A stretch of 38,033 nucleotides of DNA from a virus. The position numbers were made by a program, and so were the translations under genes. Shown here in pieces: positions 1 through 38,033 of this stretch. Below the pieces are notes generated by a model, which was given only the letters and a program-made list of their open reading frames with translations, did no database searches and was not told the DNA's origin. The first letter of the stretch is position 1. Each line of letters opens with the position of its first letter. The stretch spans positions 1 to 38,033 of the IMG/VR virus record IMGVR_UViG_3300009159_000008; one strand, 5' to 3'.

Positions 1-47
1 GTCGACCAGTTGGCTCAAACACCATTAAAGGTAAGCGGGCATACTGA
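1..47 (+). CDS. 3' end (duplicate copy) of the 43-aa join-spanning gene
   Basis: This is the tail of the small ORF described at 37826-37957, present again because the contig ends overlap. Its stop codon TGA (45-47) shares a base with the ATG at 47 (TGATG), so the two genes are translationally coupled across the join. Confidence 0.85.
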   Translation, partial: RPVGSNTIKGKRAY

Positions 48-123
48 TGAGAATCGTTGACAACTACAATTATTTACCAGGATGCTGCTGGATCTGTCGA
101 GGGGTCGCTAAACCGATCATTGA
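1..123. repeat. Left copy of exact terminal redundancy
   Basis: These 123 bases are identical to 37911-38033. The simplest reading is an assembly overlap of a circular contig, so the unique genome is 37,910 bp. A real short direct terminal repeat is possible but the length fits a k-mer overlap. The repeat lies inside coding sequence: it holds the end of the small gene that starts at 37826 and the start of the gene at 47. Confidence 0.95.
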
Positions 124-544
124 CATGGAACTAGACCTAGACGGTCACAACAGTCCCGAAGACGCAAACCCATCAGCAATCACACGGTTATATATCTGTG
201 CCGACTGTGCATTAGAACTAGCTCGCATGGTTGCACCAGCCCGTGCAGTATCCATGCACCGCTACGGAGAATTAGAAGCAATGACTAAGCTCGCCACCGA
301 AATGGGTGACAGGGCAGAAATTGCTGAAGAACGCCTTGCCTTGATCGCAGGAGCAATTGTGGGTGTAGACTCACAACCTGTAGAGCAGGCAGGCCCTACA
401 AGTCAACTCGACGAGGATGATCCGCAACCAGGCTCCGCACGGCCCGATGTAGTTGGATCACCCCTTTCCAACAAGCGTGGTCGTCCTCGTCGGGAAGACA
501 CCCCCAAACCCGAAATAGATACTGATTTTGTTGGTGACCTGTGA
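47..544 (+). CDS. Hypothetical protein with two Cys pairs, upstream of portal
   Basis: 165 residues, no recognised family. The N-terminal third has CCWIC near residues 13-17 and CADC near 51-54, spaced as in a small zinc-binding fold. The middle is helical and the C-terminus (about 115-165) is acidic, Pro-rich and probably disordered, ending in a basic NKRGRPRR patch. The start overlaps the stop of the preceding micro-gene (TGATG) and the end overlaps the next gene by GTGA, so it belongs to the packaging-head operon between large terminase and portal. The patch RGRPRR resembles an AT-hook, so nucleic-acid contact is conceivable; that is inference. Confidence 0.75.
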   Translation: MRIVDNYNYLPGCCWICRGVAKPIIDMELDLDGHNSPEDANPSAITRLYICADCALELARMVAPARAVSMHRYGELEAMTKLATEMGDRAEIAEERLALIAGAIVGVDSQPVEQAGPTSQLDEDDPQPGSARPDVVGSPLSNKRGRPRREDTPKPEIDTDFVGDL

Positions 545-750
545 TATTCGCAGCGTTCAGCCTCGTCGCCCTACTGGGCATTGTCCTGTTGTTACTACGC
601 GAGAACCGTAGATTGACTAATCTATTGTTGGCAAAGAATCCATCAGCAGCCATTGCCGCCGAAAAGTTCTCTAAGTCAACAAAGAAAGAACAAGTCGATC
701 CGAAGTCACGAACATCGTGGCAATCACCAATTGAAGGCGTAGGGCCATGA
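541..750 (+). CDS. Small single-pass membrane protein
   Basis: 69 residues starting with GTG, inside the preceding stop (GTGA). Residues 2-20 are a continuous hydrophobic helix (Ala, Val, Leu, Ile) followed by charged RENRR, giving an N-out or signal-anchor topology. The rest is polar, Lys/Ser-rich and likely cytoplasmic. Its stop overlaps the portal ATG (ATGA). A small membrane protein in a head operon is unusual; a role in assembly at the membrane or a moron function cannot be told apart from the sequence. Confidence 0.6.
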   Translation: MIFAAFSLVALLGIVLLLLRENRRLTNLLLAKNPSAAIAAEKFSKSTKKEQVDPKSRTSWQSPIEGVGP

Positions 751-2693
751 AAGCCTGGGAACCACCCAAACCACAAGATGTCATAGACCTATGGAACAAA
801 GCCGACCGTTATCTGTTAAAAGAACGCCGGGACTACTGGATGAACGCATCCTACAACAGCGGTCAACAATGGATTTGGTGGGATCAGACCCGCAACATCG
901 TGCAAGAACTGGACTACGCCAACGACAACGAACGGTACACCCGCATCACCGTAGACAAGTTTGGCCCTCGCACAACAAACCTTCTATCCCGAATGACACG
1001 CTCCCCACTTGTATGGGAAGTTGAACCATCAGGAACCGATGACGCATCAGCCCGTCGCCAACGTTTACAAGAACAACTACTTCTATCGGAAGCCCAAGAA
1101 CAAGACTGGGCAGACATCCGCGAAGAACACCTTCTTCAAACCCTTTATGGTGGATCGGCAGCCGTATCGGTTGAATGGGATCCTCAATTAGGCAAGGTTG
1201 TTGCCACCGATCCCGTGACTTCTATCCCAATCCCTGCTGGTGGTGTACGCCTTACACCTCTCGGTATTAGCGAATTCTGTTTAGAACCAGGTTCACCATC
1301 CGTTGATGACGCTCGCTACTGGATCAAATGTGTTGCGCTACCCCCTGAGCAGGTTAAAGAACGTTACGATCTTGACTGGGAACCCGCACCTGACGCAGAA
1401 GCATCATTGTCATCACGCCACCGCACATTGCTGTCGCGTCGACCACAAGGTCAACCGCCCCGCCTAACCCTTGTTTACTGCTACTACGAACGCCCAACTA
1501 CCCGCACCCCTGGATGTGTAGTCCACGTTGTGAATAACAAGCAGGTATACGCCTACGGAGACGGTCAAGGCTGGCCGTTCCCGTTCACACACCTCAACAT
1601 CGCTATCGGTATTCAACGCAAAATTCCTCGCACATGGGTCGGAAACACCCTTCTTACCCCGGCACGAGATATCCAATACGCCTACAACCGTGCGCGTTCA
1701 ACCATCCTTGAACATATGCGTAAAGCTGCTAACGCTCGACTTATGGTTCCCGCAGGATCAATTGAAGACTCCGACACCATTACGACCGACCCAGCCGATG
1801 TACTTGAATACAACGCCGAACTAGGCGAACCGCATTGGCAGTCAGCACCCGAAGTCCCCCGCTGGATCAGTAACGAGGCAGCACAACTTGAAGCTGAATT
1901 GGACGACATCTTTTTCACTCATGCTGTAACTCGTGGTCAAGCCCCTGGTGACCGTAACTCAGGACTTGCTTTATCGGTATTGGCTGAAAAGGACGACACC
2001 CCGTTAGCACCAATGGCACGCAACCAGTCTGCTGTTTGGGCGCGTCTTGGACAGATGACTTTACAGATGTACCGTACCTACGCCCAGCAGTCAGGCATGG
2101 TGCGCTCACAAACGATCACCACCCAGCAAGGCTCAACCGTTCAATTTGAATGGACAGCCGAAGACATTGATGAATTCCCTCAAGTCAAAGTCCCGTTAGA
2201 CGCGACAGCACCTCGATCCAAAATCGCAACCCAATCAGTCATCACATCATTGGCACAAGCGTTCCCCGGCGCATTCCAAAACATTGATGGCGTATCACTA
2301 GCCAAATTGCTTGACTTGCCCGATCCCAAAGGTTTCTTGGCTACCGCTGACCCCGATGTTGCTAAAGCCGAATGGGAAAATGGTTTGCTTATGCAAGCAA
2401 CCCCCGTTATGCCAGCCGACTTTGACGACCACGCCAAACACATCGCACAACACAACCGCGAACGCAAATCCCCTGCATACGAGCTTGCAATGGCCGATGT
2501 ACGTCAAGCAATTGATGTTCACGTTCAAGCCCACCAAAAACTTGCAGCCGACGAAGCAGCCGCTCAACTCGCCCAACAGCAACAGATGCCGGGATCAGAA
2601 ACGCTCCCGCAAGCCAATGAAGCACCTGGCTCATTGGTTCCACAAGCACAAACAGGACAGCCAGGACAACCACAGGAGACACCCCCACAATGA
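747..2693 (+). CDS. Portal protein (P22-like, podovirus type)
   Basis: 648 residues, in the size range of P22-type portals and longer than the usual HK97-type portal. The N-terminus is rich in Trp and Tyr (WNKADRYLLKERRDYW) as expected for the clip/wing entry of this family, with ITVDKFGPRTTNLLSRM near residues 67-84. The C-terminal 100 residues are Gln/Ala/Pro-rich and helical, fitting a barrel tail. It forms the dodecameric vertex ring through which the terminase packages DNA. It sits downstream of the large terminase across the contig join and directly before a scaffold-like gene (ATGA overlap at 2690), the canonical order. Family assigned from general features and synteny. Confidence 0.85.
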   Translation: MKAWEPPKPQDVIDLWNKADRYLLKERRDYWMNASYNSGQQWIWWDQTRNIVQELDYANDNERYTRITVDKFGPRTTNLLSRMTRSPLVWEVEPSGTDDASARRQRLQEQLLLSEAQEQDWADIREEHLLQTLYGGSAAVSVEWDPQLGKVVATDPVTSIPIPAGGVRLTPLGISEFCLEPGSPSVDDARYWIKCVALPPEQVKERYDLDWEPAPDAEASLSSRHRTLLSRRPQGQPPRLTLVYCYYERPTTRTPGCVVHVVNNKQVYAYGDGQGWPFPFTHLNIAIGIQRKIPRTWVGNTLLTPARDIQYAYNRARSTILEHMRKAANARLMVPAGSIEDSDTITTDPADVLEYNAELGEPHWQSAPEVPRWISNEAAQLEAELDDIFFTHAVTRGQAPGDRNSGLALSVLAEKDDTPLAPMARNQSAVWARLGQMTLQMYRTYAQQSGMVRSQTITTQQGSTVQFEWTAEDIDEFPQVKVPLDATAPRSKIATQSVITSLAQAFPGAFQNIDGVSLAKLLDLPDPKGFLATADPDVAKAEWENGLLMQATPVMPADFDDHAKHIAQHNRERKSPAYELAMADVRQAIDVHVQAHQKLAADEAAAQLAQQQQMPGSETLPQANEAPGSLVPQAQTGQPGQPQETPPQ

Positions 2694-3418
2694 GCGACAT
2701 AAGTTCTGAATATGTAGAAGAAGGTTCGTACGACCAATCGTCCGTCGAACCCGAATCAACTGTCAATTGGGAAGACAAATACCGATCAGAAGTAGCAGAC
2801 CGTGTGAAAGAACGCGAACGCTACAAGCCAATCGCACAAACTTTCGCCAAAATGCACCCCGACGACGCTCGTGCCGTACAAGAATTCGCTAACGCTTTTG
2901 CTTCAGGAGACACCGATACCGCTGTCCGATGGATGGTAGACAACGCCAAAACCCTGGCAGGGGAACGCTTTGACACTTTTATCAGCCCACAAGCACAAGC
3001 TGCCATTGGCCAGCAAGCAGTTCAAGAAGGCTATCAAGCAGGACTAACCCCCGATCAGGTTGAACAACTCGTCGAACAACGGATGAACCAGTACGCCCAA
3101 GCACAAGTACAAACACAGTACGAACGCCAAATTGAGGAGACGCTCTCAGAACATGGACTTCAACCTGATACGCCTTTGGCAACCGCAGCAATCGTCGCAG
3201 CTTCCCGCCGACCCGACCTTGACCTTTCCATGGCAATTTGGGAAATGGAAGAACAAGTTCTATCCCAAGCGCAGCAGATCGCAGCAAAGCGTTCAGAGGC
3301 AGGTAGCCAAATGGGGACACCCATCATCAATGGGCAAGCCTCAACCAACCTCGCAGGACAAAACTTGAGTCCTCGTGAACGAGCTATGGCACGACTGCAA
3401 CAAAACGGTTTGAACTAG
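2690..3418 (+). CDS. Putative scaffolding protein
   Basis: 242 residues, strongly acidic and Gln/Ala/Glu-rich, predicted nearly all helical with a coiled-coil core (about 105-150, QYAQAQVQTQYERQIEE) and a short basic C-terminal tail ending SPRERAMARLQQNGLN. These are typical of phage scaffold proteins, which template the procapsid and are released before maturation. It lies between portal and major capsid gene, the usual site. A C-terminal basic helix binding the capsid N-arm is known for P22 scaffold; here it is inferred. Confidence 0.7.
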   Translation: MSDISSEYVEEGSYDQSSVEPESTVNWEDKYRSEVADRVKERERYKPIAQTFAKMHPDDARAVQEFANAFASGDTDTAVRWMVDNAKTLAGERFDTFISPQAQAAIGQQAVQEGYQAGLTPDQVEQLVEQRMNQYAQAQVQTQYERQIEETLSEHGLQPDTPLATAAIVAASRRPDLDLSMAIWEMEEQVLSQAQQIAAKRSEAGSQMGTPIINGQASTNLAGQNLSPRERAMARLQQNGLN

Positions 3419-3422
3419 CCAT

Positions 3423-3453
3423 TTGACAAACAGATGTTGTAGTGGTGTAGCAT
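3423..3453 (+). promoter_or_regulatory. Candidate promoter before major capsid gene
   Basis: A consensus -35 TTGACA (3423-3428) is followed by TAGCAT (3448-3453, matching TAnnnT) at 19 bp or TGTAGC at 17 bp. It lies in the 171-bp gap between the scaffold and capsid genes, which otherwise are packed closely. The leader also has a small CCTC-GGAC-GAGG hairpin near 3464-3475 and a second TTGACA at 3537-3542 without a good -10. A dedicated capsid promoter would fit the high demand for this protein. Confidence 0.5.
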
Positions 3454-3589
3454 TACTTCTGTACCTCGGACGAGGCGCACCACATACAACCACATAACAT
3501 CGGAAGATGCAAGGCAACGCTGGATGGCGTGAACCATTGACAAGGTTGTGAACCCCCACATTCACTCACCCTCTTAAAGGAAACCCACC

Positions 3590-4858
3590 ATGCCCGCAAC
3601 ACTCTCAACCGTTGATGCCATCCTCAAGGATGACTACAAGGAATATCTCGACAACCTCAATGATGCGAACTTCATTCTTTCGCAAGTTGAAACCCGCAAA
3701 GACACCGTCCAGGGTCGTATTGCCCGCCACGCCGTCCACCTCGGACGCTCAAGTGGTGTCGGCGCACGAGCCGAAAACGCAACACTTCCAACCGCAGGAA
3801 ACCAGGCTTTCGCAACCGTCCCGGTTCCCGTTCGTTACGTCTACGGACGCATCCAGCTTTCAGGCCCAACCATCAAGCAGGCAGTTACCGACCGTGGTGC
3901 TTTCATTGATGCTTTGGATGCCGAAATGGAAGGCATTAAGAAGGACGCAATGAAGGATGTCAACCGTCAGTTGTGGGGTACGTCAAACGGCGTTATCGCA
4001 CAATGTGGTACGACCACGGCAGCAACTACTGTTGTCTTGGCTTCAACCACAGGTACGACCGCACTCCGTCAGTTGTTCTTTGATGGTGGCATGGTTGTTG
4101 ACATCGGAACCGTCGCATCCCCGACGACCATTGCATCAGCTCGTACCATCAGCTCGGTCGACGAAACCAACAAGACCATCGCCATCTCAGGTGCAGCAGT
4201 CACGACCACTTCAAGCCACTACGTTTTCCGTAGCGGTGCAGGTGGAGCGTCCAGCAACACAGGTCAGCCTGGCGACGGACAGATCGAATTGACTGGTCTT
4301 CAGACCATCGTTGACGACACCGCAGTCCTGCACACAATCAACCCTTCGTCACAACCGAAGTGGAAGTCCTATGTGAACAGCAACTCGGGAACCAACCGTT
4401 CCATCACCGAAACCCTTATCACAGGCTCCATCATGAAGACCTTGACCAACTCGGGCAAGAAGCCTTCGTTGTTGGTTTCGGCTGAAGGTGTCAACTTGGC
4501 TATCTCCAACTTGTTGCTCTCATTGAAGCGCAACATGGAGCAGACCTCGTTGAAGGGTGGCTACGCAGGTATCCAGTTCTACAGCCCGTCTGTCAGCGGC
4601 AAGGGCGACGAACGCCCGACCGCCTTGTACGCAGACTTTGACTGCCCGAACAACCGCCTGTACGGCATCAACCCTGAAGTCTTGACCTACCACCAGGTTG
4701 GCGACGGATTCCAGTTCATGGACTTGGACGGTGCAGTAATGAACCGTAAGCCCGACGTTGATGCCTACGAAGCAACCATGTACGCCTACGGCGAACTTGC
4801 TTGCAAGCAGCGCAACGCCCACTTCGTCATCAAGGACATCACCGAGGTGAGCATCTGA
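3590..4858 (+). CDS. Major capsid protein
   Basis: 422 residues starting at ATG with AAAGG upstream (3576-3580). It sits in the classic position after scaffold. The N-terminus (DDYKEYLDNLNDANFILSQV) is helical and the core has PVPVRYVYGRIQLSGPTIKQA near residues 80-100, a pattern of HK97-fold capsid proteins found in podovirus-like phages. A Thr/Ser/Gly-rich stretch about 140-230 may be an inserted domain. Codon choice differs from its neighbours (AAG over AAA, GAC, TTC, TTG), as expected for the most expressed phage gene. Its stop overlaps the next start (TGATG). Function rests on synteny, length and the sequence pattern. Confidence 0.85.
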   Translation: MPATLSTVDAILKDDYKEYLDNLNDANFILSQVETRKDTVQGRIARHAVHLGRSSGVGARAENATLPTAGNQAFATVPVPVRYVYGRIQLSGPTIKQAVTDRGAFIDALDAEMEGIKKDAMKDVNRQLWGTSNGVIAQCGTTTAATTVVLASTTGTTALRQLFFDGGMVVDIGTVASPTTIASARTISSVDETNKTIAISGAAVTTTSSHYVFRSGAGGASSNTGQPGDGQIELTGLQTIVDDTAVLHTINPSSQPKWKSYVNSNSGTNRSITETLITGSIMKTLTNSGKKPSLLVSAEGVNLAISNLLLSLKRNMEQTSLKGGYAGIQFYSPSVSGKGDERPTALYADFDCPNNRLYGINPEVLTYHQVGDGFQFMDLDGAVMNRKPDVDAYEATMYAYGELACKQRNAHFVIKDITEVSI

Positions 4859-5172
4859 TGGCAGCTTCAGTCAGTATCACAACTGGCCCTGAAGTACCTG
4901 GTTCGCGTAAAGAAGTCGTTGGTGTTATCACTTTCGACAGTTCGTATGCGACAGGTGGCGAAGCAGTTACTTTGGCGCAGTTAGGTCTTTCACGACTTGA
5001 CTACCTCATTGTGACCGCTGGAATCGGCTACTTGCCAACGTGGGATGGTTCATTGACGACACCTAAAGTGTTGTTGTACCGTCAGACCGCAGCAACTAGC
5101 GCATTCATTGAAGTGCCAAGCACAACCGATATGTCAGCAACGACAGTACGTTTCCTGGCTGTCGGCGCATAA
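4858..5172 (+). CDS. Virion structural protein, possible capsid decoration
   Basis: 104 residues, start fixed by the TGATG overlap with the capsid gene rather than the longer upstream frame. Predicted beta-rich: GSRKEVVGVITFDSSYATGG, then LTLAQLGLSRLDYL-like strands, then a closing EVPSTTDMSATTVRFLAVGA. This pattern is common in small proteins found directly after capsid genes in many phages, usually annotated hypothetical or decoration. It is followed at once by a strong terminator, so the capsid and this protein are the end of one transcript. Decoration role is inference from position and size. Confidence 0.7.
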   Translation: MAASVSITTGPEVPGSRKEVVGVITFDSSYATGGEAVTLAQLGLSRLDYLIVTAGIGYLPTWDGSLTTPKVLLYRQTAATSAFIEVPSTTDMSATTVRFLAVGA

Positions 5173-5194
5173 CCAAACCCTTAACAAACGAACG

Positions 5195-5226
5195 AGCCAG
5201 CCACTATCGACGGTGGCTGGCTTTTT
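5195..5226 (+). terminator. Rho-independent terminator after capsid/decoration genes
   Basis: A perfect 10-bp stem AGCCAGCCAC (5195-5204) / GTGGCTGGCT (5213-5222) with an 8-nt loop is followed by TTTT. It lies 22 bp after the stop at 5172 and separates the capsid transcript from the tail-fibre cassette. Confidence 0.92.
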
Positions 5227-5236
5227 CGTCTATAAT
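5207..5236 (+). promoter_or_regulatory. Candidate promoter for tail-fibre cassette
   Basis: A perfect -10 hexamer TATAAT (5231-5236) lies just after the terminator and 27 bp before the fibre gene. The best -35 is TCGACG (5207-5212, 18-bp spacing), which would sit in the terminator loop and right arm. If real, it restarts transcription for the fibre pair. Confidence 0.45.
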
Positions 5237-5262
5237 TTCAGCATCACCACGAAAGGTTCATC

Positions 5263-6114
5263 ATGGCCACCTACACAGGTTCGGAAGCAATAACGGTTAC
5301 CCTTGTAGCAAACACCGTTGACACAATCACTTTGACCGGGGCTGGAACCGAACTACGCATTTCGCAAACGTCAACAACTCCGATCTATATTATTACGGCT
5401 CAACCAGGTCAGACCCCTGCTACACCTACTGTTGGTGGGGCTGGCACTACCGCCATTATGACCAACTATCCAGTTGTTTTACCGTGGACAGGTAGCGGTA
5501 TTGTTATCAAAGTTATTTCCGCTGGTACGGGAACAGTTAACTTCACTTTGACTAATTCAAAGTTTGCGCCTTTAGGTGATCTTTCATTGAAAGCAGATTT
5601 GATTACCCCTACTTTTACAGGTATCCCTGCCGCACCTACCGCAACAGCAGGAACTTCTACAACTCAACTTGCGACGACTGAGTTTGTTACAACAGCTGAC
5701 CAGTTAATGGGGACATACACAGCCTATACGCCAACTTTTGTAAACATTACGGCAGGCAACGGCACAACCACGGGTGCCTACTGTCGAGTTAACAACTTTG
5801 TGCATTACTACGGGTCTTTTACTTTGGGGAGTACCTCATCAGTAACTGGTTCAATTAGTATCAACTTGCCAATTAACCTAAACGCTGATATGCAAAACAG
5901 TTTTACGTCATACGGCAATTGTTCCTTATATCGTTTGTCTACTGTATCCATGTTTCAAGGTCAGACTAGATACAACTCCGCTTCTAGTGTTGCCGTTGGC
6001 GCTACAACCGTGAACGCAACTTACGGATATTACACTACGGCCAACGCGACAGTACCTTTTGCGTGGACTACAGGCGACATCATCACTTTCAACCTGTATT
6101 ACAGGGCGGCATAA
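5263..6114 (+). CDS. Tail or head fibre / receptor-binding protein
   Basis: 283 residues, Thr/Ser/Gly-rich and beta-dominated. Residues about 1-105 form an N-terminal beta domain. A hinge near 125-145 reads PTATAGTSTTQLATTEFV, the linker repeat widely seen in phage tail-fibre proteins. Residues about 155-283 form a compact C-terminal domain (VNNFVHYYGSFTLGS, SINLPINL), likely the tip. Start has GAAAGG upstream. The next gene overlaps by TAATG and resembles a fibre chaperone, which supports the fibre call. It is flanked upstream by a terminator and a TATAAT box and is less C-rich than the head genes, suggesting a swappable module. Receptor unknown. Confidence 0.75.
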   Translation: MATYTGSEAITVTLVANTVDTITLTGAGTELRISQTSTTPIYIITAQPGQTPATPTVGGAGTTAIMTNYPVVLPWTGSGIVIKVISAGTGTVNFTLTNSKFAPLGDLSLKADLITPTFTGIPAAPTATAGTSTTQLATTEFVTTADQLMGTYTAYTPTFVNITAGNGTTTGAYCRVNNFVHYYGSFTLGSTSSVTGSISINLPINLNADMQNSFTSYGNCSLYRLSTVSMFQGQTRYNSASSVAVGATTVNATYGYYTTANATVPFAWTTGDIITFNLYYRAA

Positions 6115-6335
6115 TGAACCTATTGGCAGATTACGAAACCGAAGCACCTGACGAATGGCTCATGGAACGGATGCGACTACGCCGTGACGCACTCCTAGTC
6201 GAATCCGATTGGGCGATGATTGCCGACACCCCAACCGACAAAATCGTGTGGGCGACCTACCGCCAAGCCCTCAGGGACTTCCCCGCAACGTGGACACCAG
6301 GCCCAACGGTCAACTTCCCTGAAAAGCCGTTGTGA
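6114..6335 (+). CDS. Tail fibre assembly chaperone-like protein
   Basis: 73 residues, starting at the ATG that overlaps the fibre stop (TAATG). It shows the spaced pattern MRLRRDALLVESDWAM near residues 16-31, then WATYRQALRDFPATW near 46-60 and a C-terminal FPEKPL. R-D-x-L-L-x-x-S-D-W followed by Y-R-Q-A-L-R-D is the hallmark of small phage tail-assembly chaperone proteins encoded next to fibres. It probably helps fold or trimerise the fibre encoded upstream. Confidence 0.8.
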   Translation: MNLLADYETEAPDEWLMERMRLRRDALLVESDWAMIADTPTDKIVWATYRQALRDFPATWTPGPTVNFPEKPL

Positions 6336-6370
6336 AACCCTCTAAACAAATAATGGCGTAGAGTGTTGCC

Positions 6371-6826
6371 ATGATTCGCGCAGCAAACCTTATGGGAGAA
6401 GTAGAAGGTGGTAGCCAAATGGCTGAAGTCGCCTTTGACGTATACGACATAGCGACTCGCATCCAAAAGGGTGACGAGTCAGGCTGGCGAGGCGACCCCA
6501 GCGCGTCGCTCATGTTCAACCCAATCATTGGTCGATTTGAAGTATGGATGGTTGATGCTACCGGGACACCATATGTCGCTTGTTCCCACCACCGCGCCGA
6601 CCACACTTTGATCGTGAAACTGATCGAGGGTGACTGGCAAAAAGGTAAAGCACTCCACGAAGACCTACTCAAAAAGAACAAAGCAATCCTTGCTTCTCAT
6701 GAAACAGAGGAGAGGGAAAAGCGACTAGAATTAGCAGACAAGTTGCATTGGGCGTTGATTAAGGATGTCGGCCACTTGGGTGGATCAAATAAGCGCAGTA
6801 TCAGCATGAACGAGAAAGGCAAGTAA
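6371..6826 (+). CDS. Conserved phage hypothetical protein (WRGDPS motif)
   Basis: 151 residues, unknown function. A beta-rich core carries DESGWRGDPSASLMFNP near residues 35-51, RFEVWMVDATGTPYV near 55-69 and LIVKLIEGDWQKG near 83-95, followed by a charged helical tail. The pattern looks conserved and I believe similar proteins occur in other phages, but I cannot name a family. A start at 6419 (MAEVAF) has GAAGGTGG upstream and may be the true one; 6371 has no clear ribosome site. It lies between the fibre pair and the neck adaptor, so a virion role is likely. Confidence 0.65.
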   Translation: MIRAANLMGEVEGGSQMAEVAFDVYDIATRIQKGDESGWRGDPSASLMFNPIIGRFEVWMVDATGTPYVACSHHRADHTLIVKLIEGDWQKGKALHEDLLKKNKAILASHETEEREKRLELADKLHWALIKDVGHLGGSNKRSISMNEKGK

Positions 6827-6828
6827 AT

Positions 6829-7476
6829 ATGAACCTGCTTGACCTTCGTAACGCTGTCAAAGATCGACTGGCGATCCGTTCAGACGGTTCAAGCAACAGC
6901 CTTGACGGACTTATCACCAACGCCTATGTCAACACTTCCATTGACGATGCCCTCAACCGAGTCAGCATGGAACGTGACTGGTGGTGGCTAGCAACAACCG
7001 CAACTCTGTCATTTGATACCACCAACGGCACAGCAGCACTACCGTCAGATTTCATGCGAGCGCAACAATTAGTCATCAACGGCTCACCTGTTGAATTTGT
7101 GCCACTTGAAACCCATCTAAATCCAAACTCTGACGGTTCTTCATACGCATACACGATCTACGGTTCACAAGTACACATTGCACCCATACCTACAACAACC
7201 ACACCAGGGAAATTGTATTACTTCCGAAACGAACCAGCACTCTCAACGCAAGCATCTCCTGACACCAAGTCACCGTTGATGCCCATCGTGTACCACAAAT
7301 GCATCGTCGCCTACGCCAGCCATCTGTGTGCAGCCCGTCGCCAAGATGAAAATCGTGCAGCGTTGTATCTACAGGAGTATGGCAACTTCTTAAAATCAAT
7401 GAGCGACGACAACCGAACAACAATCCAACGTCGTATCAAATACAACCGCAACCTGTCCTACGCAACCTGGGATTGA
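6829..7476 (+). CDS. Head-tail adaptor (neck) protein
   Basis: 215 residues. The N-terminal helical half has LRNAVKDRLAIR, ITNAYVNTSIDDALNRVSMERDWWWL-like text (residues about 28-55), and LPSDFMRAQQLVING near 71-85; the middle is beta; the C-terminus is helical with AALYLQEYGNFLKSM. This helix-Trp-rich-strand-helix arrangement is typical of podovirus portal adaptors (P22 gp4 or T7 gp11-like). It sits directly before the nozzle-like gene, the expected order. It would bind the portal ring after packaging and seat the tail. Confidence 0.7.
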   Translation: MNLLDLRNAVKDRLAIRSDGSSNSLDGLITNAYVNTSIDDALNRVSMERDWWWLATTATLSFDTTNGTAALPSDFMRAQQLVINGSPVEFVPLETHLNPNSDGSSYAYTIYGSQVHIAPIPTTTTPGKLYYFRNEPALSTQASPDTKSPLMPIVYHKCIVAYASHLCAARRQDENRAALYLQEYGNFLKSMSDDNRTTIQRRIKYNRNLSYATWD

Positions 7477-7479
7477 CCT

Positions 7480-9012
7480 ATGGCATCATTTCAAATCACC
7501 TACGACGATTTTTCGGGTGGTCAATACATGGGGCCGCGGTCAACCAATCAACCCAAAAATACTTGGTTTGGTGAAAACGTAACAGCATTACCCAACGGTC
7601 AACTCATACCTGTCGGTTCAAAACTTGTTTCAACAGTCACCAAAGTTTCATCAACTGCAAGTGCTGCTATTCGAGATTTTATTCTTATCGGTGACACTTC
7701 ATTTATGTTTGTTAGCTATCTACCTGGCTCAACTTCTCGAATGACTAAAACTCCCAGTATTGCCAGCGGTACTGGGTTTCCCATTACATCAGTCAATTAT
7801 ACGTTAACTGGAATTATTGCAGGAAAAGTTGCTTACGACCCATCTAACTCACCTAATTTTTATTACATCAATACAACTGGAAATATATATTCCATAACAC
7901 AAGGTGGCAGTCTTACACTTGTTAGCGCAGCACTATTAAGCCTTGGTCTAACAAATATGGCCATGTACGGCTACCGTCTTTTAGCTTATGGTTCATCAAG
8001 TAAACGCCTTTACTATTCCGATACCACTTTGTCTACCTGGTCAACTGCTAACTATTATGAATTCACAGGAAATATCCTCAACGTCATACCTCGAACAAAC
8101 GATCTTATAGTCGTATGCGACACAGGTGTTTATAGCGTTGTCGGCGTTTTGGGTTCTTCAATCACAATCCAACTCATTGTTCCAGGGGTCAATGTTTCTG
8201 AAGGGATGGTAGACGCGACCGTTGTAAACCGAAATATCTATTATTTAGATCAACAATTAACTGGGGCCCCCGACGGACGAATTTATGGATTGAACGGGTC
8301 ATCTTCACAGCCAGTAGCAACAATGGACTTGAACGACGTCAACACCGCTCAAGCAGAATCAATAATAGAAGCATTCCGATTATCTGTATTAAACGACGGA
8401 AAATTAGTTACTATGAGCAAAGTTGGGTACGCCTATGTTGAAACAATTTCTGATACTTGGGCGCGACTTAACAACACCGAAGCAAACAGTTCAAGCACCA
8501 TAGCCAAACAACATCAAGTAGCAACTCCCGGCACAAACTCATACAACGAATTTTTTGTTGCTGCTTTTGTTGACGATACAACAAACAATATCTTCATTCA
8601 TCGTTATATCTATAACGTCACACAAATCACCAACAATGACATAAATTTGCAACCAGGTGGCTCAGAAGGAACATCCGCTCCAACAGGAACAGTCACCTTG
8701 ACCGAATATTGGCACTCTAAACCGTTTACCGTCAAAGAAGCATTTGTCCAATTTTACGCTCGACCAAGTTACACACCAGATATTACAGTCGGCATCAAAC
8801 CAACAGGAATGGTTGACGTATACAGTTCGTACAACGGAAGCGTTTCAGTTGAAGCATCAGAACCATTAACTGTTGGTACAGCAAACGCAAACAACGCATC
8901 AATAACCCAACGGTATCATGTCAATAACGCTGCAAAAGGCTTTGGCGTGACCCCATATTTGACGTTTACCAACGCGACTATTAAACGTGTGATCTTGAAC
9001 TGCGAAGATTGA
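7480..9012 (+). CDS. Tail nozzle / tail tubular hub protein (P22 gp10-like)
   Basis: 510 residues, beta-rich, starting MASFQITYDDFSGGQYMGP, then QPKNTWFGENVTALPNGQLIP. DFSGG followed by N-terminal beta strands and propeller-like repeats is characteristic of podovirus nozzle and tail-tube-B proteins. Repeated units such as YYINTTGNIYSI, RLYYSDTTLSTW, GVYSVVGVLG and IYYLDQQLTG fit propeller blades. It would cap the neck adaptor and gate DNA exit. Codon use here is more A/T-rich than in the capsid gene. Confidence 0.72.
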   Translation: MASFQITYDDFSGGQYMGPRSTNQPKNTWFGENVTALPNGQLIPVGSKLVSTVTKVSSTASAAIRDFILIGDTSFMFVSYLPGSTSRMTKTPSIASGTGFPITSVNYTLTGIIAGKVAYDPSNSPNFYYINTTGNIYSITQGGSLTLVSAALLSLGLTNMAMYGYRLLAYGSSSKRLYYSDTTLSTWSTANYYEFTGNILNVIPRTNDLIVVCDTGVYSVVGVLGSSITIQLIVPGVNVSEGMVDATVVNRNIYYLDQQLTGAPDGRIYGLNGSSSQPVATMDLNDVNTAQAESIIEAFRLSVLNDGKLVTMSKVGYAYVETISDTWARLNNTEANSSSTIAKQHQVATPGTNSYNEFFVAAFVDDTTNNIFIHRYIYNVTQITNNDINLQPGGSEGTSAPTGTVTLTEYWHSKPFTVKEAFVQFYARPSYTPDITVGIKPTGMVDVYSSYNGSVSVEASEPLTVGTANANNASITQRYHVNNAAKGFGVTPYLTFTNATIKRVILNCED

Positions 9013-9013
9013 T

Positions 9014-9526
9014 ATGGGGTTTAACTACACGTTTCGTGCCGATGATATTCCAAGTTGGGATGCTGACACTCGTGACCTTGTTGAAAACCGTGACCGGGAA
9101 CTGGAGTTGTACTCGACCACGATTGATACGTCATTTCTCAATTTGAACGCTAGCAACTTGACATCAGGAACTGTGCCATCAGCTTGTATAACGGGCGCAT
9201 ACACCGGGATTACGGGTGTCGGTACGTTAAGTTCTTTCAGTCGTGGCGCACCAGTTACAAAAACTGCGTCGTTCACTTTGGCTAATACCGAAAACTGGAT
9301 TATCTGTAACGGTACGGCTTCCATTACTGTGACCCTTCCCGGTGCTAGTACACAGGTAGGGCGTGAAATATCTTTGAAGAATATTGCGGCGTTCACCGTT
9401 GTCTCTGCCTCTAGCAATGTTGTGCCGTTGACTGGCGGTGCTGCTGGTACTGCCATCCTCGCTACCGCAGGGACTTGGGCTACCCTTGTATCTGACGGCA
9501 CTAACTGGATTATTATGCAATCATGA
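9014..9526 (+). CDS. Tail-fibre-like structural protein
   Basis: 170 residues, start ATG 2 bp after the nozzle stop. The N-terminal 45 residues are charged (DDIPSWDADTRDLVENRDRELELY) and likely anchor to the virion. The rest is Thr/Ser/Gly-rich with strands, including NASNLTSGTVPSA, ITGVGTL and a C-terminal beta domain ending GTWATLVSDGTNWIIMQS. NxSNLTSGTVPxA is a common fibre shaft phrase. It may be a short fibre or adhesion domain; the binding target is unknown. Confidence 0.65.
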   Translation: MGFNYTFRADDIPSWDADTRDLVENRDRELELYSTTIDTSFLNLNASNLTSGTVPSACITGAYTGITGVGTLSSFSRGAPVTKTASFTLANTENWIICNGTASITVTLPGASTQVGREISLKNIAAFTVVSASSNVVPLTGGAAGTAILATAGTWATLVSDGTNWIIMQS

Positions 9527-9614
9527 TAAATTGAGTCAGTCCACAACGCCATCGCTACAGAACACGACGCAATCGGGTAAGGTGCAATTTCCCGACACGC
9601 CTTAGGAGAAAAGA

Positions 9615-9866
9615 ATGTCGAAACCAAGCCTGCTATTTGATATAACCGCAATGAATAATGCTAGATACATTCCAGTATGTGGATTCAAAACGTTATATGA
9701 CACCTTGACTAAAGAAGATCAAGTTGATTTAGAGGAAGCAATGGCAGATCCAACAATCCAGGGTTCCGCAATCGAGCGAGCTTTACGCCAACGAGGACAC
9801 ACCATCACTTCAACGACTTTGCGTCGTCATCGACGAGGGGATTGTTCTTGTGGCAGGATTAGCTGA
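9615..9866 (+). CDS. Small HTH-like DNA-binding protein
   Basis: 83 residues with a GGAG site upstream. The C-terminal half reads GSAIERALRQRGHTITSTTLRRHRRGDCSC: a helix, a turn, a recognition-like helix with many Arg, and a CSC end. This arrangement (IERALR..GH.I....L.RHRRGDC.C) recurs in phage proteins that precede a metallophosphoesterase. Its last 17 bp overlap the next gene. A DNA-binding or packaging role is inference. Confidence 0.6.
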   Translation: MSKPSLLFDITAMNNARYIPVCGFKTLYDTLTKEDQVDLEEAMADPTIQGSAIERALRQRGHTITSTTLRRHRRGDCSCGRIS

Positions 9867-10995
9867 GGACATTACCCGCTTAGGGGAAACCAAAAGACTT
9901 TCGTTGGGTCGCATCGCAGACCTGCTAGATCGCAACGGCATTGATTTAGACGAGGTAGGCAAGATCCAGCGGGTTTCGCTGTACCAGTCGTTGACCAAGA
10001 ACGACGAAGGCGAAGCCGAACTACACGACCTGACAGCAATCCAGTTCTCGCCCAAATGGGCAGAAGGCCCCGAATGGCCAGTTATCCAGCCAGGCCCAGC
10101 AGTCAAGTTGCCAGCCCGAAAACCTGCCAAAACTATCTCAGGATGGCGTAATTGTGCCGTCCTTCCCGATATGCAGATTGGCTATTACAGAGGCGTAGAC
10201 GGGCAACTACACCCCACACACGACGAGCAAGCAATCAAGGTCGCATTAGACATCGTCAAAGATGCCAACCCTGTGCTAGTCGTCCTAGTTGGGGACAACC
10301 TTGACCTACCCGAAATGTCCAAATATCGACTGACCGCGCCATACCAACAGACCACCCAAGCCACCATTGACCGTGCCACCATGCTCGGCTTTGAACTTCG
10401 TGAAGCAGCACCCGACGCACGAATCGTATGGCTCGCAGGCAACCACGAAGAACGACTCCCCAGGTATCTTATTGATAACGCGTCTGCAGCATTTGGACTT
10501 CGACGAGGTTCATCCCCCGAATCATGGCCAGTTATGTCAGTCCCGTTCCTATGCCGACTAGACGAATCCAACGTGGAGTATCTACCTGGATACCCTGCCA
10601 GCCACATTTGGATCACAGAGAATCTCAAAGTGATACACGGTGACAAGGTTGCTAGCGGTGGCTCAACCGCACACAAATACCTTGCCACTCAGAAAGTCAG
10701 CGTGATCTACGGGCATATTCACCGTCGAGAATGGGCAGAACGCACGAGAGACGATCACGACGGCCCATCCACAATCCTGGCTGCTTCCCCTGGTTGCCTA
10801 GCTCGTATAGACGGAGCAGTTCCCAGCACCAAAGGTGGCGTAGACTTGGACGGTAGACCCCTCATCCAGCATGAGGACTGGCAACAAGGACTAGCCATCA
10901 TTCCGTTTGATCCCGAAACCAACAAATTCTGTTATGAACAGATCGCTATTCACGACGGGTGGGCGATGTGGCGTGGTAAGAATTACGGGCAATGA
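9850..10995 (+). CDS. Calcineurin-like metallophosphoesterase
   Basis: 381 residues from a GTG inside the preceding gene. The metal-binding motifs are in order: LPDMQIG near residue 107 (DxQ where DxH is usual), GDNLD 148-152, GNHEER 197-202, IHGDK 262-266 and GHIHRRE 288-294. These define a two-metal phosphoesterase fold. The N-terminal 95 residues form a helical, possibly DNA-binding extension continuing the HTH theme of the previous gene. Substrate is unknown; phage relatives may act on nucleic acids. The DxH to DxQ change at the first motif is worth noting. Confidence 0.88.
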   Translation: MAGLAEDITRLGETKRLSLGRIADLLDRNGIDLDEVGKIQRVSLYQSLTKNDEGEAELHDLTAIQFSPKWAEGPEWPVIQPGPAVKLPARKPAKTISGWRNCAVLPDMQIGYYRGVDGQLHPTHDEQAIKVALDIVKDANPVLVVLVGDNLDLPEMSKYRLTAPYQQTTQATIDRATMLGFELREAAPDARIVWLAGNHEERLPRYLIDNASAAFGLRRGSSPESWPVMSVPFLCRLDESNVEYLPGYPASHIWITENLKVIHGDKVASGGSTAHKYLATQKVSVIYGHIHRREWAERTRDDHDGPSTILAASPGCLARIDGAVPSTKGGVDLDGRPLIQHEDWQQGLAIIPFDPETNKFCYEQIAIHDGWAMWRGKNYGQ

Positions 10996-11312
10996 AACCT
11001 GTACTTGTCATATGGAACGACGCTCATGCCGGGACATCTACATGGGAACGCATTGAAGACCTTGTGGATAACGAGCCGTATCAGGTTAAATCTGTCGGTT
11101 TTCTAATGACAACCAAGGGTGGTGGCAAACGAGGTCACGTCTCGATTACGCAATCTTGGTCGGCTGACGGATGTGTAGACTCGGTACTCCACATCCCTGC
11201 CAAAATGGTTGTCAGGGTCATTAACTTGGCCGAGGAAACCTATGAATATCTCAGCAAAACTGGTACAAATAGCCCTTCAATACCTGAAACGAGCAACCCC
11301 AAGGGGTCGTGA
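10992..11312 (+). CDS. Conserved hypothetical protein
   Basis: 106 residues, ATGA overlap with the phosphoesterase. Predicted compact alpha-beta: VIWNDAHAGTSTWERIEDL, PYQVKSVGFLM, HVSITQSWSADGCVDSVLHIPAKMVVRVINL. The spaced W-x-DAH, S-V-G and IP-x-MV residues look conserved among phage proteins that follow a metallophosphoesterase, but the function is unknown. It overlaps the start of the next micro-gene. Confidence 0.6.
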   Translation: MKPVLVIWNDAHAGTSTWERIEDLVDNEPYQVKSVGFLMTTKGGGKRGHVSITQSWSADGCVDSVLHIPAKMVVRVINLAEETYEYLSKTGTNSPSIPETSNPKGS

Positions 11313-11376
11313 AGAAGAAGACGAATTGTCTGCTTTGATCTATGCGTTAGAGAAGTTGCTTGACAAGAAAAAATAG
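11242..11376 (+). CDS. 44-aa micro-protein, basic/helical
   Basis: ATG at 11242 follows GAGGAAACC, a fair ribosome site, inside the 3' end of the previous gene in another frame. The product MNISAKLVQIALQYLKRAT continues with acidic REEEDELSALIYALEKLLDKKK. It is a likely two-helix protein of unknown role. Stop TAG is 2 bp before the next ATG, so it fits a tight gene run. Confidence 0.5.
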   Translation: MNISAKLVQIALQYLKRATPRGREEEDELSALIYALEKLLDKKK

Positions 11377-11378
11377 TG

Positions 11379-11543
11379 ATGAGCAGCAACTACAAGATTC
11401 ACGAACCTAACGAAGATAGTTATTACTACTGTCCAAATGATGAATGCCCGTGCAACGGCAGTTCTACCCACAGGAACGACTTAATCTTTGATCTTGAAAA
11501 TGCTTATGCTGACTTTAAGAGAGTCTTTCCCGATTATGACTAG
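11379..11543 (+). CDS. 54-aa micro-protein with Cys cluster
   Basis: ATG at 11379, 2 bp after the preceding stop. The product has YYYCPNDECPCNGSSTH, that is C-x5-C-x-C plus His, a possible small metal site, then acidic DLIFDLENAYADFKRVFPDYD. No family recognised. Confidence 0.5.
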   Translation: MSSNYKIHEPNEDSYYYCPNDECPCNGSSTHRNDLIFDLENAYADFKRVFPDYD

Positions 11544-11552
11544 AATGGGATT

Positions 11553-11708
11553 ATGAACCGACTGGCAGAGGCATCGCTAATAGGCTTAATAGTGCTAGCC
11601 TGCGCTGTATTATCCCAATGTTCAGATAGGTACAGGTATCCTTGTGACAACCCAGCCAACATCGGAAAACCCGACTGCCCGACCACAACGTACATCCCCG
11701 CCCCGTAA
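11553..11708 (+). CDS. Small lysis-block lipoprotein-like protein (possible o-spanin-like)
   Basis: 51 residues. A hydrophobic stretch LIGLIVLACAVLSQCSD leads to DRYRYPCDNPANIGKPDCP. The sequence RYPCxxPANxxKPxC after a short hydrophobic segment is a pattern I recognise from small phage proteins near lysis genes, some annotated as lipoproteins. LAC or SQC could be lipid-modified but neither is a perfect lipobox. It overlaps the long form of the holin-like gene. Spanins act on outer membranes, which a typical actinobacterial host may lack, so the role is open. Confidence 0.5.
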   Translation: MNRLAEASLIGLIVLACAVLSQCSDRYRYPCDNPANIGKPDCPTTTYIPAP

Positions 11709-11961
11709 AAGGCGCATGGACTCAACCGAACTGGACGCTCGACTGCGTTTCTATGTCGGCATCGGACTCATTATCATTGTCGGCGCAATCGTTCTAACCA
11801 TGTTGTGGGGACTCTTGTTTGTTGTCCAGCCCCTAGATGCCCAATCACCCAATGACAAAGCAATGCTTGACATCCTTGGCCCAATTTGCTACACATTGGT
11901 GGGAGCTGCTGTAGGAATTGTTGCTACACGCGGTAACCGTCAAGACCCACCATCCGAATAA
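11644..11961 (+). CDS. Holin-like two-TM membrane protein
   Basis: 105 residues from GTG at 11644, or 81 from ATG at 11716, which has AAAAGG just upstream and begins 7 bp after the preceding stop; the shorter form is plausible and would avoid the overlap. Hydrophobic helices span about residues 37-60 (YVGIGLIIIVGAIVLTMLWGLLFVV) in the long form and 78-96 (LGPICYTLVGAAVGIVA). The N-terminus is Pro/Arg-rich (RPQRTSPPRKRR). Position two genes before the endolysin and the two-TM layout support a holin, which would form membrane lesions to release the endolysin. Not family-proven. Confidence 0.65.
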   Translation: MTTQPTSENPTARPQRTSPPRKRRMDSTELDARLRFYVGIGLIIIVGAIVLTMLWGLLFVVQPLDAQSPNDKAMLDILGPICYTLVGAAVGIVATRGNRQDPPSE

Positions 11962-11974
11962 CCAGGAGCCTGCC

Positions 11975-12184
11975 ATGCCTCTCATCCAAGCCAACATCAT
12001 TTTCACTATAGACACCGACTTTGTGCCACCCGAAATACCGGGAATGGACACCCACGACGGCGATGTTGTACCGCCAATCTCAGGAGCTGAACAGGTCGTG
12101 TACGAAGTGTTCAAGAAGATACAAGAAGTCTTGCCCGAAAAGGTACACGCCTTCATACACACATCTACCCTGCTAGATCGTTAA
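11975..12184 (+). CDS. Conserved hypothetical protein
   Basis: 69 residues from the ATG at 11975, with CAGGAG 6 bp upstream; the longer frame start has no such site. N-terminal strand MPLIQANIIFTIDTD, then PPEIPGMDTHDGDVV, and a helix VVYEVFKKIQEVLPEKV. It lies between the holin-like gene and the endolysin. Function unknown. Confidence 0.55.
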   Translation: MPLIQANIIFTIDTDFVPPEIPGMDTHDGDVVPPISGAEQVVYEVFKKIQEVLPEKVHAFIHTSTLLDR

Positions 12185-12197
12185 TAATTCTGCTAGC

Positions 12198-12944
12198 GTG
12201 TCACAAATGGCACGCAAATACACAGGCTACGACGGAGATGCAACTGGCAAACAAGCTGGTTTAGAAGAACTCGTACGCCAACTTTCAACCAGGTTTCCAT
12301 TGTGGAACAACGGCACTTGGGTTGTTCGCAACATGAAGAACGACAACCTCAAAACACCGAAACCTTCAGTGCATTCAACAGGACGTGCTGCCGATATGTC
12401 ATGGCGCAAGTCAGGAAAAAAAGGTTCAGGCAATTACGCCGACGCTGTTGCCCTAGCAGACTTTCTAGTACTACACGCCGAAGCCCTTCAAATTGAAGGA
12501 GTACACGACTACTTCCCGCAACCGTTTGGTCGAGGCTGGCAATGCGACCGTAACTCTTGGAAGGTATATACCCAACCGACCATTGGTCAAGCCCCCGGTG
12601 GCGACTGGCTTCATATTGAGATTTCTCCCCTTTACGCCAAGAACGCCCTTTATTACAAAGAGTTCTTTGCCAAACTCGCGACGGCAGCGGGAGAAAGTCC
12701 TTCTCCGCTAACTCCCGCTGCTGGCGCACCTTCCCCTTTAGTGTTCACTTATCCTGGGACACCATTGAAGATCGGTTCCAAAGGGGACGCTGTGAAACTC
12801 GTCCAGGCTCGCGTTGGCGGTGTGACTACCGATGGCGATTTTGGCTTGAAGACTGACCACCGTGTCAAAGAATGGCAATTTGCTCATCATATGGCCGCAG
12901 ATGGTGTCGTCGGGCCAGTTACTTGGAAGAAGATGTTCTGCTAA
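12198..12944 (+). CDS. Endolysin: M15-like peptidase plus peptidoglycan-binding domain
   Basis: 248 residues from GTG 12198 (ATG at 12207 also possible). The N-terminal domain has SVHSTGRAADMSW with H59 and D66, and GGDWLHIEIS with H139, the zinc ligands of the M15/D-Ala-D-Ala peptidase fold (SxHxxGxAxD ... DWxHxE). A Pro/Ala linker (about 164-182) leads to a C-terminal PG_binding_1 domain with GTPLKIGSKGDAVKLVQARV, TDGDFGLKT and ADGVVGPVTW. It would cut peptide stems or crosslinks in the wall at lysis. No signal peptide, so it depends on the holin-like protein. Confidence 0.9.
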   Translation: MSQMARKYTGYDGDATGKQAGLEELVRQLSTRFPLWNNGTWVVRNMKNDNLKTPKPSVHSTGRAADMSWRKSGKKGSGNYADAVALADFLVLHAEALQIEGVHDYFPQPFGRGWQCDRNSWKVYTQPTIGQAPGGDWLHIEISPLYAKNALYYKEFFAKLATAAGESPSPLTPAAGAPSPLVFTYPGTPLKIGSKGDAVKLVQARVGGVTTDGDFGLKTDHRVKEWQFAHHMAADGVVGPVTWKKMFC

Positions 12945-13198
12945 TGGAAGCTATTTTGGTCGCAGTTGTCACTGGTGTGTTTGCCGTTCTAGCAGTCCTA
13001 ATTGAAAAGGGTCGCAAAGAGAATAAGCGTGACCACGGAAATGTGATGGATCGACTAGATCTTGTCTCATCTGAGATCCGTAAAGACATTCGTCAAGTGC
13101 GATACGAACTCAACGATCATGTCAATGGGCCGACCCACAACATTAAACCTGTTGTTCCTGCTAAAATCCCATTGAAGAAACGACCGAAGGCTGGATAG
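12944..13198 (+). CDS. Small membrane-anchored lysis-block protein
   Basis: 84 residues, ATG overlapping the endolysin stop (TAATG). A single N-terminal helix MEAILVAVVTGVFAVLAVLI, then EKGRKENKRDHGNVMDRLDLVSSEIRKDIRQVRYELNDHV, a charged coiled coil, then a basic tail KIPLKKRPKAG. The one-TM plus coiled-coil design directly after an endolysin matches second-holin or holin-like proteins in actinophages. Role is inferred. Confidence 0.6.
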   Translation: MEAILVAVVTGVFAVLAVLIEKGRKENKRDHGNVMDRLDLVSSEIRKDIRQVRYELNDHVNGPTHNIKPVVPAKIPLKKRPKAG

Positions 13199-13223
13199 CC
13201 ATTAGGAACTCTAAGGAGCATCT

Positions 13224-14423
13224 ATGGCATACGAAGCGACAGCTGAACTTTACACCAAACAAGCCAAATTAAATAAAGGCAAAATTAAGACTGACTACGA
13301 TCAGTATTTGGCTGATCTTGCTCGTCAATACGGTACGTCAACCGAAGATCTAGGTGCGAACCTTGAAGCCCGAGGCATTCTCAAATCAGGAGAAGCTGCT
13401 CAATCTCGCGCTCGTTTAAGTGCAGACGAAGAAGCAGCTCGTGTTAAAGCAAAATCTGACTATGACTACAGCACTGGTACTGAAGACATAAACCTCATGG
13501 GTAAACTTGCTGGCTTGGGTACTGGCACTGGCACTGGCACTGGAACTGGTACTGGCACAACCCCTGCAGCACCTACCACGCCTGCTAAACCAGCGACACC
13601 AACAAAGCCAGTTGTTACACCAACACCAGCAGTGGTTTACAAAGGCGGTACAACGCAAGGTCAACTACCGCAAGCACCGCTCCCGACCACAACCAAACCG
13701 CCAGTCCGTACGGGTACAGCAGACACAATGGCTCGCACCACACCCACCAAAGCAGTAGTACCAGCAGTAAAACCGCCTGCCCGTACAGGAACTGCTGACA
13801 CCATGGCTCGACCAGTCTCGGCTCCAGCCAAACCGACACCCGCAGCAATAGCAGGCCCATCTCGTCCAGTTGTTCCTGCCCCGGCAGTCCGTACAGGTAC
13901 AGCCGACACAATGGCGCGTACTACGCCCGCCAAACCAGCGACACCTACTGCACCAGCAAAACCAGCAACACCTGCGAAACCAACGACTCCTGTTAAGCCA
14001 GCAGCACCTACGTCTACAAAAGCAGTAACCAAACCTGCTCCTGTACCGATTTACAAATCATCAACACCCGCTCCAGCCCGTACTGGTTCAGCCGACACAA
14101 TGGCACGACCAGTCTCGGCTCCCGCTAAACCAGCTACTTCAACACCAACAAAACCTGCAGTTGCACCCGCCAAGCCAGCACCTGCACCCGCCAAGCCAGC
14201 ACCTGCTCCTGCCAAGCCAGCACCTGCTCCAGCAAAACCAGCACCTGCCCCAGTTAAAACTGCTGCACCAGTATCAAAACCTATTCCGAAACCTGCTCCA
14301 GTGCCGATATACAAGAGTCCAACCCCCGCGGCGAAACCTGCACCAGGTTCAGCCAAACCCGCACCAGTACCGCCAAAGCCCGCAACAAAAACTATTAAAC
14401 CAGCACCAGCGAGGTTGAGATAA
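13224..14423 (+). CDS. Pro/Ala-rich repeat protein, likely virion-internal
   Basis: 399 residues with AAGGAG upstream. The first 95 residues are helical (YEATAELYTKQAKLNKGKI, DLGANLEARGILKSGEAAQ), a pattern seen in phage internal or ejection proteins. From about 98 it becomes low complexity: a (GT)n tract, then long AKPAxPAKP and PAPAKPAPAP runs interrupted by four copies of RTG[TS]ADTMAR. The C-terminus is basic and ends PARLR. Likely extended and polyproline-like. It starts a block of three consecutive head-internal-like genes. Function unknown; DNA-associated or injected protein is a guess. Confidence 0.65.
   Translation: MAYEATAELYTKQAKLNKGKIKTDYDQYLADLARQYGTSTEDLGANLEARGILKSGEAAQSRARLSADEEAARVKAKSDYDYSTGTEDINLMGKLAGLGTGTGTGTGTGTGTTPAAPTTPAKPATPTKPVVTPTPAVVYKGGTTQGQLPQAPLPTTTKPPVRTGTADTMARTTPTKAVVPAVKPPARTGTADTMARPVSAPAKPTPAAIAGPSRPVVPAPAVRTGTADTMARTTPAKPATPTAPAKPATPAKPTTPVKPAAPTSTKAVTKPAPVPIYKSSTPAPARTGSADTMARPVSAPAKPATSTPTKPAVAPAKPAPAPAKPAPAPAKPAPAPAKPAPAPVKTAAPVSKPIPKPAPVPIYKSPTPAAKPAPGSAKPAPVPPKPATKTIKPAPARLR
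13707..14108 (+). repeat. Four dispersed copies of a 10-codon repeat (RTG[TS]ADTMAR)
   Basis: In-frame copies lie at 13707-13736, 13782-13811, 13890-13919 and 14079-14108. They differ at wobble positions (ACG/ACA/ACT, GCA/GCT/GCC) while the peptide is nearly invariant (Thr to Ser once), which indicates selection on protein. Copies 2 and 4 are followed by PVSAPAKP and copies 1 and 3 by TTP[TA]K, suggesting two-unit duplication. A separate (GGCACT)n-like GT-repeat sits at about 13519-13558. Confidence 0.85.
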
Positions 14424-14953
14424 TGGCATTTGATCTATCAACACCAAGCGCACAACTTGCATTTGGAGTAGCACAACGTGCCCAAGAAGCACAAGACATG
14501 AAAGCACGCCTAGAAGAAGAAGCACGCGCCCGTGCCAATGCTCGACTAGCACCATACGGCAACGACTTGAGTCAGGTTGACTCAACTTTCAGAAGCATTT
14601 ACGACCCTGCCGTCGCAGCGCAACAGTCCCGCGCCCAAGCCATGCAAGAATATGTAATTGGCTTGCCCGAACTACTTGCTCGCGCCCAAGCCGAAAGGTC
14701 AGCAGGTTCAGGTGGTGGTGGCGGTGGGTCAGGTAGTGAATTTGTCGCATCTTCACCATTTGATCCTCAAGCATCTCTTGATTTAATAATTGCGGCCAAT
14801 AAACCCAAACCCATTGCTGTTCAAAAAGATTTAGGTGGCGGAATGACTTACGGAAATGTCGGTGGATACGGTGCGGTATACCCAACATCAGGTTCAGTAA
14901 AAGCAGTTATTCAACGCCCGACCCGTGGCGCAGGTTGGAGTGGACAACGCTGA
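14423..14953 (+). CDS. Putative internal virion protein
   Basis: 176 residues, ATG overlapping the preceding stop. The N-terminal 90 residues are a long Ala/Arg/Glu-rich helix region (AFGVAQRAQEAQDMKARLEEEARARANARL) with YDPAVAAQQSRAQAM. A Gly/Ser linker (SGGGGGGSGS near 97-106) leads to a C-terminal half with GGGMTYGNVGGYGAVYP. Together with the genes on either side it resembles a set of small ejection proteins. No family recognised. Confidence 0.55.
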   Translation: MAFDLSTPSAQLAFGVAQRAQEAQDMKARLEEEARARANARLAPYGNDLSQVDSTFRSIYDPAVAAQQSRAQAMQEYVIGLPELLARAQAERSAGSGGGGGGSGSEFVASSPFDPQASLDLIIAANKPKPIAVQKDLGGGMTYGNVGGYGAVYPTSGSVKAVIQRPTRGAGWSGQR

Positions 14954-16377
14954 TGGCTTCCAAAATCGGCCCTCGTGGCATCACAATTCAAGACGTACAA
15001 AATGTAGCCACAAACGGTAGCAGAGCTGGCAAATCTCAGTATGTGTACGCACCAGCAGATACGACAGCAACAACCCCGGTTGACTACGCAGCGTTACTAG
15101 CAGGTGGCCCAGCATCTACTTACGGTCAAAAGTACGGTGGACAGCCAACAGGTGAATACGCCAGGCAGATGATCCTTGGTGCTGCAATGCAAAGAAAGAG
15201 TATTGGTGACCTTGCTGCAATGCAAGCTGCCACCAACAGAGAAAATCTGACAAGCAAGTTTGCGTCTGACTTGTTGGCAGGAACAAACAAGTTGTACCCC
15301 ACATTTAGGACGCAATTTGACCAGCCACTTACCCCACCATCAATTACACGAAATTTGCAAATCCAAAATTTGACTCCCGCTATATCTGATCTTGAGGCAC
15401 GATTAGCAGAAAAACAAAAAATAGCTACTCGTTACGGCCCATATGAAGCAGAACATAGAGGTATTAATAAACAAGTAACTGCTTTGCAAGCAGAACTTGT
15501 TGATGCTCGACGTAATTTGAATCAAAGAAATCCATCAGGCAAAACTTTTGAACAACTTGCAGCAGAAAACAAAGCCAACGCTTACGGCGCATATATGAAC
15601 CGCATGAATATGTTGGACACTTCAGGGTTGTCTAGTTCTCGTAACACAACCAACGAAGGTACTGCATCAGTATCGTTGCAACCAGGTTTGCCCTCATTGC
15701 TCCGTGGTGGCGCACAGCGTCAGACCATTACTAATCTAATGCCAGGTCTTAACCAGGCAAAAGCAGAACAAGTAACACCGTATGAAAATGTTGCCCAAGG
15801 TTTTGCTAACACGCCACTATCACAGTTTGCCCAGCAAGTCGCAGTACAACAATACGGCTACGATCCCGCATTGGCAGCAGGTTTGTTTGACACCAGCGTA
15901 GATATTCAGTCGCTCAAAGATCAAGCCGACCTATTCGCTGCACAGAACCCACAATTGAATATGTCCCCGGCTGAGATTGTCTACAACCAACTTGGCGAAG
16001 AAGGACTAAACCAGTACCTGCAACAACAAGCCGAACAAGCATTGTACGGTTCGGCATCGCAACAAAGAACTGAAACCGAACTGGCACAAGATGCTGCCAA
16101 CGCACCAATTGATGCTGAACTGTATTCGGTTTACGCGACAGCACCAGGCAACATCAATTCTGCACTCAATGCCGATGTTGCTCGACAATATATGTCAGAC
16201 CCTAATTTCCTCGCACAATTCCAAGCAGGAACAACAAAGATTTATGACGATATGAGTCAAGGAATTAGTGGTGCTGACGCAGTTAATTCTTATATGCAAG
16301 ATTATTTGAACAGCACAGGCGACCCCGTATCGGCCCGCATATTGGAAGAACTACTCAGCAATATTACGTTTGCGTGA
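14953..16377 (+). CDS. Putative internal virion / ejection protein
   Basis: 474 residues, start chosen at the ATG that overlaps the preceding stop (TGATG); an upstream TTG in frame is less likely. Mostly helical, Gln/Asn/Ala-rich with coiled-coil text SDLEARLAEKQKIATRYGPYEAEHRGINKQVTAL-like (residues about 140-175), and repeated QQ segments. No catalytic motif seen. Located between two other head-internal-like proteins, fitting the ejection-protein sets of short-tailed phages. Confidence 0.55.
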   Translation: MASKIGPRGITIQDVQNVATNGSRAGKSQYVYAPADTTATTPVDYAALLAGGPASTYGQKYGGQPTGEYARQMILGAAMQRKSIGDLAAMQAATNRENLTSKFASDLLAGTNKLYPTFRTQFDQPLTPPSITRNLQIQNLTPAISDLEARLAEKQKIATRYGPYEAEHRGINKQVTALQAELVDARRNLNQRNPSGKTFEQLAAENKANAYGAYMNRMNMLDTSGLSSSRNTTNEGTASVSLQPGLPSLLRGGAQRQTITNLMPGLNQAKAEQVTPYENVAQGFANTPLSQFAQQVAVQQYGYDPALAAGLFDTSVDIQSLKDQADLFAAQNPQLNMSPAEIVYNQLGEEGLNQYLQQQAEQALYGSASQQRTETELAQDAANAPIDAELYSVYATAPGNINSALNADVARQYMSDPNFLAQFQAGTTKIYDDMSQGISGADAVNSYMQDYLNSTGDPVSARILEELLSNITFA

Positions 16378-16383
16378 TCTGAC

Positions 16384-19300
16384 ATGGCAGATGCACAAGA
16401 CATTGTCAACTCGGTAATCGCTAAACGACAATTCAATCCAGTCGTACGGCAACCATCTACACAAATAGCACCACCAGTCAAGTACAACCTTAAGCCAATT
16501 CAAGCACCATCGGCAATCAAGACATCAAGTAATAACGGTGGCGATAAAGGTTTGCTTGGTGGACTGATCTCGTCTGTCGGCAATGTACTGAAATTCCCCG
16601 GCACGGTAATTCATAGTCTTCCAACAATCGTCGGTAAAGCAGTACAGTCCGTCCCTGGTATAGCCGAAACAATCTTTGACATCGGTGCTGACGTAATCAA
16701 CCCGAACCTCTACACCTCTCGATCAGAGGTTGACTACGAAAAAGGTAAAGCACTTGGGCTGACTGGTTCAGAACTGCTCGCCTATTCAATGCAACGCACC
16801 GTGCCGATCTTTGCACCAATGGTGTCCAGTATTCCCAAGACTGCTGCACGACTAGCCGAAACAGCGACACTCGGCGCATACGATACGGGCGCACCAGGTG
16901 TTGATTATTACCAGGCTTTGCGTAAGGGCGAACTTGGCAATATGTTGATTGAAGATGTCGGCAATGTTGTCATGCTCGGTCGCATGAGTGGCTTGGGCAA
17001 TGTTGGTGTCAAGGCTGGTACAGCGTTAGGTGAAGCAGGAGCAACTCGTCTAGGTTCTGCCGTTTCTACCGCAGCAAGATTTGCTGAAGAACCCATCGGA
17101 ACTATGGCTCGTGGTGCAGGTCGAGGACTGTCACTAGCACCAATCGCTGAACAATTCCCAAGACTTGCTCAAGCAGGCGCACGAATTGCAGGCGCAGAAG
17201 CACCATTGCGTGGCATCTTTAACGAAGCAGTAGGTGCTAAACGAGCCTGGGCTAACACCAAATGGATGGAACTTCAACAACAGATCGTTGATCTCCAAAA
17301 CACCGATCCGACATCAGCACAAATACCGTTGCTTGAAGCACGACGCAACTCTTTACTTAATCAAACGGGCATCCCAAAGATGGCTCGCGGAAAGATTGAC
17401 CGATTGGGTCGCATGGGAGAAAACCTTCGTACACAAATTGTCGCTACATTTGTTCGATTCAAAGACAAAGGTGCAGTCCCCGAAACTGTCAAAGACCTAC
17501 TAGCGCAAGAAAAGCGTATTCGTAAATCAGCTGACTTGGCTACAAAGCGTGGCGAAACACAACGAGCAGAAAACCTTAACGCTTATGCAGACATTATTAA
17601 AAGCAAAGCCGATATAAAAGCAACAGATACCGAAGGCGTACTCTCACAGCCCGCACCCGACTGGGTCGCACCAGCAACAACGCTATACACCACAGGTCAA
17701 GTGAAAGGCATTATCGCTGACCTTCAAGCAGGCAAGACCATGGAAGAAGTCATTCAAGCAATTACACCTGAACAGGTCGGCCCTGAATTAGCAAACATGG
17801 GATATGGATATTCCGAACTTGCTATTCGTAAAGCCATTGACTACGAGTTGGGTCGCCTTTCGCCAATTGAACGAGTCCAAATGGATGTGTACCAGCAGAT
17901 CCAACAGAACTGGCATCAGTTTTGGATGGATCAAAGCCAGGCTCGCAAGGGATATACAACCGAAACCGTGCCATACACTTACGCCGGGACGCACCCTGAT
18001 CCTCGCAATATTCTTATTGAACTTGCCAAGCCACGGTACACGGGACGTTTCAAGACAATCTTGTTCAGCGCATTAGATGACATCGTTGCTCAATATCTTG
18101 AACAGTTAGCACCCGACGTTGCACAAAAAATTAAGTTTGACCCCACTAAACCTGAAGGTGTATGGCAAAACCTTGCCAAGGAAGCGGTAGGTACGCCCGA
18201 ATACGATGCCGCATACAAGTTGGTGCAATTAGCGTTTGATGAACTACGAGCAAACCCTGATCTTGCTCGATTTATGCAGAACGAAATGATCTATCCAGCA
18301 CCGATGCGTATCACAATGTTGAACGAACAACGTCGACTGAAGATGGCATTAAACGACGACATCACCACCGTCGCAGATGGTCTTGCATCATTGCTGTCAA
18401 CACACGGTGACATCATTCCAAAACAACTTACTGATGCAATTACGAAAGCATTAGAAAAAGCTCGTGGCGACCAAACACAATTTGATCTATCAACCTTTAA
18501 GTCTCTATCACAAAACCTTGCAAGCCTTATCAGATTGACAACGGATCGTCTAGACAACCTGCGATCTGAAGAAGGTCTTCTCAAGACCCGTCAAACCGGG
18601 GTTGATACCAAACTAATTGATGCCATCAACCAAATGGCTGAGATGCAACGTATCGTCCAGGCGATCACGGAGAACCCGCAAGCGATCCTTGGTGACACGC
18701 CCAAGTTGGCAAGTGCGATAGAAGCAGAGCAAGCGAACCTGTCCCGCATTGAGGCAATCCCCGACGAGATGGCTCAAGTCGATGCCGAAATTAAAGCAAC
18801 TATTGCCCAACAGACGCAAGACTTGGCGTACAAGCAACAAGAAGCCGACAACTTGGCTACAAATGTGGAACAAGCGAAGCAGCGAGTTTCCGACGCTAAT
18901 GATGCAGAGACAGCAATACGCCAACAGTACGACCAATTACAAGCGTACATTGATGACTACAACCGCTTAACCGAAGAAGAATTTGTAGCACTTCAAGGCG
19001 ACTTCCAAACAGCAGTTGTTATCCACGAACGTTACGCATCAGGCGACAAGTTTGTATCTAAAGCACAAGCTGTATCAGCCAAACGCATTGCTGTGGGAGA
19101 AGCCACAGACCGAGTAAACGTCGCCCGTGGTCTCGTAGATAGTTTGATGCCGTCACGGTTGCGTCGTTCACGCACAATGACTATCGGTTTGGCGACCGAC
19201 CCGAACGCAATGTCGTTCATGCAAGAAGACTTCCGCGTACCATTTGAACAAGCCGTCTACCAGGCTATTGGTGATGCAAAACTAGCCAAGAAAGCATACA

Positions 19301-22122
19301 ACGATTTCGTTAACTCTCGTACTGTCATGGATGAGGGTGTCGCCGTTGACCAACTCAATATGGAAACAGGTCGTGACTTCGCATCAGATAGCGACTTTAT
19401 GGCAGAACTAGGTCGAGCATGGGCTGAACAATGGCAAGCCGAAAAAGACTTGGGTCGTATTAAGCAACGTGGCATTGAGTCATACCGTAAAGAACTGGCC
19501 GATAACAGTCAAGCAGCCATAGACGAATCCGTTAACGCAGCTACTCAAGGTAGAGCAACGTCGTTGCCGTGGATCGAAAAGATGTTTGAGTTGTCGGATC
19601 GTAATGCTCTTAGCGAAGCGACTCGTGAAGCAAAAAACTTATTTAGAGAACTCAGCCGTGCAGAATCCGCAGCACAAACAGCGCAGGCAGAACTCAATCG
19701 TTTCAACGAGGCATTCCGTAAAGCATCAGATGAGGCGAGACCATCAATACCAAACGAACTATTGAGCCGTCGTAGCAAATTAGAAAAAGAAAAAGTCACC
19801 ACACAGAAATCCGTAGCCCGTCTAGCCAAAGCAGTAGAGACAGCGACACGCCAACAAGAAAAGTCACTACAAACCCGTATGCGTGGTCGCCTCAAGGGTG
19901 TAGGAAAACTTGACGATCAAGGTAACCCTGTACTTAACAAGGGTGTTGCTGACAAACTGACCGACCAACAACAACAAGCACTCAACGAGACTGTCAACAT
20001 CAATAAGAAGGTTGCCAAAGTTAGAGAACAGGTTGCAGCAAACCAGCCGTTACAAAACGAAGCAACACGTCGACTAGGCACAAGCGATCTCAACCAGCAA
20101 GAACAACTGTTGCGCCCAGTCGGCCCACAACTTATAGACCAACCGCCGATCTATATGCCCGGTGGACAATTGGGTTCAACAACTGAACAAGTCAAAATCC
20201 CGATGTCAATGCGCTCCGAAGGACTTGCACCACAAGTTAAAGCATCATATGAAAACACCAAAACGACAGGTTTAATCCCAACATCGTCGGGTCAACAGGC
20301 CGCCATGATTAACCAGGTCATGGGTCAGTTCTCTCGTAACGTCGTTGTTGAAGAATTTGTGACCAGCCCCGAATTCGCATTGCCAGTAGCCAATGTAGTT
20401 GGTGAACAGACGTTAATTGACATTAAGAAATTAGCCACCAACGAACTGAATTCTCAAGGCATTCCACGCAACACAGGAGAATTTCAAGTAGCACTTAACA
20501 AGCGTATGGGCGAACTCATTGTTCGTGAACTGCGCGTCCGTGGCTACGAGCCTGTCAGCCCTGTTAGATTTGAAGAAGCAATCGGACAGAACGCGCCACA
20601 CAGTCCACTTGGTGGTCTGACAGAGATCGTCGGTGCTGAATCAGTTGATGCGAATACCATCGCTATGCGTATCGGCTTGCGTGACAAGATTTCTTCTCGA
20701 TTTGAACCCGTCTATGGCAACACCACACCCGATGCTGTTAAAGGCGTGTTTGGTGCGGTAGGAAAGCTGACTCAAGGCTGGAAGTCTGTAGTTCTCCCGT
20801 TCTCTTTACGCTGGCAGGTCGGTGACCTTGTAGGCAACGTGATGAACGCCTGGGTTCGTGGCGACATCCCGGCATCAGAAATGGTTCGGGCAATGAACGA
20901 TGTCAAGAACCGTCTAAGCGTAGATGAGAACGGACTACTACGAACACTCGGATCAGATGTAGCCAACCAAGCCATTGTTGACCCTGTCCTTGCAGCCTTG
21001 ATGGGATCAGGTTTGGAAGCCCGTGGTCTTCGTGGTGCAGAACTAAGAGCAATCCAAGAAGGAACAAACAAACCGTTAGCAGAACGTGTCTCTAACAGAA
21101 TGTTCCCGAAGTTCCGTCAACGAGCCTTCAATGTTAACGCCACACAAAACTTGCTGGCCCGTGCAGCAGTAGCGATCACCAAACTAGAAGCCGAACTTAC
21201 TGCCCGTGGGCGCACGCTGGACGAGATTGATCCAATCACTTTGTTAAACGATCAAGAATTGCACAATGCCGTTATCAAAGCAGTACAAGAAACCAACGAC
21301 ACGCTTGGAGCGTTCTCTGAAATGTCGCCGTGGGAACGCAACACCTTACGTCAAGTGTTTCCATTTTGGTCGTGGATCAAATTCATCAACAAGGCCGCTG
21401 CTCAACTGGTACTAGATCAACCCGACCGTGTTTTGTTCTACGGTCACCTTGGTTCGATGTATACCAGCGGTGACGGCAAAGACTTGATGGATTGGCTCAA
21501 AGACAAGACCCCAACGCCGTTCGGATTGATGGACTTCCGATTCCTGAACCCGTATTCGGACGCATTGATTTTCAACCAAAACCCATTTGAAGCACTCAGC
21601 CAAACCTTCACCCGTCCGTCGCCAGTCATTATGACCGGGATAGACGCAGCCAATGCTGTCGGTTTCTACGCATCAGGAAAGAACTTACTTCCGTTCGGTA
21701 ACACGACACGACCTGGCTATCTTGAAGGTCGCCCAGGTGCAACAGCTCGCACCCCAGGAGATTTGTTAGGCGAACTTGGTTACATGGGCCTCAACCGTTT
21801 TGGTGGGCCATTCCGCAACATCCTGACTACCTTGCCAAACAAGATCCCGTTACTTGCCCCCAACGGACGCATCATTGGAACAGATGTGGCTATCGGTACA
21901 CGCAACCGATACCCACAAGGCTCCGCCCGAACACAAGGTGTCTACGCCCAGCCTCGACTCAACCCGACGGTCGCCCGTGTCGGCGCAGTCTTGGGAGCAT
22001 TCGGTATCCCAGCACCAGTCTTTGACACCAACAAAGCGTACGCCCAAGGTGAAACTCAAGCCGCCAAAGATGAGAAAGCCCGCCTTAGTAGGATCATCGC
22101 CCGACTACAGTCAGAGCAATGA
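16384..22122 (+). CDS. Giant internal virion (ejection) protein, 1912 aa
   Basis: About 15 percent of the genome. Residues 1-110 are partly hydrophobic (LLGGLISSVGNVLKFPGTVIHSLPTIVGKAV), and about 130-260 are Gly/Ala-rich. The middle (about 250-1250) is long helices and coiled coil, with many Gln, Glu and Arg. The last 470 residues contain aromatic motifs such as LPFSLRWQVGDLVGNVMNAW, SPWERNTLRQVFPFWSWIKF and LDQPDRVLFYGHL. A long helical protein with membrane-like ends suits a DNA-translocating ejection protein, as T7 gp16 is. I see no lysozyme catalytic motif. The next gene overlaps by ATGA. Function is inferred from size, composition and place. Confidence 0.7.
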   Translation: MADAQDIVNSVIAKRQFNPVVRQPSTQIAPPVKYNLKPIQAPSAIKTSSNNGGDKGLLGGLISSVGNVLKFPGTVIHSLPTIVGKAVQSVPGIAETIFDIGADVINPNLYTSRSEVDYEKGKALGLTGSELLAYSMQRTVPIFAPMVSSIPKTAARLAETATLGAYDTGAPGVDYYQALRKGELGNMLIEDVGNVVMLGRMSGLGNVGVKAGTALGEAGATRLGSAVSTAARFAEEPIGTMARGAGRGLSLAPIAEQFPRLAQAGARIAGAEAPLRGIFNEAVGAKRAWANTKWMELQQQIVDLQNTDPTSAQIPLLEARRNSLLNQTGIPKMARGKIDRLGRMGENLRTQIVATFVRFKDKGAVPETVKDLLAQEKRIRKSADLATKRGETQRAENLNAYADIIKSKADIKATDTEGVLSQPAPDWVAPATTLYTTGQVKGIIADLQAGKTMEEVIQAITPEQVGPELANMGYGYSELAIRKAIDYELGRLSPIERVQMDVYQQIQQNWHQFWMDQSQARKGYTTETVPYTYAGTHPDPRNILIELAKPRYTGRFKTILFSALDDIVAQYLEQLAPDVAQKIKFDPTKPEGVWQNLAKEAVGTPEYDAAYKLVQLAFDELRANPDLARFMQNEMIYPAPMRITMLNEQRRLKMALNDDITTVADGLASLLSTHGDIIPKQLTDAITKALEKARGDQTQFDLSTFKSLSQNLASLIRLTTDRLDNLRSEEGLLKTRQTGVDTKLIDAINQMAEMQRIVQAITENPQAILGDTPKLASAIEAEQANLSRIEAIPDEMAQVDAEIKATIAQQTQDLAYKQQEADNLATNVEQAKQRVSDANDAETAIRQQYDQLQAYIDDYNRLTEEEFVALQGDFQTAVVIHERYASGDKFVSKAQAVSAKRIAVGEATDRVNVARGLVDSLMPSRLRRSRTMTIGLATDPNAMSFMQEDFRVPFEQAVYQAIGDAKLAKKAYNDFVNSRTVMDEGVAVDQLNMETGRDFASDSDFMAELGRAWAEQWQAEKDLGRIKQRGIESYRKELADNSQAAIDESVNAATQGRATSLPWIEKMFELSDRNALSEATREAKNLFRELSRAESAAQTAQAELNRFNEAFRKASDEARPSIPNELLSRRSKLEKEKVTTQKSVARLAKAVETATRQQEKSLQTRMRGRLKGVGKLDDQGNPVLNKGVADKLTDQQQQALNETVNINKKVAKVREQVAANQPLQNEATRRLGTSDLNQQEQLLRPVGPQLIDQPPIYMPGGQLGSTTEQVKIPMSMRSEGLAPQVKASYENTKTTGLIPTSSGQQAAMINQVMGQFSRNVVVEEFVTSPEFALPVANVVGEQTLIDIKKLATNELNSQGIPRNTGEFQVALNKRMGELIVRELRVRGYEPVSPVRFEEAIGQNAPHSPLGGLTEIVGAESVDANTIAMRIGLRDKISSRFEPVYGNTTPDAVKGVFGAVGKLTQGWKSVVLPFSLRWQVGDLVGNVMNAWVRGDIPASEMVRAMNDVKNRLSVDENGLLRTLGSDVANQAIVDPVLAALMGSGLEARGLRGAELRAIQEGTNKPLAERVSNRMFPKFRQRAFNVNATQNLLARAAVAITKLEAELTARGRTLDEIDPITLLNDQELHNAVIKAVQETNDTLGAFSEMSPWERNTLRQVFPFWSWIKFINKAAAQLVLDQPDRVLFYGHLGSMYTSGDGKDLMDWLKDKTPTPFGLMDFRFLNPYSDALIFNQNPFEALSQTFTRPSPVIMTGIDAANAVGFYASGKNLLPFGNTTRPGYLEGRPGATARTPGDLLGELGYMGLNRFGGPFRNILTTLPNKIPLLAPNGRIIGTDVAIGTRNRYPQGSARTQGVYAQPRLNPTVARVGAVLGAFGIPAPVFDTNKAYAQGETQAAKDEKARLSRIIARLQSEQ

Positions 22123-22493
22123 TCTACAAACTAGAAGTCCACGGTCGACGACCCACCACCCTGAACCAGGAACGCAAGACAAATAACTGGGGAGCCAGGG
22201 CAACCGACACCAAATGGTGGCGAGCGCAGTACGCCGAACTGGCAGCCGACATTCCACCAATGGAACGCATCCACATTTCGGTGATTCCCCTGCACAAGAA
22301 CGGCAGGTCGCCACAGGACGTTGGGGCGTGCTTCCCCGCAGCCAAAGCCGGGATAGACGGACTCGTGGACGCTGGGGTTATACCCGACGACACCCCCGAC
22401 ATCGTTGTGCGTGTAGACTTCTATGCACCAGTTGTCTGTGGAGAAGACGGACTCCGAATCGAGATTAGGAACGCCGATGAACCCAATGTATAG
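22119..22493 (+). CDS. RusA-like Holliday junction resolvase
   Basis: 124 residues, ATGA overlap with the giant gene. The diagnostic segment is SPQDVGACFPAAKAGIDGLV then IPDDTPD: D67, K76, D80, D90 and D91 match the RusA acidic and lysine pattern (DxxN..K..lD.L...g...DD), although the usual Asn after the first Asp is Gly here. The N-terminus starts with a short strand (MIYKLEVHG) as in RusA. It would cut four-way junctions, possibly to clear branched DNA before packaging. Its place among structural genes rather than replication genes is unusual but suits late expression. Confidence 0.82.
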   Translation: MIYKLEVHGRRPTTLNQERKTNNWGARATDTKWWRAQYAELAADIPPMERIHISVIPLHKNGRSPQDVGACFPAAKAGIDGLVDAGVIPDDTPDIVVRVDFYAPVVCGEDGLRIEIRNADEPNV

Positions 22494-22776
22494 CAACGCA
22501 CTCTCAGGTCTTGCTTCAGGCTTGACCACTGGCAATATGGGTGGCGCACCCGAAGGTATGCCAGGCCATGAGACACCATCCGAAGGTGGCTCTATGGTTC
22601 CTTGCCCGTTGTGCCAAGGTACTGGCATGATCTCCGAAGAAATGCTGTTCGGTGGTGCTGGTGGTTCCGCTGGTCTTCCGCCTCGCCTTGCAGCCCGTGG
22701 TGGCGGCATGGACATGGGTGGAATGCAGATGGGTAGCGCACCAATGGGTGGCGGAATGCCGATGGGTGGTCAGTAA
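22477..22776 (+). CDS. Gly/Met-rich protein with CPLCQGTG motif
   Basis: 99 residues from the ATG at 22477, overlapping the RusA-like gene by 17 bp. The middle holds CPLCQGTGMIS, a single DnaJ-type CxxCxGxG unit, and the C-terminus (about 68-99) is a run of GGGMDMGGMQMGS-type text. One zinc unit would need a partner for full coordination. Likely a structural accessory protein; unknown. Confidence 0.55.
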   Translation: MNPMYSNALSGLASGLTTGNMGGAPEGMPGHETPSEGGSMVPCPLCQGTGMISEEMLFGGAGGSAGLPPRLAARGGGMDMGGMQMGSAPMGGGMPMGGQ

Positions 22777-22778
22777 TC

Positions 22779-23048
22779 ATGATGCCATTATCAAGCACCC
22801 CCAAAGGCAGCAATCCAAAATCCAATTATGAATCAACCATGAAAACAAACGATTTGGTTTCAACCATGTCTTCGGGATCTAAGGCTGGTGGAGCTACTCG
22901 TAACACAGGCGGATCAGGCGATCTGCTTAAGCAGTTGGCTAAAAAGAAAGCTCAAGCCGCCATGTCGGGTTCGGCAACACCAAGTTCGGGCATGAAGGCT
23001 GCTACGCCGTCAGGTCAAAAACCTGCTGGTTCAGCAGGAACTTTCTAA
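22779..23048 (+). CDS. Small Ser/Gly-rich basic protein
   Basis: 89 residues of low complexity with a short basic helix LLKQLAKKKAQAAM near residues 49-62. It starts 2 bp after the preceding stop and is followed by similar small basic genes. Probably a virion-associated or nucleic-acid-binding peptide; unknown. Confidence 0.5.
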   Translation: MMPLSSTPKGSNPKSNYESTMKTNDLVSTMSSGSKAGGATRNTGGSGDLLKQLAKKKAQAAMSGSATPSSGMKAATPSGQKPAGSAGTF

Positions 23049-23062
23049 ACAAACGCTGAGTC

Positions 23063-23392
23063 ATGGCTTCGCCTGCATGGCAACGTAAAGAAGGTCAGAA
23101 CCCTTCAGGTGGACTCAACGAAGCAGGTCGTGCGTCGTACAAAGCACAGACAGGTGGCACGCTTAAAGCCCCGGTCAAAGGTCGCCCAACATCACCCGAT
23201 CAAGTACGCCGTAAAGGATCGTTCCTGTCGCGCATGGGTGGATCGCCAGGCCCGATGACCGACGACAAAGGTCGCCCGACCCGTAAAGCGTTAGCACTCA
23301 AAGCCTGGGGTGCATCGTCACCAGCCGAAGCCAAATCTATGGGTCGTCGTCTATTAGAGCAGTACGCCAAGCAAAAAGCAGACAAGAAATGA
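23063..23392 (+). CDS. DUF6321-like small basic protein
   Basis: 109 residues. The N-terminal MASPAWQRKEGQNPSGGLNEAGRASY, then LKAPVKGR, RRKGSFLSRMGGSPGPMTDDKGRPTRKALALKAWG is the conserved series I associate with DUF6321 (AWQRxEGxNPxGGLNxxGR...KSFxxRM...RxALxxW). These occur in phage late regions. Basic throughout; possibly DNA-associated. Overlaps the next ATG (ATGA). Confidence 0.7.
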   Translation: MASPAWQRKEGQNPSGGLNEAGRASYKAQTGGTLKAPVKGRPTSPDQVRRKGSFLSRMGGSPGPMTDDKGRPTRKALALKAWGASSPAEAKSMGRRLLEQYAKQKADKK

Positions 23393-23553
23393 AAAAGCCT
23401 TTTTGGGAAACAAAGAACCCGAACAAGAAGTCAAGCAAGCTTGGTGCTGAGGGTATCGCCCTTGCCAAGAGCATGGCATCCAAAGCTGGTCGACCGTACC
23501 CGAACCTTGTTGACAACGCCGCTGCCAGTCGAAAACTCAAAGGCAAATCATGA
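23389..23553 (+). CDS. 54-aa basic micro-protein
   Basis: ATG overlaps the preceding stop (ATGA). The product begins MKKPFWETKNPNKKSSKLG and ends AASRKLKGKS with a central ALAKSMASKAGRPYPNLVDNAA. Pattern xxxKxLxxxxxAxAKxxAxxAGRPYPNLVDN looks like a conserved family, but I cannot name it. Start and stop are fixed by overlaps on both sides. Confidence 0.6.
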   Translation: MKKPFWETKNPNKKSSKLGAEGIALAKSMASKAGRPYPNLVDNAAASRKLKGKS

Positions 23554-23699
23554 AGCCGAACCCTAAAAAAGTTGGCCTTGTAATGCGCGAATTCAAAAGC
23601 GGTGGTTTGCATTCAGGCAAAGGTGGCAAAGTCGTCACCAATCCTAAGCAGGCTCTCGCTATCGCACTCTCAGAAGCGAACATTAAACAGAAGAAGTAA
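23550..23699 (+). CDS. DUF6496-like micro-protein
   Basis: 49 residues, coupled to the previous stop (ATGA). VMREFKSGGLHSGKGGKVVTNPKQALAIALSEA matches the compact pattern VMxEFKxGxLxSGxGxKVxxxxQAxAIALSEA of DUF6496, widespread in phages and bacteria. Function unknown. It ends the block; a 128-bp gap with a promoter follows. Confidence 0.75.
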   Translation: MKPNPKKVGLVMREFKSGGLHSGKGGKVVTNPKQALAIALSEANIKQKK

Positions 23700-23732
23700 C
23701 CCCTGCTCACAACGTCATTTCGTCCCGGTGAC

Positions 23733-23760
23733 TTGACCGAAGGTGACCGTACAGTAAACT
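23733..23760 (+). promoter_or_regulatory. Candidate promoter for lysozyme-like lipoprotein gene
   Basis: TTGACC (23733-23738), 16-bp spacer, TAAACT (23755-23760), 68 bp before the ATG at 23828. The gap after a long unbroken gene run supports a new transcription start. Confidence 0.55.
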
Positions 23761-23827
23761 TGGTGTTGCCAACACAAACGTGATGTTGAAGGCTTAGAGC
23801 CTCTATCACCCTTAACAAAGGAAATTC

Positions 23828-24367
23828 ATGCGGCAAATCACCAAAGCAATAACCATTATTTGCGTTATGTCATCGTGCGGATCAACAATGAAAGTCTCAA
23901 CTGAGACACTTCCACCACTCCAGCTCGCACCAGCCACAACACAACCAACACTCAATGCTCACGAAGCCTTACAGGCTGACCTAGCAGACATAACCACAAC
24001 AACAACGACAACTACCGAAGCACCGTTAGTGTCAGATCCCCTTGATTTCATTGACGAATCGCGCGCAATGTACGGCGACTGCGGTGAATGGCATGACACA
24101 GTGATCGCTGTTGGTGGTCGTGAAGAAGACTGGCCGACCTGGTCAAGAGTGATTCATACCGAGAGCCGTTGCATTCCCGCACCAGGTTCAGCACAAGCCG
24201 ACTGCATCGGTCTAACTCAAATCTTTTTTAGAGTTCACGAAGCCTGGCTATCGGAATTCGGTTTCGGTAGGGAAGACCTGCTAGACCCTGTAAAGAACCT
24301 GACGTTCGCTGTGGCTTTACAAAAGTCGTCGGGCTGGTCGCCGTGGGCATACCTAAATATGCCTTGA
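23828..24367 (+). CDS. Secreted lysozyme/transglycosylase-like lipoprotein
   Basis: 179 residues, AAAGG upstream. A signal peptide MRQITKAITIICVMSSC ends in a lipobox-like MSSC (Cys17). Then a Pro/Thr linker with eight Thr in a row (about 56-63). The C-terminal domain (about 70-179) has WSRVIHTESRCIPAPG with E112 as catalytic Glu, DCIGLTQIFFRVHEAW, and SGWSPWAYLNMP, a lysozyme-like SLT fold. Similar domains occur in actinobacterial secreted proteins. It has its own promoter and lies apart from the lysis block. It may help wall modification, superinfection exclusion, or entry if packaged; sequence cannot decide. Confidence 0.78.
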   Translation: MRQITKAITIICVMSSCGSTMKVSTETLPPLQLAPATTQPTLNAHEALQADLADITTTTTTTTEAPLVSDPLDFIDESRAMYGDCGEWHDTVIAVGGREEDWPTWSRVIHTESRCIPAPGSAQADCIGLTQIFFRVHEAWLSEFGFGREDLLDPVKNLTFAVALQKSSGWSPWAYLNMP

Positions 24368-24391
24368 CTTTCATACACCCGTGCTTAATAA
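24364..24391 (+). promoter_or_regulatory. Candidate early promoter
   Basis: TTGACT (24364-24369), 16-bp spacer, TAATAA (24386-24391), 58 bp before the start of the first gene of the recombination/regulation operon. AAGGGGAAATC precedes that ATG. This is the best promoter before genes 24449-29518, which run with few gaps. Confidence 0.65.
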
Positions 24392-24448
24392 TGAAACTGT
24401 GCAACACCCCCGCCATAAGGTTGGGGTATCCAAAACAAAGGGGAAATC

Positions 24449-24964
24449 ATGACAGATATAGTTCCAGTACCGTTAACCAACTCGCTTGAGCAACAAGGCC
24501 AAGACGGTCTTCGCAATGCAATCATGCGCTCAGATAGCAGTCGAGCAGAACTTGCCAAAGCCGGGGAATATCCCCAGCTGCTCAAAGGTTTGCTGTATCT
24601 CAAAGATATCAAGGCTGACCTAGACACGCTGATCCGTACCACCGAAGATGACATTGCTCGTCTCATGCCTGAGAAAAAGATGTTTATTGACGATGTCGGT
24701 ACGGTCGAGCGTCGTGCAACTTCCACCCGCAAATGGGAATCGGAAGACCTGCTGAAGCACATCACCCGATCAACGCTTGACCCTGAAGGTACAGGCGAAG
24801 TCAGTATCAACAATGTTGTGATGCTCATTGACACACTCAAAGCCGTACTCCCATTCACAGCATCGCTGGGTTGGCGAGTAACCGCACTAAAAGAACTGGG
24901 CATTGATGTCACAGAATATTCAGAAGCAACCTACGGTCGCAATACCGTACAGATCACAAAGTAG
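24449..24964 (+). CDS. Conserved hypothetical, upstream of annealase
   Basis: 171 residues, starting with ATG after AAGGGGAAA. Helical N-terminus with KDIKADLDTLIRTTEDDIARLMPEKK, a short strand DVGTVERRATSTRKWESEDLLKHITRSTLDPEGTGE, and a C-terminal helix SLGWRVTALKELGID. The order D-L-x-x-L-I-x-x-T-E-x-D-I-x-x-L-M-P-x-K followed by W-x-S-E-x-L-L is a pattern I recognise from phage genes adjacent to RecT-like genes. Role unknown; perhaps recombination accessory. Confidence 0.65.
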   Translation: MTDIVPVPLTNSLEQQGQDGLRNAIMRSDSSRAELAKAGEYPQLLKGLLYLKDIKADLDTLIRTTEDDIARLMPEKKMFIDDVGTVERRATSTRKWESEDLLKHITRSTLDPEGTGEVSINNVVMLIDTLKAVLPFTASLGWRVTALKELGIDVTEYSEATYGRNTVQITK

Positions 24965-24969
24965 GAATC

Positions 24970-25896
24970 ATGTCCAATATTGAAGTATCACGCCAACTGT
25001 CCCCAGCAGAAGTCAACTGGAAAACAGCACAAAAGATTGCCAACACACCGTTTGTACCTACAGCGTTCCGTGGCAAGCCCGAAGCAGTATTCGCTGCGAT
25101 CCTGTACGGCGACGAGCTGGGTCTAGGGCCGATGCAATCGCTCAACTCAATCCATGTCATTGAAGGTAAGCCGAGCATGGCTCCCGAACTGATGCGTGCG
25201 CTCGTCGCCCGTGCAGGACACCGCCTGGATGTCAAACTCGCAAGCAACGACAAGGTTGTCCTATGGGGCAAGCGAGCCGACAACGACTCAGAAGCCACGG
25301 TCGAATGGTCAATGAAAGATGCACAGCAGGCTGGTTTGGCTGGTCGTGGTGCATGGAAGACCTACCCTCGTGCGATGCTGTTGGCTCGTGCGACAAGCGA
25401 AATCTGTCGAATGATATTCAGCGACTGCATTATGGGTTTGTCATACACGCCCGAAGAAGCGTCGTCTATCGCTGGCGTGGAATGGACTGACACACCCGTT
25501 GATCCGTTGCAGACCGCCATTGCACCCGTACTGACCGCAACAGCACCGACGACAGCACCGAACGCCGAACCACAGCAGGTAGTCGTTGAGGCTGACTGGA
25601 TTGAAGACCCGCCGTACGAACCGACCATTGACTGGACAGAAGAATTCCCCGGCGCAGAAATCCAAGAAGCCACGATTGTTCAACAGCCAGTTGTCAAGTC
25701 AACAGTCGCTACAGCACCACAAATCGGAAAAATTCGTGTACTCCTGCGCGAATGGGGAGTCAACGCCGAAGAAGCATTAAGCCTTGCCTCAATGCAACTC
25801 AACCGTGAAATCAGTTCGCTCGGAACAATCACAAAATCTGAAGCATCAGCCCTGATTGACTACCTAGGCAAGAACCATCCTGGCGGTGTCGTGTGA
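24970..25896 (+). CDS. RecT-like ssDNA annealing protein
   Basis: 308 residues. The N-terminal 185 residues carry LSPAEVNWKTAQKIANTPFVP, ILYGDELGLGPMQSLNSIHV, EGKPSMAPELMRALVARAGH and YPRAMLLARATSEICRMIF, the succession typical of phage RecT-type annealases that score G-L-x-P-x-x-S-x-x-x-I-x-V-I-x-G-x-x-x-x-x-x-x-L-M. A Thr/Ala/Pro-rich acidic linker (about 165-235) leads to a C-terminal helical domain IGKIRVLLREWGVNAEEALSLA. It would anneal ssDNA in recombination or replication. No partner exonuclease is visible nearby. Confidence 0.78.
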   Translation: MSNIEVSRQLSPAEVNWKTAQKIANTPFVPTAFRGKPEAVFAAILYGDELGLGPMQSLNSIHVIEGKPSMAPELMRALVARAGHRLDVKLASNDKVVLWGKRADNDSEATVEWSMKDAQQAGLAGRGAWKTYPRAMLLARATSEICRMIFSDCIMGLSYTPEEASSIAGVEWTDTPVDPLQTAIAPVLTATAPTTAPNAEPQQVVVEADWIEDPPYEPTIDWTEEFPGAEIQEATIVQQPVVKSTVATAPQIGKIRVLLREWGVNAEEALSLASMQLNREISSLGTITKSEASALIDYLGKNHPGGVV

Positions 25897-26132
25897 ACCC
25901 GATCAAACTAATCATCATGCGCCGTCGTGCGCGCCAAGGCCACCTCAACTTGATGTCACGTCACCTAATCCAATGCGCCGATCTCATAGATGAACTACGC
26001 CGAGAGAACCGTGCGCTGCGAATCCGTGGCGAGCGTCTAGCGCAAGCCATTGAGAACAACGACTGGACAGTTGACTACGCAATCGTATTGAGCGACAGCG
26101 TCTCAGCATGGCGGGAGTTTGACGAATCATGA
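25893..26132 (+). CDS. Small basic coiled-coil protein
   Basis: 79 residues from GTG overlapping the annealase stop (GTGA). Basic N-terminus MRRRARQGHLNLMSRHL, then a heptad-like helix LIDELRRENRALRIRGERLAQAIENN, then an acidic tail. Coupled to the next gene by ATGA. Unknown; possibly binds nucleic acid or a neighbour. Confidence 0.55.
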   Translation: MNPIKLIIMRRRARQGHLNLMSRHLIQCADLIDELRRENRALRIRGERLAQAIENNDWTVDYAIVLSDSVSAWREFDES

Positions 26133-26809
26133 CAGGCGAAAGCGTTACCTTCAACTTCATCCCCGTTCAAGACTGGGTCAGCAAAGCACGATGCCGTGGC
26201 ATGGATCCGAACATCTTCATGCCTGAGCCTGGCGACAGCACCGCTGAGATCAAAGAAATCTGTAACGGCAAGATGGTCAAGCGTTTCAACCGTGACAAGC
26301 AACGCAACGAGCTGGTAGGCGAACCGCCCTGCCCAGTCCGTGGACAATGCTTGCAGTATGCGATGGAACTTCCCGGCAAGGTCGTCGGGATCTTCGGTGG
26401 CACATCAGAGAAAGAACGTCGTGCGATGCGTACAGAGTTTCGTATGGACGGTGCAGCCAAGCGCATCCAGCACGGCACTATCGGTGGCTACAAAGCTGAA
26501 TGGCGATTTGGACTAGAGCATTGCGATGCTTGTATCGCGGCCAATGTGGAAACGACTCGACGCAACAAAGCCCAACAGAAATCCAAAGTAAAACATGGAA
26601 CATATGCTGGATATCGTTCGGAGAAGCGACTAGGGTTGCCGATATGCGAAGCCTGCCAGCAAGCGTACGAGGTAGAGAAAGCCGACTACCTTTCCAAGAC
26701 GACAGCCCTAGAAACGGACTCACCGTTACGCCAGGTGCTGAACCTACTGCACTCAGTTACAACTGCCGACTGGCCGATAGCAAAGGACATAGCAAGTGAA
26801 CAAGCCTAA
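26129..26809 (+). CDS. WhiB-like Fe-S regulator with extra Zn-type repeats
   Basis: 226 residues. C22, C45, C68 and C74 plus GIFGGTSEKERR (87-98, the WhiB G[IV]WGG turn with Phe) identify a WhiB-like [4Fe-4S] protein. Unlike the standard C-x14-22-C-x2-C-x5-C, Cys2 and Cys3 are separated by 22 residues, a basic insertion (KMVKRFNRDKQRNELVG). Residues about 114-137 and 157-180 are two copies of HGT-x2-GY-x4-R-x-GL-x2-C-x2-C, a small probable zinc unit found in actinophages. Standard WhiB proteins bind sigma factor to change transcription; here control of host or phage promoters is inferred. WhiB supports an actinobacterial host. Confidence 0.82.
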   Translation: MTGESVTFNFIPVQDWVSKARCRGMDPNIFMPEPGDSTAEIKEICNGKMVKRFNRDKQRNELVGEPPCPVRGQCLQYAMELPGKVVGIFGGTSEKERRAMRTEFRMDGAAKRIQHGTIGGYKAEWRFGLEHCDACIAANVETTRRNKAQQKSKVKHGTYAGYRSEKRLGLPICEACQQAYEVEKADYLSKTTALETDSPLRQVLNLLHSVTTADWPIAKDIASEQA

Positions 26810-26957
26810 GTGTGACGACTGCGGAAGCGACGAGAACTTTATTCACGACGTTGACTTAACTGCAAACGGTATCAGCATGAAAAAATTGTGCAACTACTGC
26901 TGGCGTGAATACACCGCATCAATACCGAGTCGTAACTACAAAAGCGAATGGGATTGA
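26796..26957 (+). CDS. 53-aa zinc-ribbon-like micro-protein
   Basis: GTG at 26796 lies inside the end of the WhiB-like gene. The product has KCDDCGSDENFIHDV and then KLCNYCWREY: CxxC-x25ish-CxxC, the standard four-Cys ribbon. Stop at 26957 is 1 base before the next ATG. Likely a small zinc protein of unknown role. Confidence 0.65.
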   Translation: MNKPKCDDCGSDENFIHDVDLTANGISMKKLCNYCWREYTASIPSRNYKSEWD

Positions 26958-26958
26958 C

Positions 26959-27138
26959 ATGGGGTCTTCGTTCTTTGAACCGCCCGTTGAAGGCGACTGC
27001 GACACCTGCGGCCAGTTCATTGAAGCCTGGGCGATCCCACACAGTTTCAACAAGCAGACGGGCTATCTACGGTGCGCTCGCTGCCAAGAGTTAGAAAACA
27101 AATACACACAAACAAAGGGGAAACACAATGATTATTAA
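26959..27138 (+). CDS. 59-aa Zn-type micro-protein
   Basis: ATG at 26959, 1 base after the previous stop; a longer GTG-started form overlaps the previous gene and is less likely. It has GDCDTCGQFIEAW and YLRCARCQELE, again two CxxC pairs about 25 residues apart. Tandem to a similar micro-protein but not obviously a duplicate. Confidence 0.65.
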   Translation: MGSSFFEPPVEGDCDTCGQFIEAWAIPHSFNKQTGYLRCARCQELENKYTQTKGKHNDY

Positions 27139-27466
27139 ATTGCCACAAGCAACACGCACCGACGATCCCGTGACGTGCATAGAACCCAAGTCCCGTGCCA
27201 ACGGTGCAGCGCGCCTACTAGATGTCTACGCCTTACACGATGTCACCGACGAAGAAGCCGTACAACTCTTGTTGGGCCGACCCGCAACACTTGCCGATGA
27301 AGGTATTCGCCGTCGAGCATCCGACTTACGAGCTTTGGGCTGGATCATTCCAACCGGGGAAACCCGTGCCAATGACCGTGGTCGCCAGCGCATCATCTGT
27401 GCGATCACCGACAAAGGCAGAGATGCTCACATGAAACTATTCGTAAACGATGAAGGAGATAACTAA
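27128..27466 (+). CDS. Winged-helix-like protein
   Basis: 112 residues. The middle reads LHDVTDEEAVQLLLG, then RRRASDLRALGWIIPTGETRANDRGRQRIICAITDKGRDAHM. S-D-L-R-x-x-G-x-I followed by a hairpin and I-T-x-x-G is the order of a winged HTH (recognition helix, wing, C-terminal helix). It probably acts on DNA as a regulator. It overlaps the previous gene and is coupled to the next (TAATG). Confidence 0.65.
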   Translation: MIIKLPQATRTDDPVTCIEPKSRANGAARLLDVYALHDVTDEEAVQLLLGRPATLADEGIRRRASDLRALGWIIPTGETRANDRGRQRIICAITDKGRDAHMKLFVNDEGDN

Positions 27467-27747
27467 TGGAAAATCCAAACGCTGAACCAAACAAAGAACC
27501 TCAACCACAAATCCATGATCGTCCCAAGATCAAGATCAATCCCCGCCGACCCGACTTCGGTATGGGCGACCGCGTGGTGCGCGAATCACAGCATGACATG
27601 GTTGAATACTTGACCGAAGTAACGCGTGACATGAAACGAATTATGGACGAACACACCATCGAACTCAAGAAACTTGTTGCCATCCTGACATCCATTCGTG
27701 ACGCGCAACAGCAAGACCGATGGAACCAACAAAGGTACGGACGATGA
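27466..27747 (+). CDS. Small hypothetical coiled-coil protein
   Basis: 93 residues with GAAGGAG upstream. Pro/Lys-rich N-terminus, then helix SQHDMVEYLTEVTRDMKRIMDEHTIELKKLVAILTSIRDAQQQ-like. Its last codons overlap the methyltransferase start (ATGA). Unknown. Confidence 0.55.
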   Translation: MENPNAEPNKEPQPQIHDRPKIKINPRRPDFGMGDRVVRESQHDMVEYLTEVTRDMKRIMDEHTIELKKLVAILTSIRDAQQQDRWNQQRYGR

Positions 27748-28955
27748 CACTTACCTATGGCAGCCTCTTTGCCGGGGTGGGTGGCTTTGACATGGGCATG
27801 GAGCAGGCAAAATACGAGCCTGTCTTCCAGGTCGAATGGGATAAGAACTGCCAAAAGATCCTGCACCACCATTGGCCGACAGTCCCCAAATGGGGCGATG
27901 TATGCGATGTCAACGGTGCAGACCTACCGCCATGCGACGTGCTGATCTTCGGATCACCATGCCAAGACCTATCAGTAGCAGGCAAGCGAGCTGGACTCCA
28001 AGACGGAGACAGATCATCAATGTTCTTTGAAGCAGTACGAATCATCAAGGAGATGAGAGATGCAACTAACTCTATTTACCCAAGAGCCACCATATGGGAA
28101 AACGTCCCAGGAGCCCTCTCAAGCAACAAAGGAGCCGACTTCGGTGTCGTCCTCTCAAGTATGGCTGACATCGGGGCGATTACACAAGAGTACGCCGTGC
28201 TGGACGCTCAATACTTCCGAAGCACCCCGCAACGACGAAGAAGAATTTTTCTCGTCTCTATCTTTGATCCTTCAGCCAGCGAAAGATGTCCCGACCCGCT
28301 ACTACCTCTCATCCAAGGCAGCCGAGGGGATTTTGCGAAGGGCAGAAAGACGCGGAAAGACGCTGCCCGATTTGCTCAGGAAAGCGTTGATCCAGGTAAT
28401 GGAGAAGGATTCCGAATGCTCGCCTTCGGTCACTACACCGACGACGATACCGCTTTCGCAATAAAAATGCGTGACTACAAAGACGCAACCGATCTTGTTG
28501 TTCCTGTCGCATATTCGATTCGTGAAGATGCCAAAGCTAACAACTTCAGCGCAACCGAAACCGACACAGCCCTATGCCTTAATGGTCTAGTGCCATCAAC
28601 GCAGTCGCACCACGCTCAAATCTTTATTGCCGAACCAATCATCTTTGAAAATTCGTACCGTGACGGGCCGCGAGTTGGTGACGATATCTGCCATACATTG
28701 CCCGCCAAAATGGGTTTAGGTGGTGGCAACACTCCAATGCTGGCAGAACCAGTCGAACACCGATTAGCAGTACGTCGACTGACCCCGCTGGAATGCGAAC
28801 GCCTCATGGGATGGCCTGACGACCACACCCGCTGGACGGCAGATGGCAAAGAGCAAGCCGACACCAACCGTTACAAACAATGCGGGAATGGTGTAGCGTC
28901 GCCCGTAGCACGCTGGGTAGGCGAACAACTACGACCCGTACTGGAGATAAAATGA
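27744..28955 (+). CDS. C5 cytosine DNA methyltransferase
   Basis: 403 residues from the ATG at 27744 that overlaps the previous stop. Motif I LFAGVGGFDMG (8-18), motif IV GSPCQDLS (70-77, catalytic Cys73), motif VI ENVPG (119-123), motif VIII QRRRRIFLV (163-171), then a variable target region, motif IX RRLTPLECERLMGWPD and motif X CGNGVASPVARWVG near the end. All order as in M5C methylases. It would methylate phage DNA against host restriction or mark its own sites; no cognate nuclease is visible. Target unknown. Residues about 172-215 overlap a second open frame bearing a different conserved-looking motif (see findings). Confidence 0.9.
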   Translation: MTLTYGSLFAGVGGFDMGMEQAKYEPVFQVEWDKNCQKILHHHWPTVPKWGDVCDVNGADLPPCDVLIFGSPCQDLSVAGKRAGLQDGDRSSMFFEAVRIIKEMRDATNSIYPRATIWENVPGALSSNKGADFGVVLSSMADIGAITQEYAVLDAQYFRSTPQRRRRIFLVSIFDPSASERCPDPLLPLIQGSRGDFAKGRKTRKDAARFAQESVDPGNGEGFRMLAFGHYTDDDTAFAIKMRDYKDATDLVVPVAYSIREDAKANNFSATETDTALCLNGLVPSTQSHHAQIFIAEPIIFENSYRDGPRVGDDICHTLPAKMGLGGGNTPMLAEPVEHRLAVRRLTPLECERLMGWPDDHTRWTADGKEQADTNRYKQCGNGVASPVARWVGEQLRPVLEIK

Positions 28956-29080
28956 ACCAACTATCGCCCGAGGAGCAACAATTCGTGGACAAGACAGTAG
29001 AAGTCATCTATTACGCAGGGCTTACGGCGACGTGTGTTGCGATCCTGTGGTGGATCATTGGCAAAATCACAAAGTTGTGA
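28952..29080 (+). CDS. 42-aa single-TM micro-protein
   Basis: ATG overlaps the methyltransferase stop (ATGA). An acidic N-terminus NQLSPEEQQFVDKTVEVIYY then a hydrophobic helix AGLTATCVAILWWIIGKITKL. Likely a membrane peptide; unknown. Confidence 0.55.
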   Translation: MNQLSPEEQQFVDKTVEVIYYAGLTATCVAILWWIIGKITKL

Positions 29081-29082
29081 AT

Positions 29083-29337
29083 ATGTTTGAACTCATACGA
29101 GAAAAAGCATTGTGCGCGCATTGCCGTAAACCAGTGACAAAAAACGATTTAGTCATGTGGGTTGATGATGTAGAACCCTTTGAGATTTATTTAGTTCATC
29201 GAACGGTAGTCAACAGTAAATGTGACCCAGCAATCACCAAATTCTTGAATGACCTATACCCCGACCGCCAAGAATTAACTGAACACATTGACACCGTCTT
29301 AGAAATGTACGAAGACAGACTGGGAGATAGTGGATAG
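29083..29337 (+). CDS. Small protein with CxxC pair
   Basis: 84 residues, ATG at 29083 two bases after the preceding stop (a longer frame start would overlap the previous gene). CAHCRKPVTKNDLVMWVDD gives one CxxC near residue 11; a later Cys (NSKCDP) could complete a site. Acidic helical C-terminus. Unknown; one of several Cys-pair micro-proteins in this operon. Confidence 0.6.
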   Translation: MFELIREKALCAHCRKPVTKNDLVMWVDDVEPFEIYLVHRTVVNSKCDPAITKFLNDLYPDRQELTEHIDTVLEMYEDRLGDSG

Positions 29338-29518
29338 CCACAAGCACTACAAGCCGTTACGCTGTCCCAAATGCCTCAACGTGTTAGGCGTCAAATGGGG
29401 ATCAAACCAGGGACAAAAATACGCTTACTTAGCTTGCGTGTCGGCCATGTGCGAAATAACAGAGTCAGGTGCAGAACCCGACCCGAACCGATCCCCATCA
29501 GGTTCCACCTTGATCTGA
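29330..29518 (+). CDS. Zinc-ribbon-like protein, convergent with integrase
   Basis: 62 residues from GTG at 29330 inside the previous gene. LRCPKCLNVLGVKWG and LACVSAMC give CxxC and Cx4C, a ribbon-like set. The last 94 bp overlap the 3' end of the minus-strand recombinase, an uncommon convergent overlap that would tie their evolution. End of the early plus-strand operon. Confidence 0.55.
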   Translation: MDSHKHYKPLRCPKCLNVLGVKWGSNQGQKYAYLACVSAMCEITESGAEPDPNRSPSGSTLI

Positions 29519-30348
29519 GCTATGACATCAGCCTGGCTAACCAGCGATACAGGATTGAGTAAGCGCAAAGTCTGCCGAACATACCGATCATTTGTATGGC
29601 CGAGCCACTTCGCTATCACCGGGACAGGAACACCACGCTGAAACTGACGCTGGACAGCCCAACGCCGCATATCCTGCACCGTGAGCCGACGACCGACAGC
29701 ACCCGAAGCGACATCATTGATCGTCTCAGTCGCGTGCTTAGAACCAAACGTCCCACCGAGCGTAGTAGTGGCAGCGAACACCGCCGTCAGACCTAGAGTC
29801 AACACTTCAAGACGACCATCCACCGGGATCTCGCGCCTGTTACCTCGACGAGAACGCACCGTGACCAGCGTTTTCCCTTCCCAGGTGCGAACGTCAGTCT
29901 TACGAATTCGGAGAGCTTCAGCGCAGTCACAGCCACCCCAGGCGACCATTGCGGCGAGCCATTCCCACCGAGGCCCACGCTGAGAGAACGCTGACATGAC
30001 CAGCACCATCTCATCATCGGACGGCACAGTTGAATTATCAAGCACGATGACCCGTTTCGGCATCTTCACCGAATGCAAACCGTGAACCTTAAGCACGCCA
30101 GCCTCGACGAGCGCATCCATCCACTTAGCGACCCCACAAACACGCGACGCAACCGACGTAGACGTATACCGAGAAGCCATCCAATCCACGAACAGTTGAG
30201 CGTTCACAGCCGTGCAATCCAGCGGATGGATATCAACCAAAGCGCACCACTTCTGCCAGGTGACAATGTCTTTCTTATACCGTTTACGAGTATGGATCGA
30301 GGCATAGCCCCCCAAGAAATGAGCCGTAACAGAGCGAACAGAAGCCAT
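29425..30348 (-). CDS. Degenerate tyrosine recombinase (integrase-like)
   Basis: 307 residues from the ATG at 30348 (a TTG at 30354 is also open). An N-terminal SAM-like core-binding domain (about 1-100) and a catalytic-type domain (about 108-270) can be seen. The usual Arg-I in GxRxxE reads DCAEAL (Asp141), the beta-strand Lys is Arg (SRRGNRREIPV), the HxxR box is QDMRR (224-228 area), LGH is kept (249-251), and the nucleophile site nine residues after LGH is Thr; the nearest Tyr is five after (Tyr256). So the fold remains but four of six catalytic positions are altered. It may bind DNA without strand transfer, or use shifted residues. It overlaps the 29330 gene. Confidence 0.75.
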   Translation of the reverse strand: MASVRSVTAHFLGGYASIHTRKRYKKDIVTWQKWCALVDIHPLDCTAVNAQLFVDWMASRYTSTSVASRVCGVAKWMDALVEAGVLKVHGLHSVKMPKRVIVLDNSTVPSDDEMVLVMSAFSQRGPRWEWLAAMVAWGGCDCAEALRIRKTDVRTWEGKTLVTVRSRRGNRREIPVDGRLEVLTLGLTAVFAATTTLGGTFGSKHATETINDVASGAVGRRLTVQDMRRWAVQRQFQRGVPVPVIAKWLGHTNDRYVRQTLRLLNPVSLVSQADVIAQIKVEPDGDRFGSGSAPDSVISHMADTQAK

Positions 30349-30365
30349 AAACAATGTTTACCACA

Positions 30366-30572
30366 CTAATTCGGAATTATTCGCCTCAAAAGCACGCTGT
30401 CGGGCCATATCTGCGGAAATATTTTGCTGTCAAGCACGCTGTCTTCCCACACCCAGCGCAGTTCGGGGTTTGACGCTTGATCGCCCGTGACCAGCTCGCC
30501 ATGCCGGGCGAGGTATTCGGCTGCAAAACACCCCAAACGCCCGCACCTATGACACCCCGCGCATATCGTCAT
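30366..30572 (-). CDS. Possible small Cys-rich protein upstream of integrase
   Basis: 68 residues from an ATG just downstream of the terminator. MTICAGCHRCGRLGC gives CxxCxxC plus another Cys; the rest is polar. The second half is encoded by the direct-repeat region (PDSVLL and EDSVLD echo it), which argues for caution. It ends 17 bp before the integrase ATG. No family recognised; may not be real. Confidence 0.3.
   Translation of the reverse strand: MTICAGCHRCGRLGCFAAEYLARHGELVTGDQASNPELRWVWEDSVLDSKIFPQIWPDSVLLRRIIPN
30390..30443. repeat. Direct repeat AAGCACGCTGTC x2 upstream of integrase
   Basis: Two exact 12-bp copies at 30390-30401 and 30432-30443, 42 bp apart (about four helical turns). 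CAAGCACGCT occurs again at 33882-33891 near the other minus-strand promoter. Position upstream of an integrase gene suits operator or arm-type sites; coding overlap with a doubtful small ORF is the alternative. Confidence 0.65.
30405..30433 (-). promoter_or_regulatory. Weak candidate promoter for integrase
   Basis: On the minus strand TTGACA (30428-30433) is followed at 16-17 bp by GATATG or ATATGG. The -10 is poor. The -35 lies between the two 12-bp direct repeats, so a protein bound to them could control it. Confidence 0.35.
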
Positions 30573-30589
30573 GACGAAATACACCCAAC

Positions 30590-30621
30590 AAAAAACCCGC
30601 ACCATATCGGCGCGGGCTTTT
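30590..30621. terminator. Bidirectional terminator between minus operon and integrase
   Basis: Stem CCCGCACC (30596-30603) / GGCGCGGG (30609-30616), loop ATATC, one G-U pair. On the minus strand it is followed by six T; on the plus strand by CTTTT. It ends the minus-strand operon 23 bp after the stop at 30644. Confidence 0.85.
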
Positions 30622-30643
30622 CGTTCTCGGTATGTCGGCGCGC

Positions 30644-30928
30644 CTATTCGATGACACCCCGCGCGCCGAGTCCGTACGCATGAATGACCGCGACCAACTC
30701 GCGCGCCGATTCGGCAACCGGGCAATCAAGAACAAACCAGCGACCACCAGCAGCACCGATCTTCTCAAGCCACAACGACCAACACCCCGAAGCAATAGAG
30801 CCATATCGCCAACGGTAACCCGCAACCGGGGGAAGCCCCCGCGCAACAATCGGCAAACAACCCGACCCGCACCGATGGCCTAACGGATCAAGACCCACGC
30901 AGGGCAAACGATCCACGCGCTCAGCCAC
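30644..30928 (-). CDS. Hypothetical Cys-containing protein, last of minus operon
   Basis: 94 residues from the GTG at 30928, which overlaps the previous stop by 8 bp; another GTG lies at 30916. The N-terminus has LPCVGLDPLGHRCGSGCLP, a possible Cys/His site; then AGYRWRYGSIASGC and a closing helix ESARELVAVIHAYGLG. Frame choice is supported by operon spacing and the terminator just after its stop. No family recognised. Confidence 0.5.
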   Translation of the reverse strand: MAERVDRLPCVGLDPLGHRCGSGCLPIVARGLPPVAGYRWRYGSIASGCWSLWLEKIGAAGGRWFVLDCPVAESARELVAVIHAYGLGARGVIE

Positions 30929-31043
30929 GACGCACCAACCACAACGCAAACAGCCCCGCAACGGCAACAAACGCGAACCCGCGAAAATCCCACGAAATAA
31001 CAGACTCACACCAACCTTCCGCACAACGAATCACGCCGATCAT
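30921..31043 (-). CDS. 40-aa single-TM micro-protein
   Basis: ATG overlaps the preceding stop (ATGA). Short polar start MIGVIRCAEGWCESVISWDF, then a hydrophobic helix FAFVAVAGLFALWLV ending VRRG. Looks like a small membrane protein; unknown. Confidence 0.5.
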   Translation of the reverse strand: MIGVIRCAEGWCESVISWDFRGFAFVAVAGLFALWLVRRG

Positions 31044-31249
31044 GACCGACCGCCAAACCGTTGGAGCCGATAGCCCCCGCGCCGATGTAGTTCGCCACAG
31101 TCGGCGCAATACGGCGACCCTGCAACGGCGGGACGGTAGCAGTACACGGGGACGGGATACGAACCCATGAGCGCAGAGGTGCGAGGCGTATAGCCGATCT
31201 GAAACTCACACGCACGAGGCAGACGAAACGAGTCTGATGGACGGATCAC
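31040..31249 (-). CDS. Small Cys-rich protein
   Basis: 69 residues from GTG overlapping the stop of the larger gene upstream (GTGA). The C-terminal half has VYCYRPAVAGSPYCADCGELH: C-x11-C-x2-C plus His, suggesting a zinc-binding peptide. Coupled at both ends, so probably translated. Confidence 0.55.
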   Translation of the reverse strand: MIRPSDSFRLPRACEFQIGYTPRTSALMGSYPVPVYCYRPAVAGSPYCADCGELHRRGGYRLQRFGGRS

Positions 31250-32229
31250 AACGCCACCAGCCCGCGACGAACCCGCACCGACACCGCAGAACCCAATCGC
31301 CCCGCCGTCTTGCCGTTATTCTTGCCCCCGTGCAATAGGAATGTGACACCACGAACCCGCCCGCCTGGCAAACACACCCCGCAAGCAACGCAAGCCCCAA
31401 CACCCAACCCGCCACGAACAGCCGACGACCGCCGACCATCCAACCCGACCACATGAGCGGAAACATCGACACCATCTCGCGCCCACTTGCCTGTCGCGGG
31501 ACACTCAACCGCCGACGGTACAGAAGCAACCGCCAAAGCGCGCGCCCAAAGTTCTACGGCGTGAGTCTGATTATCGGCAAGCATCGCCAACGGCAAACCA
31601 AGCCGACTACCCGCCCGCGCCATCTTGGCGACGTTCTCAGAATCAGCCGAAAGAAACACCCGCAAATTATCGGGAGCAGGTAGCAGGCTCTTCACCTTGA
31701 CCGCGTCCCGCGTGTAGATCCAATGATCTACCGATGAAGTCGCAACAACCGCAGAACGCATCGCGCGCCCGTACCAAGTCGCGAAAATATCACCGCCCGA
31801 ATGCCAACGGAAACACGGCGACACAACACCGCGCGCCCGTTGCTGGTTCTCGGAATGTTGAACACACGCAACCAACGCCGACACGACCGCAGTCTGACCC
31901 GCGCATTGTTTCAAGTGTTGAAGGTTTGACAAGTTGACCGAAGCACCGCGAGCGAACGCGCCGTACAAGCTCTCAAGGTTTGCTGCATAACAATCGACAC
32001 ATGCCGAGGTTGTGGCATCACAAGACCCGCCCGCATTTATTGGGCCAACCGGGAGCGGTAAAGCATTCGGAACTAACGCCTTAGCCGAACCCTTGAAAGG
32101 TATATCTACTATGGGCGAGGTTTTCGCGTCGTGATGAAGCATAAACCGCAACGACAAACCACAACGGCACAACACAACAACACCGCCCCCAGGTGACGCT
32201 ATGACAGTAGGTAAACGATCTTTACGCAT
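31246..32229 (-). CDS. Gp88-like Cys-cluster protein (copy 1, large form)
   Basis: 327 residues with a strong AAGGGG site before the ATG. After an N-terminal beta segment, SCDATTSACVDCYAANLE gives C70-x6-C77-x2-C80-YA. Later come FRWHSGGDIF, WIYTRDAVKVKSLLP and NLRVFLSAD. The order CxnCxxCYA, RxHxxGDxF, YTR/YTK and LxxSxD is that of Gp88 and Gp37/Gp68-like phage and plasmid proteins. A three-Cys cluster before YA could hold Fe-S; some relatives look radical-SAM-like, but this is inference. A shorter relative is at 35515. The C-terminal 80 residues carry another CVACGVC. It is GC-rich with G/T-rich third positions. Confidence 0.7.
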   Translation of the reverse strand: MRKDRLPTVIASPGGGVVVLCRCGLSLRFMLHHDAKTSPIVDIPFKGSAKALVPNALPLPVGPINAGGSCDATTSACVDCYAANLESLYGAFARGASVNLSNLQHLKQCAGQTAVVSALVACVQHSENQQRARGVVSPCFRWHSGGDIFATWYGRAMRSAVVATSSVDHWIYTRDAVKVKSLLPAPDNLRVFLSADSENVAKMARAGSRLGLPLAMLADNQTHAVELWARALAVASVPSAVECPATGKWARDGVDVSAHVVGLDGRRSSAVRGGLGVGACVACGVCLPGGRVRGVTFLLHGGKNNGKTAGRLGSAVSVRVRRGLVAL

Positions 32230-32245
32230 GGATTCCCCTTACATA

Positions 32246-32269
32246 TAGAAAGCCCGCCCCCATTGGGCG
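32246..32269 (-). terminator. Weak terminator-like hairpin
   Basis: On the minus strand CGCCC-AATGG-GGGCG is followed by GGCTTTCTAT. It lies between the 32328 gene stop and the Gp88-like gene. The T-run is short, so it may attenuate rather than stop. Confidence 0.35.
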
Positions 32270-32300
32270 AGCAGTACGCGGTCAGGAATCGAACCCAACA
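32269..32300 (-). other. tRNA-3'-end-like fragment (possible attP core)
   Basis: On the minus strand the segment around 32281-32300 reads GTTGGGTTCGATTCCTGAC: a T-loop TTCGATT flanked by a stem of G-C and G-U pairs, followed by CCGCG. This is how the 3' part of a tRNA looks. No matching acceptor or D/anticodon arms occur upstream at the right distance, so it is not an intact tRNA. Many integrating phages carry the 3' end of a host tRNA as attP; the integrase is 2 kb away. Treat as a candidate. Confidence 0.4.
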
Positions 32301-32327
32301 ACCCCCCGACGGGGCGCGCGATAACCG

Positions 32328-32783
32328 TTAAAACTGCAAAGGGTGAAAAGTATCCACCCCAAACAAAGTGAACGCGAGATAGTTCTCACCATCAGGCAGA
32401 ATCACGTCGTTAATATTCAAGTATTCGCCGTCCCCAGGTGGAGCAAAAAGCACATGAGCGTCAGGGTCTAACCCTTCCAAAAATACGCGCAACATACGGA
32501 CGGTCAATATGCCCCGCTCCCATTCAGTTGGAGCAGTCGCACAACTTGAGCAAACAAAAACGAAATCGCGATCATCTCCCATTACGTCCCACGGCACTAC
32601 CGCGTCGTAACGAGGGCTGACCCATTTCTCTTCACCCCGTAATTCACACGATGCACATCTGAAAAGAGTCGACGCACTACGCGCCGACGACCAATCGCGC
32701 CCGCTCTCATTAAATGCGCGCCACCGTTGCGCGTCGCATTCTTGGCAAGGATTCCCGAACACATGAAGAGTCGAACAACTCAC
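32328..32783 (-). CDS. Hypothetical protein with Cys pairs
   Basis: 151 residues from the GTG at 32783 that overlaps the previous stop (GTGA); a longer GTG at 32822 is open. PCQEC, RCASC and VCSSC are three CxxC pairs in the first 95 residues, suggesting two zinc sites. The C-terminus MLRVFLEGLDPDAHVLFAPPGDGEYLNINDVILP is acidic and looks like a conserved domain of phage proteins (L-E-x-x-D-P-D-A-x-V-x-F). No function known. Confidence 0.65.
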   Translation of the reverse strand: MSCSTLHVFGNPCQECDAQRWRAFNESGRDWSSARSASTLFRCASCELRGEEKWVSPRYDAVVPWDVMGDDRDFVFVCSSCATAPTEWERGILTVRMLRVFLEGLDPDAHVLFAPPGDGEYLNINDVILPDGENYLAFTLFGVDTFHPLQF

Positions 32784-33517
32784 AACGCCACCCGCCAAAT
32801 CTGCGCTTGATATTCGAGACACTTCTCAACAACGCGGTCGAGTATTCGTGGGCAACGATCCCCCGCCCACTTGATCCCGAAATGGTTCATAACGTGTTCA
32901 GTAGTTCCGCCGTACTCGCGCTCATTCTCGTACACGGACTCAATAGCGCACTCGGTACAACGATCACAAAAACCGACGACACGAACCCGCCCGCAGATAT
33001 CACAGTCACCCGACCAAGGTTCCCACATACCGACCGCACTCGTAGCGCACTCGTACCCGTGACGATGGGCGAATGATTCAGAGAACCCGCGCACCTTCTC
33101 AACACCGAGCGACGTCATCAAGTCCCGAACAGTCTCAACAAGGTCACCATATGAAACGTCATAAAGACACTCACCCTCGTCGAGTTTGTCGCGTTGAACG
33201 CTCAAGAACTCCCAGCCGACTAAATACGTCTGACCCGTAATATCATCATCTAGATGCAAATTGCCGTCAGGGCAAACCGCAAACATGAAACAACCATCGA
33301 CGCCGTTATGAATCCCGTCGACATAAGTCGACAAGACGCAACACATACCGCCCGTCTGCTCCACCTTCCATAGTTCCCGTCTCGGGGTGGTCGTATTAAG
33401 TAATCCAATTACATCCATATATACCGTCTCAAGATCGTAGAGATAGCGGAAATACTTTTGCCCGCCGTCCATCACTTTGAGTTCCTGCTCGGTCGCGAGT
33501 GCTAACCGTGCGCGCAT
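32780..33517 (-). CDS. Hypothetical protein with C-terminal Cys pairs
   Basis: 245 residues from the ATG at 33517 (TGATG overlap with the upstream gene and GGGGGGTGAAG upstream); a GTG form at 33532 is less likely. The N-terminal half is mixed alpha-beta with acidic segments (CPDGNLHLDDDITGQTYL). The C-terminal part has CDICGRVRVVGFCDRCTEC, which could bind zinc, followed by a helical region. No family recognised. Second gene of the minus operon. Confidence 0.6.
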   Translation of the reverse strand: MRARLALATEQELKVMDGGQKYFRYLYDLETVYMDVIGLLNTTTPRRELWKVEQTGGMCCVLSTYVDGIHNGVDGCFMFAVCPDGNLHLDDDITGQTYLVGWEFLSVQRDKLDEGECLYDVSYGDLVETVRDLMTSLGVEKVRGFSESFAHRHGYECATSAVGMWEPWSGDCDICGRVRVVGFCDRCTECAIESVYENEREYGGTTEHVMNHFGIKWAGDRCPRILDRVVEKCLEYQAQIWRVAL

Positions 33518-33696
33518 CACTTCACCCCCCACGAAATATCACGAGCCACAACAGCACAGCCCCACGACGACACCGTGCCATCAGCAAAACGCACCTTCAC
33601 CCGATCATTAAAAATCGAAAGTACGACCCCTCGCTCAATTCCTAAATCATGCGACACGATCACCGCGTCACCCTTAACAAATCCATAACCACTCAT
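33517..33696 (-). CDS. Small SH3-like beta-barrel protein
   Basis: 59 residues, too short for many callers. GYGFVKGDAVIVSHDLGIERGVVLSIFNDRVKVRFADGTV reads as alternating strands with the G-D-x-V, G-x-V and V-x-F-x-D-G turn pattern of SH3, Tudor or KOW-like barrels. AGGGG lies upstream (TAGGGGTTAATC-ATG) and the stop overlaps the next ATG (TGATG). First gene of the minus operon. Partner unknown. Confidence 0.6.
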   Translation of the reverse strand: MSGYGFVKGDAVIVSHDLGIERGVVLSIFNDRVKVRFADGTVSSWGCAVVARDISWGVK

Positions 33697-33757
33697 GATT
33701 AACCCCTATCTAATAAGGCCCAAACCGAGCCATGAACCCGCACGAGTTCACCCCTAC

Positions 33758-33787
33758 ATTATGCACACACAAACAAGCGACAGTCAA
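33758..33787 (-). promoter_or_regulatory. Promoter of minus-strand operon
   Basis: Minus-strand TTGACT (33782-33787), 18-bp spacer rich in T and G, CATAAT (33758-33763), about 62 bp before the ATG at 33696. It is the best-looking promoter on the minus strand and would drive 33696 down to 30644. Confidence 0.65.
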
Positions 33788-34632
33788 GTGTTAACCCCCC
33801 AATATCTAAACCACCAAAACCGGGACGACCAACCCGAGGAAATTCGAGGCAAGTCAAGCACCATCTAGAGCTCTCTGTCGGCAAGCACGCTAACCGCCCC
33901 GCGACAGCCCGAGACCAACGAGACGGTAGCACCCCGTGAGGGACGCGCACCCCGACTGACCGAGTACCCACGAACCCCCGATGCCCCGTCTCACTATGCG
34001 ACCCGCCGATGTATCACCGTGTTACGAGTAGCCCCCACCACCTACCTCGTGGCCATGACCACCCGCCGACCGACCACCCCACGCCCATTGGGGGGCCCCA
34101 CCCCCCCCCTACCAATTCACTCTCCCGTATTTTTTGACCTTTTTGAAAGGGTGTCCTTGCCGGGGGCTTGGGGTCTTCGACCTTGGAAGGTCAACTGATG
34201 CAAGGTCAAGGTCAAGGGCTTCCGCCGTTGGCGGCTAACGCCTCTCCATCGCCAGCGTGGCTGTCGAAGTTCGTTGTTGTCATCCGTGTGTTGTCACATC
34301 GGTGACTTTAACTTTGTCTCAGACCTTTCGGTCTGCCCCAATGCCCTACCGTTGGCGGCCCTACACCGTACCAACACCCGAACCTTAACGATGTTCACTC
34401 GTTTCATATATTAACTACCTACCCACGGCTTACTAGCTGGCATCCGATTCGACTGTCGGCTTGACTCTATGCATGGGATCCGAACCCCCTTTCAGGTCAC
34501 GTTGTCCCTACGCTCCTGGTTAGACAGGCTTACTACGGGCGAGTTCCGCTGGTGTGTCATCCCGACATGACCAGCTTCGTAAGTTCGGTGACAGAACAAT
34601 ACCATGAGGATGTATGGTGATAGTGTCAGTTT
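33788..34632. other. Gene-free region with hairpins and repeats (candidate control/origin/pac)
   Basis: No supported gene on either strand. It holds a GGGGGGCCCC element with a C9 run (34091-34109), AAGGTC/GACCTT repeats (34134-34216), and several small hairpins: GACCTT-GG-AAGGTC near 34179, CCGCC-GTT-GGCGG near 34222, GTCAC-ATCG-GTGAC near 34293, AGACC-TTTC-GGTCT near 34321, GTCAT-x6-ATGAC near 34556. It separates the divergently transcribed minus operon and packaging genes. Such regions in short-tailed phages may hold replication origins, pac sites or operators; the sequence alone does not say which. Confidence 0.55.
34134..34216. repeat. Iteron-like TTGACCTT/AAGGTCAA repeats
   Basis: TTGACCTT at 34134-34141, GACCTT at 34179-34184, AAGGTCAA at 34187-34194, 34202-34209 and 34208-34215 (tandem AAGGTC-AAGGTC-AAGGGC). 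Five occurrences in about 80 bp in both orientations suggest a DNA-binding protein site cluster. Confidence 0.6.
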
Positions 34633-34661
34633 TTGTAACAGGACAAAGTCTTTTAGATATT
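34633..34661 (+). promoter_or_regulatory. Candidate promoter for packaging operon
   Basis: TTGTAA (34633-34638), 17-bp spacer, GATATT (34656-34661), 22 bp before the ATG at 34683. It overlaps the first of two TTTTAGATAT direct repeats (34651-34660, 34665-34674); GGAG follows at 34675. The repeats may be an operator. Confidence 0.4.
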
Positions 34662-34682
34662 TGTTTTTAGATATGGAGAATT

Positions 34683-34967
34683 ATGGCCACCGTCGATGAT
34701 GTGATGAAGACTGTTATCAGATTAGGTAACGATGCTTTGGTGGCTCAAGCACGATTTGCGTTAGAGAGTGCCGGGATCTTCCTAACTCCTGATATGTGTA
34801 AAGCAGCGTTCTGTGCAGCAGCGCACATTGTCGAGCTTGCGGAGCGTTCATATGACGTGAACTCATTGACAGCAGGCGAAATGGTTGCCACCCAGTCGGT
34901 TGGTTCGCTCGCAATGCAGATTTGGGCCACCCTTCACGACCTGACATCAGGCAAAGACCTTATATGA
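34683..34967 (+). CDS. Hypothetical protein, first of packaging operon
   Basis: 94 residues with GGAG upstream. Helical: VDDVMKTVIRLGNDALVAQARFALESAG, then LTPDMCKAAFCAAAHIVELAERS and SLAMQIWATLHDLTSG. No Cys pair or catalytic motif. Coupled by ATGA to the next gene. Could be a DNA-binding or packaging accessory; unknown. Confidence 0.6.
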   Translation: MATVDDVMKTVIRLGNDALVAQARFALESAGIFLTPDMCKAAFCAAAHIVELAERSYDVNSLTAGEMVATQSVGSLAMQIWATLHDLTSGKDLI

Positions 34968-35518
34968 CGATGCGTAAAGCGTTCGACGACGCAGATGACA
35001 TCATTGAAGGTATCAAAGGTCGCCGCCCCACCCAATCAAAGCCCACCAAAGTGGTGGATGACTTAAATGGAGTGGTAATTATTTCTAAAGGCGAGGCTCA
35101 ACAAGCCAAAAGAGCGCACCGTGCCGCCGACATTGAAGAGGTTCGGGTCAAAAAGGTGCTGGAAAAGGAAGAACGACGCAAGTCAGCGGAACAATTAAAG
35201 GTTTTGGGGCAAGATCTGCTCGCTTCAGGGGTCGCTAGTCGGGAAATACTCCCCAAGTTGGCTCAATCCATCATTGTTGACCTCGGTTTACGCCTAGTTA
35301 GCAACGAATGGGAGATCAAGTCAGCCGAAGAAGCTACTAAGGTGGCAAAGATTTGGTATGACATCCTCAGGTTAGAGTCAGGCCAAGCAACAACGATCAA
35401 CGAGAACCGTACCGGGAACCCCGAAGACCGTTTATCACGCTTAGAAGAGTTAAGATCAGAAGCGAAAGCCCGTGTCGAGGCAGGGTTGCGAGCAATAGGG
35501 GATGGACAAAACGGATGA
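34964..35518 (+). CDS. Putative small terminase subunit
   Basis: 184 residues from the ATG that overlaps the previous stop. Basic N-terminal region, a Lys/Arg/Glu coiled coil (RAADIEEVRVKKVLEKEERRKS), then a helical domain with AQSIIVDLGLRLVSNEWEIKSAEEATKVAKIWYDILRLESGQ, a pattern I recognise from conserved proteins upstream of phage large terminases. Position two genes before the large terminase supports a DNA-recognition subunit. A canonical N-terminal HTH is not obvious, hence moderate confidence. Confidence 0.6.
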   Translation: MTMRKAFDDADDIIEGIKGRRPTQSKPTKVVDDLNGVVIISKGEAQQAKRAHRAADIEEVRVKKVLEKEERRKSAEQLKVLGQDLLASGVASREILPKLAQSIIVDLGLRLVSNEWEIKSAEEATKVAKIWYDILRLESGQATTINENRTGNPEDRLSRLEELRSEAKARVEAGLRAIGDGQNG

Positions 35519-36258
35519 CAACTAAACCTGACCGTTTATTGACACAGAACAGCGAACTACGCCGTGTCGGCGTGTGGAACTGGACTCTCCCAGCGCACAC
35601 TCTAAAACTTACGGACGGCTCCTGGTTCAACACTTGCCCGAACGCTGGTGCTTGTGGCCGTGTTTGCTACGCCAAAATGGGAACATACCTGTTCTCTAAC
35701 GTGCGCCGTCGCCACCTGCAAAACCTTGAGTATGTGTTGTATAACGAAAATTGGTGGCAAGAAATGGCTATCGAATTAGATCACAAACGATTCTTGCCAA
35801 CAAACAAACCACATGATCTTCCCCACGATGAAAACGATCAATGGTTGCACCAATGGGTCTTGAGTGGTGGACGAGCCGTCCGAATCCACGATGCAGGCGA
35901 CTTCTTTAGCCCTGAGTATTTGAATGATTGGATAGATGTTGCATACGAACACGACGACATTCTTTTCTACGCATACACCAAAGAAGTAGAAATGCTTAAA
36001 AAAAGCAGTTACATACCTAAAAATTTGAGAGTTGTGTACTCATTTGGTGGCAAACAAGACCACATGATTGACCGAGAACTAGATCGACACGCCGATGTCT
36101 TCCCCACCAAAGAAGCACTAGAAGCAGCGGGATACTTTGACCAGTCAGACAATGACCTACTTGCCGTCGTTGCACTAAGCAACAAGATAGGAATCGTGGC
36201 TAACAATCTGCCAGTCGCTAACAAGCGGTTTGCGGGTCGCACCATGAGCGAACTATGA
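35515..36258 (+). CDS. Gp88-like Cys-cluster protein (copy 2, short form)
   Basis: 247 residues, coupled to neighbours by ATGA on both sides. FNTCPNAGACGRVCYAKMG gives C41-x5-C47-x3-C51-YA. Then RRRHLQNLEY, RAVRIHDAGDFFSPEYLNDW, DDILFYAYTKEVEML and RVVYSFGGKQDHM. The order CPxAxxCxxxCYA, RxHxxGDFFxxEY, YAYTK is that of mycobacteriophage Gp88 (PF17338) as I know it. Function is unknown; a metal or Fe-S cofactor is suggested by the Cys set. It sits between the putative small and the large terminase subunits, which is remarkable. Codon use matches its neighbours, unlike the GC-rich relative at 31246. Confidence 0.8.
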   Translation: MTTKPDRLLTQNSELRRVGVWNWTLPAHTLKLTDGSWFNTCPNAGACGRVCYAKMGTYLFSNVRRRHLQNLEYVLYNENWWQEMAIELDHKRFLPTNKPHDLPHDENDQWLHQWVLSGGRAVRIHDAGDFFSPEYLNDWIDVAYEHDDILFYAYTKEVEMLKKSSYIPKNLRVVYSFGGKQDHMIDRELDRHADVFPTKEALEAAGYFDQSDNDLLAVVALSNKIGIVANNLPVANKRFAGRTMSEL

Positions 36259-37826
36259 ACTTCCTGTCAGACGACGAATTTGGTCAACTTACTGGGTCAG
36301 AACAAGACGAATACCTACGTTTACTAGAAATAGACCTACAAGCATGGAAACTCACAGGTAATAAACGCCAAGAGAAAGCCCACGCCCTAGTAAAGAAAGT
36401 TGACTGGCTTCTCTATGGTGGTGCAGCTGGTGGTGGCAAATCCGAACTACTTGCCTACCACGCACACGAACTATCAGAGAAATACCCCGGTCACCGCACA
36501 CTCCTAGTGCGAACTGCGCTCCCCGAACTACGCCGATCACTCATCATCCGATCCCAAGTCCGATACGCCCAACTCAATGTGGATGCAGCCCTACGATCCA
36601 TTGACAACGTCAAAGCCTGGTGGTACGGCAACGGATCAGTCATCGAATACGGATTCTGCGCCCGTGACGAAGATGTAGGACAATATATGTCTGCCGAGTA
36701 CGACTTCATCGGTTTTGACGAAGCAACCCAGTTCACCCCGTACCAAATGCTCATGATGTCGGGCCGACTCCGTACAAGCCGAAAAATGACTGCGCTAGGC
36801 GTAAGAACCCACGTTATGTTCGCCACCAACCCTGGCGACCGTGGACACACATTCCTATACAAAATGCTGGTACAACCCACCCAGCATGGCAAATATGCTG
36901 TTGTTTACGATGTACGAGAAGGATTTGAAAATCCTGATGTAGTACGCCGAGTCGAACTCCCCGACGACCCAGCAGAGATAGACAAACTAGAAATACCCCA
37001 CGACCCCACCGACCACCTCATCGTCGCGTTCGTACCGTCAACCGTGGACGACAACCCCCACATTGACCCCACATACCGCAAACATCTATCCATGCTCCCC
37101 GAAACAGAACGCAAACAAAAACTGTTAGGCGACTGGGATACTTTCACCGGGCAATACTTCTCCGAATTCAACCGAGACATCCACGTCATACCACCATTTG
37201 AAATCCCGCCCGAATGGCCCCGCTACCGAGGAATTGACTTTGGTACAGCAAACCCTTATTGCTGCCTGTGGGGAGCCTGGAACCCAGCCGACGGAACCTG
37301 CTACGTCTACCGAGAGGCATACCAAAAAAACCTCACCGCAGCACAACAAGCCATGCAAATCAAAGAAATGTCCAAAACCAGCGACGGCCACAACGAACGA
37401 ATCACCGCCACCGTCATCGACCCATCCACATACAGCAACGTCCAAGGCTTAGGACAAACAGTCGCAGGCGTATACAACTCACTAGGAGTCTCCACCAGTC
37501 GAGCCAAAAACGCCCGTATCTCAGGATGGCAAAATGTCCACCGCTACCTGCAACCAGGCGTTATCAATGATGAGCCAAAATTAAAAATTTTCTCTACTTG
37601 CGAGCATCTACTCCGCACCTTGCCCGCAATGCGCCACGACAAAACAAAAATTGAAGATGTTGACACCGACGACGAAGACCATGCAGTTGACGCACTCCGA
37701 TATCTGCTAGCCTGCCGTCCGTACAATGAAATCACCCGCAAACATAAACACGCCACATATGATGCAGAGGGTAGAGTACAAAGGTTCATGGAGAAGTTGG
37801 ACAAAACAAAAAAGCGGAGATGGTAA
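36255..37826 (+). CDS. Terminase large subunit
   Basis: 523 residues. Walker A GGAAGGGKS (55-63), Walker B YDFIGFDEAT (149-158), the coupling motif MFATNPG (188-194), then the nuclease domain with GIDFG (D328), a second acidic site VIDPS (D389) and DEDHAVDALRY (D479) for two-metal DNA cutting. This is the packaging motor and headful or site nuclease. It ends in a basic tail KTKKRRW. Its stop overlaps the next micro-gene (TAATG). Length is normal for the family. Confidence 0.95.
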   Translation: MNFLSDDEFGQLTGSEQDEYLRLLEIDLQAWKLTGNKRQEKAHALVKKVDWLLYGGAAGGGKSELLAYHAHELSEKYPGHRTLLVRTALPELRRSLIIRSQVRYAQLNVDAALRSIDNVKAWWYGNGSVIEYGFCARDEDVGQYMSAEYDFIGFDEATQFTPYQMLMMSGRLRTSRKMTALGVRTHVMFATNPGDRGHTFLYKMLVQPTQHGKYAVVYDVREGFENPDVVRRVELPDDPAEIDKLEIPHDPTDHLIVAFVPSTVDDNPHIDPTYRKHLSMLPETERKQKLLGDWDTFTGQYFSEFNRDIHVIPPFEIPPEWPRYRGIDFGTANPYCCLWGAWNPADGTCYVYREAYQKNLTAAQQAMQIKEMSKTSDGHNERITATVIDPSTYSNVQGLGQTVAGVYNSLGVSTSRAKNARISGWQNVHRYLQPGVINDEPKLKIFSTCEHLLRTLPAMRHDKTKIEDVDTDDEDHAVDALRYLLACRPYNEITRKHKHATYDAEGRVQRFMEKLDKTKKRRW

Positions 37827-37957
37827 TGGGAACAGGTATTTCAATCGATAAATTAAAGCCACGACGAAAAATTGGGTGGAGATCAAAGCACACTCAATAT
37901 GACCGTACGGGTCGACCAGTTGGCTCAAACACCATTAAAGGTAAGCGGGCATACTGA
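37826..37957 (+). CDS. 43-aa basic micro-protein spanning the contig join
   Basis: ATG overlaps the terminase stop (TAATG) and the TGA overlaps the next ATG (TGATG). Product starts MGTGISIDKLKPRRKIGWRS and ends with TGRPVGSNTIKGKRAY; the GRPVGSNTIKG stretch resembles an AT-hook-like basic tail. It is split by the arbitrary contig ends, so a caller on the linear sequence may lose it. Between large terminase and the head genes; possible DNA-binding packaging accessory. Confidence 0.7.
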   Translation: MGTGISIDKLKPRRKIGWRSKHTQYDRTGRPVGSNTIKGKRAY

Positions 37958-38033
37958 TGAGAATCGTTGACAACTACAATTATTTACCAGGATGCTGCTG
38001 GATCTGTCGAGGGGTCGCTAAACCGATCATTGA
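37911..38033. repeat. Right copy of exact terminal redundancy
   Basis: Exact duplicate of positions 1-123. It contains the 3' part of the 43-residue gene at 37826-37957 and, from 37957, a second partial copy of the first 25 codons of the Cys-pair protein whose full copy is at 47-544. Annotate each gene once after circularising. Confidence 0.95.
37957..38033 (+). CDS. Duplicate 5' fragment of the gene at 47-544
   Basis: First 25 codons of the Cys-pair protein, present again in the terminal redundancy and cut by the window end. Not a separate gene. Confidence 0.9.
   Translation, partial: MRIVDNYNYLPGCCWICRGVAKPII

Follow-up and report, generated by a model that had tools for sequence, protein, structure and literature searches.

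Judged from its own sequence and from its relatives, the seven-gene minus-strand block that is the subject of this analysis is a genuine operon with ties to the integrase gene of this uncultivated phage (positions refer to the window, i.e. the whole 38,033-nt stretch of viral DNA analysed). Our best explanation, to which we give about even weight for and against, is that it serves as the leftward operon on the lysogeny side of a phage lineage that encodes an integrase, and that a tRNA-like leader acts as a post-transcriptional boundary, gene D encodes a GP88/DUF5131-type enzyme and gene G is integrase-associated. A single promoter (33787–33758) would drive genes A to G, and the terminator would end the operon before the integrase. 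A host enzyme that recognizes acceptor/T-arm helices, RNase P being the first candidate, would cut the long transcript at the tRNA-like element, so that the downstream gene would have a 5' end and an expression level of its own. D would carry a radical-SAM-like iron–sulfur site, and G would be an accessory protein or regulator associated with the integrase. The host probably belongs to the Actinobacteria (Acidimicrobiia), as judged from one MAG contig and a WhiB-like gene.

Genes, signals and upstream region of the operon

All seven genes proposed in an earlier sequence-only reading of the window are present, and relatives support their coding, with coordinates corrected as in Table 1. The start/stop overlaps described there also exist (ATGA for A/B, GTGA for B/C, GTGA for D/E and ATGA for E/F), and F and G overlap by a few bases. 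The dN/dS values point to purifying selection on five genes of the block: 0.14–0.24 for D, 0.11–0.19 for G (close G copies), 0.15–0.29 for B, 0.28 for C and, from one comparison, 0.38 for A. Fewer comparisons were available for E and F, with 0.06 for E (one relative; 10 synonymous versus 2 nonsynonymous changes) and 0.39–0.66 for F, where the signal is weaker than for the other genes. E was found in one relative, at 95% identity; among the relatives compared, C has a conserved core and a variable C-terminal extension. The GC enrichment claimed for the block holds for about 30.5–32.0 kb (0.60–0.61) but not for the A–C part (about 0.53).

Table 1. Positions of the operon genes, signals and neighbouring features in the window
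Feature	Position	Strand	Description
CAAAAAATACGGGA...GGGGGGTGGGGCCCCCC motif	34075–34139	−	cos-like candidate; conserved in most sampled lineage loci
Conserved structured noncoding region	34090–34660	−	candidate large RNA, upstream of promoter, same strand
Operon promoter	33758–33787	−	TTGACT-18-CATAAT, 10/12 match; within conserved GGGGTTAACACTTGAC block
Gene A	33517–33696	−	59 aa; candidate SH3-like (label of the sequence-only reading); in few relatives
Gene B	32780–33517	−	245 aa; Cys-pair protein, hypervariable, without family
Gene C	32328–32783	−	151 aa; Cys-pair protein; GTG start at 32783 (corrected coordinate)
tRNA-like element, leader of D	32276–32319	−	acceptor-like helix, short hairpin, T-arm-like stem with TTCGATT 7-nt loop
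Second leader hairpin (GCTCGCCC/GGGGGCGGGC)	32252–32272	−	followed by AAGGGG Shine-Dalgarno-like site (32235–32240) and ATG of D
Gene D	31246–32229	−	327 aa; PF17338 GP88 family
Gene E	31040–31249	−	69 aa; small Cys-rich protein
Gene F	30921–31043	−	40 aa; candidate transmembrane microprotein; weakest coding evidence
Gene G	30644–30925	−	93 aa; without family; duplicated in some relatives
Intrinsic terminator of operon	about 30587–30625	−	other hairpins at same place in relatives
Conserved site between terminator and integrase	30388–30456	−	candidate attP or integrase operator
Tyrosine integrase	29425–30348	−	ATG at 30348; separate unit downstream of terminator

The promoter-like site is the top one of nine matches, 5.4 being expected by chance, and the GGGGTTAACACTTGAC-type block around it is kept in relatives. 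The terminator that had been placed at 30590–30621 is unlikely to be a chance hairpin, because relatives carry different hairpins at the same position, mostly with T-runs; the sequence changes while the function is kept.

Upstream of the promoter lies a conserved noncoding region of 500–600 nt. Its helices show compensatory changes over 18 sequences (0/500 shuffles, with pairs counted on 34318–34565), its GNRA loops occur on one strand, and its GNRA-loop core is found again in a region of sister phages that is RNA-like and covaries strongly. These features speak against a DNA packaging or replication site (cos, pac or ori) at 34.1–34.66 kb in place of a transcribed RNA, an alternative that we consider rather unlikely even though the region adjoins the terminase genes and holds the CAAAAAATACGGG...GGGGTGGGGCCCCCC motif, which is conserved widely and within or at which the ends of four contigs fall. 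Neither the region nor its sister-clade counterpart matched an Rfam family, GOLLD and ROOL included, at or above the gathering threshold. When bacterial genomes were searched for the large RNA, 7 of 296 gave matches of 24–29 bits, compared with 75–89 bits in phages; we treat the bacterial matches as noise or unresolved. Like GOLLD and ROOL (PMC12286853), the region is large, structured, phage-encoded and of unknown function; it differs from them in having neither an Rfam match nor a tRNA island nearby and in lying elsewhere in the genome. It is a further RNA candidate of the GOLLD/ROOL kind.

The tRNA-like leader of gene D

The gap between C and D (32229–32328) is not empty: it contains a tRNA-like element and a strong hairpin. 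This leader, like the noncoding region upstream of the promoter, had been overlooked by the sequence-only reading, and the tRNA-shaped element is previously uncatalogued. Ten distinct copies, with the 7-nt loop consensus TTCRANT, were found in 1.4 Mb, preceding different genes in relatives, while three shuffles gave none; behind each of the 10 come a hairpin, a purine-rich site and an ATG. The helix is 99.0% paired, with a covariation of 0.808 versus 0.271 in shuffled alignments (0/500) and 0.09–0.32 when slid, the 11 pairs being counted on a hand-spliced alignment that lacks the inner hairpin and so favours pairing. When divergent copies were folded singly, four of five took up the same fold, as did the window copy; for the copy of relative L056 (2736–2784), folded by itself, a different structure is favoured, and the stretch at this place in the window, taken in full, does not exceed shuffles in stability (z 0.73).

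The element is not a tRNA gene by the usual measures. ARAGORN called 0 tRNA genes, and in place of a cloverleaf there is one short hairpin replacing both the D and the anticodon arms; the 3' end reads ACT, not CCA, and no Rfam family matched at or above the gathering threshold. A pattern scan of a viral collection matched contigs of this lineage only, and a scan of 198 genomes gave none, with a pattern that misses divergent copies, the window's own included. We also considered, and rejected, a tRNA remnant marking attP: 198 genomes from the class to which the host MAG belongs held no match to TTGGGTTCGATTCCTGACCGCG (≤2 mismatches), and the element also precedes other genes. Since several relatives lack it (e.g. 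L098 and L110), with C running straight into D, the element is not essential.

The reported substrates of RNase P include mRNAs as well as two phage RNAs, M3 RNA and C4 antisense RNA, which sets a precedent for cleavage of such RNAs (PMC11143913). The element shares with these phage RNAs, and with the tRNA-like structures of mRNAs, a tRNA-like helix, here in a phage transcript; in contrast to them, it is an intercistronic leader recurring before different genes, with neither an Rfam match nor an ARAGORN tRNA call. We tentatively suggest, with rather less than even confidence, that the operon mRNA bears a portable tRNA-like leader of a new class (acceptor/T-arm helix, hairpin and ribosome-binding site), which phages put before accessory genes so that host tRNA-processing enzymes, or another tRNA-recognizing factor, cut or control the polycistronic transcript. 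If tRNA enzymes do process or bind the leaders, phages would have a simple, portable means of setting genes of a single transcript apart and adjusting each, and the exact leader sites for testing can be read from the sequence.

Alternatively, the element and hairpin could form a transcription attenuator or ligand-sensing riboswitch for D and not a processing site. The hairpin at 32272–32252 does sit in a leader just ahead of a start codon and, followed by TTTC, scores as terminator-like, with a longer T-run in relative L099. Most other copies, however, have no T-run after the hairpin (GGGCGAGTTCAATAGATAAGGGG and similar), and the genes behind the copies vary and have mostly no relation to one another, which is not the picture of a metabolite riboswitch regulon, so that we regard this alternative as unlikely.

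Gene content beside the integrase

The integrase matches the phrog_1 integrase family (E 4.5e-13); its Pfam match is below the cut-off. Of the fetched contigs in which this integrase and its upstream flank can be seen (about 24, with the window in addition), none lacks gene G, and D is missing from two only, L066 and L111/L125. The order and strand int–G–D–(C) are constant in relatives, whereas A, B, C, E and F are gained and lost one by one. The operon has a hypervariable 5' half (A, B and C), for which the claimed accessory character holds, and a 3' half, D and G, beside the tyrosine integrase. At all loci seen, D and G keep their order and strand relative to the integrase and terminase genes, instead of appearing as plus-strand genes elsewhere. 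The idea of a cassette moving as one unit did not survive comparison of related phages: D and G stay fixed beside the integrase and the others vary singly, which rules out a single mobile block. Neither the block nor the 34 kb region showed DNA similarity to phage records.

In a sister clade, whose TerL is about 70% identical, the integrase, D and G are all missing, and nearly all genes at that place run rightward. Expression on the lysogeny side fits, because the integrase adjoins, the strand is opposite to that of the structural genes and the whole module is missing from this integrase-less clade. We read the block, from these comparisons, as a lysogeny-side, integrase-linked operon with accessory slots. 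The conserved site before the integrase (CTGGGTGTGGG) contains direct repeats GACAGCGTGCTT (30443–30432 and 30401–30390) flanking AAAATATTT. Despite these conserved repeats upstream of int, no integrated copy was found and no attP/attB pair was identified; no excisionase was identified either, and no immunity repressor matched in the block or in the part of the window's other genes that was scanned. It is consequently the integrase by itself that points to lysogeny.

The sequence-only reading had seen here an accessory cassette, possibly for prophage-expressed defence or lysogenic conversion. With such a role, or with one in superinfection exclusion, the hypervariable 5' genes, the small Cys-rich and membrane proteins, the adjoining integrase and the block's own promoter agree. 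The defence role found no backing: none of the seven proteins had a PADLOC match at E≤1, the small genes gave no PADLOC, NCBIfam or informative Pfam match, and D and G belong to the stable core and not to the cargo, which makes such a cassette improbable. It is highly improbable that the tRNA-like element serves as a site of DNA recombination (integron attC-like or a cassette boundary) at which the adjacent tyrosine integrase shuffles operon genes: it does mark boundaries in the hypervariable zone, and its GTTGGGT, on inspection of the sequences, resembles what we take to be an attC-type box, but there are at most two elements per operon and no gene arrays, the second such box is missing in L013, L056 and L105, and the T-loop residues are conserved as in RNA. 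A hand-made attC reading of the element failed on box consistency.

Phage records contain no relative of gene G at E≤0.01, and its fold gave no structure match; its strict pairing with the integrase makes it a candidate accessory factor for integration or excision.

Gene D and the GP88 family

Gene D belongs to the GP88 family (PF17338; e.g. Streptomyces and Mycobacterium phages), scoring 67.5 bits against a curated cut-off of 24.4; all 20 D homologues match this family, as does a plus-strand D paralogue at 35515–36258 (150.4 bits). Relatives of D occur in 244 phage records, the best being about 36% identical. Two Cys clusters are invariant in 20 homologues, CX6CX2CYA (C70-X6-C77-X2-C80-YA) and C...CX2CX2C (C243...C280-X2-C283-X2-C286), together with GD146-147. 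Compared with the GP88 family, D has the C-terminal cluster as an extra, missing in the alignment of the plus-strand paralogue, and a fixed place beside the integrase.

The predicted structure of D is a partial TIM-like model (pLDDT 81.7), whose neighbours are GP88, Gp37/Gp68 and DUF7227, followed by radical-SAM phage proteins, which are not significant. As in DUF5131 (phage Gp37/Gp68, PF07505) and the radical-SAM superfamily, the CX6CX2CYA loop follows the first barrel strand and GD the second, and D shares with them structure neighbours and weak HMM matches over the loop. In contrast to them, the DUF5131 HMM matches, which cover the Cys loop and reach E 0.0014, stay under the curated cut-off, and the canonical CX3CX2C spacing is absent, CX6CX2C being invariant in the 20 homologues. 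Matches of D in the PDB include radical-SAM enzymes, but no solved structure of any kind reached E≤0.001, and radical-SAM chemistry is for this reason a lead, not proof. A search of the literature on GP88 and on DUF5131 found nothing on function. The second Cys cluster of D suggests a two-cluster iron–sulfur enzyme within a widespread phage family.

The operon and its link to the integrase

The operon is real and linked to the tyrosine integrase gene that lies downstream of it. The seven genes (A, the 5'-most, to G, the 3'-most), the overlaps, the promoter and the terminator described in the sequence-only reading were all found, with corrected starts, whereas the high GC content it ascribed to the block is confined to about 30.5–32.0 kb. 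Comparison with relatives supports the genes as coding, weakly for F: dN/dS was 0.06 for E (one relative), 0.11–0.19 for close G copies, 0.14–0.24 for D, 0.15–0.29 for B, 0.28 for C, 0.38 for A (one comparison) and 0.39–0.66 for F. The promoter block is kept in relatives; at the terminator site they carry other hairpins, mostly with T-runs, in the same place, and the terminator is conserved as a function, not as a sequence.

Loci for comparison were retrieved via D, via the terminase and via the integrase. Their order is integrase, G, D, usually C, variable genes, a noncoding region and rightward terminase genes. Every contig that shows this integrase together with its flank, about 24 besides the window, has G; D is missing from two of the contigs (L066 and L111/L125), profile search included. 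In terminase relatives (about 70% identity), up to 10 kb of upstream sequence contains neither integrase, D nor G, and its genes are almost all rightward. From this the 3' half of the operon is read as a module tied to the integrase and the 5' half as a hypervariable accessory zone. The block does not move as one unit. The suggested defence role is unproven: nothing in the block matches a defence family. In some relatives G is duplicated in tandem (L008:8708-9251, L010:5656-6172); identity of the copies to the G of the window is about 39% and 86%.

The window, a 38,033-base virus record, also encodes a portal, capsid, terminase, RecT-like protein, WhiB-like protein and DNA methyltransferase. 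The related sequences are uncultivated IMG/VR contigs; a search of 50,697 phage records with the block DNA found no match. The WhiB-like gene, together with one 5.2-kb contig of an Acidimicrobiales MAG that carries D, G and an integrase 69% identical to that of the window, points indirectly to an actinobacterial host.

A tRNA-like leader between C and D

The most interesting part of the operon, overlooked by the sequence-only reading, is a tRNA-like leader in the 98 nt that separate C from D. The same element precedes other genes in relatives. A descriptor search over 1.4 Mb gave 22 matches with 10 distinct sequences. Each lies ahead of a hairpin, a purine-rich site and an ATG, and three block-shuffled passes gave no match; the descriptor having been built from the examples, the informative points are this zero background and the lack of matches elsewhere in the loci. 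In nine sequences, hand-spliced with the inner hairpin omitted and hence biased toward pairing, an 11-pair composite helix was 99.0% paired, with both sides changed in 8 pairs and a score of 0.808, versus 0.271 shuffled (0/500) and 0.09–0.32 slid. Unaided single-sequence folding gave the same shape for four divergent copies and the window copy; the L056 copy (2736-2784) folds otherwise. The window leader stretch overall is not more stable than its shuffles, and the element gave no Rfam family match and no tRNA call. Since RNase P is reported to process phage M3 and C4 RNAs, and also mRNAs (PMC11143913), processing at the element would be the most likely of the mechanisms considered.

Features in and around the operon
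Feature	Position	Strand	Description
Integrase upstream site	30388-30456		CTGGGTGTGGG + direct repeats GACAGCGTGCTT flanking AAAATATTT; conserved
Second leader hairpin	32252-32272	minus (operon strand)	followed by AAGGGG, then ATG of D
tRNA-like element	32276-32319	minus (operon strand)	acceptor-like helix, short hairpin, T-arm-like stem with TTCGATT loop
cos-like motif	34075-34139		CAAAAAATACGGGA...GGGGGGTGGGGCCCCCC; a separate motif
Structured noncoding region	34090-34660	minus	GNRA hairpins; 500-600 nt, between divergent operons
WhiB-like gene	26129-26809	plus	
GP88 paralogue	35515-36258	plus	between g34922 gene and terL; in some relatives, not others

Protein D

PF17338 was matched by 20/20 D homologues, in which C70, C77 and C80 (CX6CX2CYA), G146-D147, C243, C280, C283 and C286 are invariant. 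In the AlphaFold2 model (pLDDT 81.7, pTM 0.83), D forms a partial beta/alpha barrel in which strand 1 leads into the three-Cys loop and strand 2 is followed by the GD. Its neighbours in a viral structure library are GP88, Gp37/Gp68 and DUF7227 proteins, followed by phage proteins of the radical-SAM type with E above 0.05. Radical-SAM enzymes are also among the weak PDB matches, of which none reaches E<=0.001. Over the Cys loop there is a weak match to DUF5131, and the loop region is shared with the plus-strand GP88 paralogue (hhalign probability 68%, E 4.9e-5). Together, these likenesses make radical-SAM-like chemistry a lead for D, and the second Cys cluster suggests an auxiliary iron-sulfur site. 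GP88-like proteins of two genomes from the class of the host MAG (L137, L138) match the D profile at E 1e-21 and 2e-13.

The structured noncoding region and neighbouring sites

Upstream of the promoter, the noncoding region is nearly invariant among close relatives, whereas the neighbouring genes A–C diverge; its indels of one or two bases make it unlikely to be coding. Seven helices, picked from the same alignment of 18 sequences as was used for the counts, were 95.1% paired, with both sides changed in 9 pairs and a score of 0.220, versus 0.091 shuffled (0/500) and <=0.104 slid. A covariance model of the 3' domain matched in 22/55 sources (75–89 bits) and in none of L105, L106, L108 and L109, which all have D and G; the region is thus independent of the operon. 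A related region in sister phages lacking the integrase covaries strongly and shares the CCGGAAACGG core; neither region has a match in Rfam. The structured region also occurs at L080:916-1231, L093:6834-7149 and others.

Between the terminator and the integrase, the repeats of the upstream site surround an AT-rich core, making it a candidate attP or operator. Four contigs (L038, L051, L053, L063) end in or at the cos-like motif.
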